Source: Nocardioides eburneiflavus
GTDB lineage: Bacteria > Actinomycetota > Actinomycetes > Propionibacteriales > Nocardioidaceae
Reading direction: 5' to 3'
Assembly: GCF_004785795.1 (NCBI RefSeq)
Contig: NZ_SRRO01000001.1
Coordinates: 2,108,001 to 2,172,000, forward strand
Length of the DNA: 64,000 nucleotides
In this document: in pieces, positions 1 to 64,000 of the stretch
Layout of the letters: every line of letters begins with the position of its first letter
Numbering within the stretch: position 1 is the stretch's first letter
Notes under the pieces: generated by a model
What the model was told of the DNA's origin: nothing
Databases searched by the model: none
Seen by the model: only the letters and a program-made list of their open reading frames with translations
Made by a program: the position numbers and the translations under genes

Positions 1-122
1 CGGAATAGGGGGACGCGCGGCGACGGGGTCGCCGAGCGCACGGCGTAACAGGCCCTCTGGACGTGGCTTGCGTCCGAAGGCTAAGGACGCGGCGGAGGAC
101 CCGTCGGCGAATGGGAAGGGCT

Positions 123-458
123 CTACTTGCGGCTCCCGGCCCGCCACGTCTCGACGAAGATCGAGCAGATGGTGCCTGCGTGAATCTCGACGTCGTCTCC
201 GCGCTCGTTCTCGACCAGGAGGGTGAGGTCATCGGAGACCACCAGTACCTCTGTGGTGACGAGCCGATACCTGCGACCGTCAGCATCACGCCTGGGCCAG
301 TGGATGGCGTGCTGGTTGCCCCAGTCGAGCAGCCACACATCGCCGTCCATCGTGTAGACCACTACCGTCTGGTCGGGGTGGTCCTCGATGTGGCCGATCC
401 GCTGACGGCGTGAGCGCCGGACCGCCGGGTTGTTGTCGTCTGTTCTGATGTCGCTCAC
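123..458 (-). CDS. Hypothetical protein, island gene
   Basis: A 111-residue acidic protein with no family I recognise. The middle reads as alternating strands (VVVYTMDGDVWLLDWGNQ, then YRLVTTEVLVVSDDLTLLVE), suggesting a small beta-rich fold. There is no signal peptide or membrane segment. The GTG start at 458 is chosen because it overlaps the stop of the upstream gene by 4 nt (GTGA), a translational-coupling arrangement used often in this window. It forms a two-gene operon with the gene ending at 455. Confidence 0.6.
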   Translation of the reverse strand: MSDIRTDDNNPAVRRSRRQRIGHIEDHPDQTVVVYTMDGDVWLLDWGNQHAIHWPRRDADGRRYRLVTTEVLVVSDDLTLLVENERGDDVEIHAGTICSIFVETWRAGSRK

Positions 459-817
459 AGGCCACACCCAATCTGGCGTACGGCCAGCACCTCGCCGACC
501 GGGTGAATCGGGTACTCGCCCCACGGGTCCGACTGAAGTCGCTCGCCCACCCACGCCCAGTCCTCGCCCGGAATCGGGGCATCCATCTCGTGCTCGATGT
601 AAGACCGCGGCACCCGGTGGTGCGGGCGAACTGCCCGGTCCCGGTCGTACGGATAGGACGTGACCGTCTGCCGAGCCGCGTCGACGATGTAGAGACACGA
701 GGCCGTCTCGATAACAAGGAGCCGCGGCCTCGTCCACTCCGAGGGGTCGCACTCCGCAGTCATCTCGACGCCGTCGGGGCAGAGGCCGAGTAGGCCGGTC
801 ACCTGGTTATCGCTCAT
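455..817 (-). CDS. Hypothetical protein, island gene
   Basis: A 120-residue soluble protein beginning MSDNQVTGLLG, of no recognised family. It is Trp-rich near the C-terminus (DWAWVGERLQSDPWGEYP) and contains the pattern LLVIETASCLYIVDAARQ. The ATG at 817 is the first reasonable start; upstream codons look non-coding. It overlaps the next gene by 4 nt, so the two are probably co-translated. The pair may be cargo of the island; no function can be given. Confidence 0.6.
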   Translation of the reverse strand: MSDNQVTGLLGLCPDGVEMTAECDPSEWTRPRLLVIETASCLYIVDAARQTVTSYPYDRDRAVRPHHRVPRSYIEHEMDAPIPGEDWAWVGERLQSDPWGEYPIHPVGEVLAVRQIGCGL

Positions 818-884
818 GGGACACAGGTGTGCGGAACGGAGGCGGGGCCTACCCGCTCTTGGTGGGCTCCGAGACGGTGTGCGC

Positions 885-1202
885 GTGAGCAAGCCAGTCG
901 ACGTCCTCCAGGATGGGAGCCTGCGTGTCAGCGACGGCATCGTCGAGCACGTCCACTTGGCGCGACAGTGCGCGGGCCGCGCCGACGGTTGCTGGATCCA
1001 CGAGCCGCTACCGCATGCGTTGTCCGACGCTCCGGTGCGGTGGCGCAACGATCGGGGGATCGCGGAGCGGGTCTGTCCACACGGGGTCGGGCATCCCGAC
1101 CCACAGGACGCCGCCTACAACTTGACCATCGGGGTGGACTTGCGTGTGCATGGGTGCGACGGCTGCTGCGGGCCCGCACCCTCCTGGGTCAGCCCCCGAT
1201 GA
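885..1202 (+). CDS. Small Cys/His-rich hypothetical protein
   Basis: A 105-residue protein, on the opposite strand to its neighbours, with several Cys and His residues: CWIHEPLPHAL, then CPHGVGHPDPQD, and a C-terminal HGCDGCC. The spacing suggests a metal-binding fold, but I recognise no family. The GTG at 885 is chosen because the codons before it do not look coding; no clear ribosome binding site precedes it. It is convergent with the next gene and overlaps its 3' end by 14 nt. Confidence 0.4.
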   Translation: MSKPVDVLQDGSLRVSDGIVEHVHLARQCAGRADGCWIHEPLPHALSDAPVRWRNDRGIAERVCPHGVGHPDPQDAAYNLTIGVDLRVHGCDGCCGPAPSWVSPR

Positions 1203-1455
1203 CGCGCCCCTCGAAGATGCTCGCACCGTCGAGCGCGACGCTTCGGGGGTCGGTGTTCAGCCGGACGGCTGCGCGGTTGCCGTTGAGGTCCGGCTCGGTG
1301 ACCATTACCGCGGTCCCGTCGCTGAGGATGGCGCGAAACTCCGTGCTGGCGCCGTCGAGTAGGCGGCTCACGTCTTCGGTGGCAAGCGGGCGCCACGCGG
1401 AGAAGTTCAGCGGCTTGTAGCCGTGGCTGCGGTGGCAGTGCGTCTTGATCGACAT
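1189..1455 (-). CDS. Hypothetical protein, island gene
   Basis: An 88-residue protein starting MSIKTHCHRSHGYKPLNF. The C-terminal half (EFRAILSDGTAVMVTEPD, then RLNTDPRSVALDGASIFEGR) looks like a small beta-rich domain. There is no signal peptide. The start at 1455 is supported by AAGGAG six bases upstream. It is the last gene of a minus-strand run with the genes at 1517-1849 and 1858-2643. No function is assigned. Confidence 0.65.
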   Translation of the reverse strand: MSIKTHCHRSHGYKPLNFSAWRPLATEDVSRLLDGASTEFRAILSDGTAVMVTEPDLNGNRAAVRLNTDPRSVALDGASIFEGRVIGG

Positions 1456-1516
1456 GAGGGCTCCTTCGAGTCGAGTCGGTCGGTGATGGGCTGACGGAGC
1501 CTGTCCCGGACACGCC

Positions 1517-1849
1517 CTATGCCGAGTCGGAGGCGACCTGAGGTGCCTTCGCGGTGCCATCGGCGACGGCCCCCTCGTAGATGTGGGTCCAAACGCTGAT
1601 GGCGTCGTCCTTGTCGGTGTACGAGTTGTCGAAGCCCATCGGCTCGCCGTCGAGCATGCGCACCAGGGCGACCCGGTGCACCTCGCCTTCGGGGGACTGC
1701 CACGTCCAGCGGGCCAGCACCTCCTGAGTGCTGATCGCGCATGCCTGGACGAGCCTGTGCTGGGCCCGATAGTCGGGGGTGGTGAGAGCGGCCAGGGTGA
1801 GGCGAGTCAACTCGGCGGTGTCGATCTGCGAATCTGCGTGCGTCTTCAT
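1517..1849 (-). CDS. Hypothetical protein, island gene
   Basis: A 110-residue protein with a helical N-terminal half (TAELTRLTLAALTTPDYRAQ) followed by ARWTWQSPEGEVHRVALVRM and a segment mentioning GFDNSYTDKDDAISVWTH. It looks like a small globular domain but matches no family I know. The ATG at 1849 has GGAGA five bases upstream. It lies 8 nt after the upstream gene, in the same operon-like run. Confidence 0.65.
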   Translation of the reverse strand: MKTHADSQIDTAELTRLTLAALTTPDYRAQHRLVQACAISTQEVLARWTWQSPEGEVHRVALVRMLDGEPMGFDNSYTDKDDAISVWTHIYEGAVADGTAKAPQVASDSA

Positions 1850-1857
1850 GGGGTCTC

Positions 1858-2643
1858 CTACTTGACGAGGTGCATGCCGTCGCTGAGCGCCAAGAAGTCG
1901 GCGTCGCTCATGGCCTGAGTGAACGGGTTCATGTACTCGGCGTCGTTGAGATTGAGGTCGAGGTTCTCGGCGGCCTCGATGCGAGCGAAATACTCCTGAC
2001 CAGCGGCGACCAAGCCCGCCTCATCATTGGGCCACACCATGGGCTCGCCCGACTCATGCGACGAGACGAGGACGAACTCGGCGCCCTCGTCGTCCTTAAC
2101 GATCCAGAGGTAGGCCTTGGCGACGTCGCCGTTCGAGCCCGGACGGAGAGCCTGGACGAGCCGATCAGGGTCGCACCACTCGGGCCGGTCTGGCTCAGGG
2201 ATCACGTCTGCGGCGAGTCGCTCACCGGCCCTCATCCGATGCGGGATGACCTGCTCCCGCTCGTACCGCGCCGCGATCTCGGCAATCGGCGCGCCTTCGT
2301 GCTCAGCGACCGCTCGGAACCGGTCGGCCAGGACGGGCATCGAGAGGCCGCCGGTTGCGCGACGGTCGGCCCACAACTCGTAGCGGTTCGCGAGACCGAT
2401 CTCCTCGTGGGCGGAGAGACCCTTGATGGTCTTCAGGGCACAGACGGTGGCGATGCGCGGCTTGGCGTTCTTCCTGGCCTGCCTGATTGCGTTCCTCGTG
2501 GTGCTACAGAGGGATCGCGGCCGGTGAAACTCGCGCTCCTGCTCGGTGTCAGGCTCGAAGGTCGGGTGGTGCTCCTTGTTGACGCACCACGTTTCCAGGC
2601 CGGGGCAGCGGTAGTAGTTCGGGTCGCTCTTGGCTCGGCACAT
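1858..2643 (-). CDS. Hypothetical protein with Cys-containing N-terminus
   Basis: A 261-residue soluble protein. The N-terminus MCRAKSDPNYYRCP resembles the short Cys-rich starts of proteins found on actinobacterial phages and integrative elements; this is an impression from memory, not a database match. A basic segment follows (TTRNAIRQARKNAKPR), then an acidic helical C-terminal half. GGAGA lies five bases before the ATG. It heads the minus-strand run that continues to 1189. Function unknown. Confidence 0.65.
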   Translation of the reverse strand: MCRAKSDPNYYRCPGLETWCVNKEHHPTFEPDTEQEREFHRPRSLCSTTRNAIRQARKNAKPRIATVCALKTIKGLSAHEEIGLANRYELWADRRATGGLSMPVLADRFRAVAEHEGAPIAEIAARYEREQVIPHRMRAGERLAADVIPEPDRPEWCDPDRLVQALRPGSNGDVAKAYLWIVKDDEGAEFVLVSSHESGEPMVWPNDEAGLVAAGQEYFARIEAAENLDLNLNDAEYMNPFTQAMSDADFLALSDGMHLVK

Positions 2644-2868
2644 ACATGTCTCCGGGGTCTCGCTCCGGGGGCGATCTGCTCCCGAAACGAGGGGTGTCCG
2701 GGACCTCGGCGCAACGCTGGACCAGCGTGGGATGGGCGGCTAAATCCTCAGTCGTAGTCGCTCGCTGCGGAAGTCCTCGACTGTGCACGTTCGTGCGCCG
2801 CGAGAGGAGTCGACACGGGCTGTCGGCGCGCTGTTCAGCAAGTCGTCCTGGATATGCTTGTCAGACGG

Positions 2869-3294
2869 TCAAGCCTGGTCCTCGGATCCCAGGACAACAG
2901 CCACGATGCGTTCTGCTGCGGCCGCCGGGTCTTCGTGCTCCCATACACGCAGCACTCTCCAACCGGCCTCACGCAGTACGTCGCAGGTCTCTACGTCTCG
3001 TTCTCGATTGCGTCGGACCTTCTCGGCCCAGAAGTCGGCGTTGGCCTTCGCGACCGTAAAGTGCTCGGGACACCCGTGCCAGTAGCAACCATCAATGAAA
3101 ACCGCCACCTTGGCGCGAGTGAAGACCAAGTCAGCGCGCCGGTTGAAGTGCGCCAGCGGTCGAACGTCCACCCTGTATCGAAGCCCGGCCGCGTGAACCA
3201 AGCGCCGCACGGCCATCTCTGGCTTGGTGTCACGGCCACGGTTGCCCTGCATGCCCTTGCGCACGCCGGGTGTCGAGGCCCACGAGTCGGTCAC
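2869..3294 (-). CDS. vsr: Very short patch repair (Vsr) endonuclease
   Basis: A 141-residue Vsr-family nuclease. Such enzymes nick next to T:G mismatches left when 5-methylcytosine deaminates, and usually accompany a C5-cytosine methyltransferase, as here. The hallmark segments are RDTKPEMAVRRLVH (about residues 21-34), the metal-binding RRADLVF, VAVFIDGCYWHGCPEHF, and the C-terminal GWRVLRVWEHED. Length is normal for the family. It starts at GTG 3294, 9 nt after the stop of the endonuclease gene upstream, so the two are probably one transcript. Confidence 0.88.
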   Translation of the reverse strand: MTDSWASTPGVRKGMQGNRGRDTKPEMAVRRLVHAAGLRYRVDVRPLAHFNRRADLVFTRAKVAVFIDGCYWHGCPEHFTVAKANADFWAEKVRRNRERDVETCDVLREAGWRVLRVWEHEDPAAAAERIVAVVLGSEDQA

Positions 3295-3303
3295 CCGAGT
3301 AGT

Positions 3304-4242
3304 TCACAGGGAGACGGCGTACTTGACCAGTTCGTCGTAATCGCGAAGGCGCCTCTGTTCCACCAAGCGCTGGAAGTTCGAGTAGGTCCGCTGCGCGTTC
3401 TTGTTCGTCTGCGACCCGTAGACGTCCTCGATTGCTTGCGTGAGAGCGGGGAGATGCAGGTGATAGACGCAATCCACATCACCAGAGCCGCCGCCAAGCA
3501 GGTTGAGCATGTACGGCCGTGGTTCCATCGTGAGGGCAGCGAAGTGCGGCATCCGACCGCGTCGCAGTGCGGAGAGTTTCGCGCCCTGCGAGCGACAGTC
3601 CTGCGCACGGTCGGTGCGGAGCGACCACTTGAGGGAGAGCCCGATCTCGAGTTCAGGCAGCCGGTTCGCCTGAGGGTCGCTGACGGTGACGTCCAGCCTG
3701 AGAAGCGATTCGGCACCGACCTCATAGAGCGCCCTTCTCCGCGTCGCCACCTCGTCAGCGACTGCATCTTCAACCGCCTGCACCAGCGCCTGGGCTCGCC
3801 GTGCTGCGGCTGGGGGCGAGACGATCCGTTTGCCCACTTCGGTGCGGAGTCTGGTCCACGCCTTGGTGTACGCCTTCGAGGGCTCGACGCTGATGTCGGT
3901 CAGAGCACCGACGTGGCGATACTGCTGGAAGACGTTGAGCGCCTTCTCCGGCTCGACGACGACTGTCCCCGGGGATGCGCCCACGCGAGTGGCGAGGTCT
4001 GCGGCCACCCTCTCCGCGAAAGGGGTACCGGTGGGCTCGTCGCCGCTGGCCTGTCGCGTGACCCCGAGAACCTCGAAGAAGGCGTGCCCAAGTTTCACCG
4101 AGTCGGGGGCGGAGCCATCCGAGGTGTTGGGCTTCCCATCCTTGCGAAGGTGGCACAGGTCGACTGCGAAGGTGGCGGGCACGCCGCGGACAATATCGCT
4201 CGGCACCGTTTTCGCCGGGACCTCATTAGTCACTCGCGTCAC
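3304..4242 (-). CDS. NgoMIV-family type II restriction endonuclease (copy 1)
   Basis: About 312 residues. The C-terminal part carries the NgoMIV-family pattern: an Asp near 184 (LRLDVTV), then SLKW at 203-206, RTDRAQD, and RGRMPHFAALTMEP. NgoMIV cuts GCCGGC and has an active site built around Asp, Ser-x-Lys and Glu. At the place of the last Glu (14 residues after the Lys) this copy has Gln219, which may weaken or alter catalysis. The long reading frame running back to 5313 is antisense to the methyltransferase; the start is one of the GTG codons at 4242 or 4233, without a clear ribosome binding site. It is divergent from the methyltransferase and followed by vsr. Confidence 0.78.
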   Translation of the reverse strand: MTRVTNEVPAKTVPSDIVRGVPATFAVDLCHLRKDGKPNTSDGSAPDSVKLGHAFFEVLGVTRQASGDEPTGTPFAERVAADLATRVGASPGTVVVEPEKALNVFQQYRHVGALTDISVEPSKAYTKAWTRLRTEVGKRIVSPPAAARRAQALVQAVEDAVADEVATRRRALYEVGAESLLRLDVTVSDPQANRLPELEIGLSLKWSLRTDRAQDCRSQGAKLSALRRGRMPHFAALTMEPRPYMLNLLGGGSGDVDCVYHLHLPALTQAIEDVYGSQTNKNAQRTYSNFQRLVEQRRLRDYDELVKYAVSL

Positions 4243-4278
4243 GTCGCGGCGTTGCGTTGGTCGGGTGTCGGTGCTCGA

Positions 4279-4287
4279 ACATACGAT
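4279..4287. promoter_or_regulatory. Overlapping divergent -10 elements for methyltransferase and endonuclease
   Basis: On the plus strand TACGAT at 4282-4287 stands exactly 6 nt before the methyltransferase ATG, the leaderless pattern of this genome. On the minus strand TATGTT at 4284-4279 could be the -10 of endonuclease copy 1. The two elements overlap, so polymerase binding on one side would exclude the other. The -35 boxes are weak. The exclusion model is inference. Confidence 0.4.
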
Positions 4288-4293
4288 CTGACC

Positions 4294-5436
4294 ATGACGA
4301 GCCAGCCCACCCTGATTGACCTGTTCGCGGGCTGCGGCGGCACGACCGTCGGCTTCGGCCGCGAGGGCTTCGAGCCTCTCCTCGCGGTCGAGTGGGACCA
4401 GGCGGCCGCTGCAACCTATGCCGCGAACTGGGGTGAAGACCACACCGTCGCCGGTGACATCGCCTTGGTGAAGAAGAAGGACATCCCACGGGCGGACATC
4501 ATCATCGGTGGACCGCCCTGCCAGGGCTTCTCTAACTTGGGCCTGAAGTCGCTGGACGACCCGCGCAACCAACTGTGGCGCGAGTACATGCGCTTCATTC
4601 ACGCAGCAAAGCCCAAGGTCTTTGTCATCGAGAATGTTGACCGCTTCTACAAGAGCCCTGAGTTTCAGATGCTTGAGGCTGAGGTCGATCACGGCTCGCT
4701 GAAGAACTACACGATCAGTCACAGAGTGCTCAACGCTGCCGACTACGGCGTTGCTCAGCGTCGTCGGCGAACCATCATCATCGGCTCGCGAGTCGGACCG
4801 ATCGACCTTCCTGAGCCGACGCATGCGAAGGACCCGCAGCGAGGGTCGGGACTCCAGCCGTGGCGAACGGTGCGTGATGTGATCGACGGCTTGCCTGCCC
4901 GGCCGGACTCCACTGATCTGCCCGATAGCGTCACGGAGTTCTTCGGCGTCCCGAAGCCCGGGGTGTTCAAGGGCTTGGACATCCATTTCAGGCGCGAACC
5001 GAACGCTCTGTCTTTGGAGCGGTACTCGTACGTTCCGCCGGGCGGAGGACGTTTCGACGTGCCGACCGAACTGCTTCCAAGGTGTTGGCGCGAGAAGCCG
5101 ACCGGCACGACCGATGTGATGGGTCGAATGCATTGGGACCGGCCGTCTCTGACCATTCGCACCGAGTTCTTCAAGCCTGAGAAGGGGGCATACCTGCACC
5201 CCCAGTGGGTGCCTGGGCGACAGCGTCGCGGAGACGACCCTCGGTGGATCAAGGGTGACCCGAAGAAGTCTGTCGACCGCGTAGTGACCCACTACGAGGC
5301 GAGCCTGATCCAAGACTTCCCGGAGGACTACCTCTGGGTCGGCACCAAGACTCAGATTGCGAAGCAGATCGGAAACGCCGTCCCTTCGGGACTGGCGCAG
5401 GCGATCGCACGTCAGGTCAAGCCCTACGTCGCTTGA
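4294..5436 (+). CDS. DNA (cytosine-5)-methyltransferase
   Basis: A 380-residue type II C5-cytosine methyltransferase that protects host DNA from the neighbouring endonucleases. Conserved motifs in order: motif I DLFAGCGG (9-16), motif IV GGPPCQGFS with catalytic Cys76, motif VI ENV (113-115), motif VIII AQRRRRTIIIG, and motif X KQIGNAVPS near the C-terminus. Between VIII and X lies the variable target-recognition region. Because both adjacent nucleases belong to the NgoMIV family, the target may be GCCGGC; that is inference. The ATG at 4294 is chosen from motif placement and the TACGAT-N6-ATG promoter. It ends 3 nt before the convergent second endonuclease. Confidence 0.92.
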   Translation: MTSQPTLIDLFAGCGGTTVGFGREGFEPLLAVEWDQAAAATYAANWGEDHTVAGDIALVKKKDIPRADIIIGGPPCQGFSNLGLKSLDDPRNQLWREYMRFIHAAKPKVFVIENVDRFYKSPEFQMLEAEVDHGSLKNYTISHRVLNAADYGVAQRRRRTIIIGSRVGPIDLPEPTHAKDPQRGSGLQPWRTVRDVIDGLPARPDSTDLPDSVTEFFGVPKPGVFKGLDIHFRREPNALSLERYSYVPPGGGRFDVPTELLPRCWREKPTGTTDVMGRMHWDRPSLTIRTEFFKPEKGAYLHPQWVPGRQRRGDDPRWIKGDPKKSVDRVVTHYEASLIQDFPEDYLWVGTKTQIAKQIGNAVPSGLAQAIARQVKPYVA

Positions 5437-5439
5437 GGG

Positions 5440-6189
5440 TCACCAGCGGGCGAGGGTCTCGGCCAGGTCGGAGTAGGGCCTGAGGCGACCCTGTCCGACG
5501 CACTCATCCCAGGCCGACCGTTGTTCCGGGTTGCCGACCTCAGCGACCGCTTGAGCGAGAGCCTCAAAGGCGATGTGATACGTGGCGTCGACCTCGCCAG
5601 TACCCCGAGCGATCGATGCAAGCCGAGTAGGCAGCGGTTCCGCGGTCAACGTCACCAAGTGGGGTTGACGACCCCGGCGGTGCCGGATCATCTGTCCGAA
5701 CTCGTGTCGTATGTTCTGGACTCGGTCCGAGCGAATCGTCCACTTGCACGACACAACCCCGTGCAAGAACGGGTCCTGGCCGAAGTCACCGGGAGTCGGG
5801 AGGATGGCCACTGTGACATCGGGCCTGATGAGGTAGTCGCGACCGATCGTGACTCGCAGTTCGGGCTGGGCGACAACAAGCCGATCGAGTTCGTTGAGGT
5901 GCGCGTACTGAGCGAAGTTTGAGATGAGCACACCGCACCGGACGTCCCATTCTCGCTCGGGAGCACGGTCGAGAAGGGCGACTCCAAGATCCTGGCCGCA
6001 CATGGTCTCGAGATGGCCACCAGGGTCGGCTGGGACGTTTGACGCCACGTGACGGTTCACGCCGAGGTTGTCGAGGGTGGCGGCAGCCAATCCCATAGAT
6101 GTCGCGCTCGATGTGTCTGCCGTGTTCGGCACCAGGCGGCCGCGGGTTTCCTTCCAGCCGAGAAGTTGGGTAGCGAACGGGGCGGTCAC
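5440..6189 (-). CDS. NgoMIV-family type II restriction endonuclease (copy 2)
   Basis: A 249-residue endonuclease with the full set of NgoMIV-type residues: RPDV with Asp124, SCKW at 147-150 (Lys149), SDRVQN, and Glu163 exactly 14 residues after the Lys, followed by RGRQPHLVTLTAEP. Family members cut GCCGGC. It shares this block with the 3304-4242 gene, but the two are only distantly alike elsewhere. The GTG start at 6189 is supported by TACCGT-N6-GTG, so the mRNA is probably leaderless. It lies tail-to-tail with the methyltransferase. Of the two copies this is the more likely active enzyme. Confidence 0.82.
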   Translation of the reverse strand: MTAPFATQLLGWKETRGRLVPNTADTSSATSMGLAAATLDNLGVNRHVASNVPADPGGHLETMCGQDLGVALLDRAPEREWDVRCGVLISNFAQYAHLNELDRLVVAQPELRVTIGRDYLIRPDVTVAILPTPGDFGQDPFLHGVVSCKWTIRSDRVQNIRHEFGQMIRHRRGRQPHLVTLTAEPLPTRLASIARGTGEVDATYHIAFEALAQAVAEVGNPEQRSAWDECVGQGRLRPYSDLAETLARW

Positions 6190-6245
6190 GCGCGCACGGT
6201 ATCGCCGGATGGTTTTGGCCGTTGGCGGCGCGCCGCTGCAAGTGG

Positions 6246-7034
6246 CTAGTCGCTGTCCTCGCCCACGTGCCGATCAGCGTGGTGGAAGTCGACGCCACCG
6301 TCTCCGCACGTAGCGCAGCGGAGGACTCCGACCCGCGGACGGTTGGAGGTGTGGATCCAGGCGTCGCATCCGCCGCATTGCCACAGGAGACAGTCTTCGC
6401 GAAGATGCTGAAGCATCTGCCAGGCTTGGCGAGCGTTCTCGGTCTCGATCAGTCCGGCCTCTTCGTCGACCTCGCCGAGCCATGACGCCGTGCTGTACGC
6501 ACCGATTACGAAGTCGTCCTGGCCGACCACGTACACGGTCTCGTCGATCTGCTGCGTGGTGACCATGCAGTTGCCACCCGCCCGCTCGTGATTGAGGGAA
6601 GCGTTCCAGGCCCCGCCCGCTGTCAGCAGCACCTCCTGGGAGGCTTGGGCAATGACGGCGACTCCCACCGCGCGCAGCGCCTCAACCGTGTCCCATGTGA
6701 GGTCGGTGCTGGTCAGTTCCCCGTCGCGACCGGTGCGTTCCCCGAGAATCAGCGCGCGACCATTGATCGTGTCGTCAGGGTAGAGACCTGCATGGAGACG
6801 ATGAGCAATCTTGGTGGCGAGCAGATTGGTGGGGTACCCCTTGGTCTTGCCCTCTTCGTCAAGCCAGAGGACGCTGCCACCGTCTATCTCGACGGCTTGG
6901 GCTCTGCCGCCAACGACATCTGAGACGCCACCGGAGGATTCAACGGCGACGCCGCGGACGACTGCAGTCTCGTCGTCGGGGTCGAGGACCAGGCCGTAGA
7001 GAGTGCGACTCGGGGGAGCGGGCATGGTGTCCAT
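6246..7034 (-). CDS. DUF3846-like protein with C-terminal zinc ribbon
   Basis: About 262 residues. The N-terminal half contains LWLDEEGKTKGYPTNLLATK followed by DDTINGRALILG, which resembles DUF3846, a small domain common on plasmids, phages and integrative elements. The C-terminus has a four-Cys zinc ribbon: CGGC, then CATC about 22 residues later, followed by a His-rich tail. There is no signal peptide. The start is either ATG 7034 or ATG 7025; neither has a good ribosome binding site. The role is unknown; its place between nuclease genes suggests island cargo, possibly anti-phage. Confidence 0.6.
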   Translation of the reverse strand: MDTMPAPPSRTLYGLVLDPDDETAVVRGVAVESSGGVSDVVGGRAQAVEIDGGSVLWLDEEGKTKGYPTNLLATKIAHRLHAGLYPDDTINGRALILGERTGRDGELTSTDLTWDTVEALRAVGVAVIAQASQEVLLTAGGAWNASLNHERAGGNCMVTTQQIDETVYVVGQDDFVIGAYSTASWLGEVDEEAGLIETENARQAWQMLQHLREDCLLWQCGGCDAWIHTSNRPRVGVLRCATCGDGGVDFHHADRHVGEDSD

Positions 7035-7218
7035 GATCCAGGAGGTGTGCGGAGGGCAGTGACGGCCTCCCCAACCCGGCAATGTCGTGCCCGTGCGCAC
7101 CACCTACTGACCCCACTCACATCCTCAGCAACTGCGCACGGTGGTGGCTCCGGGGAATCGGCTGGACGATCGATCGCTGAATGCGTGCGGTTCGCGAGCG
7201 GTGTCCTCCCGCACTGCA

Positions 7219-7230
7219 TACGCTGCGATC
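7219..7230 (+). promoter_or_regulatory. Leaderless promoter of the GIY-YIG gene
   Basis: TACGCT (7219-7224) is followed by 6 nt and then the GTG at 7231. This is the same TANNNT-N6-start arrangement seen elsewhere in the window and is the reason for choosing 7231 over the upstream in-frame GTG codons at 7141 and 7201. Confidence 0.5.
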
Positions 7231-8067
7231 GTGACGACCAACCTCTCGCCATCCGGGGACCTCAACCTTGGCCACCTTTTCGCCGCCTGCGGACTCGATC
7301 CAAAGGATGTGCTGGTCGTCCGACACACCTACAACGACGACGGTCTGCGGCGCGGTGAGACGACGTTCGAGAACGTCCTGGCGTACACGCGAGAGCAGCG
7401 GCTGCGGTTCGGGGCCAACCAACCACGCATCTGGCTCAACTTCCTCGCCGAAGGTGGACGTCGCTGCCGGTTCTGGGGCGCATTCGAGAATCACGGAGAG
7501 GTCGTCGAGGAGCGCACCGACACCACAAGGTCCTTCGACCTCGGACGCTCCGACGTCATGGTCGCGCTGACAGGCAGACTCGTGACCGAGTGGAGCCGAG
7601 ATCCGATCAATTGGGCGAAGCCGGGTGCCACAGCAGCGGCCTTTCCCGTTGTAGAGATTGCCGACCCGCAGGATGTTGCGTTTCCGGGTTTCGACCGTCT
7701 CGTGCTGACTCAGGGCGACCTCAGAATGATCGTGGAGGACTCGCGGTACGCGGCTTGGCGTACCGCTCTGGGCTCGGTCCAAGGCGTCTACCTGATCGCA
7801 GACACCAGCACCGGCGAGCAGTACGTGGGCAAGGCCGATGGCGGCGAGCGCATTCTGGGGCGCTGGATGCAGTACGCCCAGAACGGCCACGGCGGCAATG
7901 TTGCGCTCCGTGCGCTAGCGGCCGACGACACCGACTACCCCAGGCACTTCATCTTCAGCCTGCTTCGAGTCTTTGGGCCGGACACGCCAGCGCGCGAGGT
8001 GGACGAGGCCGAGGCCCACTTCAAAAGGGCCCTGTTGACGCGTGAGCACGGGATGAATCGCAACTGA
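7231..8067 (+). CDS. GIY-YIG nuclease family protein
   Basis: A 278-residue protein with an N-terminal region of about 170 residues (GHLFAACGLDPKDVLVVRHT near the start) that I know only as a companion of GIY-YIG domains, and a C-terminal GIY-YIG nuclease domain: GVYLI (185-189), YVGKA (198-202), an Arg in ILGRW, and NGHGGN. GIY-YIG enzymes cut DNA with a single metal ion; stand-alone ones include restriction enzymes such as Eco29kI. No methyltransferase stands next to it, so it may not be a classical restriction enzyme. Its location in a defence-gene run is suggestive only. Confidence 0.75.
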   Translation: MTTNLSPSGDLNLGHLFAACGLDPKDVLVVRHTYNDDGLRRGETTFENVLAYTREQRLRFGANQPRIWLNFLAEGGRRCRFWGAFENHGEVVEERTDTTRSFDLGRSDVMVALTGRLVTEWSRDPINWAKPGATAAAFPVVEIADPQDVAFPGFDRLVLTQGDLRMIVEDSRYAAWRTALGSVQGVYLIADTSTGEQYVGKADGGERILGRWMQYAQNGHGGNVALRALAADDTDYPRHFIFSLLRVFGPDTPAREVDEAEAHFKRALLTREHGMNRN

Positions 8068-8236
8068 TCCGCGGGCTGTCGCACCATGCACCTCGTACGA
8101 ATGTCTCGCCCATGTTGCCGAAACGTGGCGCCGCGCGATCAAAGACGTCGTGGACGTGACAAGGGAGCGTCACGCACGAGTGACGGTCGAGCCCGCAACG
8201 CGCCATCCAGCAACACGCCTCTCTGACTCGCGGGCG

Positions 8237-9001
8237 TTAGGGACACCCGGCCTGAGTCCACGGGCAGATCGCGGGGTCGAAGTCGGGAGAGGTCAGGCGC
8301 TGTTTCGCCCACTGAGGTGTCGTTGCCTCCCAGCCGATTGATAGCCAGCGGCCCAGAACGAGGACAGACACCGAAGTTGCTCCAGCCGCTCGAATGGCGA
8401 GCGCCGCTGACGTGGCATGGCCGCCGCCGGTCCAGGTGTCATCGATGACGAGCACGTGCTCGCCGCGCGCGTTGGGTGAGGCGCTGTAGTGGCCGACGCT
8501 GATGGCGCGCGGAAAGGCAACCTCTCGCGCGGCTGTCAGCACAACCTCGATGGCACCGGGCCGCGCCAACTTCCTAACGATCTGGTTCAGGGGATGCTGT
8601 GACGTCGTTGGCTTCGCTGGCAGCGATGGAACCGTTGCCCATGAGGAGATGGGCGCCCCGACGAGACGGCCAGGACAAGCCACGTGGCCCACGAGACCAT
8701 GAGCGGCGAGCAGCGCTACCGTCTGCCGGTAGGTCCCCCCATTCGGGAATGCCGGGTTCTTGTACCCCCGCATGACACGACCAGACTGCGCGATGGGGTC
8801 CAGATGTCCTGCGTAAGTGATCATCGCCAGCGCATCAGGCCCACCGTCGATCGCGCTGGCATAGCGACAGTCAGAGCAGACCGGATTGAGGGTGGGAGTA
8901 AAGCACCGCTGACACGTCCCGGGACCGCCAGGATTCCGAAGGAAGCCACCTGCTGTAGCAGTCAGCGCGCGTTGAATCTGCGCTGCGCGAGGCTCGGTCA
9001 C
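8237..9001 (-). CDS. Phosphoribosyltransferase-like protein with zinc ribbon (B)
   Basis: A 254-residue ComF-like protein. An N-terminal Cys cluster (C30, C33, C42, C45: CQRC then CSDC) looks like a zinc ribbon. The C-terminal half has a PRPP-binding loop, VLVIDDTWTGGGHATSAA (183-200), where the two acidic residues bind the ribose. The GTG start at 9001 overlaps the dprA-like stop by 4 nt, so the two are translationally coupled. In ComF proteins this fold serves DNA uptake, but pairing with a DprA-like protein inside a defence island suggests another role. Confidence 0.75.
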   Translation of the reverse strand: MTEPRAAQIQRALTATAGGFLRNPGGPGTCQRCFTPTLNPVCSDCRYASAIDGGPDALAMITYAGHLDPIAQSGRVMRGYKNPAFPNGGTYRQTVALLAAHGLVGHVACPGRLVGAPISSWATVPSLPAKPTTSQHPLNQIVRKLARPGAIEVVLTAAREVAFPRAISVGHYSASPNARGEHVLVIDDTWTGGGHATSAALAIRAAGATSVSVLVLGRWLSIGWEATTPQWAKQRLTSPDFDPAICPWTQAGCP

Positions 9002-9909
9002 AGACCGGCGCCCAGGAGGTCGTCGAGAAGGCGGTCAACCTTGTTGTCGCGGTCCAACACCCGATGGATGTGCTGCATGGCCTCGTCGATCCCATTCGCC
9101 ACATGCACACCTGGTCGGCTGATAAGGGCCTTAGCCCACTCATTCGCCTCAACAACCTGGTTCGTCAAGATGACAGGTCGACCATGCTCCACAGCCATGC
9201 GGGCTTGTGCCCGCGCGCCGCTTTGCTCGCCCGCTTCGACAACGACCGTGGCCCGACCGTACCCAGACATCACGGCGTTGCGCATCAGGAAGTTGTGCTT
9301 CTGCGGCGGTGCATCCGGCCAGAACTGTGACAGCACCAAACCCTTGCGCTCGATCTCCAGTTGAAGTTCACGGTTGGATGCCGGGTACTGCTTCGTGATG
9401 CCTGTGGCGATCACCGCAACCGTTCGTCCGCCCGCAGATAGCGCTGCTGTGTGCGCCGCCGCATCGATCCCGGCCGCAAGGCCAGACAGCACGGTGACAC
9501 CTTCGCCAGCCAGCGCCGTCGCAATAGCGCTTGCGATTGACAGGCCTCGGGCGGACGCCTTCCGCGAGCCGACAACGGCGATCGCAGGGTCGTCGGCGAT
9601 GAGGGCACCCGCCGCAAACAAGAAGGGGGGCGCTTGGTGGATCTCTCGCAGCCTCGCCGGGTAGTCGCTGTCGAGTATCCCGATCATTCTGTATGTGGCG
9701 CCGGACCACTCGATCACATCGGCTGCTGCGGTGTCATAGGCCGAGGTGAGAGTCGGGTCAGGAAGCAGCGTGTCGCCAGCCTTGTCGTTCCAGACGTCGG
9801 TAGCGCTGCCCCGCTCCAAGACAGCCTCAGTCACGGACGCCCATCGCTGACCCTTGTCAACGGTGCGCAGCAGCGCGACCAGGGAGGCGTGCTCCTCCAG
9901 GGTCGTCAT
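8998..9909 (-). CDS. DprA/Smf-family protein
   Basis: A 303-residue DprA-family protein. The Rossmann-like DprA domain covers roughly residues 80-270: YPARLREIHQAPPFLFAAG, AIAVVGSRKASARG, VLSGLAAGIDAAAH, and VVVEAGEQSGARAQA. DprA normally binds ssDNA and loads RecA in transformation. Here it sits between two phosphoribosyltransferase-like genes in an island, so it is probably a defence-associated paralogue rather than the competence gene. The ATG at 9909 is preceded by TACGCT and 6 nt, the leaderless pattern, which fixes the start. Confidence 0.85.
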   Translation of the reverse strand: MTTLEEHASLVALLRTVDKGQRWASVTEAVLERGSATDVWNDKAGDTLLPDPTLTSAYDTAAADVIEWSGATYRMIGILDSDYPARLREIHQAPPFLFAAGALIADDPAIAVVGSRKASARGLSIASAIATALAGEGVTVLSGLAAGIDAAAHTAALSAGGRTVAVIATGITKQYPASNRELQLEIERKGLVLSQFWPDAPPQKHNFLMRNAVMSGYGRATVVVEAGEQSGARAQARMAVEHGRPVILTNQVVEANEWAKALISRPGVHVANGIDEAMQHIHRVLDRDNKVDRLLDDLLGAGL

Positions 9910-10024
9910 GGCGCCAGCGTAGGTCAGTCTTGACATGAGAGTCTGCACCTAATCACGTGCTGAGCCTGTTCATTTGGGCACCCTGTCATCAACCACCGAC
10001 ACCGCCCACTCACGCCGCAGTTCG

Positions 10025-10828
10025 CTAGCGGCAGAGGACGCATTCGTCACTGATCCATCGAGTACTGCATCGATCGTCGTACACCTCAGATGTGCTTCCT
10101 CTCCGGTCGCTCAGGTTGAGTTGGCGCCCCAGGGCGACGACGGTGACATGCGCCGCGCCTGCGCTCTTCAACGCGGCCGCCGCACTCGAAGCCGACGACC
10201 CTGACGTCCAGACGTCGTCAAGCAGGAGCACCGCCTGACCGTGCACAGACCGCGGCGTCACCGAGTACGCACCTGGCTTCAGTTCCCCGCGAGCCGGTCT
10301 TGAGGTCCGAAGGTCGCGCTCAATCGCATCAGGACTCCAATCGAAGCGCTCAAAGATGGGGTCTCCGACGAAGACACCTCGCACAAGTTGATCGAGATGG
10401 TTGAAGCCGCGGTCACGGTTGTCCGACGGGACAAACATCGCGACATCGATACCGTGCGCATTGTCATCGATGCAGTCTGAGTGGTTGTTGAGGAAGTTCG
10501 TCAGGAGCGATGCCAGAGGCCGCCGGAGCCACGCAACGCCTCGATCCTTGTAGCGGTGCAGCATCGATTCCAGCCCGGCGTCAATGCTGTAGGTCATTGG
10601 CACGAATGTGTCGACAGCGCCTTGATAGGTGCGGCAGTGCCAGCATGTTGACCACGTGTCACCGTCATCGCGATACGTGCTGGAGCCGAAGCACTCCTGG
10701 CATGCCCGGTCGTGGAGAGGCGCGACGGGGATGAGGGTGTCCCCCTGGTCCCGCAGCCATCTGATCCAGCCGCCGCTAGTGGTCGGCCTAGCGTCCCTTC
10801 TCGGGTACGCGAAGTTCCGATAACTCAC
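10025..10828 (-). CDS. ComF-like phosphoribosyltransferase protein (A)
   Basis: A 267-residue ComF-like protein. The zinc-type Cys pairs C43/C46 (CQEC) and C62/C65 (CWHC) lie in the N-terminal part. ComF-like FVPSDNRDRGFNHLDQLV follows near residue 132, and the PRPP loop LLLDDVWTSGSSASS starts at residue 201. GAAGGAG lies six bases before the GTG at 10828, deciding the start. The same two-part layout is found in protein B at 8237-9001, with little sequence identity outside the motifs. It is upstream of, and on the same strand as, the dprA-like gene. Confidence 0.78.
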   Translation of the reverse strand: MSYRNFAYPRRDARPTTSGGWIRWLRDQGDTLIPVAPLHDRACQECFGSSTYRDDGDTWSTCWHCRTYQGAVDTFVPMTYSIDAGLESMLHRYKDRGVAWLRRPLASLLTNFLNNHSDCIDDNAHGIDVAMFVPSDNRDRGFNHLDQLVRGVFVGDPIFERFDWSPDAIERDLRTSRPARGELKPGAYSVTPRSVHGQAVLLLDDVWTSGSSASSAAAALKSAGAAHVTVVALGRQLNLSDRRGSTSEVYDDRCSTRWISDECVLCR

Positions 10829-11087
10829 GCACGCTCCTTCCCCCGACTGCCGAGCGTAGAACCGAGTGCGCCAACCCGCAGTGAATTTGCAAGTCGAGAC
10901 GGTCGAAGTGGTCGTAGGCAACTTAATCGACGCGGGGAGGTCGCTCGTCCAATCCGCACACCTAGCGGTTATGGCAAATACGAACGGTTCCGCCGGACAG
11001 AACGGCGATGCAAGCCCGACGCTCAACAAATCCGGCAATTACTCCCGGCAGAACTCGGAGACCTCTACCCCCGTTTTTGCCGGTGCA

Positions 11088-11642
11088 ATGTTGGGCTACG
11101 CGCGCGTGAGTACTGGTGACCAGGACCTGCGGCGCCAGCATGACGCCCTCACCTCGGCTGGGTGCGATCGCGTCTTCGAGGACAAGGCGAGCGGTACGCG
11201 CTCGACGGCTGACCGGCCCGGCATGGCCGCCCTGATGGATCACGCGCGGGCGGGGGACAAGATCGTGATGATCGAGTTATCCCGAGCCGGACGCAAGACC
11301 TCCGACCTCCTCGCATGGGTAGAAGAACTCGACGCGCGGGGGATCGGCCTCGTCGTGCTGAACCTCGGGATCGATACGGCCACGCCAGGAGGGCGACTCG
11401 TCCTCACGATCATGGCCGCCCTCGCGGAGATGGAACGTGCCCTCCTAATCGAGAGGACACGGGACGGCCTCGCTGCGGCTCGACGCCGCGGACGCGTCGG
11501 CGGGCGCCCCCGTGCCCTCAGTGACGAGCAGGTGGCTCTGGCCCGCTCGCTCACGGCACAGGGCACCTCGGCGGCAGAGACGGTGCGGCTCCTTGGCGGC
11601 GTGTGCTCGGAGCGAACCATCCGACGCGTTGTGGCGGGATAG
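11088..11642 (+). CDS. Serine recombinase (resolvase/invertase family)
   Basis: A 184-residue small serine recombinase. The catalytic Ser is in YARVSTGDQDL at the N-terminus; the conserved Arg-containing block DRPGMAALMDHARAGD and IELSRAGRKT follow. The C-terminal helix-turn-helix (RPRALSDEQVALARSL to SERTIRRVV) binds the recombination site. Length and layout match Tn3-type resolvases and invertases. ATG 11088 is the start of the conserved domain, although the frame is open upstream to 10866. It lies at the very edge of the island, next to the broken tadB, and the 260 nt before it could hold its target site. No transposase is visible. Confidence 0.85.
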   Translation: MLGYARVSTGDQDLRRQHDALTSAGCDRVFEDKASGTRSTADRPGMAALMDHARAGDKIVMIELSRAGRKTSDLLAWVEELDARGIGLVVLNLGIDTATPGGRLVLTIMAALAEMERALLIERTRDGLAAARRRGRVGGRPRALSDEQVALARSLTAQGTSAAETVRLLGGVCSERTIRRVVAG

Positions 11643-11677
11643 ATTGAGGCCACGCCGCGTTTTCGCAGGTCAGGCAC

Positions 11678-11905
11678 ATGTTCGGCCACCGTGGTTATGA
11701 GTGGACCGTCAACGGCGCGCGCCTCGCCGTCGCGGCCCCGTGGATCGTGCTGCTGCTGATGTCCTTCCAGACCACGGCCATCCGGCAGTACGCCTCTCCC
11801 GGCGGGATCATCGTGCTGGGGATCGGCGCGGGGGTCTGCGTTCTCGCCTACGCCGCGATGATGCGCATCGGCCGGCTCCCCGTCGAGAAGCGGGTCCTGT
11901 CGTGA
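11678..11905 (+). pseudogene. tadB: tadB remnant, C-terminal part only
   Basis: The reading frame encodes a TadB C-terminus: VNGARLAVAAPWIVLLLM, then a second hydrophobic segment ASPGGIIVLGIGAGVCVLAY, and the typical RIGRLPVEKRVL ending. TadB is the inner-membrane platform protein of Tad/Flp pili and is normally around 300 residues; only about 67 TadB-like residues remain. Similarity begins at about 11,700 immediately after the island's recombinase. The remnant overlaps tadC by 4 nt (GTGA), as in intact loci. The missing part and the ATPase gene may lie at the other island end. Confidence 0.75.
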
Positions 11906-12843
11906 GCACCGCGGTCTGGGGCGGCCTGCTCGGTGCGCTGGCCGGGGCGGGCCTGTTCGTGGTCGTGCTGCGGATCAACGTCCTGCGTCGTCCCCAGCTG
12001 TCGCTGCGGGTCCTGGCCTACGTCCGCGACGTCCCGCGTCTCGACGAGACCCGGGGCGTGCGCCTCGCCGCGTCCACCCCCACCTCGGCCGCCGCCGGGA
12101 TCTTCGGCCCCGTGCTGCGGCAGGCCGCCGACCTGGTCGAGCGGGTGCTCGGCGGGAGCTCGTCCGTACGCCGTCGGCTGGAGCGCGCCGGTCTCGACCG
12201 CACTGTGCAGGACTTCCGCATCGAGCAGGTCGTGTGGGGCCTGGTCGGCTTCGCCGCCACCGCAGCGCTCGTCCTGCTCCGCGCCCTCGGGGGAGTCGGG
12301 GGAGTCGGATCCGGCCTGGTCTTCTGCGTGCTCGGCTTCGTGAGCGGCGTGCTCCTGCGCGACAACCGGCTCAGCACGCAGGTGAAGAACCGCGAGCGGC
12401 AGGTCCTCACCGAGTTCCCGACGATCGCCGAGCTGCTGGCGCTCTCCGTGGCCGCCGGGGAGAGCCCGGTCTCGGCGCTGGACCGCGTGGTCAGGCGCAG
12501 TCGCGGCGCGCTGTCGGAGGATCTCGGCCGGGTCCTGGCGCGCATCCGCACCGGCGAGCCGGTGGGCGTCGCCTTCGAGTCCCTCGCCCGCACCACCGGC
12601 CTGCCGATCGTGGCGCGCTTCGCCACCGGCATCACCGTCGCCATGGAGCGCGGCACACCGCTCGCCGACGTCCTGCACGCCCAGGCCGCCGACGTCCGCG
12701 AGGCGGGCAGGCGCCTGCTCATCGAGACCGCCGCGCGCAAGGAGATCGCGATGATGGCGCCCGTCGTGTTCTTCGTGCTTCCCGTGACGATCCTGTTCGC
12801 CTTCTATCCCGGCGTGCTCGGCCTCCGCCTCACCACGCCCTGA
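11902..12843 (+). CDS. tadC: TadC-like pilus assembly membrane protein (T2SS F family)
   Basis: A 313-residue type II secretion F-domain protein of the Tad pilus machine. It has an N-terminal membrane segment (residues 5-24), two in the middle (VWGLVGFAATAALVLL and LVFCVLGFVSGVLL), a cytoplasmic F domain with AELLALSVAAGESPVSALD, and a C-terminal membrane anchor. It starts at GTG 11902, overlapping the tadB remnant. With tadB broken the pilus is probably non-functional unless another copy exists. Confidence 0.82.
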   Translation: MSTAVWGGLLGALAGAGLFVVVLRINVLRRPQLSLRVLAYVRDVPRLDETRGVRLAASTPTSAAAGIFGPVLRQAADLVERVLGGSSSVRRRLERAGLDRTVQDFRIEQVVWGLVGFAATAALVLLRALGGVGGVGSGLVFCVLGFVSGVLLRDNRLSTQVKNRERQVLTEFPTIAELLALSVAAGESPVSALDRVVRRSRGALSEDLGRVLARIRTGEPVGVAFESLARTTGLPIVARFATGITVAMERGTPLADVLHAQAADVREAGRRLLIETAARKEIAMMAPVVFFVLPVTILFAFYPGVLGLRLTTP

Positions 12844-12867
12844 TTCCACCAACGAAAGGACACACCC

Positions 12868-13053
12868 ATGCACCCGTCCATCTCGGGACCGCTCCGGCAC
12901 CTGATGACACGTCCGCGCGACGAGCGCGGCGACGTGCCCGGCTGGGTGATGGTCACCCTGATGACCGCGATCGTCATCGCCGGACTGACGCCCTTCGTCG
13001 GCGACGAGCTGCGCAACCTGCTCGTGCGGGCGTTCTCGATGGTGAGCGGCTAG
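12868..13053 (+). CDS. Flp pilin-like small membrane protein
   Basis: A 61-residue protein with a short charged N-terminus (RPRDERGD) followed by one hydrophobic helix, VPGWVMVTLMTAIVIAGL. This layout is found in the small pilin-like genes between tadC and the tadE genes in actinobacterial Tad loci. AAAGGA precedes the ATG by about 7 nt. It is probably a minor subunit or pilin; a classical Flp processing motif is not obvious. Confidence 0.7.
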   Translation: MHPSISGPLRHLMTRPRDERGDVPGWVMVTLMTAIVIAGLTPFVGDELRNLLVRAFSMVSG

Positions 13054-13057
13054 GCAG

Positions 13058-13465
13058 GTGCCCCGTCCCGCTCGTGCCGACGAGCGCGGGTCGGCGGTGG
13101 TCGACTTCGTCCTGGTCCTGCTGGTCCTGATCCCGCTGGTGATCGGCATCCTCCAGCTCGCGCTGGTGCTGCACGTGCGCAACACGCTCGCCTCCGCGGC
13201 CGCCGAGGGAGCTCGGCGTGCTGCGGTCGCGGGCTCGTCCGCGCCCGCAGGCCGGGCCAAGATCGACGAGCTCGTCGACGGCGCGCTCTCGGAGGACTTC
13301 GTCCGGTCGGTCACGGTCCGGCCGGCGGAGGTGGGCGGATCGCCCGGCTACGAGGCTGTGGTCGAGGCCGACGTCGGGCTGCTCGGGCTGAAGGCGCTGG
13401 GCGGCGTACATGTGCGCGTCGCCGGGCACGCGATCGCGGAGCAGGCCGCAGGGGGTCCGCCGTGA
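13058..13465 (+). CDS. TadE-family pilus protein
   Basis: A 135-residue TadE-like protein. The N-terminal DERGSAVVDFVLVLLVLIP resembles the pseudopilin signature of TadE/TadF proteins, with a single membrane helix followed by a periplasmic region (HVRNTLASAAAEGARRAA). It starts at GTG 13058, 4 nt after the preceding stop, and overlaps the next gene by 4 nt. TadE-like proteins are minor pilins needed for assembly. Confidence 0.8.
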   Translation: MPRPARADERGSAVVDFVLVLLVLIPLVIGILQLALVLHVRNTLASAAAEGARRAAVAGSSAPAGRAKIDELVDGALSEDFVRSVTVRPAEVGGSPGYEAVVEADVGLLGLKALGGVHVRVAGHAIAEQAAGGPP

Positions 13466-13938
13466 ACCGCCGCCGTGACGAGCAGGGGTCCGCGCTCGTC
13501 GAGCTCAGCTGGCTCGCGATCATCCTGCTGGTCCCGCTGATCTGGATCGTGATCTCGGTCTTCGAGGTGCAGCAGGGCGCGTTCGCCACGAGTGCCGCCG
13601 CGCGCGCGGCGGGCCGGGCGTACGCCCTCGCCCCCGACGACGCGACCGGTGCGGCGCGCGCCGACGCCGTCGTGCGGCAGGTCCTCGCCGACCAGGGCAC
13701 CCCCGGCCAGGAGGCGGAGGTGACGGTCACCTGCGACGCCCCCGACGAGAGCTGCCACGTCGGCACGGCAGTCATCACCGTCCGCGTCCGCTCCGCGGTC
13801 GACCTGCCGTTCTTCCCCGCGATCTTCGACAAGGGGGCGGCGAGCTTCGCCCTCGACGCCACCCACACGGTGCCCATCGGGCAGTACGTCGAGAGCGCGC
13901 CCGAGGACCCCGAGGACCCAGAGGACCGCGAGCGGTGA
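13462..13938 (+). CDS. TadE/TadF-family pseudopilin
   Basis: A 158-residue protein with the pseudopilin-type N-terminus DEQGSALVELSWLAIILLVP and one membrane helix, followed by SAAARAAGRAYALAPDD. Two Cys residues (VTCDAPDESC) may form an extracytoplasmic disulfide. The C-terminal tail is a short acidic repeat of Glu-Asp-Pro units. It overlaps both neighbours by 4 nt (GTGA), so the three genes are co-translated. Confidence 0.75.
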   Translation: MNRRRDEQGSALVELSWLAIILLVPLIWIVISVFEVQQGAFATSAAARAAGRAYALAPDDATGAARADAVVRQVLADQGTPGQEAEVTVTCDAPDESCHVGTAVITVRVRSAVDLPFFPAIFDKGAASFALDATHTVPIGQYVESAPEDPEDPEDRER

Positions 13939-14369
13939 GGCGCGACGAGCAGGGGCAGGTGACGCTGCTGATCATCGGCTTCGCGAGCATCCTGCTGATG
14001 GCGATCGTCGTCGTCATCGACGCGTCCGCGGCCTACCTCCAGCGCCAGGGGCTCGACAACCTCGCCGACGGCGCCGCCCTCCATGGCGCCGACCTCGGTT
14101 CGGCCGGCATCTACGAGCAGGGTCTCGACGGCGAGCGGCTCACCCAGCAGGAGGCCGCGGTCGAGGCCGCGGTCCGCGACTACCTCGTACGCGCCGGCGC
14201 TCCCGAGAAGTACCCCGGCATCGACGTGGGCGTGCGCGTCGACCCGATCGGCCGGTCCGTGACGGTCCGGCTCAGCGCACCGCTGGACCTGCCGTTGCGG
14301 ATCCCGGGATCACCCAGCAGCCCGGTCGTGGGAGCCAGCAGCACGGCGGCGGTGACCATCGTCGACTGA
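13935..14369 (+). CDS. TadG-like/Rv3654c-type pilus protein
   Basis: A 144-residue protein beginning MRRDEQGQVTLLIIGFASIL with one membrane helix followed by AAYLQRQGLDNLADGAALHGA, the pattern of the short TadG-like proteins that close actinobacterial Tad operons. The remaining part is a predicted extracytoplasmic beta-rich domain ending in a hydroxylated tail. It is the last gene of the truncated Tad operon. Confidence 0.72.
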   Translation: MRRDEQGQVTLLIIGFASILLMAIVVVIDASAAYLQRQGLDNLADGAALHGADLGSAGIYEQGLDGERLTQQEAAVEAAVRDYLVRAGAPEKYPGIDVGVRVDPIGRSVTVRLSAPLDLPLRIPGSPSSPVVGASSTAAVTIVD

Positions 14370-14479
14370 ACCTCCCGCGCTAGACCAGCAGCGCTGGACC
14401 TTGACGACGTGGCGTGCCGAGGAGGTCACTGGGGGAGGGGCGACGCCCGCTCGGGTGCGCGCCGAAGCGGGGTGATCGC

Positions 14480-17400
14480 GTGCGCACGCACGAGGACGGG
14501 AGTGTGTCGGACGAGCAGGTGCACGTCCGGCCCGGCCCCGGCCTGCGCGTCGTCGTCGGCGAGCCCGGCACGGTGTGGCGGACGGGTGGGGTCAGCGGTC
14601 GGCTGACCCACGTGCTCGAGGTGTCCGCGTCCGACGCGAGCGGCCGGGTCGTCATCACCGTCACCCCCCGACCGGGCCGCACCCTCGCGGTGCTCCTCGA
14701 CGCGGACGACCGGTACGACCTCCTCCTCGAGACGACCCCCGACGACGGTGGCGGGCGCGTGACCCTGGAGGTGACGCGGGGCGGGACCCTCCGCGTCATC
14801 GTGGTCGAGCGCGACGACCGGATCGAGCGCGAGTCGGCCACGAGCGCGGAGCCCCCGACGGGAGGGCTGTGGCGGCCGGACGTCGTGCACGGGATCGACC
14901 GCCCGCGCGGTGGCCCGCTCCACTCGGGCGCACCACCGCCCGCGGCCGCACCACCTCCCGCCGCGGCACCGCCACCGGCCGCCGCGCCGTCTGCACCACC
15001 GCCGCCCTCGATGCCGCCGCCCGCTCCGGCTCCCACCCGCGGTCCCACCGCCGGCCCCGCCCCAGCTCCCGCTCCGCCCGTGCTGGCCGAGGTGGGGGCC
15101 GCCATGCCCGAGGAGGTGCATGTGGATGACGCGGTCCCGGTCGAGGTGCTCCTGAGCCGCGGGGAGGTGCAGGTCCGCGAGGGCACTGCCCACGACGAGC
15201 AGGTCATCGCGATGGACCCGAGCCGCCCCCTCGACCTCGTCGTGCTGCGGCGCGGGTTCGACCTCGACGAACGCGAGACACCCCGCGAGGTCGGCCATCA
15301 CACGATCGAGCTGCCGCCCGGCGAGGGCGCTGCGCGGGTCGTGTTCTGGCTGCGCGCGGCGGACGAGGGCGAGGGCGAGGTGCAGGTCGTCGCGCGCCAG
15401 GGCCACCCGCTGCCCCTGGCGACACTGCGGCTGGTCGCGCGGATCCTGCCCCGTCGAGCAGTGCCCCTCGACCGACGCTCGGCCGAGGAGGCCGTCGCGG
15501 ACCGGCCGGTCGTGCGCCGCGAGCGGCCCATGGAGGCCACCACCGCCTTCGTCAACCCGCGCTCCCTCGTGGTCGACGAGAACCGCGTCGGCGAGCGGTG
15601 CGAGCTGTCCTTCGACCTCGTCCTGCCGGGGTTCCGGTCCAGCTACAGCCACGTCGTCCCGCACAAGACCGCGGTGCTGACCGCGCTGTTCGGCGACCTC
15701 GAGCACGCTTGGCAGCGGCTGAAGGACATCGGGACCCCGGCGACGCGGAGCGCGGCGTTCCAGAGCCGGCTCCAGGGTCTCGGCTCCCGGCTCGCCGCCG
15801 ACGTGCTGCCGCCGGACCTGCTGGCCGACCTGCGCGACCATCTCGACGAGATCGACGAGCTCGCCGTCATCACCAGCGGTGAGACCGACATCCCGTGGGA
15901 GCTGGTCCACCTCTGGCCGCCCGACGCGGGCGAGGACCGGGACGGGGTCGGGTTCCTCGGCCGGGCCGGTCTCGTGCGCTGGGTCTACAACACCGGCCAC
16001 CCCACCGACCTGTCGGTCCGCACGGGGCGGGCCTTCCACCTCGTCCCGGCGTACGCCGACGCGCTGCTCGTGCTCGACGAGGCGCAGCTCGAGCCGGCGT
16101 ACCTGCGGCCCTTCGGCGCCGTCGCCCTCACCCCGCCCGACGCGACGGGCCTCGCCCGGCTGCTCACCAGCGGCGAGGTCGACCTGCTCCACTTCGCCGG
16201 CCACGGCTTCAGCGACGACACCGTCACGCCGCCGGTCAGGCTGATGGCGCTCGCCGACTACCGCCACGGGGTCGCGGTCGACGGCGACCGGTCGCGTGTC
16301 GCGTACGGCCTCGACGACCTGCGCCAGGTGCTGCCCGACGTGCCGCCCCTGCGGTTCGGCGAGCCCGGGCCGCTGGTCTTCCTCAACGCCTGCCGGATCG
16401 GCCAGCCCCCGTCCACGCGGTCGGAGTCGGGAGGGTTCGCCGAGGTGCTCCTGCGGGGCGGCGCGGGCGCCTTCGTCGGCTGCCTGTGGTCGGTGGGCGA
16501 CACCCCGGCCCGCGAGTTCGTCGCCGCCTTCTACGACGCGCTCCACCGCGGCCACACCATCGCGCACGCCACGCTCCTCGGCCGCCGCGCGGCACGCGAG
16601 GCCGGGGACATCTCGTGGCTCGCCTACACCGTGTACGCCCACCCGGACGCCCGCCTGGCCGACCGTCCGCCACCGGGTGACCCCGTCCTCCCACCGACCG
16701 TCCCTCCAGCGAAAGGCAGCTCGATGACCACGACCGCAGCGACGACCCCGGCGACGACCCGCAAGGCGCCGGCCCTCACCCGCGACCAGCTCCGCACGAT
16801 CCACCCCCACGTGATCAGCACGGAGGACGGCAGGCTGGCCGAGGGGGCGTCGTCCCTGCCCACCGGGGTGGGCGACTTCCGGACCGTACGGGCCGACATC
16901 GACGACCTGTTCGCCACCCGGCTGCCCGCCTTCATCGAGGCGAACGGGGGCGGGCAGGTCCCGATGGTGCTGTGGGCGCACGGGGGACTGGTGAACAAGG
17001 CCGGCGGCCTCCGCGTGGCGCACTCGCAGGTCGAGTGGTGGCTCGCCAACGGCGCCTTCCCGGTGCACTTCGTGTGGCGCACCGGCCTCGCCGAGTCGCT
17101 GTGGGACGCGGTCAAGGACAACCTCCCGGGTGCCTCCCGAGGCCTCGACGACCTCTGGGACAAGGTCGTCGAGGGCGCGGTGCGCGGCGCCCGGGGCAGG
17201 CACACGTGGAGCGCGATGAAGAACACCGCGCGGCTCACCAACGAGAAGGACACCGGGGGCGCGTGGTACTTCGCGCAGAAGCTCGCCGCCTTCATGAAGG
17301 AGCACGAGGACGCCGTGACGGTGCACGCCGTCGGCCACAGCGCCGGCTCGATCTTCCACTCCTGGCTCGTCCCCGAGCTGCTGGCCGCCGGCGTGCCGCA

Positions 17401-18886
17401 GGTCGCCTCGCTCAACCTGCTCGCGCCGGCGATCCGGGTGGACGAGTTCAAGCAGCGGGTCATGAAGCGGACCGTCCTGCCCAAGATCGCGGCCACCACG
17501 ATCTTCACGATGTCCCAGCCGTTCGAGGAGGACGACACCTGCATCGGCGTCTACCGCAAGTCGCTCCTCTACCTCATCCGGGCCTCGCTGGAGGACGACC
17601 AGGACGCCGAGATCCTCGGGCTCCAGGAGTGCCTGCGCCGCGACCCCGACCTCGCGGTGCTGCTCGGGACGGCCGGGTCCGGCGCCAAGGGCGAGGTCGT
17701 GTGGTCGCGGACCGTCGGCGGCGGCCCCCGGACCACCAGCTGCTCCACGACCCACGGCGGGTTCGACAACGACCGGGCCACCATGGACAGCCTGGCGCGG
17801 CGGATCCTGGGCACCGACGACCTGAAGGCCGGGTTCGGCACGGTGCCGGCCACCCGCGGCCTGGTCGAGGAGGAGCCGCTCTGGCCGTCGGAGGCGGCCG
17901 CCTTCGCCTACATCGCCTCGCGCGAGCGCCCGACCACGGACGGCCCGGGCAGGAGGGCCCTCTGCATCGGCATCGACGCCTATCCCTCCCCGGCGGACCG
18001 GCTGGCCGGCTGCGTCGCCGACGCCCGGGCATGGCGCCAGGAGCTGCAGCACGCCGGGTTCACGGTGGACATCCTCGAGGACGAGGACGCCACCCGGGAG
18101 CGGATCGTCGAGGGCATCCAGGACCTCATCGTCCGCAGCCGCGCCGGCGACGTGCTGGTCGTGCAGTTCGCCGGCCACGGCACGACCGTCGACGACCTCG
18201 ACGGCGACGAGCTCGAGGAGGCGGTGCGCACGGGGGAGACCAGCGACGAGGCGCTGTGCCCCGTGGACTTCCGCGACGGCGAGCTGCTGATCGACGACGA
18301 CCTCGGCCAGCTCTGGGACCTCCTGCCGGAGGGGGTGAGCCTCACGGTGTTCTTCGACTCGTGCCACTCCGGAGGCAACCAGCGGCAGGTGCAGGACCCT
18401 CCCGTGGACGACACCACGACCAACGTGCGGCTGGTGCGGCTGGCGCCGGAGGACGTCGCCGCCTACCGCGCCAAGCGGGGGTCGGTGACGCGGGCGAGCC
18501 GTTCGCTCGACTCCGAGCGGTCGGTCTACTTCGGTGCCTGCCAGGCGACCGAGCTGGCCTACGAGAGCAACGGCCAGGGCGACTTCACGCGGATGGCCCT
18601 GCCTCGCATCCGGGAGTGCCTGGCCGGGACCAACCAGCAGTTCTACGACGCGGTGCTCGCCGACTTCGGCGCCGGACGGAGGCAGACGCCGGTCCTGCTG
18701 CCGCCCGGCCTGGCGTCGCGCGCCTTCCTCGCGCCGGCCACCGCAGCGCCCGTGGCTCCCGAGGCGCCGCGGCCGCCGGCACCGGTCCCGCCCGTCACCG
18801 AGCTGCCCGCCCTCGCTGGGGGGACCCCGCGCGAGCAGGCGATCGTGTCGGTCCTACGCGGGCTGGCGGACCTGATCGAGGCGTGA
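14480..18886 (+). CDS. CHAT protease - alpha/beta hydrolase - metacaspase fusion
   Basis: A 1,468-residue uninterrupted frame. Order: a beta-rich N-terminal domain (about 10-130), a Pro/Ala-rich linker with PPPAAA repeats (about 150-200), a second beta-rich domain, then a CHAT caspase-like protease domain with HFAGHG (catalytic His575) and FLNACRIG (Cys638), a hydrolase-like domain with GHSAGS (Ser954), and a C-terminal caspase/metacaspase domain starting LCIGIDAYP with QFAGHG (His1233) and FFDSCHSGG (Cys1295). All catalytic residues are present, so the protein has two Cys proteases around a Ser hydrolase. CHAT and metacaspase proteins act in bacterial signalling, self-killing and defence. 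No signal peptide or membrane segment is seen. Alternative starts are GTG 14504 (GAGGA upstream) and 14414. Confidence 0.85.
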   Translation: MRTHEDGSVSDEQVHVRPGPGLRVVVGEPGTVWRTGGVSGRLTHVLEVSASDASGRVVITVTPRPGRTLAVLLDADDRYDLLLETTPDDGGGRVTLEVTRGGTLRVIVVERDDRIERESATSAEPPTGGLWRPDVVHGIDRPRGGPLHSGAPPPAAAPPPAAAPPPAAAPSAPPPPSMPPPAPAPTRGPTAGPAPAPAPPVLAEVGAAMPEEVHVDDAVPVEVLLSRGEVQVREGTAHDEQVIAMDPSRPLDLVVLRRGFDLDERETPREVGHHTIELPPGEGAARVVFWLRAADEGEGEVQVVARQGHPLPLATLRLVARILPRRAVPLDRRSAEEAVADRPVVRRERPMEATTAFVNPRSLVVDENRVGERCELSFDLVLPGFRSSYSHVVPHKTAVLTALFGDLEHAWQRLKDIGTPATRSAAFQSRLQGLGSRLAADVLPPDLLADLRDHLDEIDELAVITSGETDIPWELVHLWPPDAGEDRDGVGFLGRAGLVRWVYNTGHPTDLSVRTGRAFHLVPAYADALLVLDEAQLEPAYLRPFGAVALTPPDATGLARLLTSGEVDLLHFAGHGFSDDTVTPPVRLMALADYRHGVAVDGDRSRVAYGLDDLRQVLPDVPPLRFGEPGPLVFLNACRIGQPPSTRSESGGFAEVLLRGGAGAFVGCLWSVGDTPAREFVAAFYDALHRGHTIAHATLLGRRAAREAGDISWLAYTVYAHPDARLADRPPPGDPVLPPTVPPAKGSSMTTTAATTPATTRKAPALTRDQLRTIHPHVISTEDGRLAEGASSLPTGVGDFRTVRADIDDLFATRLPAFIEANGGGQVPMVLWAHGGLVNKAGGLRVAHSQVEWWLANGAFPVHFVWRTGLAESLWDAVKDNLPGASRGLDDLWDKVVEGAVRGARGRHTWSAMKNTARLTNEKDTGGAWYFAQKLAAFMKEHEDAVTVHAVGHSAGSIFHSWLVPELLAAGVPQVASLNLLAPAIRVDEFKQRVMKRTVLPKIAATTIFTMSQPFEEDDTCIGVYRKSLLYLIRASLEDDQDAEILGLQECLRRDPDLAVLLGTAGSGAKGEVVWSRTVGGGPRTTSCSTTHGGFDNDRATMDSLARRILGTDDLKAGFGTVPATRGLVEEEPLWPSEAAAFAYIASRERPTTDGPGRRALCIGIDAYPSPADRLAGCVADARAWRQELQHAGFTVDILEDEDATRERIVEGIQDLIVRSRAGDVLVVQFAGHGTTVDDLDGDELEEAVRTGETSDEALCPVDFRDGELLIDDDLGQLWDLLPEGVSLTVFFDSCHSGGNQRQVQDPPVDDTTTNVRLVRLAPEDVAAYRAKRGSVTRASRSLDSERSVYFGACQATELAYESNGQGDFTRMALPRIRECLAGTNQQFYDAVLADFGAGRRQTPVLLPPGLASRAFLAPATAAPVAPEAPRPPAPVPPVTELPALAGGTPREQAIVSVLRGLADLIEA
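16711..16726 (+). promoter_or_regulatory. Possible internal translation start inside the protease fusion
   Basis: GAAAGG (16711-16716) stands 7 nt before an in-frame ATG at 16724. From there the frame would give a 720-residue protein, MTTTAATTPATTRKAPALT onward, containing only the hydrolase and metacaspase domains. The residues before it (DPVLPPTVPPAKGSS) read like a linker, so both a full-length product and a shorter one are possible. Confidence 0.4.
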
Positions 18887-18914
18887 ACCGGGGCCGGACC
18901 GAGCCGCTGGGGCG

Positions 18915-19238
18915 TTACCCCGCCCCGCCCTCGAGGTCGACCACGAGCCGGCCGCCCTCGAGGCGCAGGACGTAGGTCCAGCGCCCCTCGGGCAGGGCCG
19001 GCTGGTCCGACCCCGCGTACGGGAGGTGGACGAGGTCGGTGCCGGGGCCGGACGCCTCGATCGCCGGGTAGCGGTGCACGGTCTCCACCGGCACCCACCC
19101 GGAGACCGACCCGGGTGGCAGGGGTCCCAGTGGCACCGGGTCCCCCTGCCCGCCGGCTCGCGTGAGGCGTACGTCCACCAGGTCGTGCCCGGTGTCGTTG
19201 CGGACGCGGATCTCGCTCACGGTGGCCCGCCGCCTCAC
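18915..19238 (-). CDS. Small beta-rich hypothetical protein
   Basis: A 107-residue soluble protein with alternating hydrophobic strands (EIRVRNDTGHDLVDVRLT at the start, RWTYVLRLEGGRLVVDLEG at the end); it resembles a small beta-sandwich. No family is recognised and there is no signal peptide. The GTG at 19238 overlaps the stop of the metalloprotease gene by 4 nt, so it is translated with it and may be a partner, inhibitor or accessory protein. It ends 28 nt from the 3' end of the convergent CHAT-metacaspase gene. Confidence 0.65.
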   Translation of the reverse strand: MRRRATVSEIRVRNDTGHDLVDVRLTRAGGQGDPVPLGPLPPGSVSGWVPVETVHRYPAIEASGPGTDLVHLPYAGSDQPALPEGRWTYVLRLEGGRLVVDLEGGAG

Positions 19239-20539
19239 GCCATGTAGTCGATGCCGCCCGAGATGACGTCGATGCGCCGCGCCGCCGCCGTCCCCGTCCC
19301 GGTGCGGACGCCGATCGAGATGCCGTTGCCCCAGAGCACGTCCGGCTTGTGCGCCACCCCGAACACGGCGAACGCCTGGCTGCCCGACAGGTTGACCTCC
19401 TGGTGCGCGGCGATGCGGCTGGACCCGTCGTAGACGTGCACGTCGCGGACCACCGCGCTAGGACCGCCGGTCACGAACCGCAGCATCGCCCGCGCGATCG
19501 AGAGCCGGTTGCCCTTGGTGATCACCGGCGTGGGCACGGGCAGGTGGTACCAGTTGGTCGTGTTGGGCTTGCCGACGACGCGGGTGAAGAAGCCGTAGCG
19601 CCGCACCGACTCCACCGCCGAGTCCAGCTCGATCTGGAGGTCCGTGCCGTGCACCCAGCTGGCGTGCTCGATGGCGAAGTTGCCATAGAGGCTGCGGATG
19701 CCGGCGATGTCGTCGGCGGCGACCAGGCGGTACGGGCCGCCGTAGAACGGAGCCATCAGTGCGCCCGCCACGTCGCTGTGGCCGAGTCCGAGCGAGTGGC
19801 CGAACTCGTGTGCCGCGACGGTGACCAGGTCGATGCGTCCCGCTCCGGGCGGGACGACGACCGTCCACGTCTCGGCCTCGTCGAAGTGCGCGTCGCCCAT
19901 GATCGCCGTCGGCGGTGCGGGCGGGACGGACGGGTAGAACGCGTGCGCCAGGACGCCGCTGGCGCCGTCGAACGGGCTGCCGTCGCCGTGGTCGCCGCCG
20001 ACGAAGCGGATCACGATCTCGGGCCCGGCCGTCATGGCCACCCGCGAGAAGCGCAGCGGCGTGTGGCCTGCCCACAGGGCGAAGGCCTGCTCGATCGCGA
20101 CGACGATGTCGTTCTCGGGCACGTCGGGGGTGAAGTTCTGGAACGCGTAGCGCAGGTTGTTCGTCGCCCACCGGCGCCCGGAGGTGGTGAACTCGTCCAG
20201 CCCGGGGGAGTCGGGGATGCCGCACCGCGGCTGGTTCATCTTGTCGGCGGTGGCGGCGTCGAGGGTGCCGGTCACGGGCAGGTTCGCGAACCTCTGGAAG
20301 GTCGCGATCGCGTCCTTGGTCGCCGCGTCCAGCTTGCCCTTCTTCGCGCCGGACGGGCGTCCCGCGACGCCGGCCTGGTCGTCCCCGTCCCCGAGGGGGA
20401 ACGTCGGGGCGCCGATCGCGTCCGCGTCGAGGTCGCCGAGGTAGCCGAACCGGGCGAGGTAGTCCTGGACGACGGTGACGTCGGCCGCCGAGGACCTCGA
20501 GGTGAGCTCGGGCTTGACCTTCTTCTTGGGCGTCGGCAT
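19235..20539 (-). CDS. Matrixin (MMP-like) zinc metalloprotease with cysteine switch
   Basis: A 434-residue protein. An N-terminal peptidoglycan-binding-like domain (about 15-100) ends in PRCGIPD (104-110), the cysteine-switch motif that keeps matrix metalloproteinases inactive (Cys106). The catalytic domain follows: LRYAFQNFTPDVP, the metal-binding HGDGSPFDG and GDAHFDEAETW, the zinc site HEFGHSLGLGHS (244-255) and the Met-turn ALMAPFY (Met262). The C-terminal 140 residues are beta-rich and not identified. The layout is that of eukaryotic MMP zymogens. There is no signal peptide. AAGGAGGAG lies seven nt before the ATG, deciding the start over upstream frames. It is co-translated with the small gene 18915-19238. 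Confidence 0.9.
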   Translation of the reverse strand: MPTPKKKVKPELTSRSSAADVTVVQDYLARFGYLGDLDADAIGAPTFPLGDGDDQAGVAGRPSGAKKGKLDAATKDAIATFQRFANLPVTGTLDAATADKMNQPRCGIPDSPGLDEFTTSGRRWATNNLRYAFQNFTPDVPENDIVVAIEQAFALWAGHTPLRFSRVAMTAGPEIVIRFVGGDHGDGSPFDGASGVLAHAFYPSVPPAPPTAIMGDAHFDEAETWTVVVPPGAGRIDLVTVAAHEFGHSLGLGHSDVAGALMAPFYGGPYRLVAADDIAGIRSLYGNFAIEHASWVHGTDLQIELDSAVESVRRYGFFTRVVGKPNTTNWYHLPVPTPVITKGNRLSIARAMLRFVTGGPSAVVRDVHVYDGSSRIAAHQEVNLSGSQAFAVFGVAHKPDVLWGNGISIGVRTGTGTAAARRIDVISGGIDYMA

Positions 20540-20699
20540 GGCGACTCCTCCTTCGTTGTCGGGCACCCAGCATGGGAAGCGCTGCGTGACTCCTGCGTGA
20601 CCGATCTGGACCGGTGCCGCCGATCCCTGCGTCCGTGACGGTCGCCACCGGCCCCCACCCCATGAGATGAGCCATGGGGGTCTACCGACCGGTCGCCGG

Positions 20700-20711
20700 T
20701 AGCGTCGTGGC
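20700..20711 (+). promoter_or_regulatory. Leaderless promoter of glgX
   Basis: TAGCGT (20700-20705) is followed by 6 nt and the ATG at 20712. No Shine-Dalgarno sequence precedes the ATG. The -35 region is not recognisable. The intergenic space to the divergent metalloprotease gene is 172 nt. Confidence 0.45.
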
Positions 20712-22888
<2,177 letters not shown>

Positions 22889-22892
<4 letters not shown>

Positions 22893-25198
22893 AGCACCGC
22901 GCCAGCACCGCCCGAGCACCCCGCAGCACCTACCGCCTCCAGGTCAGCCCCGACTTCGACCTGTACGCCGCGGCCCGGGTGCTGCCCTACCTGCACGACC
23001 TCGGCGTCGACTGGGTCTACCTCTCGCCGCTGCTCGCCTCCGAGCCGGGCAGCACGCACGGCTACGACGTGGTCGCGTTCGACCACCTCGACGAGGAGCG
23101 CGGCGGCGAGGAGGGCCTCGCCGCCCTGTCCGCCGAGGCGCGTCGCCTCGGCATGGGCGTGCTCGTCGACATCGTCCCCAACCACGTCGGCGTCGCCACC
23201 CCGTCCGAGGACCCCTGGTGGTGGGACGTCCTCAAGCTCGGGCGCGAGTCCGAGCACGCGACCGCCTTCGACGTCGACTGGGCCGCCGGCGACGGCCGCA
23301 TCCTGATCCCGGTGGTCGGCGACGACGACGAGGACGCGATCCGGGTCGTCGCGTCCGGCACGGGGGAGGGCGAGGTCCGCTACCACGACCAGCGCTTCCC
23401 GATGGCTCCCGGCACCTCGACGCTGGAGGAGCAGCACTACGAGCTGGTCAGCTGGCGCGCGGCCGACGACGACCTCAACTACCGCCGGTTCTTCGCCGTC
23501 AACACGCTCGCCGCCGTACGGGTCGAGGACCCCGAGGTCTTCGCCGAGACGCACGTCGAGATCAAGCGGTGGTTCGACGAGGGACTCGTCGACGGCCTGC
23601 GCGTCGACCACCCCGACGGACTGCGCGACCCCAAGCGCTACCTCGACGACCTCGCCGCCCTCACCGGTGGCGCCTACGTGCTCGTCGAGAAGATCCTCGA
23701 GCCCGGCGAGGAGCTGCCGGCCGACTGGGCGACCGCCGGCACGACGGGCTACGACGCCCTCGCCCACATCGACCGGGTCCTCACCGATCCGGCCGGGGAG
23801 GCGCCCCTGACCGCGCTCGAGGACCGGCTGCGCGGCACGACGGTGGACTGGGCGCAGATGGTCCACGACAACAAGCGCGCCGTCGCCGACGGAATCCTGC
23901 ACTCCGAGGTCATGCGGATCACCCGCGAGGTCGAGCGCGTCCTGCACGCCAGGGACGAGAGCGCCGACGAGAAGGCCGTCGCCGACGCGGTCGCCGAGCT
24001 CCTGGCCTGCTTCCCCGTCTACCGCTCCTACCTCCCCGAGGGCCGCGACCACCTCGACCGGGCCTTCGCCCGGGCGCGCGAGCAGCGTCCGGACCTCGCC
24101 GACACGTACGCCGTGCTCGAGCCGCTGCTGCACGACGAGTGGAGCCAGCCGGCGCGCCGCTTCCAGCAGACGTCGGGCATGGTGATGGCCAAGGGCGTCG
24201 AGGACTGCTCGTTCTACCGCTGGTCGCGGCTCACCTCGCTCAACGAGGTCGGCGGGGACCCGTCGGCCTTCGCGCTCGACGTCGACGGCTTCCACGACGC
24301 GATGGCCGCCCGGCAGCGGGACTGGCCCGACGCGATGGTGACGCTGTCGACCCACGACACCAAGCGCGGCGAGGACGTCCGCGCCCGGATCACCGTCCTC
24401 GCCGAGGAGCCCGGCCGCTGGGAGCGGGCGCTCGACGAGCTGCTGCGGCTCGCGCCCGTGCCCGACGCGGGCTTCGGCTCGCTGCTGTGGCAGGCCGTCC
24501 TCGGCGCGTGGACCCCGGACCACCTCCCCGACCTGCGCGACCGCCTGCACGGCTACGCCGAGAAGGCGATGCGCGAGGCGGGCGACCGCACGACGTGGAC
24601 CGAGCCCGACGAGGCGTACGAGGCGCAGGTGCACGCCGCGGTCGACGCGGTCTTCGACTCCGCGGACGTGCAGCGGGTGCTGACCGACCTGGCCACCCGC
24701 ATCGACCAGCCAGCCCAGGCCAACTCGCTGGCCGCCAAGCTCCTGGCGATCACCATGCCGGGCGTGCCGGACGTCTACCAGGGCAGCGAGCTCTGGGAGA
24801 CCTCGCTGGTCGACCCCGACAACCGCCGCCCTGTCGACTTCGACCACCGCGCCGCCGTGCTGGCCGGCACCGCAGAGGACGACGCGGCGTCCAAGCTGCA
24901 CGTCACCTGCACGGCCCTCACCCTGCGCCGCGAGCGGCCCGGGCTGTTCACCGGCTACGCGCCCGTGACGGCCACCGGGTCGGCCGCGGGCCACGTGGTC
25001 GCCTTCGACCGCGGGGGCGCGATCACCGTCGCCACCCGCCTGCCCGTCGGGCTCGCCGCGGCCGGCGGCTGGGGCGACACCGTCCTGGACCTGCCCGAGG
25101 GTCGCTGGCACGACGTGCTCACCGGCACGGACACGGACGGGAGGCTGGCCGACCTGCTCGCCACCCACCCCGTCGCACTCCTGGTGAGGACCGACTGA
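22889..25198 (+). CDS. treY: Maltooligosyltrehalose synthase TreY
   Basis: A 769-residue GH13 enzyme that rearranges the reducing-end alpha-1,4 bond of a maltooligosaccharide to the alpha,alpha-1,1 bond of a trehalosyl end. The N-terminal [16 protein letters not shown] and [16 protein letters not shown] are typical; catalytic residues are Asp240 (GLRVDHPDG) and Glu267 (LVEKIL), followed by the TreY-type [14 protein letters not shown]. It starts at GTG 22889, overlapping glgX by 4 nt, and ends overlapping treZ (ATGA). The three enzymes are therefore made together. Confidence 0.94.
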
Positions 25199-26943
25199 TG
25201 CGCGGACCGTACGACGTGTGGGCGCCGCGACCGGACCGGGTGCGGCTCGTCCTCGCCGGCGAGACGCTCGAGATGACCCGCGCCGACGACGGCTGGTGGA
25301 CGCCCAGCGAGCCCGTGCCGTCCTCGGACGCGGCCGTCGACTACGGCTACCTCCTCGACGACGACCCGGACCCGCGCCCCGACCCGCGCTCGCGGCGCCA
25401 GCCCGACGGCGTGCACGGGCTGTCGCGGCGCGACACCACGGCGTACGAGTGGGGCGACGCGTCGTGGACCGGACGCCAGCTCGCCGGATCGGTGATCTAC
25501 GAGCTGCACGTCGGGACCTTCACCCCCGACGGCACGCTCGACTCGGCGATCGAGCGGCTCGACCACCTGCTCGACCTCGGCGTCGACCTCGTCGAGCTGA
25601 TGCCGGTCAACGCGTTCAACGGCACCCACAACTGGGGCTACGACGGCGTCGGCTGGTTCGCCGTCACCGAGGCGTACGGCGGCCCGGACGCCTACCGCAG
25701 CTTCGTCGACGCCTGCCACGCGCGGGGCCTCGGGGTCGTGCAGGACGTGGTGCACAACCACCTCGGCCCGTCGGGCAACTACCTGCCGCTCTTCGGGCCC
25801 TACCTCAAGGACGGCCGCAACACCTGGGGCGACCTGGTCAACCTCGACGGCGACGGCTCCGCCGAGGTGCGCCGCCTCATCCTCGACAACGTGCGGATGT
25901 GGTTCGAGGACTTCCACGTCGACGCCCTGCGCCTCGACGCCGTCCACGCGCTCAGCGACACCTCCGAGGTCCACCTCCTCGAGGAGATGGCGATCGAGAC
26001 CGCCGCGCTGTCCGCGCACCTGCGTCGCCCGCTCACCCTGATCGCCGAGTCCGACCTCAACGACACGACTCTCGTACGCCCGCGCGAGGCGGGTGGGTAC
26101 GGTCTCGACGCCCAGTGGAGCGACGACTTCCACCACGCCGTCCACGTCGCGCTGAGCGGCGAGACGACCGGCTACTACGCGGACTTCGAGCCGCTCGAGG
26201 CGCTGGCCAAGGTGTGCGAGAAGGGCTTCTTCCACGACGGGACCTTCTCGTCCTTCCGCGAGCGCGACCACGGCGCGCCCGTCGACACCGCACACATGCC
26301 GACGTGGCGGCTCGTCGTCGCCAACCAGAACCACGACCAGGTCGGCAACCGTGCCCGCGGCGACCGGCTCGCCGAGCACCTCGACGACGACCAGCTCGCC
26401 TGCGCCGCGCTGCTCACCCTGGCCGGTCCGTTCACGCCGATGCTGTTCATGGGGGAGGAGTGGGCGGCGTCGACGCCGTTCGCGTTCTTCACCTCCCACC
26501 CCGAGCCCGAGCTCGGGAGGGCGACGGCCGAGGGCCGGATCGCGGAGTTCGAGAAGATGGGGTGGGACCCCGACGAGGTCCTCGACCCGCAGGACCCCGA
26601 GACCTTCCACCGCTCCCGCCTCGACTGGGACGAGCGCTCTCGCGGGCGCCACGCGGTCGTGCTCGACTGCTACCGCCGGCTCGGCCGGTTGCGCCGGGAG
26701 CTGCCGCAGCTCACCGACCCGGCGTTCGGGTCGGTCTCCTGCACCGTCGAGGGCCGGGTCTTCACGATGCGTCGCGGGGACCTGCTGGTCGTGGTCAACA
26801 CCGGCCACCAACCCGCGGAGGTGCAGGTCGGGGGCCGCGAGGTGCTGTTCGAGACCCCCGCGGGAGTCGGCGTACGGGACGGCGTCGCGTCGTTGCCACC
26901 GCACGCGGGCGCGCTCCTGGGACCCGCCACAACTTTTCCCTGA
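25198..26943 (+). CDS. treZ: Maltooligosyltrehalose trehalohydrolase TreZ
   Basis: A 581-residue GH13 enzyme that cuts the trehalosyl end off TreY products, releasing trehalose. An N-terminal beta domain with [15 protein letters not shown] and WTPSEP precedes the barrel: [32 protein letters not shown] with Asp247, and AESDLND with Glu284. A C-terminal beta domain ends at LPPHAGALL. The ATG at 25198 overlaps the treY stop. Length is normal. It is the last gene of the operon. Confidence 0.94.
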
Positions 26944-27003
26944 CTGCCCACGTCTCCCCTCCGAACGGGCCGAGCCCAGGCCCCACCGGACGGGGGACGA
27001 ACC

Positions 27004-27780
27004 ATAAACCGCATCACCGCACTCGCCGCGACCGTCGCACTGACGGCCGGCTCGCTTGCCCTCACCGCGCCGTCGCAGGCCGCACCCGCGCGGGCCTACA
27101 AGGTCACCGCCAGGGCCAACCTCGAGGTCGCCGTCGCCCGGGAGGACACCGTCAAGGTCCGCGGCCGCGTCACGCCCAGGGCCGCCGGCCAGAAGGTCGT
27201 CCTCCAGCAGCGCGTCGGCGAGAACCCGAGGTGGAGGCGCACCGGCACCGCGAAGATCAAGCGCAACGGCAGGTACATCCTCGAGGACAGGCCGACGACG
27301 CCTGGGTCGCGCGAGTACCGCGTGCTCAAGCCGGGCAGCCACGGCATCAAGAAGGGCTGGAGCAAGACCCTCGAGGTGGAGGTCTACCGCTGGCAGAAGC
27401 TCGCCACGCGGCGGGTGGGCCCCAGCGAGAACATCTCGACCACCAGCGTCTACATCGGCGCCGGCCTTGCCACCCGTAGCCTCGTGAACATCGAGCCGGG
27501 TGTCCCCGCCTCCGTCGAGTACACGCTGGGCCGCAAGTGCGTGGAGCTGCGTGCGAGGTACGCCCTCACCGACCAGGCTGCCACCGGTTCGTCGGGTGAG
27601 ATCTCCGTCAGCGCAGACGGTGCCGTGCGCACCACCCACACGCTGGCGGTCGGCACGATCGTGGACGACGGGCCCCTCGACGTCTCCGACGTCTTCCGCC
27701 TCAAGATCGACATCTCGACCACGCCGACTCCGGCGGCGTACGCCGCGGTGGCCACGCCGGAGGTGCTCTGCACGCGCTGA
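27004..27780 (+). CDS. Secreted hypothetical protein, apparent ATA start
   Basis: A 258-residue protein with a good Sec signal peptide: after the first codon the frame reads [18 protein letters not shown], ending near [11 protein letters not shown]. The mature part has a tandem-beta appearance ([20 protein letters not shown], then [12 protein letters not shown]), similar to cell-surface Ig-like modules, and a second domain of about 120 residues. Function unknown. The codon in the expected place of the start is ATA; GGGGGA stands 6 nt before it, and the open frame contains no ATG, GTG or TTG from the stop at 26941 to beyond the signal peptide. Either initiation at ATA or a G-to-A change. Confidence 0.65.
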
Positions 27781-27890
27781 CGCGCACCCAGTCCGGCAGC
27801 GGCGGGCACGACCGGGATTCACAGGCCCCGGGAGTGTCCGCCGCTGTCACGTCCGGGGCGCTCCTTTCGACACGTTTCCCGGGCGAGCCG

Positions 27891-27904
27891 TACTGTTGCT
27901 CCTT
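27891..27904 (+). promoter_or_regulatory. Leaderless promoter of prfB
   Basis: TACTGT (27891-27896) with 8 nt to the GTG at 27905 and no ribosome binding site. This fits the pattern seen at other genes but with a longer spacer, so it is a weaker example. Confidence 0.35.
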
Positions 27905-29020
27905 GTGGCAGGCATCGACTTCGACCAAGAGATCAAGCAGCTCCAGGCGACCATGAAGACCATCGGTCAGGTCCTCGACCTCGACAAGATGCGCGACGAG
28001 ATCGCCGACCTCGGCGAGCAGGTCGCCGCGCCGGACCTGTGGGACGACGTCGAGGGTGCCACCCGGATCACCGGCCGGCTCTCCGCGCTCCAGGGCGAGA
28101 TGGACCGCTACACGAGTCTCGAGTCCCGCATCGAGGACCTCGGCCTGATGGTCGAGATGGCGCAGGACGAGGGCGACGCCGACACGCTCGCCGACTCCGA
28201 GGCCGAGCTCGCCCGCATCAAGAAGTCCGTGGAGTCCCTGGAGATCCGCACCCTGCTGTCGGGGGAGTACGACGAGCGCGAGGCCATCGTGACGATCCGC
28301 TCGGGCGCCGGTGGCGTCGACGCGGCCGACTTCGCCGAGATGCTGATGCGGATGTACACGCGCTGGGCCGAGCAGCACAAGTACGGCGTCGAGGTCTACG
28401 ACGTGTCCTACGCCGAGGAGGCGGGCATCAAGTCCGCCGAGTTCGCCATCCACGCCCCCTACGCCTACGGCACCCTCTCCGTCGAGGCCGGCACCCACCG
28501 CCTGGTGCGGATCAGCCCCTTCGACAACCAGGGCCGCCGCCAGACCTCCTTCGCCGCGGTCGAGGTCGTGCCGGTCCTGGAGCAGACCGACGAGATCGAG
28601 GTCGACGAGAACGACATCCGCACCGACGTCTTCCGCTCCGGCGGCCCGGGCGGCCAGTCCGTCAACACGACCGACTCGGCGGTCCGCCTCACGCACATCC
28701 CGACCGGCATCGTGGTGTCCTGCCAGAACGAGAAGTCGCAGCTGCAGAACAAGGCGTCCGCGATGGTGGTCCTCAAGGCCAAGCTCCTGGCGAAGAAGAA
28801 GGAAGAGGAAGCCGCGCTCAAGAAGGACCTCAAGGGCGACGTCGCGGCCAGCTGGGGCGACCAGATGCGCAACTACGTCCTCAACCCCTACCAGATCGTC
28901 AAGGACCTGCGGACCGGCCACGAGTCCGGCAACCCCAGCGCCGTGTTCGACGGCGACCTCGACGACTTCATGGAGGCCGGCATCCGCTGGCGCCGAGGGG
29001 CCGAGAAGGTCGACGCCTGA
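27905..29020 (+). CDS. prfB: Peptide chain release factor 2
   Basis: A 371-residue class I release factor that ends translation at UGA and UAA. The RF2 tripeptide SPF is at 204-206 and the catalytic GGQ at 249-251 ([11 protein letters not shown]). The N-terminal region reads through in one frame from [13 protein letters not shown], without the internal UGA and +1 frameshift known from E. coli prfB. It is separated from ftsE by a hairpin and a short spacer. The prfB-ftsE-ftsX-M23-smpB order is typical of actinobacteria. Confidence 0.95.
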
Positions 29021-29021
29021 T

Positions 29022-29044
29022 CCGCGGCCGGGAGCGGGCCGCGG
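29022..29044 (+). terminator. Hairpin after prfB
   Basis: An 8-bp perfect stem (CCGCGGCC with GGCCGCGG, 29022-29029 and 29037-29044) with a 7-nt loop directly after the stop codon. It has no T-run, as is common in high-GC terminators. Confidence 0.45.
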
Positions 29045-29076
29045 CCGCGATTCCCGGGTCGCGGCCACCCCTCACG

Positions 29077-29089
29077 TAACCTCGACGCC
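29077..29089 (+). promoter_or_regulatory. Leaderless promoter of ftsE
   Basis: TAACCT (29077-29082) followed by 7 nt and the GTG at 29090. No Shine-Dalgarno sequence is seen. Confidence 0.4.
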
Positions 29090-29779
29090 GTGATTCGCTT
29101 CGAGAAGGTGACCAAGAGCTATCCGGGGCACCCCCACCCGGCGCTCGACAACATCTCGGTCGACGTGGAGAAGGGGGAGTTCGTCTTCCTCGTGGGCTCC
29201 TCGGGCTCGGGCAAGTCCACCTTCCTGCGCCTCGTGCTCCGCGAGTACCGCCCCACCTCGGGGCGCGTCTACGTCGCCGGCAAGGAGATCAACCGGCTCG
29301 CCGGCTGGAAGGTGCCGCGGCTGCGCCGGGACATCGGCACCGTCTTCCAGGACTTCCGGCTGCTGCCCAACAAGACCGTCACCGAGAACGTCGCCTTCGC
29401 CCTCCAGGTGATCGGCAAGTCGCGCAAGGAGATCAAGGACCTCGTCCCCGAGACGCTCGAGCTGGTCGGGCTCAGCGGCAAGGGCGACCGGATGCCCGAC
29501 GAGCTCTCCGGCGGCGAGCAGCAGCGCGTCGCGGTGGCGCGCGCGTTCGTCAACCGGCCGATGATCCTCATCGCCGACGAGCCCACCGGCAACCTCGACC
29601 CGACCACGTCGGTCGGGATCATGAAGCTCCTCGACCGCATCAACCGCACCGGCACGACCGTGGTGATGGCCACGCACGACTCCGGCATCGTCGACCAGAT
29701 GCGCAAGCGCGTCATCGAGCTCGAGAACGGCCACGTCGTGCGCGACCAGGCACAGGGCGTCTACGGCCACCAGACCTGA
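29090..29779 (+). CDS. ftsE: Cell division ABC transporter ATP-binding protein FtsE
   Basis: A 229-residue ATPase of the FtsEX complex, which controls peptidoglycan hydrolases at the septum. Walker [10 protein letters not shown] (36-44), the Q-loop in [10 protein letters not shown], the ABC signature LSGGEQQR, Walker [13 protein letters not shown] and the switch His in VMATHD are all intact. The GTG start follows the -10 TAACCT. ftsX follows after 63 nt. Confidence 0.96.
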
Positions 29780-29842
29780 CCCCGGACCTGACGCCGGAAC
29801 CGACCCGATCCGCACCCCCGAACGAATCGAGACCCCTCCTCC

Positions 29843-30751
29843 ATGCAGCTGCGCTACGTCTACTCCGAGCTCGGCCAGGGCCTGCGACGCAACCTGACGA
29901 TGCACCTGGCGGTGATCCTCACCCTCGTCGTCTCGCTGACGCTCGTCGGCATCGGACTGCTGTTCCAGCAGCAGGCGACGCGGGCGGCCGACCACTTCGG
30001 CAACCAGCTCCAGATCACCGTCTACCTCTGCCGGCTCAACGACTCCAACCCGGTGTGCCCCAACCCGGTGACCGAGGCGCAGAAGGCCGAGATCGAGGCG
30101 GTCGTCGAGGACAACCCCGAGGTCGCGAGCCACCGCTTCGAGTCCGGCGAGGTGGCCCTGGAGAAGGCCAAGGAGCTCTACGGCGAGGAGCTGTTCTCCG
30201 GCGACAACCCGGCGCTGACCGCCGAGGACATGCCGCAGACCATCTGGATCACCCTCGAGGACCCGGAGCAGTACGAGGGCATCACCAGCGCTGTCCAGGG
30301 TCTCGACGGAGTCTCGCGCGTCCGGGACCTGCGCGAGCAGGTAGGACCGATCCTCACCACGATCACCAAGATGCGCACGTACGCCCTCGGCACCGCCGGG
30401 CTCCTCGTCCTGGCCGCCCTCCTGCTGGTCGCCAACACGATCCGGCTCGCGGCCTTCGCACGCCGCAAGGAGATCGGCATCATGCGGCTCGTCGGCGCCT
30501 CCACGCTCTACATCGCGCTGCCGTTCCTCCTCGAGGCACTCGTCACGGCCCTCGTCAGCGTGGCGCTGGCGGGGGGAGCGCTGGCGGCCTTCCTCCACTT
30601 CGCGATCGGCGACCTGGCGCAGAACCTGCGCTTCGTGCCGTGGATCGCGTGGGACGAGTTCTGGGTGGCCGCCCTGGCCATCGGGGTCCTCGGCCCGGTG
30701 CTGACCCTGCTGCCGACACTCGTGTTGACGCGCAAATACCTCAAAGTGTGA
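29843..30751 (+). CDS. ftsX: Cell division protein FtsX
   Basis: A 302-residue membrane partner of FtsE. One helix near the N-terminus (TMHLAVILTLVVSLTLVGIG) is followed by a large extracytoplasmic domain with two Cys residues (VYLCRLNDSNPVC) and a C-terminal block of three helices, including TAGLLVLAALLLVANTIRLA and ARRKEIGIMRLVGAS. This is the usual FtsX layout. The partner hydrolase is probably the M23 protein encoded next. Confidence 0.95.
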   Translation: MQLRYVYSELGQGLRRNLTMHLAVILTLVVSLTLVGIGLLFQQQATRAADHFGNQLQITVYLCRLNDSNPVCPNPVTEAQKAEIEAVVEDNPEVASHRFESGEVALEKAKELYGEELFSGDNPALTAEDMPQTIWITLEDPEQYEGITSAVQGLDGVSRVRDLREQVGPILTTITKMRTYALGTAGLLVLAALLLVANTIRLAAFARRKEIGIMRLVGASTLYIALPFLLEALVTALVSVALAGGALAAFLHFAIGDLAQNLRFVPWIAWDEFWVAALAIGVLGPVLTLLPTLVLTRKYLKV

Positions 30752-30843
30752 TCGCGGCGGGTTAGCGTCGTCGCGTCTCCTCCTGGCCACGCGTGGCGGG
30801 GAGGCGCTCCTTCCCCGCTTCCCCAACGCAAAGGCTTCCCCCG

Positions 30844-32136
30844 GTGCGTCCCTTCCCCCGTACCACGCTGCCCCGTAGTCCTCTGCCCCGTGCTGCCCAC
30901 CGCCACGTGGCCGCGGCACTCGTCGCGATCCTGGCCCTGGGCATGTCCGCGGCCCACGCCGACGACCTCAAGGACAAGAAGAACAAGGTCGAGCGCGAGC
31001 TCAAGGGCGCCCACCGGGACCTCGACGAGTCCAGTGCCCAGCTCCGCAGGGCCACCGCTCGCCTCGACGCGGCCCAGCAGCAGCTCGGCGTCGCCAAGAC
31101 CCGGCTCGCCACCGCGCGCGGCAAGGTCGAGGTCGCGCAGGAGCGCGACGCCCAGATGCAGGCCGAGCTCGCCGCCGCCGAGCAGGAGCTCGCCGAGGCG
31201 GAGGCCGCCCTCGCGCAGGGTCAGGTCGACCGCGACGCCCAGCGCGAGAAGGTCGCGCGCACCGTGGCCGACATGTACTCCGAGGGCGACCCCGAGCTGA
31301 TCGCCTTCGCCTCGCTCCTCGGGGCCGAGGACACCGAGGAGCTGACCCGCCGCGACGGCGTACGGGACGTGGTCGTCGGGCAGGAGGCGCGCGAGTACGA
31401 CGAGCTGAAGGCCTCCGAGGTGCTGCTCCAGGTCCGGGAGGACCAGGTCACCGAGGCTCGCGACGAGGTCGCCGCCCAGCGCGAGGCCGCCGCCGAGCAC
31501 CTCGTGCTGATGCAGGCCCTCGAGGCCGAGCAGCAGGAGGCCAAGGATTCCGTCGTATCCCTCGTCATCGAGCGACGTGACGCCCGTGTGGGCGCCAGCG
31601 AGGCGCGCGCCAAGGACCTCGCCAAGCTCCGCAAGCTCGAGAAGGAGCAGCAGAGGATCGAGGAGATGCTCCGCAAGCGGGCCCTCGCCGCACTGCGCAG
31701 GCAGCGTGCCCAGGCACGGGCGCAGGCCGGTGCGCCGACGCCTGGCCTGCTCGCGTACCCCGTCGACGGCTACGTCACCTCGCCGTTCGGCTACCGCACG
31801 CACCCGATCTACAAGTACTGGGGCCTGCACGACGGCGTCGACTTCGGCGGCGGCTGCGGCACGCCGCTGCGCGCCGCCGCGCCCGGCCGGGTCGTGTCCT
31901 CCTACTACAGCGGGGTCTACGGCCAGCGCCTCGTCATCGACCACGGCGTCCTCGGCGGCAAGGGCGTCGCGACGATCTACAACCACGCCAGCGGCTACAA
32001 CGTCGGCGTGGGTGCCCATGTCGCCGAGGGCCAGGTGATCGGCTTCGAGGGCAGCACCGGCTGGTCCACCGGCTGCCACCTGCACTTCACCGTGATGGCC
32101 AACGGCCAGGCCGTCGACCCGATGAACTGGCTGTGA
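30844..32136 (+). CDS. M23 peptidase with coiled-coil domain (EnvC/RipC-type role)
   Basis: About 430 residues. A signal peptide (AAALVAILALGMSAAHA) is followed by a long coiled coil (about residues 40-285, rich in Ala, Glu and Arg) and a C-terminal LytM/M23 domain. Zinc ligands lie in GLHDGVDFGGG and HLHFTV; the catalytic motif is complete. Directly after ftsEX this is the usual FtsEX-controlled septal hydrolase or its activator. The GTG at 30844 is the most likely start, with AAAGG about 10 nt upstream; the open frame reaches 30793. Confidence 0.88.
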   Translation: MRPFPRTTLPRSPLPRAAHRHVAAALVAILALGMSAAHADDLKDKKNKVERELKGAHRDLDESSAQLRRATARLDAAQQQLGVAKTRLATARGKVEVAQERDAQMQAELAAAEQELAEAEAALAQGQVDRDAQREKVARTVADMYSEGDPELIAFASLLGAEDTEELTRRDGVRDVVVGQEAREYDELKASEVLLQVREDQVTEARDEVAAQREAAAEHLVLMQALEAEQQEAKDSVVSLVIERRDARVGASEARAKDLAKLRKLEKEQQRIEEMLRKRALAALRRQRAQARAQAGAPTPGLLAYPVDGYVTSPFGYRTHPIYKYWGLHDGVDFGGGCGTPLRAAAPGRVVSSYYSGVYGQRLVIDHGVLGGKGVATIYNHASGYNVGVGAHVAEGQVIGFEGSTGWSTGCHLHFTVMANGQAVDPMNWL

Positions 32137-32142
32137 TCGCCC

Positions 32143-32203
32143 GCGACCGAGCGGAGCGAAGGGGCGCGGGCTCGCGTCTCGAAACCTCGGTCGCTATTCG
32201 CTG
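32143..32203. repeat. Dispersed REP-like element between the M23 gene and smpB
   Basis: An inverted repeat GCGACCGAG (32143-32151) with CTCGGTCGC (32186-32194) flanks GAGCGAAGG and TCTCGAAACC. The GAGCGNAGCGA and CTCGAAACC words recur, on the other strand, at 59203-59241. This looks like a small intergenic repeat family of this genome. Confidence 0.4.
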
Positions 32204-32227
32204 GACCTCGCCTGAGAGAATGTCTCC

Positions 32228-32707
32228 ATGGCGAAGGAGCAGGGCCAGAAGATGGTCGCGCAGAACAAGAAGGCGCGCCACGACTACCACATCGAGGACA
32301 CCTGGGAGGCCGGGCTCGTCCTGATGGGCACCGAGGTGAAGTCGTTGCGGCAGGGCCGCGCGTCCCTCGTCGACGGCTTCGCCGAGATCGACAACGGCGA
32401 GGCGTGGCTGCTCGGCGTGCACATCCCCGAGTACAGCCAGGGCACCTGGACCAACCACTCCGCCCGCCGTCGCCGCAAGCTGCTGCTCAACCGCTCCGAG
32501 ATCGACAAGATCGAGCGCAAGATCACCGACAAGGGCTACACGATCGTGCCGCTCTCGCTCTACTTCAAGGACGGCCGCGCCAAGGTCGAGATCGCGCTGG
32601 CGAAGGGCAAGAAGTCCTACGACAAGCGCCACACGCTCGCCGAGCGCACGGCCAACCGGGAGAAGGTCGAGGCCGTCCAGCGCCGGCTCAAGGGGCACCG
32701 GGACTGA
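32228..32707 (+). CDS. smpB: SsrA-binding protein SmpB
   Basis: A 159-residue tmRNA-binding protein for rescuing stalled ribosomes. Typical blocks: [53 protein letters not shown], and the basic C-terminal tail [21 protein letters not shown] with 6 nt to the ATG may be a leaderless promoter. No ssrA gene was recognised in the window. Confidence 0.96.
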
Positions 32708-32723
32708 GCGCGGGACCGACCGC

Positions 32724-33602
32724 GTGACCGACCCCGTGACCGACCCCGTCGCGTTCGCCGAGGTCCTCGGGATCCCCGGCCTCGCCGACGTGCACACCCA
32801 CTTCCTGCCGCCGCGGGTGATGGCCAAGGTCCGCGACCAGTTCGACGCGGCCGGCCCGCTGATCGGCCGGCCCTGGCCGCTGCACTACCGCGACTCCGAC
32901 GAGGTGCTGGTCGAGACGCTGCGCTCCTTCGGCGTGCGCCGCTTCACCGCGCTGCCCTACGCCCACAAGCCCGACATGGCCGAGTTCCTCAACGACTGGG
33001 CCGCCGGCTTCGCCGCGCGGGTGCCCGAGGCGGCTGTCTGCGGCACCTTCTTCCCCGAGCCCGGCGCGGCGGCGTACGTCGCCTCCCGCAGCGAGACGGT
33101 GCAGGTCTGGAAGGTGCACGTGCAGGTCGGCGCGTTCGACGTGACCGACCCGCTGCTCGACGACGCGTGGGGCGTCGTCGCGGATGCCGGAACCCCCGTC
33201 GTGCTGCACGCGGGCAGCGGCCCGGTCCCGACCGAGCACACCGGCCCCGGGCCCGTCGCCGAGCTGCTCTCCCGGCACCCGCGGCTGCGGCTGGTCATCG
33301 CACACGCCGGCGCGCCGGAGTACGTCGAGTTCCTCCGGCTGGCCGAGACGTACGACCGGGTCGGGCTCGACACGACCATGGCGTTCACGCCGTTCTTCGA
33401 GGAGATGGGCGGGGCCTACCCGCGCGAGCTGCTGCCACGGCTGCGCGACCTCGGGCTGGCCGGCAAGGTCCACCTCGGCAGCGACTTCCCCAACATCCCC
33501 TACCCCTACGCCGTGCAGCTCGAGGCCCTCGAACGGCTCGGGCTGGGGGAGGAGTGGCTGCGGGCGGTCTGCTGGGGCAACACAGCCGCCCTGCTCGGCT
33601 GA
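32724..33602 (+). CDS. Amidohydrolase family protein (PF04909-like)
   Basis: A 292-residue TIM-barrel metal-dependent hydrolase. HTHFLPPR near residue 27 gives the first metal ligands, VVLHAGSGPVP and VIAHAGAPEYVEF the middle His residues, and LGSDFPNIPYPY the conserved Asp. These resemble decarboxylases and hydrolases of the ACMSD/amidohydrolase-2 group. The substrate is not identifiable. It starts at GTG 32724, 16 nt after smpB, perhaps in the same transcript. Confidence 0.82.
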   Translation: MTDPVTDPVAFAEVLGIPGLADVHTHFLPPRVMAKVRDQFDAAGPLIGRPWPLHYRDSDEVLVETLRSFGVRRFTALPYAHKPDMAEFLNDWAAGFAARVPEAAVCGTFFPEPGAAAYVASRSETVQVWKVHVQVGAFDVTDPLLDDAWGVVADAGTPVVLHAGSGPVPTEHTGPGPVAELLSRHPRLRLVIAHAGAPEYVEFLRLAETYDRVGLDTTMAFTPFFEEMGGAYPRELLPRLRDLGLAGKVHLGSDFPNIPYPYAVQLEALERLGLGEEWLRAVCWGNTAALLG

Positions 33603-33823
33603 TCCATGGGCGGGCGGTGACCCACAGACAGTTCATGGCGCACGAAGGTGGGTTCGCCACCGCTGCTCCCTGTGTCGTACGGCGCCGCGCCGGCGAGCGG
33701 TGGCCAGGCCACATCCGGTCGACCGGAGTTGTGGCTGGAACACCGCTCCGCGGACTGGACCAGTGAACATCCGGACCACGGATCTCTTGACAGCGGATAA
33801 GTAAGTGCGGTGAACTAACTAAT

Positions 33824-34957
33824 GTGACCCCGCACGCACCCGTCGGCCGCCCGCTGCGTCCCAGTGGCAAGCTCCTCCAGGAGGACGCCCGCCGCCACCA
33901 CCGCTCGCTGCTGCTCCAGCAGCTGTTCCGCGAGGGCCCGGCCAGCCGTGCCGACCTCGCCCGTTCGAGCGGGCTGACCCGGGTGACCGTGTCGGACCTG
34001 GTCGGCGAGATGCTCGCCGACGGCTTCGTCTCCGAGCTCGGAGCCCCCGCCGAGAGCCGGGTCGGCAAGCCCCCCACGCTCGTCGGGCTGGCGGCGGACT
34101 CCCACCACGTGATCGGTCTCGACCTGTCCGAGACCGACCGGATGTCCGGCGCCGTGGTCAACCTCGCAGGCATCGTCCAGGCCCGCCACGAGGTGCACGT
34201 CGACGGGGCCGTGGGGGAGGGCGCGGTCGAGCTCGTCCTGCGCCTCGCCGCCGACCTCGTCGCGATGACCGAGCGCCCGGTGCTCGGGATCGGCGTCGGC
34301 AGCCCCGGGGTCGTGGGCACCGACGGCACGGTCATCGACGCTCCCAACCTCGCGTGGACCGACACCCCGCTGGCCGCCCGGCTCGCCGAGGCCACCGGCC
34401 TGCCGGTCTTCGTCGCCAACGACGCCAACACCGCTGTGCTCGGCGAGCACACCTTCGGCGAGTCGGGTGACGGCGGCCTGATGGTCCTGCGGGTCGGCAC
34501 CGGTGTCGGCGCGGGCCTCGTGCTGGGCGGCTCGCTGCTCCACGGCCATCTGGGTGCCGCCGGCGAGATCGGCCACGTCGTGGTCGACCCCGACGGAGAG
34601 CTGTGTGCGTGCTCGCGCACGGGCTGCCTGGAGACCGTGCTGTCGGCCCCGCACCTCAGGCGTCGGCTCGCCGCGCCCGGCGTGGACGGTCCCGCCGCGC
34701 TCGCCGAGGTCGGCACGCGGCTCGGCGAGGTGCTGGCGCCGGTCGTCGCCGCCCTCAACCTGCACGAGATCGTGCTGAGCGGCCCTGCGGAGCTGCTCGA
34801 CGGCCCGCTGCTCGACGCGGCAGACCGCACCATCCGCGAGCGGACGATGCCGATCAGCTCCACCGGGCTGGCCGTCCGCACCTCCAAGCTCGGCGAGGAC
34901 GTCGTGGTCGTGGGAGCGACCGTCCTGGTCCTCGCCGGGGAGCTGGGCGTCTCGTGA
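33824..34957 (+). CDS. ROK-family transcriptional regulator
   Basis: A 377-residue NagC/XylR-type repressor. An N-terminal helix-turn-helix (SRADLARSSGLTRVTVSDLV, residues about 42-61) is followed by a ROK sugar-binding fold: IGLDLSETDR, GVGSPGVVG, VFVANDANTAVLGE, GTGVGAGLVLGG, GAAGEIGHVVVD, and a zinc-type CACSRTGCLET. The GTG at 33824 is used; no strong ribosome binding site precedes it. It stands just upstream of the sugar ABC operon and probably controls it and itself, released by a sugar or sugar phosphate. A TTGACA lies at 33787. Confidence 0.88.
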   Translation: MTPHAPVGRPLRPSGKLLQEDARRHHRSLLLQQLFREGPASRADLARSSGLTRVTVSDLVGEMLADGFVSELGAPAESRVGKPPTLVGLAADSHHVIGLDLSETDRMSGAVVNLAGIVQARHEVHVDGAVGEGAVELVLRLAADLVAMTERPVLGIGVGSPGVVGTDGTVIDAPNLAWTDTPLAARLAEATGLPVFVANDANTAVLGEHTFGESGDGGLMVLRVGTGVGAGLVLGGSLLHGHLGAAGEIGHVVVDPDGELCACSRTGCLETVLSAPHLRRRLAAPGVDGPAALAEVGTRLGEVLAPVVAALNLHEIVLSGPAELLDGPLLDAADRTIRERTMPISSTGLAVRTSKLGEDVVVVGATVLVLAGELGVS

Positions 34958-35001
34958 ACGCCGGCAACCCCCACTGGAAGATCGATGGAAGGAACACCGC
35001 T

Positions 35002-36300
35002 GTGCGCATCAAGAAGTCCATCAAGACGTCATTGACAGGGGTCGCCGTCGCCGCGCTCGCGCTGACGACGCTCGCCGCGTGCGGCGGGGACGACGGGACC
35101 TCCAGCGAGGACGGCGGGCCCGAGTCCGCCGACATCCGCGTCTGGCTCAACGGGACGGACACCCCGCAGGAGGCCCGTGACTGGCTGAAGAAGACCTTCG
35201 AGGACCAGAACCCGGGCTCCACGCTCACCATCGAGCAGCAGGAGTGGGACGGCCTGGTCGAGAAGCTGACCACGTCCCTCTCGAGCGAGTCCGAGACCCC
35301 CGACGTGGTCGAGATCGGCAACACCCAGGCCCCGACCTTCACCTCGGCCGGCGCCTTCGCCGACCTGACCGGCGACCTCGAGGACCTCGGCGGCGACGAC
35401 CTGCTGCCGGGCTTCGTCGACGGTGCCACGGTGGACGGCGCGACGTACGCCGTGCCCTACTACGCCGGGTCGAAGTACATCTTCTACCGCAAGGACGTCT
35501 TCGAGAAGGCCGGCCTCGAGGTGCCCACCACCCTCGACGAGTTCGTCGAGGTGGCGGTGACCCTCAAGCAGGACAACCCGAAGCCGGCCAACTTCTCCGG
35601 GTTCTGGTTCCCCGGCCAGGACTGGCGCAACGGCGCCGCGTTCATCTGGGCCGCCGGCGGCGACCTCGCCGTCGAGGACGGCGGCGAGTGGACGCCCGCG
35701 CTGGCCTCGCCCGAGTCGGTCGCCGGTCTCGAGACCGCCCAGCGCCTCTTCGAGGAGGCGTCCGGTGCCCCCAAGGACGGCAACGAGGCCGACCCGTGGA
35801 CGCCGTTCTGCGCGGGTGAGGTCGGCATGATGTCGACGCCCGGCTGGGTCAAGGGCCTGATCGAGGCCGAGGACACCGGCTGCCCCGACACCTTCGCCAA
35901 GGAGATGGGCGTCTTCGCCCTGCCGGGCGACGACGGTGCCCCGGCGCCGGTCCTGCTCGGCGGCTCCGACATCGCGGTCGCGGCGAAGTCCGCCAACCAA
36001 GACCTCGCCCGCGAGGCCGTCGCGCTGATGCTCAGCGACGACTACCAGACGATCCTGGCCGGGGCCGGGCTGACGCCGGCCAAGGAGTCGCTCGCCCCGC
36101 TGCTCGGCGACGACGAGTACGCCGCCGCGACGATCGAGGCCGCGTCCAACGCCAAGCTCACCCCCGCCGCGCCCGGGTGGGCCAACGTCGAGGGCTCCCG
36201 CGTGCTCGAGGACCTGTTCAGCGCGATCGCCCAGGGCGGCGACGTCGCCGAGCTGGCGCGCGAGGCCGACGAGCAGATGAGCGGTCAGCTCAACGGCTGA
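35002..36300 (+). CDS. ABC sugar transporter substrate-binding lipoprotein
   Basis: A 432-residue extracellular solute-binding protein, family 1. A lipoprotein signal VRIKKSIKTSLTGVAVAALAL ends in the lipobox LAAC. Characteristic segments are EQQEWDGLVEKLTT, YAVPYYAGSKYIFYRKD and PFCAGEVGMMSTPGWV. The GTG at 35002 has GGAAGGA 8 nt upstream. The next two genes supply the permease. Ligand is unknown; the downstream NagZ-type hydrolase and ROK kinase suggest an amino sugar or its oligomer. Confidence 0.9.
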   Translation: MRIKKSIKTSLTGVAVAALALTTLAACGGDDGTSSEDGGPESADIRVWLNGTDTPQEARDWLKKTFEDQNPGSTLTIEQQEWDGLVEKLTTSLSSESETPDVVEIGNTQAPTFTSAGAFADLTGDLEDLGGDDLLPGFVDGATVDGATYAVPYYAGSKYIFYRKDVFEKAGLEVPTTLDEFVEVAVTLKQDNPKPANFSGFWFPGQDWRNGAAFIWAAGGDLAVEDGGEWTPALASPESVAGLETAQRLFEEASGAPKDGNEADPWTPFCAGEVGMMSTPGWVKGLIEAEDTGCPDTFAKEMGVFALPGDDGAPAPVLLGGSDIAVAAKSANQDLAREAVALMLSDDYQTILAGAGLTPAKESLAPLLGDDEYAAATIEAASNAKLTPAAPGWANVEGSRVLEDLFSAIAQGGDVAELAREADEQMSGQLNG

Positions 36301-36323
36301 CGCAGCACGGCACGACCTACAGA

Positions 36324-36354
36324 GGCGGGGGCGGCGCCAGTCGCTGCCCCCGCC
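36324..36354 (+). terminator. Intra-operon hairpin between the binding protein and permease genes
   Basis: A 13-bp stem with one G-T pair (36324-36336 with 36342-36354) and a 5-nt loop, lying 24 nt after the binding-protein stop and 40 nt before the permease start. Such hairpins in sugar ABC operons act as attenuators or 3' stabilisers and raise the level of the binding protein over the permease. Confidence 0.55.
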
Positions 36355-36394
36355 CCTGCCTGCCCGCCATCATGAGACCCGAGAGGAGGCCGAG

Positions 36395-37306
36395 ATGAGC
36401 CGCCGTCCCGCTCGCGCACCGGGTGCCACGCTGCCCTACCTCCTCGTCGCGCCCGCCGTGCTCGCGCTGTGCCTCGCGCTGGGCTACCCGCTCGTGCGCC
36501 AGCTGTTCCTGTCCTTCCAGGAGTTCGGGCTCGCGCAGCAGTTCGGCCGTCCGCCGGAGTGGGTCGGGCTCGCCAACTACCGCGACCTGCTGAGCGACGC
36601 GTACCTCTGGAGGGTCACCGCCCGCACCGTCGTCTTCTGCCTCGTCAACGCCGCGGTGACGATGCTCCTCGGCATCGGCCTAGCGCTGGTCATGCGGGCG
36701 ATGTCGAAGCCCGTACGGCTCCTCACCCAGACCGGTCTGCTGCTCGCGTGGGCGATGCCGGTGGTCGCGTCACTGACCGTGTGGCAGTGGCTCTTCGACA
36801 CCCAGTACGGTGTGGTCAATCATGTCCTGACCTCCCTCGGCGGCGACTTCGAGGGGCACGGCTGGCTGCTGCGGCCGCTGTCGTTCTTCCTCGTCGCGAC
36901 CGTGGTCGTGGTGTGGATGAGCGTGCCGTTCGTCGCATTCACCGTGTACGCCGCGCTCACGCAGGTGTCGGAGGAGATGGTCGAGGCCGCCGAGATCGAT
37001 GGCGCGAGCGGCGCCCAGCGGCTGCGCCACGTCGTGCTGCCGAGCATCCGGCCGGTCCTGCTGGTGGTCGGGCTGCTCCAGGTCATCTGGGACCTGCGCG
37101 TCTTCACCCAGGTCTACATCCTCCAGGAGGCCGGCGGCAGCGCCCGCGCCACCAACCTGCTCGGCACCTACATCTACCGCCTCGGCATCGGCGGCGGCGA
37201 CTTCGGCACGTCCGCGGCCGTGGCCGTCTTCATGCTCGCGCTCACCGTCGTCCTGACCGCGCCGTACGTCCGGGCGATGCTCCGGCAGGAGAGGGGGGTG
37301 GCCTGA
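36395..37306 (+). CDS. ABC sugar transporter permease (MalF type)
   Basis: A 303-residue inner-membrane permease with six or so helices. The N-terminal helix is LPYLLVAPAVLALCLALGYP and the EAA loop (EEMVEAAEIDGASGAQRLRH) shows the site that binds the ATPase. No ATPase gene is present in this cluster, so a shared MsiK-type ATPase, common in actinobacteria, is likely. It has a GAGAGGAGG ribosome binding site and overlaps the next gene (ATGA). Confidence 0.92.
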   Translation: MSRRPARAPGATLPYLLVAPAVLALCLALGYPLVRQLFLSFQEFGLAQQFGRPPEWVGLANYRDLLSDAYLWRVTARTVVFCLVNAAVTMLLGIGLALVMRAMSKPVRLLTQTGLLLAWAMPVVASLTVWQWLFDTQYGVVNHVLTSLGGDFEGHGWLLRPLSFFLVATVVVVWMSVPFVAFTVYAALTQVSEEMVEAAEIDGASGAQRLRHVVLPSIRPVLLVVGLLQVIWDLRVFTQVYILQEAGGSARATNLLGTYIYRLGIGGGDFGTSAAVAVFMLALTVVLTAPYVRAMLRQERGVA

Positions 37307-38145
37307 TGGCCCGTACGCCGACCCGTCCCGTGCGGTGGCTCGCCGACGGCACCGGCCTCGTGGCCTTCGTGCTCGCGGCGTTCCCCGTGTACTGGATGGT
37401 CAACAGCTCGTTCCTCGACCGCAACGAGATCCGCAACCCGGTGCCGACGTGGGTGCCGTTCGGCGGCGACCTCGACAACTTCCGCACCGTCTTCTCGTCC
37501 GGGCAGTTCGTCGACGCGATGAAGGTCAGCCTGATGGTCACCGGCCTGACCCTGGCGGTGGCCCTGACCTTCGCGTTCGTCGCCGCGGTGGCGGTCTCGC
37601 GCTTCCGGTTCCGAGGCCGGCTGTCGTTCATCGTGACGCTGCTGGTGATCCAGATGATCCCGGCGGAGGGGCTGTTCATCTCCCAGTACAAGATGCTGGA
37701 GACGATGGAGCTGCTCAACACCGTCGTCGGCCTCACGATCGTCTACGTCGCCGGCGTCCTGCCCTTCACGATCTGGACCCTGCGCGGCTTCGTCGAGGGT
37801 GTCCCCTACGAGCTCGAGGAGGCCGCGATGATGGACGGCTGCACGCGCATCCAGGCGTTCCTGCGCGTCACGTTCCCGCTGCTGGCCCCCGGCCTGGTCG
37901 CGACCGGGGTCTTCGGCTTCATCCAGGCGTGGAACGAGTTCACCCTCGCGCTGGTCGTGATGACCCGCGAGGACCAGCGGACCCTGCCGCTGTGGCTCTC
38001 CACCTTCACCGACGTCAACCGCGGCACCGACTGGGGCGGCATCATGGCCGGCTCGACCCTCATCGCGGTGCCGGTGATCGTCTTCTTCTTGCTCGTCCAG
38101 GGCCGGATGGCCAGCGGGCTCACCGCCGGCGCCGTGAAGGGATGA
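37306..38145 (+). CDS. ABC sugar transporter permease (MalG type)
   Basis: A 279-residue permease, partner of the preceding one. Helices include VAFVLAAFPVYWMVNSSF and TLAVALTFAFVAAVAV; the EAA loop is YELEEAAMMDGCTRIQAFLR, and the C-terminal helix GSTLIAVPVIVFFLLVQG ends in GAVKG. ATG 37306 overlaps the upstream stop. It overlaps the glycosidase gene by 4 nt. Confidence 0.92.
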   Translation: MARTPTRPVRWLADGTGLVAFVLAAFPVYWMVNSSFLDRNEIRNPVPTWVPFGGDLDNFRTVFSSGQFVDAMKVSLMVTGLTLAVALTFAFVAAVAVSRFRFRGRLSFIVTLLVIQMIPAEGLFISQYKMLETMELLNTVVGLTIVYVAGVLPFTIWTLRGFVEGVPYELEEAAMMDGCTRIQAFLRVTFPLLAPGLVATGVFGFIQAWNEFTLALVVMTREDQRTLPLWLSTFTDVNRGTDWGGIMAGSTLIAVPVIVFFLLVQGRMASGLTAGAVKG

Positions 38146-39599
38146 GAGACCCGATGACCGACCCGATGACCGACGACGTGCGCACCCTCGCCCTGCGCGT
38201 GCTGCTGCCGGGCTTCGCGGGCACGACGCTGCCCGACGACTACCGCGAGCTGCTCGAGCAGGGCCTCGGCGGTGTCTGCTACTTCGGCGGCAACACCGCA
38301 GCCGGCCCCGAGGCCGTCGCGGCGCTGAGCGCGACGATCACCGCCGCCAACCCGGTCGCGGTGGTCGCCGTCGACGAGGAGGGAGGCGACGTGAGCCGCC
38401 TCCACACGCGCGAGCCGAGCCCCGTGCTCGGGGCCGCCGCGCTGGGCGGCGTCGACGACCTCGGCCTCACCGAGGCCGTGGGCCGGTGGGTGGGCCACGA
38501 GCTCGCCGCCGTCGGGGTCACCCTCGACCTCGCGCCCGACGCCGACGTCAACAGCGACCCCGACAACCCCGTCATCGGCACTCGCAGCTTCGGCACCGAC
38601 CCCGAGCGGGTCGCCGCGCACGTCGCGGCCTGGACGCGTGGCCTGCAGTCGACCGGTGTCGCGGCGTGCGCCAAGCACTTCCCCGGCCACGGCGACACCG
38701 CCACCGACAGCCACCTCGCCCTGCCCCAGGTCGACGTCGACGCCGACACCCTCGCGTCGCGCGAGCTGGTGCCGTTCGACGCCGCGGTGGAGGCAGGCAC
38801 GGCCGCGGTGATGACCTCGCACATCGTGGTCCCGGCGCTGGACCCGCACCGTCCTGCGACGCTCAGCCCGCTCGTGCTGGGCATGCTGCGCGACGTGCTG
38901 GAGTTCGACGGCGTCGTCGTCAGCGACGCCCTCGACATGGCCGGCGCCTCGGCGGGGATCGGCATCCCGGAGGCATCCGTGCGTGCCCTGGTGGCCGGCT
39001 GCGACCTGCTCTGCCTCGGCCCGGACAAGCCCGCCTCCCTCGTCACCGACGTCCGCGACGCCGTCGTCGCGGCGGTCGAGGCGGGTCGACTCGCACCGGA
39101 GCGGCTGGCCGAGGCAGCGGAGCGCGTACGGACCCTGCGCCCGCGGCCGTCGACGCAGCCCCTGCAGCCCCCGGAGCAGCCCGACGCCGCCCGCCAGGCG
39201 CGAGCCGTCGCGGGCGCCCTGCTCGTCGACGGCGCCGGCCTTCCGGACCTCTCCGACGCGCTGGTCCTCAGCGTGGAGACCGAGGCCAACATCGCGGTCG
39301 GTGAGGTCGCCTGGGGGCTCCCCGCCGACCTCAGGGTCGACCCCGACGCAGGTGGGCTGCCCGCCGGCGTACCCCCCGACGCCGCGCTCGTCGTGCAGGT
39401 TCGTGACGCGGGCCGGCGGCCCGAGGTGCTCGCGCTTCTCCGCTCGATCGCGGGCTCCGGCAGGCGGGCGGTGGTCGTCGAGTGGGGCTGGCCGGCGGCG
39501 TACGACGTGGGGCTCGGCAGGATCTGCACCCGCGGCTCGTCCGGCCCGGGGGTCGCCGCAGTCGTCGAGGTGTTGCGAGGAGCGGGATGGACGCGGTGA
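38142..39599 (+). CDS. GH3 beta-N-acetylhexosaminidase (NagZ-like), with C-terminal extension
   Basis: A 485-residue GH3 enzyme. The NagZ hallmark KHFPGHGDTATDSHLALP (catalytic His-Asp pair) and the nucleophile Asp in VVSDALDM are present. The DAGI-type extra domain (about residues 350-485, ALLVDGAGLPDLS to VVVEWGWPAAYD) resembles GH3 C-terminal domains. There is no signal peptide, so the enzyme probably acts on imported material, releasing N-acetylglucosamine. ATG 38142 overlaps the permease stop; ATG 38154 is an alternative. Confidence 0.85.
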   Translation: MRDPMTDPMTDDVRTLALRVLLPGFAGTTLPDDYRELLEQGLGGVCYFGGNTAAGPEAVAALSATITAANPVAVVAVDEEGGDVSRLHTREPSPVLGAAALGGVDDLGLTEAVGRWVGHELAAVGVTLDLAPDADVNSDPDNPVIGTRSFGTDPERVAAHVAAWTRGLQSTGVAACAKHFPGHGDTATDSHLALPQVDVDADTLASRELVPFDAAVEAGTAAVMTSHIVVPALDPHRPATLSPLVLGMLRDVLEFDGVVVSDALDMAGASAGIGIPEASVRALVAGCDLLCLGPDKPASLVTDVRDAVVAAVEAGRLAPERLAEAAERVRTLRPRPSTQPLQPPEQPDAARQARAVAGALLVDGAGLPDLSDALVLSVETEANIAVGEVAWGLPADLRVDPDAGGLPAGVPPDAALVVQVRDAGRRPEVLALLRSIAGSGRRAVVVEWGWPAAYDVGLGRICTRGSSGPGVAAVVEVLRGAGWTR

Positions 39600-40513
39600 G
39601 CCCCGCACTGACAGGTGCGTGCACGGTCGGGCTCGACATCGGCGGCACCAAGACGCTCGGCGTCGTGGTCGCCGGCGACGGCTCGGTGCTGGCGCAGGTG
39701 CGGACCTCGACGCGCCCCGGCGCCGACGGCGTCGTCGACACCGCGAGGCGGGTCTTCGAGGCGCTCGGCGAGGAGGTCGGCGGACCACTGGCCTGCCCGG
39801 TCGGCGTCGGTGTGCCGGGCCTCGTCGACGTCGGGCGCGGGCTGCTGCGCCACGCGGTGAACCTCGACGTCAACGGCGACGACCTTCCGCTGCGCGACCT
39901 GCTGGCCGACTCGCTCGGCGTGCCGGTGGTGCTGGAGAACGACGTCAACGCGGCCGCCCTCGCCGCCTGCGCGCTGGTCGGGGCGGACGACGTCGTTTAC
40001 GTCAGCGTCGGCACCGGGCTGGCGGCCGGCCTGGTGGTCGACGGCCGGTTGCGACGCGGCGAGCACGGCGCCGCCGGCGAGATCGGGCACCTGCCCGTGG
40101 ACCCGGCCGGCGAGGAGTGCGGCTGCGGCCAGACAGGCTGCCTCGAGACCATCGCGTCGGGCCGCGCGCTCGCCCGGGCCTGGCCGACTCCGGACGGCCC
40201 GCCCGCCGCGGCGCTGTTCGCGGCCGCGGCCGGCGGCGACGCGCGGGCGGTCGCGGTGCGCGACCGGTTCTGCCGCGGCGTGGCCGGCGCGGTCCGCGCG
40301 CTGTGCCTCACCGTCGACCCCGAGCGCATCGTCCTCGGCGGCGGGGTGAGCGAGGTCGGCGAGCCGCTGCGGGTCGAGGTCGTGCGCCAGCTGCGGACCA
40401 TGGGGGAGGGGTCGCCCTTCCTCGCCTCGCTCGGGCTCGCCGACCGGCTCAGCATGGTGCCGCAGCACTACCCGGTCGCCGCGGTCGGCGCCGCGCTGGT
40501 GGCCGCCGGATAG
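39587..40513 (+). CDS. ROK-family sugar kinase
   Basis: A 308-residue ROK kinase. ATP-binding GLDIGGTKTLGVVV near the N-terminus, VPVVLENDVNAAAL, SVGTGLAAGLVVDG, GAAGEIGHLPVD and the zinc site CGCGQTGCLET are intact. It has no helix-turn-helix, unlike the 33824 gene. In this operon it most likely phosphorylates N-acetylglucosamine or glucosamine delivered by the hexosaminidase. GAGGAG lies 4 nt before the ATG at 39587; it overlaps the previous gene by 13 nt. Confidence 0.88.
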   Translation: MDAVSPALTGACTVGLDIGGTKTLGVVVAGDGSVLAQVRTSTRPGADGVVDTARRVFEALGEEVGGPLACPVGVGVPGLVDVGRGLLRHAVNLDVNGDDLPLRDLLADSLGVPVVLENDVNAAALAACALVGADDVVYVSVGTGLAAGLVVDGRLRRGEHGAAGEIGHLPVDPAGEECGCGQTGCLETIASGRALARAWPTPDGPPAAALFAAAAGGDARAVAVRDRFCRGVAGAVRALCLTVDPERIVLGGGVSEVGEPLRVEVVRQLRTMGEGSPFLASLGLADRLSMVPQHYPVAAVGAALVAAG

Positions 40514-40524
40514 GTCCGGCTCGA

Positions 40525-40536
40525 TAGGTTGTGGCC
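40525..40536 (+). promoter_or_regulatory. Leaderless promoter of the CNNM/CBS gene
   Basis: TAGGTT (40525-40530) followed by GTGGCC and a GTG at 40537. The alternative GTG at 40531 is immediately after the -10, so 40537 is the likelier start. Confidence 0.4.
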
Positions 40537-41625
40537 GTGGAAGCCGACACCCTGATCGACGTCCTGCTCGTCCTCGCGTTCATCCTGGTGGGCGGTGTGT
40601 TCGCGGCGACCGAGATCGCGCTGGTCTCGCTGCGCTCCGGCCAGGTCGACCGGCTCGAGACCCAGGGCGGTCGTGGCCACGCGGTCGCGTCGCTGGCCCG
40701 GGACCCCAACCGGTTCCTCTCCGCGGTGCAGATCGGCGTCACGGTGGCGGGCTTCTTCTCCGCCGCGTTCGGCGCCTCGACCCTGGCGCCGTCCTTCGCG
40801 CCGGTCTTCGAGGGCCTCGGCGCCCCGGCCCCGGAGACCGTGTCGCTGGTCGCGACGACCCTCGTCGTGTCGTACCTCTCCCTCGTCCTCGGCGAGCTCG
40901 TGCCCAAGCGGCTCGCGCTCCAGCGCTCGGTCGGCGTCGCCAAGCTGTTCGCCCCGCCGCTGGGGCAGTTCGCGCGCGTGATGACGCCGGTCATCTGGCT
41001 GCTGTCGCTGTCCACCGACCTCCTCGTCCGCCTCCTCGGCGGCAACCCCGACGCCACCAACGACGAGGTCGACGAGGAGGAGCTGCGCATGATGATCTCG
41101 GGCCACGAGGACATCCCGGAGGGCGAGCGCAGGCTCGTCGACGACGTCTTCGAGGCCGGCGACCGGTCGCTCAGCGAGGTGATGAAGCCCCGCGGCGACG
41201 TCGTCTTCCTCAGCGGCGACCTCACCCTCGCGGAGGCCGTCGCCATCATCGTCGAGCAGCCCTACACCCGCTACCCGGTGACCGGCGCGTCGTTCGACGA
41301 GATCCTCGGCTACCTCCACCTGCGCGACGTCCTCGGCCGGGCCGACGACCGGTCGACGACGGTCGCCGACATCACCCGCGAGCTGCCCGTCCTCCCGCGC
41401 ACCAACCGGGTGCTGCCCTCGATCGACCAGCTGCGGAGCCTCGGCGCGCACATCGCGCTCGTCGTCGACGAGTACGGCGGCACCGACGGCATCGTCACCC
41501 TCGAGGACCTGATGGAGGATCTGGCGCTACAAGGCGTTGCTGCCGGTGCCGACCGACATCGAGCAGAGCCCGAACACCGAGCCCGGCTTCACCCGGCTGC
41601 TCGAGGCGAAGAACCTCGCCCGTGA
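40537..41625 (+). CDS. CNNM/CorC-type CBS-domain membrane protein, C-terminally truncated
   Basis: The first 328 residues (to 41520) are a normal DUF21-CBS membrane protein: an N-terminal set of helices (LIDVLLVLAFILVGGVFAAT, TVSLVATTLVVSYLSLVLG with LGELVPKRLALQ), then a CBS pair (SEVMKPRGDVVFL, YTRYPVT) and EYGGTDGIVTLEDLMED. After that the frame enters threonine-synthase sequence in the wrong frame and stops after 34 nonsense residues. The CorC/HlyC C-terminal domain that normally follows is gone. Family members are believed to transport Mg2+ or other divalent ions. Confidence 0.75.
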   Translation: MEADTLIDVLLVLAFILVGGVFAATEIALVSLRSGQVDRLETQGGRGHAVASLARDPNRFLSAVQIGVTVAGFFSAAFGASTLAPSFAPVFEGLGAPAPETVSLVATTLVVSYLSLVLGELVPKRLALQRSVGVAKLFAPPLGQFARVMTPVIWLLSLSTDLLVRLLGGNPDATNDEVDEEELRMMISGHEDIPEGERRLVDDVFEAGDRSLSEVMKPRGDVVFLSGDLTLAEAVAIIVEQPYTRYPVTGASFDEILGYLHLRDVLGRADDRSTTVADITRELPVLPRTNRVLPSIDQLRSLGAHIALVVDEYGGTDGIVTLEDLMEDLALQGVAAGADRHRAEPEHRARLHPAARGEEPRP

Positions 41626-42586
41626 GCTGGGCATCGACAAGCTCTGGGTCAAGGACGACTCGACCAACCCCACCAACTCCTTCAAGGACCGCGTGGTCGC
41701 CTGCGCCCTGAGCGCCGCCCGCGAGCTCGACGCGAAGGTCTTCGCCTGCCCCTCCACCGGCAACCTGGCCAACGCCGTCGCCGCGGCCGGGGCCCGCGCC
41801 GGGATCCCCACGGTGGTGTTCATCCCGAGCAACCTGGAGACGCCGAAGAAGGTCAACTCGGCGGTGTTCACCGAGAAGCTCGTCGCGGTCGACGGCAACT
41901 ACGACGACGTCAACAAGCTCGCCTCGGAGATCGCCGGCGAGGAGGAGGGCTGGGCGTTCGTCAACGTCAACGTGCGTCCCTTCTACGCCGAGGGCTCCAA
42001 GACCCTGGGCTACGAGATCGCCGAGCAGCTCGGCTGGCGCCTGCCCGACCAGATCGTCATCCCCGTCGCCTCGGGCTCCCAGCTGACCAAGGTCGACAAG
42101 GCGTTCCAGGAGCTCATCACGCTCGGCCTCGTCGAGGACAAGCCCTACCGGGTCTTCGGTGCCCAGGCGACCGGCTGCTCGCCGGTCTCGGTGGCCTACA
42201 AGGCAGAGACCGACGCGATCCGGCCGGTCAAGCCGGACACCATCGCCAAGAGCCTCGCGATCGGCAACCCCGCGGACGGCATCTACGTCCTCGACATCTG
42301 CCGCCGCACCGGAGGGGCGGTCGAGGACATCTCCGACGACGAGGTCCGCGACGCCATCGTGCTGCTGGCGCGCACCGAGGGCATCTTCACCGAGACCGCC
42401 GGTGGCACCACAGTCGGTGTGCTCAAGAAGCTCGTCGAGACCGGCCAGCTCGACACCTCCCTCGAGACCGTGGTCATCAACACCGGCCACGGCCTCAAGA
42501 CCCTCGACTCGGTGTCCGACCGCGTCGGTCCCGCCGCCACCATCGCCCCGTCCTATGACGCCTTCGTGGCGTCAGGCATCCTCTGA
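41537..42586 (+). CDS. thrC: Threonine synthase, N-terminally truncated
   Basis: A PLP-dependent enzyme converting O-phosphohomoserine to threonine. PLP-lysine segment NPTNSFKDRVV, phosphate-binding STGNLANAVAAAG, and VIPVASGSQLTKVDK are present. Recognisable coding starts upstream of the only available start (TTG 41537): the same frame reads IWRYKALLPVP from 41519. In this long ThrC class about 60-80 residues, a Cys-containing zinc-ribbon-like segment, should come before; these are replaced by CNNM sequence. Whether the remnant is folded and active is doubtful. It continues to the intact C-terminus SYDAFVASGIL. Confidence 0.78.
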   Translation: MLPVPTDIEQSPNTEPGFTRLLEAKNLARELGIDKLWVKDDSTNPTNSFKDRVVACALSAARELDAKVFACPSTGNLANAVAAAGARAGIPTVVFIPSNLETPKKVNSAVFTEKLVAVDGNYDDVNKLASEIAGEEEGWAFVNVNVRPFYAEGSKTLGYEIAEQLGWRLPDQIVIPVASGSQLTKVDKAFQELITLGLVEDKPYRVFGAQATGCSPVSVAYKAETDAIRPVKPDTIAKSLAIGNPADGIYVLDICRRTGGAVEDISDDEVRDAIVLLARTEGIFTETAGGTTVGVLKKLVETGQLDTSLETVVINTGHGLKTLDSVSDRVGPAATIAPSYDAFVASGIL

Positions 42587-42602
42587 GAGGGAAGATCCAC
42601 AC

Positions 42603-42878
42603 ATGAGCGTCTCGGTCCGGATCCCGACCATCCTGCGCACCTACACCGGCGGCGAGTCCGAGGTGAGCGCCGAGGGCGACACCCTCGCCGCCGTCCTCGA
42701 CGACCTCGACGCCAGCTACGCCGGCATCAAGGGCCGGATCCTCGACGAGGCCGGCCAGCTGCGACGGTTCGTCAACGTCTACGTCGGCAACGACGACGTG
42801 CGCTTCCTCGACGACCTCGCGACCGCCACGCCCGACGGTGTGCAGATCTCGGTGATCCCGGCGGTCGCCGGGGGCTGA
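42603..42878 (+). CDS. MoaD/ThiS-family sulfur carrier protein
   Basis: A 91-residue ubiquitin-fold protein (SVSVRIPTILRTYTGGE to ISVIPAVAGG) ending in the Gly-Gly that is activated as thiocarboxylate. Related actinobacterial proteins (CysO) donate sulfur in cysteine synthesis, others serve molybdopterin or thiamine. AGAGGGAAG lies about 7 nt before the ATG. It stands 16 nt after thrC; a MoaD/ThiS-like gene beside threonine synthase is common in actinobacteria, so the exact pathway stays open. Confidence 0.85.
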   Translation: MSVSVRIPTILRTYTGGESEVSAEGDTLAAVLDDLDASYAGIKGRILDEAGQLRRFVNVYVGNDDVRFLDDLATATPDGVQISVIPAVAGG

Positions 42879-42882
42879 TCCG

Positions 42883-43380
42883 TCAGGGCGCGCGTACGTC
42901 GACCACGGCTGCGTTGCCGCACCCGTCGATGCGCAGCTCGGCCACGGCGCCGTCGCGCAGCAGGTCCTCGGTCTCGCGTGCCTCCTCCTGCGGGAGGAAC
43001 CAGCTCTCGATGCCGCATCGGATCTGCCACGAGCGGTCGTCGCAGGCGAGGTAGGGGCCGTCCACGGGGCGTTCGCGCGACCACTCGGACGCCGTCCACA
43101 CGCCGTCCGCCTCGACCAGGGTGACGTAGACGTCGCCGGACTCGCCGTCGTCCAGGGCGCCAAGCCCCGGCTCGACGAAGGACTGCGAGTCGTCGTGGCG
43201 CAGGCCGGGGTAGTCCAGGGCTACGTACGCCCCCCGGAACGGGTCGATCGGGTCGACGGGCGCGACCCGCACGAGGTAGGTGTCGCCCGCGAGCCGGGCG
43301 GAGAGCTGCGGGGCGACGCCCAGCCCGACGAGGACGAGCTGGCTCACGGCGATGACGCCGGTGGTCACGGTGCGGTTCAT
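42883..43380 (-). CDS. GDYXXLXY domain membrane-associated protein
   Basis: A 165-residue protein with one N-terminal hydrophobic segment (VTTGVIAVSQLVLVGLGVAP) and an extracytoplasmic domain. DPFRGAYVALDYP matches the GDYXXLXY family signature region. Cys residues (LACDD, IRCG, GCGN) may form disulfides. It overlaps the DUF2157 gene by 4 nt; these two families are regularly paired. Molecular role unknown. Confidence 0.78.
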   Translation of the reverse strand: MNRTVTTGVIAVSQLVLVGLGVAPQLSARLAGDTYLVRVAPVDPIDPFRGAYVALDYPGLRHDDSQSFVEPGLGALDDGESGDVYVTLVEADGVWTASEWSRERPVDGPYLACDDRSWQIRCGIESWFLPQEEARETEDLLRDGAVAELRIDGCGNAAVVDVRAP

Positions 43381-44627
43381 CGGTCGGTTCCCTTCGGGGA
43401 TGCGGAGCCAGTGGCAGGGTCGGAGTCGAGCGCCGAGGCGAGCTCGCGGCGCGCGCGGTCGAACAGGAAGCCGGTGCCGAGGAACACGGTGCCGAGCACC
43501 ACGAACAGCCAGGCGCCGGTGACGATCGGCGCGAAGACCGCGAAGCTCTGGAAGGTCGTGAAGACCACGAGCCCGACCATCGCCATCCAGGTGAGGGGCG
43601 GGTGGTCACGCACGGTGCCCAGGGCGACCAGCGCGACGGCGAGGACGACGTAGGCGAGGACCGAGACCGCCGCGTGGGCCCAGTCGCCGGCATCGATGTC
43701 GGAGGTGTCGGTCCCGGTCGTCCAGAGGCCGAGGAGGGTGGCGGCGACCAGCACGACGGCCGCGCCCAGCGGCTCGAGGATGCGCGTGCCGGGCCTGGTG
43801 AGGGCCGCGGCGACGGCGGCGGCAGCGGCGACGCCCAGCGCGCCGAGCAGCCAGCCCGACCAGGTGATCCCGTCGCCGCCGATGTCCGGCACGGCCGCGA
43901 CGAACATCGCGAGGAGCGCCATGCCGCCGGCGACGGTGCGCCAGGTCCAGGCGAAGGCGTCGATCCACCGGTCGTGGAGCACGGCGAGCGCAGCGGCCAG
44001 GACCGACGCCGCGCCCATCAGCACCACCACGCTGAGTCCGTCCTGCGAGTCCCACATGGGCTGCATGAACCACCAGGCGACACCCGTGACGACGCCCACG
44101 GCGAACGGCATGTACGCCCGGGTCAGGTAGGCGTGCACGAGGGCGCCGGCGGCCCAGAGGCCGACCAGGCGGGGCTCGTACGCCGGCACCTGCAGCGACT
44201 GGGCGGCCTGGAACACGACGGCGCCGGCACCGAGGGCGGCGAGGAGGCGTACGGCTCCGACGAGCGGGGCGGACGCGCGGCGCGCGGCGAGCACCTCGCC
44301 GCCGACGAGGAACGCGAGCCACAGGGCCGCGATCGCGGCGAAGCGGGTGACGGGCGACAGCTGGTCGAGGTTGGCGGCGACGAGCCAGATGAGGCCGACG
44401 CCGACGAACCCGGCGCCGAGGTAGAGGAAGACGCGGCCGATGCTGGTGCGGGTGTGCTGCTCGGCGGGGTAGCGGGACGAGACGCGCGTCGAGATGCGGG
44501 TCGCCTGCTCGTCGCTGATGATGCCCTGCGAGGTCCAGTCGGCGAGCTCGGCACGCAACCAGTCGAGCTGGCGCGGGGTGACGGGGCGGGTGGCGAGGGA
44601 CGTGCCCCGGGCAGAGGTGTCGGTCAT
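43377..44627 (-). CDS. DUF2157 domain membrane protein
   Basis: A 416-residue protein with about 12 hydrophobic helices. The N-terminal soluble segment contains RQLDWLRAELADWTSQGIIS and leads to the first helix VFLYLGAGFVGVGLIWLVAA, typical of DUF2157. The start at 44627 has GAGGGGA 8 nt upstream. It is the first gene of the pair with 42883-43380, and is divergent from the SGNH gene. Function unknown; DUF2157 proteins are multi-pass membrane proteins. Confidence 0.85.
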   Translation of the reverse strand: MTDTSARGTSLATRPVTPRQLDWLRAELADWTSQGIISDEQATRISTRVSSRYPAEQHTRTSIGRVFLYLGAGFVGVGLIWLVAANLDQLSPVTRFAAIAALWLAFLVGGEVLAARRASAPLVGAVRLLAALGAGAVVFQAAQSLQVPAYEPRLVGLWAAGALVHAYLTRAYMPFAVGVVTGVAWWFMQPMWDSQDGLSVVVLMGAASVLAAALAVLHDRWIDAFAWTWRTVAGGMALLAMFVAAVPDIGGDGITWSGWLLGALGVAAAAAVAAALTRPGTRILEPLGAAVVLVAATLLGLWTTGTDTSDIDAGDWAHAAVSVLAYVVLAVALVALGTVRDHPPLTWMAMVGLVVFTTFQSFAVFAPIVTGAWLFVVLGTVFLGTGFLFDRARRELASALDSDPATGSASPKGTDR

Positions 44628-44816
44628 CGCGGGGTCCCCTCGAGGTTGTCGGGGGAGCGCAGCGGAGGAGAACAACGTCGTGGGGTGCTCATGCTTCTAG
44701 CGTTCTCCTGCCGGGCCGGCTTGTCCTGAGTACATCGACCCATCTGTGCCGTGCCGTTGGGCCACGCGTCGCGCCCGGTTGCGCAGGCGTTCAGGTCGCT
44801 GTGGTCTACAGGTGGG

Positions 44817-45656
44817 GTGGCGAGCAAGCACCTGACCCGGGCCGGCGTCGCGCTGGCCGTCCTCGGCATCGTCGCGGGAGGCACGGCGTACGGCGCACAC
44901 GAGCTGCTGCACCGCCAGGCCGCACAGGCGCGGCGCCGGATCGGCAAGCCGCTCGGCGAGGACCCCCCGCCAGCTGACCGGCACTGGAAGAAGAAGTACG
45001 GCGCGCCGGTCGACCTGCTCCTCCTCGGCGACTCCGTCGCGGCCGGGCTCGGGGCGGAGAAGCCGAAGCACACGCTGGGCGGGCGGCTCGCCCGCGGGAT
45101 CGCCGTCGGCGCCGAGCGCTCGGTGCGGCTGCGGACGGCGGCGGTCGTCGGCTCCGAGAGCAGCGTGCTCGCCGCGCAGCTGGCCTCCCTGCCCCCGGCG
45201 TACCGCCCGGACGTGGCGGTGATCGTCGTCGGTGGCAACGACGTGACCCACCGGGTGCCCGTCGCGGAGTCCGTACGCCACCTCGCCGAGGCGATCGACC
45301 ACCTGCGCGCGCGAGGGGCGGAGGTGGTGGTCGGCACGTGCCCCGACCTCGGTGCGCTGCGCCCGGTGCCGCAGCCCCTGCGTGCCCTGGGGTCGCGGGC
45401 GTCCCGCCAGCTCGCGGACGCCCAGCGTGCGGTCGCGCTGGAGCGCGGGGCGCGCGTGGTCTCGCTCGGGGACGTGGTCGGGCCGTTCTTCATCACCAAC
45501 CCCGACGAGATGTTCAGCCTGGACCGGTTCCATCCGAGCGCCCACGGCTACAAGCGCACCGCCAAGGCCATGCTGCCCTCGGTCCTCGCCGCCCTCGGCG
45601 TGGTGGAGGAGGTGCCGTTCGGGCACCACGCGCCGGGGGTCCGCGGGTCAGGCTAG
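44817..45656 (+). CDS. SGNH/GDSL hydrolase, membrane-anchored or secreted
   Basis: A 279-residue esterase-type protein. An N-terminal hydrophobic stretch (AGVALAVLGIVAGGTAYG) acts as signal or anchor. Block I LLLLGDSVAAGLG with the nucleophile Ser, block III VVGGNDVT with the oxyanion Asn, and block V DRFHPSAHGY with the Asp-His pair make a complete catalytic triad. GTG 44817 is chosen; the open frame extends to 44751. Substrate unknown; members deacylate lipids or cell-wall glycans. Confidence 0.85.
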   Translation: MASKHLTRAGVALAVLGIVAGGTAYGAHELLHRQAAQARRRIGKPLGEDPPPADRHWKKKYGAPVDLLLLGDSVAAGLGAEKPKHTLGGRLARGIAVGAERSVRLRTAAVVGSESSVLAAQLASLPPAYRPDVAVIVVGGNDVTHRVPVAESVRHLAEAIDHLRARGAEVVVGTCPDLGALRPVPQPLRALGSRASRQLADAQRAVALERGARVVSLGDVVGPFFITNPDEMFSLDRFHPSAHGYKRTAKAMLPSVLAALGVVEEVPFGHHAPGVRGSG

Positions 45657-45665
45657 GGTTCCCGG
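45654..45665 (+). promoter_or_regulatory. Leaderless promoter of the methyltransferase gene
   Basis: TAGGGT (45654-45659) overlaps the stop of the SGNH gene; 6 nt later is the GTG at 45666. The gene thus seems independently transcribed although it almost abuts its neighbour. Confidence 0.4.
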
Positions 45666-46505
45666 GTGCGCACCACTGCTCGACGAGCCGGCCAGGCCGT
45701 CAAGAAGGCGGCCCGCAAGGCCGGCCGGATGCAGGCATCCTCGGGGGCCGAGGTCGTCGAGCCTCCCGCCGATCCCAGGGCCGAGCGTCGCCGGCGCCTG
45801 CTCGCGAGCAACCTGACCGAGCTCGCCATCGAGTTCCGCACCGACAAGTGGGGCGTCCACCGCTACACGCCCCACTACGAGCGCCACCTCGAGCACCTGC
45901 GCGGTGAGTCGTTCACCCTGCTCGAGCTCGGCATCGGCGGCTACAAGAAGCGCCGGAGGAGCGGTGCCTCGATGAAGATGTGGCGCTGGTTCTTCCCCAA
46001 GGCCCGCATCGTCGGCCTCGACATCGAGGACAAGACCTGGCTGACCCGGGGGCACATCCACGCCTACCACGGCGACCAGACCGACCCGGAGGTCCTCCGG
46101 CGGATCATCGACGAGCAGGGCGCGCCGCTGGTGGTCATCGACGACGGCAGCCACATCCCTGCCCATGTGCGCGAGTCGTTCAGGATCCTCTTCCCGCTGC
46201 TGCCCGACGGCGCGATCTACTGCATCGAGGACATCCAGACCTCCTACTGGCCGGCCTGGGGCGGAGAGCTCGACCCGCGGGCACCGGGGACCTCGATGGA
46301 CCTGGTGAAGGACCTCGTCGACGGCCTCAACCACGAGGAGTTCCTCCTCGAGGGCTACGAGCCGACCTACACCGACCAGTGGGTCCGTGCCGTCCACTGC
46401 TACCACAACCTCGTGATCATCGAGAAGGGCGACAACCGGGAGGGCAGCAACCGCGACGACGTCGCGCACGAGCTCTACGGCTCCTCGGAGCTCCCCGAGG
46501 GATGA
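45666..46505 (+). CDS. SAM-dependent methyltransferase, MycE-like
   Basis: A 279-residue class I methyltransferase. After a basic N-terminal tail (TARRAGQAVKKAARKAGR) come LAIEFRTDKWGVHRYTPHY and the SAM site LLELGIGGYKKRRRSG, GLDIEDK, and IDDGSHIPAHVRESF. These resemble MycE-type sugar O-methyltransferases from macrolide pathways, also found in genes for cell-surface glycans. The metal-binding Asp residues (IEDIQTSYW) are present. No other glycan gene is nearby; substrate unknown. The GTG start follows a leaderless promoter. Confidence 0.8.
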   Translation: MRTTARRAGQAVKKAARKAGRMQASSGAEVVEPPADPRAERRRRLLASNLTELAIEFRTDKWGVHRYTPHYERHLEHLRGESFTLLELGIGGYKKRRRSGASMKMWRWFFPKARIVGLDIEDKTWLTRGHIHAYHGDQTDPEVLRRIIDEQGAPLVVIDDGSHIPAHVRESFRILFPLLPDGAIYCIEDIQTSYWPAWGGELDPRAPGTSMDLVKDLVDGLNHEEFLLEGYEPTYTDQWVRAVHCYHNLVIIEKGDNREGSNRDDVAHELYGSSELPEG

Positions 46506-46549
46506 CGGTCCTCCGTCGCCGCGCGGAGGCGTACGCACGCCTGAACCGG

Positions 46550-46563
46550 CCTGTCTAGACAGG
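46550..46563. repeat. 14-bp perfect palindrome
   Basis: CCTGTCTAGACAGG at 46550-46563, 45 nt after the methyltransferase gene. It could be a protein-binding site or part of a weak terminator. Nothing links it to a particular regulator. Confidence 0.35.
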
Positions 46564-46696
46564 TCGGCAAACAAATCCCCACAACGTCGATAAGGGTGGC
46601 CTCACCCCCGCTAGGTTGCCCCTGTTCTGCCTGCGCTGGGGGGTGCGGGCAGGGCCGGTGATCCGACATCCGTGCCGGGTCACCGTCACAACCTTC

Positions 46697-46717
46697 GCGA
46701 CGCCTCGAGGGCGTCGC
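46697..46717 (+). promoter_or_regulatory. 5' leader hairpin upstream of the second Tad operon
   Basis: An 8-bp stem GCGACGCC (46697-46704) with GGCGTCGC (46710-46717), 5-nt loop, ends 6 nt before the ribosome binding site GGGAGGA (46724-46730). It could shape translation of the following tadE-like gene. Confidence 0.35.
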
Positions 46718-46737
46718 ACCTGCGGGAGGAAATAGTC

Positions 46738-47157
46738 ATGCCCTTTTCACGCCCACGCGCGGAGCGCGGAGCGGCGGCTGTGGAGTTCGCACTCGTCGTG
46801 CCGCTCCTGCTGGCGATCGTGTTCTCGATCATCGACCTCGGGTTCGCGATCAACCGCTACACCGTGCTCAACAACGCCACCCGGGAGGGAGTGCGCGCCG
46901 CCAGCCTCAGCGCCAGCAGCAGCGAGGTCGACGCGGTCGTCAACGACTCGCTGGCCGACCTCGAGGGGACGGTGACGGTCCAGGTGTCCTGCGAGACTCC
47001 GCTGGGCGGCAACTGCGGGTCCTGGGACGCCGACCACACGACCGGCGGTGTCGCCGTGGTGACCGCGACCTACGAGCATGCGTGGCTGACGCCGATGGGC
47101 AAGGCGCTGTCCTCGAGCCTCACGCTGTCCAAGACCAGCAAGATGAGGATCGAGTGA
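46738..47157 (+). CDS. TadE-family protein (second Tad cluster)
   Basis: A 139-residue protein with the pseudopilin signature AERGAAAVEFALVVPLLLAIV and one membrane helix, followed by INRYTVLNNATREGVRAA and an extracytoplasmic region with two Cys residues (VSCETPLGGNC). GGGAGGA stands 8 nt before the ATG at 46738. It overlaps the next gene by 4 nt. The cluster lacks ATPase, platform and pilin genes, so it must work with machinery encoded elsewhere. Confidence 0.82.
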   Translation: MPFSRPRAERGAAAVEFALVVPLLLAIVFSIIDLGFAINRYTVLNNATREGVRAASLSASSSEVDAVVNDSLADLEGTVTVQVSCETPLGGNCGSWDADHTTGGVAVVTATYEHAWLTPMGKALSSSLTLSKTSKMRIE

Positions 47158-48620
47158 GCGCGCTGCGGGCGCGCAGGAGCGGCGAGCCGGACGAGACCGG
47201 CGCGGTCGCGATCGTCGTCGCCCTCCTCGCCGTCGTGATGTTCGGCTGCGCCGCCCTCGCCGTGGACATCTCGTCCCTCGCCATGGAGCGCCAGCGACTC
47301 CACGACCACGTCGACTCCGCCGCGCACGCTGGAGCCTTCGAGCTGCCGGCGAGCGGCACCAGCGCCAAGACGTGGGCGGTCACCATGGCCAAGACCCAGG
47401 ACGCCGGGATGACGCCGGACACTGAGCTCTTCTGCGTGGTCGCCTCGACGGGGGCCAGCAGGCAGGTCGCCTCGGGGCAGATCCCCGCGACGTGCGACCC
47501 GGGGACCTACTCCAGCTCACAGGTGCGGTGCAACACGAAGATCTGCTCGATCCCGTGCCCCGTCACCGCCCGGTGCAACACCATCACGGTGAGCGACTCC
47601 AAGGTCGTCGACTTCGACTTCGCGCCGGTGATCGGGCGCGACGAGGGCTCGACCGGCTCGGTGTCGTCGTCGGCGTGCCGGGGCTCGTGCGGCGAGACCC
47701 TGCCCAACCCGATGGACATCGTCTTCATGGCCGACCGCACCACCAGCATGGCCGAGGACGACCGCGAGGACATGCAGGCCGCGATCATCGACAGCCTGGG
47801 GGTGATGGACCCGACCCTGCACTACGTCGCGTTCGGGGCGATGCACAAGAGCAAGGCCACCTCGTCGTGTGCCACGGCGGCCACGACCGCCTCGGACGGG
47901 CCCAAGGGCGGCAAGTGGATCGCGATCGACTTCAGCAACGACTACAAGGCCAACCGCGACGCGCCGATCAGCTCGAGCAGCAAGCTCGTCACGGGCGTCA
48001 GGTGCATGCCGAACGGTGCCGTGCCCGGCCTGTCCACCGGCAGCTACGGCACCCACCTCGCCTCGGCCCTCAAGGGGGCCTCGCGCTACCTGCTCGGCCT
48101 CGACCCCAACAACCTCGGGTCGTTGCCCAAGCGCCCGGGGACGGCGAAGAAGGTGCTGATCTTCGAGACCGACGGTCAGCCCGACGAGCTCCTCGAGGAG
48201 GGCAGCACGTCGATCACGAGCTCGGGCGACATCGGGGCCGGGCGCAACTCCTACGGCAACGGCAAGGGCAAGAAGGGCTGCGACAACCTGACCGCGGTGG
48301 CCGAGCAGGCCAAGGCGCGCGGCGTCACGGTGCTGGTCATCGGCTTCGGTGACGCGCGGTCGGCGTCGTGCGAGAAGCCCGGCGGCCGTACGCCTCGCTC
48401 GCCCTGGGTGCGCGACTACCTGGCCGCTGCCGCCTCGCCGACGCCGTCCGGCACCCCGAGCAAGGCGGACAGTGACTGCTCGACCTCCGCCGAGCGCGTG
48501 GCCGAGAACAAGGACGGCGACTACTTCTACTGCGCCGCCAGCGGCACCGAGCTGGGGCCGATCTTCGCGACGGCGGTCAACGCCGTCACGGAGAGCATCA
48601 AGCTCATCCAGATGCCCTGA
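47154..48620 (+). CDS. TadG-like protein with von Willebrand A domain
   Basis: A 488-residue protein. The N-terminal Tad helix (GAVAIVVALLAVVMFGCAAL) and the RLHDHVDSAAHAGAF segment match TadG. From about residue 190 a von Willebrand A domain follows: MDIVFMADRTTSMAEDD (metal-site Asp-x-Thr-x-Ser) and KVLIFETDGQPDE. Several Cys pairs suggest disulfides in the exported part. The GTG at 47154 overlaps the TadE gene. TadG-like vWA proteins help anchor Flp pili to the envelope; here it may be an adhesin or an assembly factor. Confidence 0.82.
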   Translation: MSALRARRSGEPDETGAVAIVVALLAVVMFGCAALAVDISSLAMERQRLHDHVDSAAHAGAFELPASGTSAKTWAVTMAKTQDAGMTPDTELFCVVASTGASRQVASGQIPATCDPGTYSSSQVRCNTKICSIPCPVTARCNTITVSDSKVVDFDFAPVIGRDEGSTGSVSSSACRGSCGETLPNPMDIVFMADRTTSMAEDDREDMQAAIIDSLGVMDPTLHYVAFGAMHKSKATSSCATAATTASDGPKGGKWIAIDFSNDYKANRDAPISSSSKLVTGVRCMPNGAVPGLSTGSYGTHLASALKGASRYLLGLDPNNLGSLPKRPGTAKKVLIFETDGQPDELLEEGSTSITSSGDIGAGRNSYGNGKGKKGCDNLTAVAEQAKARGVTVLVIGFGDARSASCEKPGGRTPRSPWVRDYLAAAASPTPSGTPSKADSDCSTSAERVAENKDGDYFYCAASGTELGPIFATAVNAVTESIKLIQMP

Positions 48621-48652
48621 CCGGGAGGGGCCGGGGAGGGACCGCGGGAGGG

Positions 48653-48695
48653 GGGTGGAGCAGCGCCGACACGGGGCGGTCGCTGCTCCACCCCG
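48653..48695 (+). terminator. Terminator after the TadG-vWA gene
   Basis: A perfect 14-bp stem, GGGGTGGAGCAGCG (48653-48666) with its complement at 48682-48695, loop 15 nt. It separates the Tad pair from the groEL promoter. No T-run follows. Confidence 0.65.
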
Positions 48696-48709
48696 GGTTC
48701 GTGGACGCG

Positions 48710-48736
48710 TTTGCACTCTCATGGTGCGAGTGCTAA
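48710..48736 (+). promoter_or_regulatory. CIRCE operator 1 and promoter of groEL
   Basis: TTTGCACTC, 9 nt, GAGTGCTAA: this matches the CIRCE inverted repeat (TTAGCACTC-N9-GAGTGCTAA) bound by HrcA, with one mismatch. A TTGCAC (48711-48716) and TAAACA (48734-48739), 17 nt apart, could be the promoter, overlapped by the operator. HrcA repression released by heat is expected. Confidence 0.85.
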
Positions 48737-48742
48737 ACATGA

Positions 48743-50530
<1,788 letters not shown>

Positions 50531-50586
50531 TCGGCCAGCCGGGCGCGCTTGCGCGACCGGATCGTCCACGCCCCACACAGCACCAC

Positions 50587-50620
50587 CAGCAGGGTCCCCG
50601 CTCCGGCGGGGGCCCTGCTG
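50587..50620 (+). terminator. Terminator after groEL
   Basis: A 15-bp stem with one G-T pair (50587-50601 and 50606-50620) and a TCCG tetraloop, 57 nt after the groEL stop. No U-tract follows. Confidence 0.8.
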
Positions 50621-50760
50621 CCATGTCGGGGCGATGGGGGAGGCGTACGGTCCGGGCCGCCGCGCGTGCGGCGGGTCTGGTCCCTGGATCGCGCGTACGA
50701 GGGCCACGACCGCCGCACGTGCGCGCGTCGCGCCCGCGGACCCACTGGTAGGAATGCCGC

Positions 50761-51324
50761 ATGCGCCTTCCCGTTCCCGGCCCCCGTGACGTGCTGTCCG
50801 CCCTCGAGCGAGGCGGTGACCAGGTCGAGGCCCTGCTCGGTGCGGTCCCGCGGGCACTGGCGCTGCTCGACGACGCCGAGCGGCTCCTCGTCCGTGCCTC
50901 GGCCGCGATCGAGCGGGTCCGCGAGGTCACCGAGGCGGCCAACGTCGTCGTCGTACGGGCCGGCGGCGTCGTGGACGACGCAGGCGTCCAGATTGGTCGC
51001 GTCACCCACCTGGTCGACGAGCTCGAGCCGTCCCTGCTCCGGCTGCAGCCGACGCTCGAGACCCTGGCCGACACGACGCACCCCGACGAGGTGAAGGCGC
51101 TCGTCCGGCTCGTCGACCACCTGCCCGAGCTGACCGCGCGGGTGGAGGGCGACGTGATCCCCGTGCTCACGACGCTTGGCACGGTGGCGCCCGACATGCA
51201 CGACCTCCTGACCGTGGCGCGCGAGCTCAACGACATGCTCGCCAAGATCCCGGGGATGGGGCGCATCAAGCGCCGCGTCGACGAGGAGGAGGGCGAGGAC
51301 CTCACCGAGGAGACGGTGAAGTGA
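50761..51324 (+). CDS. Coiled-coil/helical hypothetical protein
   Basis: A 187-residue protein, almost all helical with heptad-like Leu/Val/Ala and Arg pattern (DAERLLVRASAAIERVREVT, LVDELEPSLLRLQPTLETL) and an acidic C-terminus (DEEEGEDLTEETVK). No signal peptide or membrane segment. Actinobacterial homologues are often mislabelled as RuBisCO-related; the sequence does not support that. TAGGAA-N6-ATG upstream is a weak leaderless signal. Function unknown. Confidence 0.72.
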   Translation: MRLPVPGPRDVLSALERGGDQVEALLGAVPRALALLDDAERLLVRASAAIERVREVTEAANVVVVRAGGVVDDAGVQIGRVTHLVDELEPSLLRLQPTLETLADTTHPDEVKALVRLVDHLPELTARVEGDVIPVLTTLGTVAPDMHDLLTVARELNDMLAKIPGMGRIKRRVDEEEGEDLTEETVK

Positions 51325-51429
51325 GGGGGGTCGAGCAGCGGAACCCGCCCAGTGCCCCACCCGTCCCACTGATGGACGACCCGGGCACCACCTGCCCGAC
51401 GCACGCCGACTGACGAAGGGACGCCAGCC

Positions 51430-51927
51430 ATGAGCCGACACGAGAGCCGATTCCGCACCTCCCGCCTGCTCCCGGGCCTCGCAGCAGTCGTCGCCCTCGC
51501 GGTCTCCGGCTGTGGATCGGCCGAGGACACGGCGATGCCCGCCGACCCTGCCGCCAGCGACACCTCGAGCCCGTCGGGCGACGAGACCCTCGCCCTGACC
51601 GCCGACGGGTCGGCGACCGCCAAGTGCGCGATGCCGTCCGCGGAGATCCTCGCCACCTTCGACACCGCCTTCGAGGGCACGGTGACGTCGATCGACGACG
51701 GCACCGTCACCCTCGAGGTCGATCGCTGGTACGCCGGCGACGAGGCCTCGACGGTGACCGTCGAGGCGCCGAGCAAGGCCCTCGAGGACCTCCTGATGGC
51801 CGTCGACTTCCAGGAGGGCCGGACCTACCTGGTCAGCGCCGACGACGAACGCGTCACCCTGTGCGGGTTCACCGCCGAGACGTCGCCCGAGCTCGAGGCG
51901 CTGTACGCGGAGGCGTACGAGCAGTGA
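51430..51927 (+). CDS. Secreted lipoprotein of unknown function
   Basis: A 165-residue lipoprotein: signal LLPGLAAVVALAVSGCG with the lipobox Cys, a Ser/Asp-rich linker, then a beta-rich domain (TFDTAFEGTVTSIDDGTVTL, EVDRWYAGDEASTVTVEAP, CGFTAE), similar to small OB-like domains. GAAGGGA precedes the ATG at 51430 by 8 nt. It overlaps the nucleotidyltransferase gene by 4 nt, but a functional link is not clear. Confidence 0.78.
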   Translation: MSRHESRFRTSRLLPGLAAVVALAVSGCGSAEDTAMPADPAASDTSSPSGDETLALTADGSATAKCAMPSAEILATFDTAFEGTVTSIDDGTVTLEVDRWYAGDEASTVTVEAPSKALEDLLMAVDFQEGRTYLVSADDERVTLCGFTAETSPELEALYAEAYEQ

Positions 51928-52475
51928 CCTCCGTCGTCGGCCTCCTCCTGGCCGCGGGCGCGGGCGAGAGGTTCGGCGGCCCCAAGGCCCTGGCGCGCGA
52001 TGCCGACGGGACCTCGTGGCTGCTGCGGTCGGTGCACGCCCTGCGACCGTGCGCGGAGATCGTGGTGGTGCTGGGCGCCGAGGCCGCCCGGGCGTCCGCG
52101 CTGCTGCCGATGTCGGTCTCGCGCATTCGCTGCGACGACTGGGCCGAGGGGATGGGTGCCTCGCTGCGCTCGGGGCTCGAGGCGATCGCGTACACGGACC
52201 ACGACGCCGTGCTCGTCTCCCTGGTCGACCTCCCCGACGTCGGCGGTGCCGTCGTGGCCCGGGTGCTCGACGCGGACCACGGACGGGCGACCCTCGCGCG
52301 GGCGGCGTACGACGGGGTGCCGGGGCACCCCGTGCTCCTCGGGCGCGACCACTGGGCGGGTGTCGTCGAGACCGCGACCGGTGACCGCGGAGCCCGTGAC
52401 TACCTCGCCACCCACGACGTCGAGCTGGTCGAGTGCGGTGACCTCGCGACCGGAGCCGACATCGACCACCGGTGA
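51924..52475 (+). CDS. MobA-like nucleotidyltransferase
   Basis: A 183-residue NTP-transferase: VVGLLLAAGAGERFGGPKAL at the N-terminus binds nucleotide, VSLVDLPDVGGA carries the metal-binding Asp, and GHPVLLGRDHW is typical of the MobA/MocA class. These transfer CMP or GMP to molybdopterin. With the nearby XdhC, MoxR and CoxE-like proteins and the hydroxylase subunits it probably makes the molybdenum cofactor form used by that enzyme. The GTG at 51924 overlaps the previous gene. Confidence 0.82.
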   Translation: MTSVVGLLLAAGAGERFGGPKALARDADGTSWLLRSVHALRPCAEIVVVLGAEAARASALLPMSVSRIRCDDWAEGMGASLRSGLEAIAYTDHDAVLVSLVDLPDVGGAVVARVLDADHGRATLARAAYDGVPGHPVLLGRDHWAGVVETATGDRGARDYLATHDVELVECGDLATGADIDHR

Positions 52476-52525
52476 CCGCCTGGGTCGAGGTGGCCGGTCC
52501 AACGTGCGACCAACGTGCCGGGTCG

Positions 52526-52537
52526 TAGCCTGACGAC
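52526..52537 (+). promoter_or_regulatory. Leaderless promoter of the MoxR gene
   Basis: TAGCCT (52526-52531) followed by 6 nt and the ATG at 52538, with no ribosome binding site. It marks the start of the MoxR-vWA-XdhC operon. Confidence 0.45.
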
Positions 52538-53413
52538 ATGCAAGGCATGGACTCCGCCGCAGACGTGGCCACCCGGCTGGGGGCGACCGGTTACCTCGCC
52601 GACGACGAGCTGGCCACGGTCGTGTTCCTGGCGTCGCGGATGCAGCGCCCGCTGCTCCTCGAGGGCGAGCCCGGCACCGGCAAGACCGCGCTGGCCGAGG
52701 CGCTGGCGCAGAGCCTCGACCTGCCGCTCGTACGGCTCCAGTGCTACGAGGGGATCGATGCCAGCCAGGCGCTCTACGACTGGGACTTCCCTCGCCAGAT
52801 CCTGCACCTCAGGGCGCTCGAGGCGGCCGGGGAGGTCGACTCCGACGAGGCCGAGAAGAGCCTGTACGACGAGCGCTTCCTGCTCTCGCGCCCGGTCCTC
52901 GCCGCGCTGCGGCAGGCACCGGCCGTGCTGCTGGTCGACGAGGTCGACCGCGCCGACGACGAGTTCGAGGCGTTCCTGCTGGAGGTGTTGTCGACCTGGC
53001 AGGTGACGATCCCTGAGTTCGGCACGGTCACCGCGCCGGAGCCGCCGCTGGTCGTGCTCACCTCCAACCGCACGCGCGAGCTGCACGACGCGCTCAAGCG
53101 CCGCTGCCTCTACCACTGGATCGACCACCCCGGGCTCGAGCGCGAGGTGGAGATCGTCCGCTCGCGCGCCCCCGAGGTGAGCGAGGCGCTGGCGCGTCAG
53201 GTGGTCGGGCTGGTCCAGCAGCTGCGCCAGCGCGACGACCTGCTCAAGCCGCCCGGCGTCGCCGAGACCCTCGACTGGGCGCGGGCGCTCACCTACCTCG
53301 GGACCGCCGAGCTCGACCTGGCGTCGGCCGCGGCCACCCTCGGCGCGCTCCTGAAGTACCGCGAGGACGCCGACCGGGTGAAGGCCGCCCTGGACAGGAT
53401 GCTGTCGAGATGA
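52538..53413 (+). CDS. MoxR-family AAA+ ATPase (CoxD-like)
   Basis: A 291-residue AAA+ ATPase. Walker A GEPGTGKT (43-50), Walker B VLLVDEVDRAD, sensor VVLTSNRTREL, and the Arg-containing LKRRCLYHWIDHP are intact. MoxR-type ATPases remodel metalloenzymes together with a vWA protein; CoxD and CoxE do this for CO dehydrogenase. ATGA overlap with the next gene (53410) agrees with a joint complex. Confidence 0.88.
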   Translation: MQGMDSAADVATRLGATGYLADDELATVVFLASRMQRPLLLEGEPGTGKTALAEALAQSLDLPLVRLQCYEGIDASQALYDWDFPRQILHLRALEAAGEVDSDEAEKSLYDERFLLSRPVLAALRQAPAVLLVDEVDRADDEFEAFLLEVLSTWQVTIPEFGTVTAPEPPLVVLTSNRTRELHDALKRRCLYHWIDHPGLEREVEIVRSRAPEVSEALARQVVGLVQQLRQRDDLLKPPGVAETLDWARALTYLGTAELDLASAAATLGALLKYREDADRVKAALDRMLSR

Positions 53414-54537
53414 ACGCCGTGCTCCACGAGGCCGACGAGGTGCTGCTCGGCTTCACCCGCGCGCTGCGCGCCGCCGGCGTACCGGTCACCCAGGACCGCG
53501 CCCACGGGTTCCTGGCCGCGGTCGCGGCCGTCGGCGCCGATGACCGCCAGGCCACCTACTGGGCCGGCCGCGCGACCCTGTGCGGCTCGCCGGACGACCT
53601 GGCCCGCCACGACGAGGTCTTCGCAGCCTGGTTCGACCCGCGCGACGGCCTCCCGCGGGCGCGGCCGCGCGAGGCGTCGAGGCCCTCCACCGCCCAGCTG
53701 CTGCCCGACGCCGAGGGCGCAGGTGGCGGCGACGAGGCGGGCGAGGAGGACCTCGTCCGAGCGAGGGCCTCGGAGGCGGAGGTGCTCAAGCACCGCGACG
53801 TGGCGACGTTGGACGCCGCGGAGAAACGGCGCCTGGCCTCGATGTTCGTCCGGCTGTCGCTGCGCCCGCCCGCGCGGCGTACGGCTCGGCACCAGCGCTG
53901 GCACCGCGGCGAGCTCGACGCCTCGCGGACCCTGCGGAACTCGCTGCGCCACCTCGGCGAGCCCGGCGAGATCGCGTGGCGCCGGCGCGGCACCCGGCCG
54001 CGGCGGGTGGTGCTGCTGGTCGACGTCAGCGGGTCGATGAGCCCGTACGCCGACGCGCTGCTGCGGCTCGCCCACCGGCTCACCCAGTCGGCGCGCTCGG
54101 TGGGCGGCGGCGTCGAGACCTTCACCGTCGGCACCCGTCTGACGCACGTCACGCGCGCCCTGCGCTCGCCGGACGCGGACCGCGCGATCGTCGCCGCCGG
54201 CGAGGTCGTGCCCGACTGGTCGGGCGGCACGCGGCTGGGCGAGACGCTGCGGGTGTTCCTCGACCGGTGGGGCCAGCGCGGGATGGCCCGCGGCGCGGTC
54301 GTGGTGGTCTTCAGCGACGGCTGGGAGCGCGGGGACGCAGAGCTCCTCGGCGAGCAGATGGCCCGCCTCAAGCGGGTCGCGCACCGGGTGGTGTGGGTCA
54401 ACCCGCACCGCGGCAAGGCGGGGTACGAGCCGCTCCAGGGAGGTGTGGTGGCCGCGCTCCCGCACTGCGACGACTTCCTCGCCGGCCACTCGCTGGCGAC
54501 CTTCGCCGACCTGACCGAGGTGATCTCCCGTGCGTGA
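53410..54537 (+). CDS. vWA domain protein, CoxE-like
   Basis: A 375-residue protein with a helical N-terminal part and a C-terminal von Willebrand A domain. The metal-binding Asp-x-Ser-x-Ser motif is VDVSGSM at about residue 204; VVVFSDGWERGD and TRLGETLRVFLDRW follow. The pairing MoxR plus CoxE-like vWA protein serves maturation of molybdenum hydroxylases, with XdhC next. It overlaps both neighbours, so three proteins are made together. Confidence 0.85.
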   Translation: MNAVLHEADEVLLGFTRALRAAGVPVTQDRAHGFLAAVAAVGADDRQATYWAGRATLCGSPDDLARHDEVFAAWFDPRDGLPRARPREASRPSTAQLLPDAEGAGGGDEAGEEDLVRARASEAEVLKHRDVATLDAAEKRRLASMFVRLSLRPPARRTARHQRWHRGELDASRTLRNSLRHLGEPGEIAWRRRGTRPRRVVLLVDVSGSMSPYADALLRLAHRLTQSARSVGGGVETFTVGTRLTHVTRALRSPDADRAIVAAGEVVPDWSGGTRLGETLRVFLDRWGQRGMARGAVVVVFSDGWERGDAELLGEQMARLKRVAHRVVWVNPHRGKAGYEPLQGGVVAALPHCDDFLAGHSLATFADLTEVISRA

Positions 54538-55663
54538 CGTGTTGCCCGAGCTGATGCAGTGGTGGGAGGCCGGCGAGACCATCGGCGTCGGGACCGTGGT
54601 CGCGACCTTCCGCTCCGCGCCCCGCCCGGCCGGCGCCTCGATGCTGGTCGGGCCCGACGAGACGGCCGTGGGATCGGTGTCGGGCGGCTGCGTCGAGGGC
54701 GCCGTCTACGAGCTGGCGCAGTCGGTCGTGGCCTCGGGGGAGCCGGTGCTCGAGCGCTACGGGGTCTCCGACGACGACGCCTTCGCGGTCGGCCTCACCT
54801 GCGGCGGCATCCTCGACGTCTTCGTCGAGCAGGTCTCGCGCGAGACCTTCCCGCAGCTGGGCGAGGTGGCCGCCGACATCGAGGCAGGACGCCCGGTCGC
54901 CCTGGCCACCGTCATCGAGCACCCGGACCCCGCGTGGCTCGGCCGCCGGATGGTGATCCGCCCCGACGTCGCCGCCGACGGCAGCCTCGGCTCGCCGCGC
55001 GCCGACGCCGCCGTCCACGACGACGCCCTCGGCCTGCTGGCCGCCGGCACCAACGCCACCCTGACGTACGGCCCGGACGGCGAGCGTCGCGGCGAGGGCA
55101 TGCGGGTGTTCGTGTGGGGCTTCGCCCCCAAGCCGCGGATGCTGGTGTTCGGCGCCATCGACTTCGCCGCCGCTGTGGCCAAGGTGGGCTCGTTCCTCGG
55201 CTACCACGTGACGGTGTGCGACGCGCGCCCCGTCTTCGCGACCAATTCGCGATTCCCGGGCGCCGACGAGGTGGTCGTCGACTGGCCGCACCGCTACCTG
55301 CAGGCCGAGCTCGACGCCGGCCGCATCGACCGGCGCACCGTGCTCGCGGTGCTGACCCACGACCCCAAGTTCGACGTGCCGCTGCTCGAGGTCGCGCTGC
55401 GCCTCGACGACGACGTACGCCCGGGCTACATCGGCGCGATGGGGTCGCGCCGCACCCACGACGAGCGGTTGGCCCGGCTGGTCGAGGCGGGTCTCGGAGA
55501 GGACGAGCTGTCCCTGCTGTCCTCGCCCATCGGGCTCGACCTCGGCGCCCGTACGCCCGAGGAGACGGCCGTGTCGATCGCGGCCGAGATCGTCGCCCGG
55601 CAGTGGGGCGGCTCCGGCGAGCGGCTGGCCACGACGCGGGGCCGGATCCACCACGACGACTGA
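54530..55663 (+). CDS. xdhC: XdhC-family molybdenum cofactor insertion protein
   Basis: A 377-residue XdhC/CoxI-type protein. It binds sulfurated molybdenum cofactor and inserts it into the hydroxylase. Typical segments: VATFRSAPRPAGASMLVG with VSGGCVEGAV at the N-terminus, a Rossmann domain (LVFGAIDFAAAVAKVGSFLG) and GYIGAMGSRRTHDER near the C-terminus. The start GTG 54530 overlaps the vWA gene by 8 nt. Its likely clients are the subunits encoded from 61359 on. Confidence 0.9.
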   Translation: MRDVLPELMQWWEAGETIGVGTVVATFRSAPRPAGASMLVGPDETAVGSVSGGCVEGAVYELAQSVVASGEPVLERYGVSDDDAFAVGLTCGGILDVFVEQVSRETFPQLGEVAADIEAGRPVALATVIEHPDPAWLGRRMVIRPDVAADGSLGSPRADAAVHDDALGLLAAGTNATLTYGPDGERRGEGMRVFVWGFAPKPRMLVFGAIDFAAAVAKVGSFLGYHVTVCDARPVFATNSRFPGADEVVVDWPHRYLQAELDAGRIDRRTVLAVLTHDPKFDVPLLEVALRLDDDVRPGYIGAMGSRRTHDERLARLVEAGLGEDELSLLSSPIGLDLGARTPEETAVSIAAEIVARQWGGSGERLATTRGRIHHDD

Positions 55664-55712
55664 CCGAGCCGGCCCGCGTCGGCCCGAATTGGCCCGTACG
55701 GGCGGGTCCACC

Positions 55713-55725
55713 TATGGTCTTCGGG
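55713..55725 (+). promoter_or_regulatory. Leaderless promoter of the EEP-family gene
   Basis: TATGGT (55713-55718) followed by 7 nt and the ATG at 55726. This favours 55726 over the ATG at 55714, which would lie inside the -10 element. Confidence 0.45.
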
Positions 55726-56625
55726 ATGTTTTTTCCCGCCGCGCCGCCCCGTGACCGTGCCCGATCGACCGCTCTGCTCGTAGCCATCGTCCTGCTGCTC
55801 GCGGTCCTGACCCCCAGCGCCTCGGCAGCGGAAGCCCGCGAGGAGGGCCGGTCCCAGGCCGGGTCAGCAGGGCCTGCCGGCCGCTTCAGCGTGGCGACCC
55901 TCAACCTGCGCAAGGGGATGCGGGTCGCGGGCATGCGGCACGACATCGGGCGGGTCCTCGACGGCGGCGCCTCGGTCATCGGCTTCCAGGAGCGCCTCTT
56001 CAGCCGGCCCGCCCTGCGCGCGTCGCTCCCGAAGTCGTGGACCCTGCTGATGCCGAGCGGTCCGACCGGCACGGACGACAACCCGATCGCCTTCGACAAG
56101 GACGTCTGGAAGCTCGAGAAGACCTGGTCCGCCCTGCTCACCGGCAAGACCTGGCGACGCCAGACCGGCCGGGTCGCGCACGACCAGTACGGCGTGGTGG
56201 CGGTGCTCCGTCACCGCGCCAGCGGCCACGTCGTCCGGGCCGTGAGCTTCCACCTGCCCAACCACCTCCACAACCGGCGTACAGGCGGGCCCAACTACGC
56301 CAACCGCGGTGGTGTCGAGGCGATGTGGCGGATGGCGTACCGGGTGCGCGCTCTCAAGGAGAACGCGCCCGAGGAGCACCAGTTCGTCGCGATGTGCGAC
56401 TGCAACGTCACCGAGAACCGGGACACGACCGACCACCTGGTGAAGGGGCGAATCACCAGGCCGTTGCGCCTGGAGACCAACTACAGCGGCCGCAAGGGTG
56501 GGTCGGGGATCGACTACGTGATGGGCGAGCGCGCCTCGGCCTTCCGCATCGACTCCTTCAGGTCCTACCGCCACCTGGTCACCGACCACCCCGGCATCGT
56601 CGCCACCTTCACGCGCAAGCGCTGA
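55726..56625 (+). CDS. Secreted endonuclease/exonuclease/phosphatase family protein
   Basis: A 299-residue EEP-fold protein with a signal peptide (TALLVAIVLLLAVLTPSASA). ATLNLRKGM at the start of the domain, IGFQER with the metal-binding Glu, MCDCNVTENRD with the Asp-x-Asn pair, and IDYVMG with VTDHPGIVATF, which holds the catalytic His, are all present. Such secreted enzymes cleave phosphodiesters in nucleic acids or lipids; the substrate cannot be read. No gene of a pathway is adjacent. Confidence 0.82.
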   Translation: MFFPAAPPRDRARSTALLVAIVLLLAVLTPSASAAEAREEGRSQAGSAGPAGRFSVATLNLRKGMRVAGMRHDIGRVLDGGASVIGFQERLFSRPALRASLPKSWTLLMPSGPTGTDDNPIAFDKDVWKLEKTWSALLTGKTWRRQTGRVAHDQYGVVAVLRHRASGHVVRAVSFHLPNHLHNRRTGGPNYANRGGVEAMWRMAYRVRALKENAPEEHQFVAMCDCNVTENRDTTDHLVKGRITRPLRLETNYSGRKGGSGIDYVMGERASAFRIDSFRSYRHLVTDHPGIVATFTRKR

Positions 56626-56693
56626 GCAGCGGTCGGGCCGGCGGTGGGGGCGTCAGTGAAGCGGCCGCCCGCATCGGTGGCCATACTCGCGAC

Positions 56694-57152
56694 GTGCACA
56701 TCACGTGGCGAGCCCTCGTCCTCCTTGTGGCGATCACTTCGGGCATGCTCGCACTCAGCGGCTGCGAGCAGGTCGACCCTTCGGCCGCCTCCGGTGCGAA
56801 GCCCGCTCCATCCTCGGCGACCACACAGTCCGAGTCGGCCGGTGCCACCGCCACCGCAGTCCCCGCCAACCTCCTGCATGTCTGCGACCACGTGCAGGAC
56901 GCCTTCCGGTCGGGCAGCCTCGACGACGCCGCGCAGAACCGCGCACTCGCCTCGGAGCTGCAGGGGATGATCGATGTCGCTGACCCTGACGCAGCACAGA
57001 TGCTTCGCCCGATGGCCGAAGCCGCCGCGGCCATCGGCGCTGACGGCCGGTCGCGCGCGGCGCCACGTCTGCAAAGAGCCCAAGGCAGGGCCTACCGGGC
57101 GTTGCGCCGCACCTGCATCAGCGCAGGCTCGCAAGCCTGGAACCAGCACTAG
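56694..57152 (+). CDS. Lipoprotein, unknown function
   Basis: A 152-residue lipoprotein with signal ALVLLVAITSGMLALSGC (lipobox ALSGC), a Ser/Thr/Ala-rich linker, and a helical domain with three Cys (LLHVCDHV, RRTCISAG). No family is recognised. GTG 56694 is preceded by CATACT and 6 nt, a weak leaderless signal. It ends at 57152, before a 500-nt stretch without genes. Confidence 0.65.
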   Translation: MHITWRALVLLVAITSGMLALSGCEQVDPSAASGAKPAPSSATTQSESAGATATAVPANLLHVCDHVQDAFRSGSLDDAAQNRALASELQGMIDVADPDAAQMLRPMAEAAAAIGADGRSRAAPRLQRAQGRAYRALRRTCISAGSQAWNQH

Positions 57153-57655
57153 AGGGCATGCAGGGATGCAGGGGTCGCGGCATGCGCGGATGTGCTGATG
57201 TGGCTCCCTGCGACGATGTGGAGTGACCAGCAGATTCCCAGACCAAGTCGTGTGGGTCCATGGTGCAGGCGCCCGGTTTGCGAGCGGGTCTTCGTAAAAG
57301 AAGAACAAGCGATGGAGTCGATTGGGCGTCATCGGCTCACCGGCCTCCGAACCGAGTACCCCGGGGGGGGGGGGGACCGGCGCCTACGACGATGCGATAG
57401 GCGCGGTCTGTTCAGGCCCAGCCGGGACCATCACGGCACCCCTGAGCATGTTGCCCAGTTCTCCCCTGGGTGGACGCGGCACCTGCACGTGTTTGACGGT
57501 AGGGAGGACTCGTCCTGAGGTTGGTGAGCGTCCGACATCGGCATGAGCGGACGCAACTCGGTGGGTCTGCAGACCGACGCCGACGTGGCTCAGCGATTGT
57601 CCCTGGCACGCCTGCACCCCCGCCGGCGTCAGGTTCGGCGGGGTGCGGGGCTGGG
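57153..57655. other. Gene-poor stretch with a 13-G homopolymer
   Basis: About 500 nt with no supported gene on either strand; the longest frames here are antisense to neighbours or have no start context. It contains an unbroken run of 13 G (57363-57375) and a short inverted repeat TCTTC/GAAGA near 57290. Base composition is less GC-biased than in the flanking genes. Confidence 0.6.
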
Positions 57656-59095
57656 TCATCGTCGGCGTGGTCGCGGGATGCCGGGGCCCGGTGGATCTGG
57701 TGGGTCGAGGTCGGTGGTGCCGGTGTGGTCGCGGCGGTAGCGGTGGCCGTGGGGACTCGTCCACGCGAAGACGCCGGGCTCGACCATGGCGTAGCGCCAG
57801 GGTGAGTGGGTCTTCAACCGGTGGTGGAACCGGCACAGGCAGGCGAGGTTGCTCGTGGTCGTCGGGCCGGGTTGCGGTCGGCCCTCGGCGTGGGCGTCGT
57901 TGTCCCACGGGATGATGTGGTCGACGTCGCAGCGCCGGGCGGGGCGGGAGCAGAACGGGAACACGCAGGTGCGATCCCTCAGGATCACGTGTTCGCGGAT
58001 CGTTGCCGGGACCTTCCGCGTCTGCGCGGTGAGCGTGGTGTTGAGGTCGATGACGGGCTTGATGGTGACCTCGGTGCGGGTGTCGGCGCACCAGGACTGG
58101 ACCTGCTCGAGCAGGACCAGGCGTTGACCGTTCTCCATCCGGCCGGTGGGACCGAAGACCGTGGTGTCGCCGGAGAAGGAGGCGTCGACGTGGGCGTGGA
58201 TCACGACCGCGCGGGCGGCGGGCAGGTGCGTCTCGTCGGCGTCGTCGCCGCCAGCGCCGGTGTCCTCCAGGTCGGCGCCGCCGCCGGCGAGATCCAGAGC
58301 AGTCTGGGTCCTGGCGAGGTCCCCGAGGGCCTTGGCTCGTCGGGCGTCGAGTGGCAGCAGGGATCCGAGGGCCTGCTGGGTGGCGGCGTGGTGGGCGAGG
58401 GCGCGGTCGAGGTCGAGGGCGTCGGCGATGTCGACCTCGGCCTCGATCCGCAGGGTGCCGGCGTAGTGCACGTCGTCGGTGTCCACGGTGACGTGGCGCG
58501 GGTCGACGTGCAGGTAGCCGTCCTCGGGGTCCGCAGCGGGGTCGGCGGTGGCGAGGTCGTAGCGCCTGATGGTCTCCGCGACGAGGCGGTCGAGCTGCGC
58601 GGTGCGGATGCGTCCGGCGACGGCGGCGACCTGTGCGTCGACGAACCCGGCCGCCTCACGAGTCAATGCGGGTGAGGAGTGGATGGTGGTGTCCGCGACC
58701 GCCCGGGCCCGCCACGCGGGCACCTGCCCGGCGTGGACCTGTGCCCAGAGCCGGGGGAGGCGGTGGCGCAGCTCGAGGGCGTGGCCGATGAGCTTCTTCG
58801 CCGCGGTGGTGGTGATCCCGAGGACGGTGCCGAGCTCGGCGCAACAGAACTCCGCCACCAGCGGGGCACCCTCGCCGGCGATGGGTTCCTCGTGCTGCGA
58901 CCCGGGCACCGTGAACGACGCCGCGGAGTGGATCGACTCCGGCGGGTGCAGGTCGGCCCACCTGGCGGCGAGGACCAGCTGGTCGGCTGCGGCCCGGTCC
59001 TCGGCGGCCTTGCGGTCACGGATCGCGGACAGCAACTCGGCGGGTGAGAGGTCGTCCGCGACCCCTCGCGCCCCGGCTGCCAGTGTCTCGATCAT
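57656..59095 (-). CDS. DUF222/HNH endonuclease family protein
   Basis: A 479-residue protein of the actinobacterial DUF222-HNH type. The DUF222 region covers most of the N-terminal 300 residues (LSPAELLSAIRDRKAAEDRA, ALELRHRLPRLWAQVHAGQV); the HNH domain lies near the C-terminus: HVILRDRTCVFPFCSRPAR, DVDHIIPW and NLACLCRFHHRLK. These proteins occur in many copies per genome and behave like selfish or domesticated nucleases. The start at ATG 59095 is supported by TACAAT and 7 nt upstream on the minus strand; the frame also opens with TTG at 59125. Confidence 0.88.
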   Translation of the reverse strand: MIETLAAGARGVADDLSPAELLSAIRDRKAAEDRAAADQLVLAARWADLHPPESIHSAASFTVPGSQHEEPIAGEGAPLVAEFCCAELGTVLGITTTAAKKLIGHALELRHRLPRLWAQVHAGQVPAWRARAVADTTIHSSPALTREAAGFVDAQVAAVAGRIRTAQLDRLVAETIRRYDLATADPAADPEDGYLHVDPRHVTVDTDDVHYAGTLRIEAEVDIADALDLDRALAHHAATQQALGSLLPLDARRAKALGDLARTQTALDLAGGGADLEDTGAGGDDADETHLPAARAVVIHAHVDASFSGDTTVFGPTGRMENGQRLVLLEQVQSWCADTRTEVTIKPVIDLNTTLTAQTRKVPATIREHVILRDRTCVFPFCSRPARRCDVDHIIPWDNDAHAEGRPQPGPTTTSNLACLCRFHHRLKTHSPWRYAMVEPGVFAWTSPHGHRYRRDHTGTTDLDPPDPPGPGIPRPRRR

Positions 59096-59102
59096 GCGTT
59101 TG

Positions 59103-59108
59103 ATTGTA
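59103..59108 (-). promoter_or_regulatory. -10 element of the HNH gene, leaderless
   Basis: TACAAT on the minus strand (ATTGTA on plus, 59103-59108), 7 nt before the ATG at 59095. It is the closest match to a consensus -10 among the leaderless promoters of this window. Confidence 0.5.
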
Positions 59109-59215
59109 GTCGTGGGGTCCGACAACGGCCCTCGCGCGGACGAAGGCCAGCAGGGTCTCGTGACGGGACTTCGTCCCTCCTCGACCAGCGGGGGACGGGT
59201 GTGGTTTCGAGGCTC

Positions 59216-59269
59216 GCTGCGCTCGCACCTCGACCACCGAACAGCTGCGCTCGCACCTCGACCGCCGAA
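59216..59269 (+). repeat. Tandem 26-nt repeat of a dispersed REP-like family
   Basis: Two copies of a 26-nt unit starting GCTGCGCTCGCACCTCG, at 59216-59241 and 59244-59269, differ at one base. The sequence before copy 1 (GTGGTTTCGAGGCTCGCT) matches the REP-like element at 32143-32203 on the other strand. The whole 59109-59434 stretch holds no gene except promoter sequence of the neighbouring genes. Confidence 0.5.
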
Positions 59270-59434
59270 GGTGATGGGGCGCCTCGCCAGTCACTCGGCC
59301 TCCGACGGGGAGCGACTTCCCACCCGCGACCGGCAGGCAGTGTCGTGACGATACCCGTGACCGACCTCCTGGCACACTGCCTGTCGCCGTCATCACACTC
59401 GGGCTAGGTTTGCGGTGACCGACCAGGAGCCGTC

Positions 59435-60661
59435 ATGACCAGCGAGGACCTGCACGCCCGCCGCGTGAGTGCCGTGCGCGCCTGGACACGCTTCGTGTCC
59501 GAGGGCGAGGAGCAGGCCGAGGCCGTCCGTCCCGAGATCCTGCGCAGCTGGCAGCTCTCCGGCGTCGTGTCGCCGACGGTGACCGAGGCGCCCCTGGACG
59601 ACGAGGCGGACACGGCCGACTTCTGGAAGCAGTCGCCGCTCCAGACCGCGGTCGAGCGCGTGCAGGACGAGCTGCGGCGCACGGCCGAGGACGGCGACCT
59701 GGTCATCGCGGTGACCGACGACCAGACCCGGATCCTGTGGACCTACGGGGGCCGGGTGATGCGCCGCAAGGCCGAGACGGTCAACTTCGTGCCCGGCGGC
59801 CGCTGGGACGAGCGCAGCGTCGGCACCAACGCGCTGGCGATCGCCGGCCGGACCGCGCGGCCGTCGATGGTCTTCAGTGCCGAGCACTACGCCGAGGTCG
59901 TGCACAACTGGGTGTGCTGGGCGGCCCCCGTGTTCGACCCGGTCACCGGGCGCTCGCTCGGGGTCATCGACCTGTCGACCACGTGGGACCGCACGCACCC
60001 GATCGGGCTCGCGACCGCACGCGTGATGGCCCGGCTGATCGAGGCCGCCCTGCCGTCCGACCGGCGTACGACCCTCGCCGGCGACGCCGGCCCCGCCGAC
60101 CCCGGACTCACCCTCACCCTGCTCGGCACCGCCGAGGTGTGGCTCGACGGGCAGCGCCTCCTGCTCAACCGTCGCCAGACCGAGATCCTCGCGTTGCTGG
60201 CGATGCATCCCGCAGGCCTGTCGGTCGAGCACCTGCACTCCCTGCTCTACGGCGACTCGTCGGTGACGACCTCGACCCTCAAGGCGGAGGTCTCGCACCT
60301 GCGGTCCGCCCTGGCGGGTCAGCTGTCCTCACGCCCCTACCGCCTCACGATGCCGGTTGCCACCGACGTCGAGGAGGTCCAGCGGCTGCTGCGTCGCGGC
60401 GACGTGCGCGCGGCCGTGCGGGCGTACGGCGGGGACCTGCTGCCCGGCACCGACTCGCCCGCGCTGGTGCAGATGGGGGACTACCTCGCGGTGAGCGTCC
60501 GCGAGGCCCTGCTCGCCAACCCCGACGCCGACGCGGTCCTGCGCTACAGCGAGCTCGCGCCCTACGACACCGCCGTGGTCGAGGCATGCCTCGCGACCCT
60601 GCCGGTCCACCACCCGGTCGCGCCGCTGCTCAAGGGCAAGCTGGCCGCCTCCGACGGATGA
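59435..60661 (+). CDS. GAF-domain transcriptional regulator
   Basis: A 408-residue regulator. The N-terminal RPEILRSWQLSGV and a GAF domain (about 60-200, with RWDERSVGTNALAIAG and PVFDPVTGRSLGVIDLSTTW) resemble AcoR/NifA-type sensor regions. The C-terminal part (LLNRRQTEILALLAMHPAG, SVEHLHSLLYGDSSVTTST) is a winged helix in place of the sigma54 domain. It lies just ahead of the oxidoreductase genes and may respond to a small molecule and regulate them. The ATG at 59435 follows a TAGGTT at 59404-59409. Confidence 0.82.
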   Translation: MTSEDLHARRVSAVRAWTRFVSEGEEQAEAVRPEILRSWQLSGVVSPTVTEAPLDDEADTADFWKQSPLQTAVERVQDELRRTAEDGDLVIAVTDDQTRILWTYGGRVMRRKAETVNFVPGGRWDERSVGTNALAIAGRTARPSMVFSAEHYAEVVHNWVCWAAPVFDPVTGRSLGVIDLSTTWDRTHPIGLATARVMARLIEAALPSDRRTTLAGDAGPADPGLTLTLLGTAEVWLDGQRLLLNRRQTEILALLAMHPAGLSVEHLHSLLYGDSSVTTSTLKAEVSHLRSALAGQLSSRPYRLTMPVATDVEEVQRLLRRGDVRAAVRAYGGDLLPGTDSPALVQMGDYLAVSVREALLANPDADAVLRYSELAPYDTAVVEACLATLPVHHPVAPLLKGKLAASDG

Positions 60662-61272
60662 CCGACCTGCGGAGCACGATCGCGTTCGTCGCTGCGCTCG
60701 CGACCGCGCTCGCGCTGGCGGCGTGCAGCCGCGGTCCGGACGGACCGGCTCCCGACCCCGTGACCGCGTCCAGCGAGGCCCCTGACGCCGGCCCCTGGCA
60801 GACGGTCGTCGACGAGGAGACGGGGATCCGGTTCGACTTCCCCGTGGCGGCGACGCCGGTCGAGGAGGAGCAGGTCGTGGCCGGACGCCGCTTCCCGACC
60901 TACACCTACGCGCACCAGACCGGCGGCACCGAGCTGGTCGTGGTGCTCGAGGACGTCGGGCTGCGGCTCCGGCTGGTCCCCAAGGACATGGTCCGCATGA
61001 TCACGGGCACGCTCGAGGGCGCAGGCGACGAGAGCATCCGGTGCGGACGGGTGCGCGGCGGCGCGCGGCGACTGCGTACGACGTGCCGGTCGGTGGACGA
61101 GTCGGGCAACGAGCGGATCTGCATGGGCATCGCGCTGGCCTTCCGCGAGGTGGTGTCCACCTCGATCGTCGCCCACACCGCCGGCCCCGACGAGGGGGTG
61201 CACGCCTACCAGGTCAACGGCGCCGCCAAGAAGATCGCCGACAGCATGCGGGCCGGCGGCGAGGTGGTCTGA
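60658..61272 (+). CDS. Lipoprotein of unknown function
   Basis: A 204-residue lipoprotein: signal TIAFVAALATALALAAC, a Pro/Ser-rich linker, then one domain beginning WQTVVDEETGIRFDFPVAAT with several Cys residues (ESIRCGR, RTTCRS, ICMG), suggesting disulfides. The ATG at 60658 overlaps the regulator stop (ATGA). The segment resembles surface domains seen in many small actinobacterial lipoproteins; no function assigned. Confidence 0.75.
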   Translation: MTDLRSTIAFVAALATALALAACSRGPDGPAPDPVTASSEAPDAGPWQTVVDEETGIRFDFPVAATPVEEEQVVAGRRFPTYTYAHQTGGTELVVVLEDVGLRLRLVPKDMVRMITGTLEGAGDESIRCGRVRGGARRLRTTCRSVDESGNERICMGIALAFREVVSTSIVAHTAGPDEGVHAYQVNGAAKKIADSMRAGGEVV

Positions 61273-61313
61273 GCCGCTCACCCAGCCCCAACCATCTCCC
61301 AACCACGGCGACC

Positions 61314-61319
61314 TAGGTT
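61314..61319 (+). promoter_or_regulatory. Possible -10 element upstream of the oxidoreductase operon
   Basis: TAGGTT (61314-61319) 40 nt before the ATG of the 2Fe-2S subunit gene, giving a short leader. The spacing excludes leaderless initiation; GGAG lies before the ATG. Confidence 0.3.
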
Positions 61320-61358
61320 CGGCACCAGGAGTGACCCACCTCACACTGGAGCGGCCAG

Positions 61359-61828
<470 letters not shown>

Positions 61829-61832
<4 letters not shown>

Positions 61833-64000
61833 CCGCCACCCAGGACCGACCAGCTGCGGAGATCGGCAAGGACCGGCGCCGCAAGGAGGACCAGCGGCTG
61901 ATCACCGGCCGTACGCGCTGGACCGACAACATCACCCTGCCCGGCATGCTGCACCTGGCGATGGTGCGCAGCCCCTTCGCCCACGCCACCATCACCTCGA
62001 TCGACGTCGAGGCCGCCAAGGCCTCGCCCAACGTGGTCGCGGTGCTGAGTGGCAAGGACTTCGGCGACGAGCTCGGCGTGTGCATCAACGCCTGGCCGAT
62101 CACGCCGGACCAGAAGACGCCCGGACACTCGCCGATGCCCGCCGACCGGGTCGCCTTCGCCGGAGAGATCGTCGCCGTGGTGGTCGCGCGCAGCGCGGCC
62201 GAGGCCCGCGACGCGGCCGAGCTCGTCGACGTCGAGTACGAGGAGCTGCCCGCCGTCGTCGGCATCAAGAAGGCCCTCGAGGACCAGGTCCTCGCGCACC
62301 CCGACCTCGGCACCAACAAGTCGGCGCTGTGGGTCTTCGACTCAGGCGACGCCGGCACCGGCGGCGACGTGGAGGCCGCGATCGAGGAGGCTCGCGCCAA
62401 CGGCATCGTCATCGAGCGGGAGTACCGCCAGCAGCGGCTCATCCCCGCGTTCATGGAGCCGCGCAGCGTCGTGGTGGACCCCACCGGGGAGCAGATCACC
62501 ATGTGGTCCGCGACCCAGATCCCGCACATCCTGAGGTTCGCCCTGGCGGCCACCACCGGCGTGCCCGAGTCGAAGATCCGGGTCATCGCCCCCGACGTCG
62601 GTGGTGGCTTCGGCGGCAAGCTCCAGACGACCCCCGAGGAGTGGATCGCCTGGGCCGTCGCGCGACGCCTGTCCAAGCCGGTGAAGTACACCGAGACCCG
62701 CAGCGAGAGCCTGCTGGCAGCCCACCACGGTCGCGACCAGGTGCAGACGCTGACGCTGGCGGCCGACAAGGACGGCAAGGTCACCGGGTTCAAGGTGCAC
62801 CTCGACGCCGACCTGGGTGCCTACGTCGCGATCGTCGGCGGCGGTGTCCCCGTCCTCGGCGCCTTCATGTTCAACGCGATCTACAAGTTCCCCGCCTACC
62901 GCTTCGAGTGCCAGACCGTGCTCACCAACACCACGTTCACCGACGCCTACCGCGGCGCCGGCCGGCCGGAGGCGACCTACGCCGTCGAGCGGCTGATGGA
63001 CGAGCTCGCCGCTGAGGTGGGCGTCGACCCGCTCGAGATCCGCGAGCGCAACTGGATCACGCACGAGGAGTTCCCGTTCACGACCGTCGCCGGCCTCGAG
63101 TACGACACCGGCAACTACGAGGCCGCCACGGCCAAGGCGAAGGAGTCCTTCGGCTACGACGCACTGCGCGCCGAGCAGAAGGAGCGCCGAGAGCGTGGTG
63201 ACCGCGTCCAGCTCGGCATCGGCGTCTCGACCTTCACCGAGATGTGCGGCCTCGCGCCGAGCCGGGTGCTCGGCAGCCTCGACTACGGCGCGGGTGGCTG
63301 GGAGCACGCGACCGTCCGGATGACCCCGCTCGGCAAGGTCGAGGTCGTCACGGGCGCGAGCGCCCACGGGCAGGGCCACGAGACGGCGTTCAGCCAGATC
63401 GTCGCCGACCGGCTGGGCGTCCCGTTCGAGGACGTGGAGGTGCTGCACGGCGACACCCAGGTGTCGGCGAAGGGCCTCGACACGTACGGCTCCAGGTCAC
63501 TGGTGGTCGGCGGCGAGGCGCTGGTCCGCGCGGTCGACAAGGTGATCGACAAGGCCAAGGTCCTCGCCGCGCACCTGCTCGAGGCCAACGCCGACGACCT
63601 CGACTACGCCGACGGGAAGTTCACCGTCCGCGGCACCGACCAGGGCAAGGCCATCCAGGAGCTCGCGACGGCCACCTTCGCGGGGCACGACTACCCCGAG
63701 GGAATGGAGCTCAGCCTCGACGCCGACGCGACGTACGACCCCGTCAACTTCAACTACCCGCACGGCACGCACCTGTGCGCCATGGAGGTCGACACCGAGA
63801 CCGGTGCGGTGAAGATGCGGAAGTACACCTGCTGCGACGACATCGGCGTCATCGTCAACCCGCTGATCGTGGCCGGTCAGGTGCACGGCGGGCTGGTGCA
63901 GGGCATCGCGCAGGCGCTCTGGGAGGAGGCCGTGCACGACGAGGCCGGCACGCTCGTGAGCGGGTCGTTCGTCGACTACCTGCTCCCCACGGCGGCCGAC
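61829..64000 (+). CDS. Molybdenum hydroxylase large subunit, form II CoxL-like (partial)
   Basis: 724 residues are seen; the gene continues beyond the window. The N-terminal [18 protein letters not shown] and the molybdopterin-binding domain are normal; [16 protein letters not shown] and [16 protein letters not shown] are cofactor-binding segments. The active-site loop reads AYRGAGR (373-379), the form-II signature, not the AYXCSFR of true CO dehydrogenases, so the enzyme probably oxidises another substrate such as a purine, aldehyde or aromatic compound. Overlaps the 2Fe-2S gene. Confidence 0.92.

Follow-up and report, generated by a model that had tools for sequence, protein, structure and literature searches.

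We identified a protein in which a DUF7363-CHAT half is fused to a predicted hydrolase-metacaspase half, encoded in a 64 kb stretch of Nocardioides eburneiflavus DNA (the window, by which we mean the whole of the stretch analyzed). A conserved inner start at the joint would add a free copy of the second half, the proposed executioner, and we regard it as about an even call that the gene is a predicted cell-death or antiphage switch built in this way. Features of the gene and its surroundings are given in Table 1.

Table 1. Features of the fused gene and of the insertion that carries it.
Feature	Position in the window	Strand	Basis or remark
Stretch absent from congeners G007 and G012, between TadE/G-like and glgX-like genes	14363–20634		about 6.27 kb; locus comparison
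Whole open frame	14414–18886	+	later in-frame starts at 14480 and 14504
N-terminal beta domain	14519–14815	+	model residues 14–112 counted from 14480
DUF7363 (PF24063), beta-sandwich in the model	15098–15433	+	Pfam and model
CHAT by PF12770 match	16067–16570	+	His597 at 16202, Cys660 at 16391
Variable linker between CHAT and hydrolase	16655–16780	+	low confidence in both structure models
GAAAGG, Shine-Dalgarno-like signal of the internal start	16711–16716	+	sequence comparison
Internal in-frame ATG (Met771), predicted second start	16724–16726	+	product 16724–18886
Predicted alpha/beta-hydrolase domain	16781–17818	+	Ser976 at 17339, Asp1041 at 17534, His1114 at 17753
Metacaspase (Peptidase_C14) domain	17939–18742	+	His1255 at 18176, Cys1317 at 18362

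The gene is one coding frame (GC3 0.95) of 1,490 codons counted from the first GTG. Translation may begin as much as 30 codons further in, because the related proteins P0002 and P0003 begin at equivalents of the two later in-frame GTG codons. The sequence-only reading had proposed a single protein with CHAT, hydrolase and metacaspase motifs, and this was borne out. All motifs were found in the one frame (HFAGHG at residue 593, FLNACRIG at 656, GHSAGS at 974, QFAGHG at 1251 and FFDSCHSG at 1313), and the domain order is N-terminal beta domain, DUF7363, CHAT, GHSAGS hydrolase-like domain and metacaspase. Pfam matched DUF7363 (residues 229–340, 72 bits vs a cut-off of 28.3), CHAT (residues 552–719, 59.3 bits vs 24) and Peptidase_C14 (residues 1180–1418, 83.6 bits vs 21.4), and the CHAT fold was also matched by Foldseek. 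The same reading had placed two beta-rich domains in front, and the structure model contains both ahead of CHAT (the second at residues 201–323 counted from 14480).

The catalytic residues, claimed earlier to be intact, are present in the window protein and conserved in its relatives. In an alignment of the first half (24 of the 120 proteins listed plus the window protein), the CHAT dyad His597/Cys660 was identical in 25/25 rows. In the corresponding alignment of the second half (55 of the 120 plus the window protein), the caspase residues His1255 and Cys1317 and the hydrolase residues Ser976, Glu1038, Asp1041 and His1114 were identical in all 56 rows. Across the wider set of homologs listed, P0002–P0179, GHSAG was present in 178/178 sequences and loose caspase His and Cys patterns in 172/178 and 164/178, respectively; these counts take in incomplete rows, and the loose patterns are not exhaustive. 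The caspase part of P0008, P0015 and P0027 looks frameshifted or cut and was left as found. Two Agromyces proteins, P0025 and P0026, have the halves in swapped order, with Phe in place of the CHAT Cys and a damaged caspase site (Cys in one, His in the other), and have kept the hydrolase Ser. These order-swapped proteins speak against an obligatory protease role.

The hydrolase region of the window protein had no Pfam match of its own. In the structure model the elements come in the order known from alpha/beta hydrolases (strand, GHSAGS, helix, with the acid after a later strand and the His before a helix), and we treat the fold of this part of the second half as predicted. Profile matches in relatives were below the cut-offs: 23.4 bits vs 26.3 for PF12697 in a relative from a Mesorhizobium plasmid (locus L024), and 19.4 bits vs 27 for PF12146 across the GHSAG of P0179. 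At L024 the hydrolase-matching stretch is spread over two neighboring genes, and the annotation of the first is alpha/beta hydrolase. As a query, the hydrolase region drew 1,082 proteins. An hhalign comparison with the DUF7379 profile (8.7% probability) was too weak to use for the fold and was dropped. Caspase-domain matches took up the VIA-align list, and its lack of hydrolase rows says nothing about the hydrolase fold.

A protein search, which admitted sequences of 0.55–1.75 times the query length, yielded 407 proteins at E≤1e-3, too many for a chance resemblance, and the best 120 of the 407 were listed. Homologs with the same order had been called for, and among the matches listed we found 23 close relatives with the halves joined alike (P0002–P0024), which together with the window protein form the fused clade. 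The same joint in these 23 relatives, and the one frame in the window, rule out two genes joined by a frameshift or assembly error. A further fused protein, P0027, lies outside the clade by its first half (33% identity) and is not in the count of 24; it has the linker Met discussed below and lacks the Gly at position −3.

The joint of the fused gene carries GAAAGG-N7-ATG, and this is the sole exact match to the pattern on both strands of the 64 kb (0.06 expected). Its AAA is the only one among the 19 Lys codons of the gene, vs 4/220 in the 27 other window genes that served as controls, and only this one of 13 in-frame ATGs is preceded by a Shine-Dalgarno core. The same control genes had an SD-like core before 9/130 internal in-frame ATGs (one of the nine being probably the true start of an M10 peptidase gene); therefore the signal of a single genome would count for little, and the weight lies on its conservation. 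That such cores are not rare would also suit a gene that makes the long protein only, with the internal ATG a relic of an old second gene and the caspase-fold domains acting on each other within the chain, as the sequence-only reading had it, and so would the uninterrupted frame at the joint of all 23 clade relatives. One would expect such a relic to decay, yet the linker Met is present in 24/24 fused-clade proteins and Gly at −3 in 22/24, amid a linker that varies in length and letters. Thr or Ser follows the Met in 24/24 and Lys or Arg is at −4 in 21/24, and the pattern [KRQE]GxxM occurs 10 further times in the 33,638 residues of these proteins. That the Lys codon within the signal is the sole AAA of the gene also argues against a relic.

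Among fused-clade members, DNA of the joint was seen for the window and for a Nocardioides immobilis locus (L001), and the others were compared by protein letters alone. In L001 the Lys codon at the same place is also AAA (3/38 Lys codons there), and the second half is intact from the same start. Its first half (L001, 8001–10221) is frameshifted twice, once within a short linker repeat, and this may be a draft error.

We also considered that the Lys/Arg-Gly of the linker is a cleavage site for the metacaspase or CHAT, at which the halves of the long protein would be separated. Metacaspases cleave after Lys or Arg and are activated by calcium, and this basic specificity, the residue at −4 and the modeled disorder of the linker would all suit such a site. 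However, cleavage leaves the invariant Met and the following Thr/Ser unexplained; P0009 has Glu-Gly ahead of the Met, and P0011 and P0015 have Gln-Arg directly before it. Moreover, this signal also stands ahead of second genes, where there is no linker: GAAAGG with 6–7 nt spacing is the start signal of the second gene in loci L009 and L017, as in the window and L001, and also of a caspase-only second gene in L022. Other second genes start after GAGGAG (L008) or GGAAGGA (L016). A cleavage site at this position thus seems to us quite improbable.

The same halves occur as two adjacent genes in four loci, separated by 75 nt (L008), 45 nt (L009), 42 nt (L016) and 168 nt (L017), and the second gene starts where the fused protein has Met771. 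At L016, the split pair is followed by a third gene (11141–12376) containing DUF7363 and a CHAT-like remnant that lacks HFAGHG; it may act as a decoy or an inhibitor. In a tree of the second half (without P0008 and P0027), the 24 fused-clade rows (23 fused proteins and L001) were on one side of a 100/100 branch, as a clade making only the long protein might be. Split first halves were collected in a separate search because of the length range admitted by the main one. In a tree of the first half (without P0027, P0185 and P0192, in the last of which the motif was not found), separate first-half proteins P0182–P0184 were nested among the fused-clade proteins (support 96/90 and 95/89); the tree carried a long-branch warning that takes in the fused-clade stem and several split rows. 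These three proteins, of which P0182 is named as from Marmoricola, end just past CHAT. Since they lie within the fused clade, the joint has been altered at least twice, by renewed splitting or by repeated fusion, and the latter may be equally possible. If P0182–P0184 were re-split, the inner start would still have been usable. The nesting of split proteins also speaks against the long protein as the only product, which we consider unlikely. The gene probably makes both the long product and a short hydrolase-metacaspase product, because the clade keeps the Met and Gly, the sole AAA sits in the signal and split first halves nest in the clade. The hydrolase-caspase half would then probably also be made free without any cleavage.

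Outside the fused clade, the predicted hydrolase-metacaspase core is common across the wider family and is joined to other domains. Amidase_2 was present in 79/97 relatives outside the clade among the matches listed, replacing DUF7363-CHAT next to the same core. Other such relatives contained DUF7379 or, in P0055, Peptidase_C11 and CHAT (C11-CHAT-hydrolase-caspase). L022 comes from the bacterial family to which the window genome belongs; there a gene with the metacaspase alone comes after a DUF7362-DUF7379-DUF7363-CHAT gene, and the same three enzyme kinds are distributed differently. In P0190, a CATASP domain is fused to DUF7363-CHAT. A row of hydrolase, caspase, Trypsin_2-PLDc_2 and trypsin-like genes near an IS21 element was found in L024 (5272–12834, Mesorhizobium plasmid pOM4) and looks like a conflict system. 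Another protease-hydrolase pairing was found in Sinorhizobium (L025, 4164–6122), where a related hydrolase stretch shares one protein with a papain-family (C1) peptidase. By such associations the family may be tied to conflict systems. DUF7363, DUF7362 and DUF7379 were not named in the literature searched.

The fused gene lies on a stretch that is absent from two congeners. We queried 25 genomes with the TadE/G-like and glgX-like neighbors (names taken from Pfam families), and G007 and G012 have both neighbors close together, with the aligned blocks 60 and 109 bp apart and neither CHAT nor caspase at this empty site. No direct repeats of 8 or more bases were found between the two insertion-end stretches compared. 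DUF7363 at E≤0.001 was detected in 2/215 genomes of the genus, 3/391 of the order, 5/394 of the class, 5/396 of the phylum and 5/398 of the G318 family, with 2, 2, 3, 2 and 4 over the curated cut-off, respectively; these sets overlap, and the window's own genome is included in all but one family set. Matches under the cut-off were in G292, G541, G747, G1021, G1169 and G1440, and three loci from such genomes (L010, L011 and L023) had no match to the fused protein.

The same insertion carries a Matrixin (M10) + PG_binding_1 + DUF6623 gene on the minus strand (19235–20539, open to 20713), with a likely start at Met59, GAAGGAGGAG ahead of it and a signal peptide not evident by eye. A 107-residue frame without a Pfam family (18915–19238, minus strand) overlaps the end of this gene by four bases. 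Both were considered as partners and rejected, as eight related loci searched by tblastn contained relatives of neither. Elsewhere in the genome, two further CHAT matches were found (G000:C1:1881525–1882421 and 4582000–4582659, whose frames are 1870 and 886 residues long), and overlapping fragments matching the glgX-like gene (48–99% identical) near a contig end (G000:C1:4968832–4970954) are either a degraded copy or an assembly artifact.

The ten flanking frames (11701–29017) belonged to tad-type pilus, M10 peptidase, amylase-type and release-factor families or to none, and none of them to a defense family by Pfam. These neighbors, and the frequent Amidase_2 in relatives, would fit a role of the protein in regulated lysis, in development or in protein turnover and not in defense; a death or autolysis role was suggested for metacaspases with Amidase_2 (PMC3501461). 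On the other hand, the presence of the gene is patchy, it is inserted at an empty site, and related arrangements include CATASP or lie beside trypsin-like and PLD genes. We therefore find a non-defense role doubtful.

SAVED-CHAT proteins activate a caspase, and the window CHAT shares its fold with them and with Craspase. The window protein belongs to the CHAT family (PF12770) by profile score and His/Cys dyad and to the metacaspases (Peptidase_C14) by profile score, fold and His/Cys dyad. However, the Pfam scan of the protein contained no SAVED family, and a paper on SAVED-CHAT with PCaspase was not found in the literature searched. Craspase (Csx29 TPR-CHAT) is a CHAT protease triggered by RNA (PMC9729208). 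Its kind is marked by TPR repeats and a gRAMP partner gene; the window protein contained no TPR family, and the ten flanking frames no CRISPR family. Other candidates were also rejected. The match to EACC1-associated caspase (NF047832) was 26.2 bits vs a cut-off of 140; the protein matched the PADLOC 'caspase' model PDLC02987 only and not BovA of Borvo (in L022 the first gene has a weak BovA match of 20.5 bits); and CATRA/CATASP components of the CATRA ternary system were absent from it.

Three described systems resemble parts of the fusion. In VMAP systems, according to Kaur et al. (2020, PMC7159879), the caspase domain always occurs with a neighboring alpha/beta-hydrolase gene, and the two are proposed to work together in MoxR-vWA loci. 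In contrast, the window pair is in one chain fused to DUF7363-CHAT, and MoxR and vWA families were absent from the ten flanking frames. The canu caspase-nuclease loci combine a caspase with Ig-like folds and proteolytic effector activation (PMC12799240), whereas no nuclease was seen in the window protein and the candidate effector is the hydrolase in the same chain. The closest described case for the kept inner start is Type I-D cas10d/cas11d, in which a once-separate cas11d seems to have joined the 3' end of cas10 and retained its own start, giving two products (PMC10212523); unlike it, the window gene encodes proteases and a hydrolase, and its inner start is inferred from sequence alone. The sequence-only reading had found the triple fusion unfamiliar; it missed the two-gene versions, the start signal kept at the joint and the hydrolase-caspase pairing already known from conflict systems (PMC7159879). 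Fusion to CHAT and conservation of the inner start were not described in the literature searched (it lacked most subscription papers) and look new.

The best reading of the domain arrangement is a CHAT initiator with a hydrolase-metacaspase executioner. The beta domains would sense a trigger or act as a scaffold; the triggered CHAT, as initiator, would cleave or activate the metacaspase, which would then cleave other proteins or free its neighbor, and the hydrolase would be an effector. The relay first proposed, in which cleavage between the two caspase-fold domains would release the predicted hydrolase, is plausible. The inner Shine-Dalgarno signal and ATG would yield the second half alone, so that both products are made and extra executioner is supplied. 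As the outcome, the cell would stop growing or die, and a phage or other invader would thereby be limited. Taken as a whole, the proposal has in our view an even chance of being right: a one-gene, two-product death switch, in which an initiator CHAT is fused to an executioner also made alone, with halves fused and split more than once, as a protease counterpart of cas10d/cas11d. With CHAT, hydrolase and metacaspase in one chain, and the last two probably also made free, the initiator and executioner roles would be testable from a single gene. If the proposal is true, an immune-type protease would join the few gene fusions that keep an inner start to set subunit ratios.
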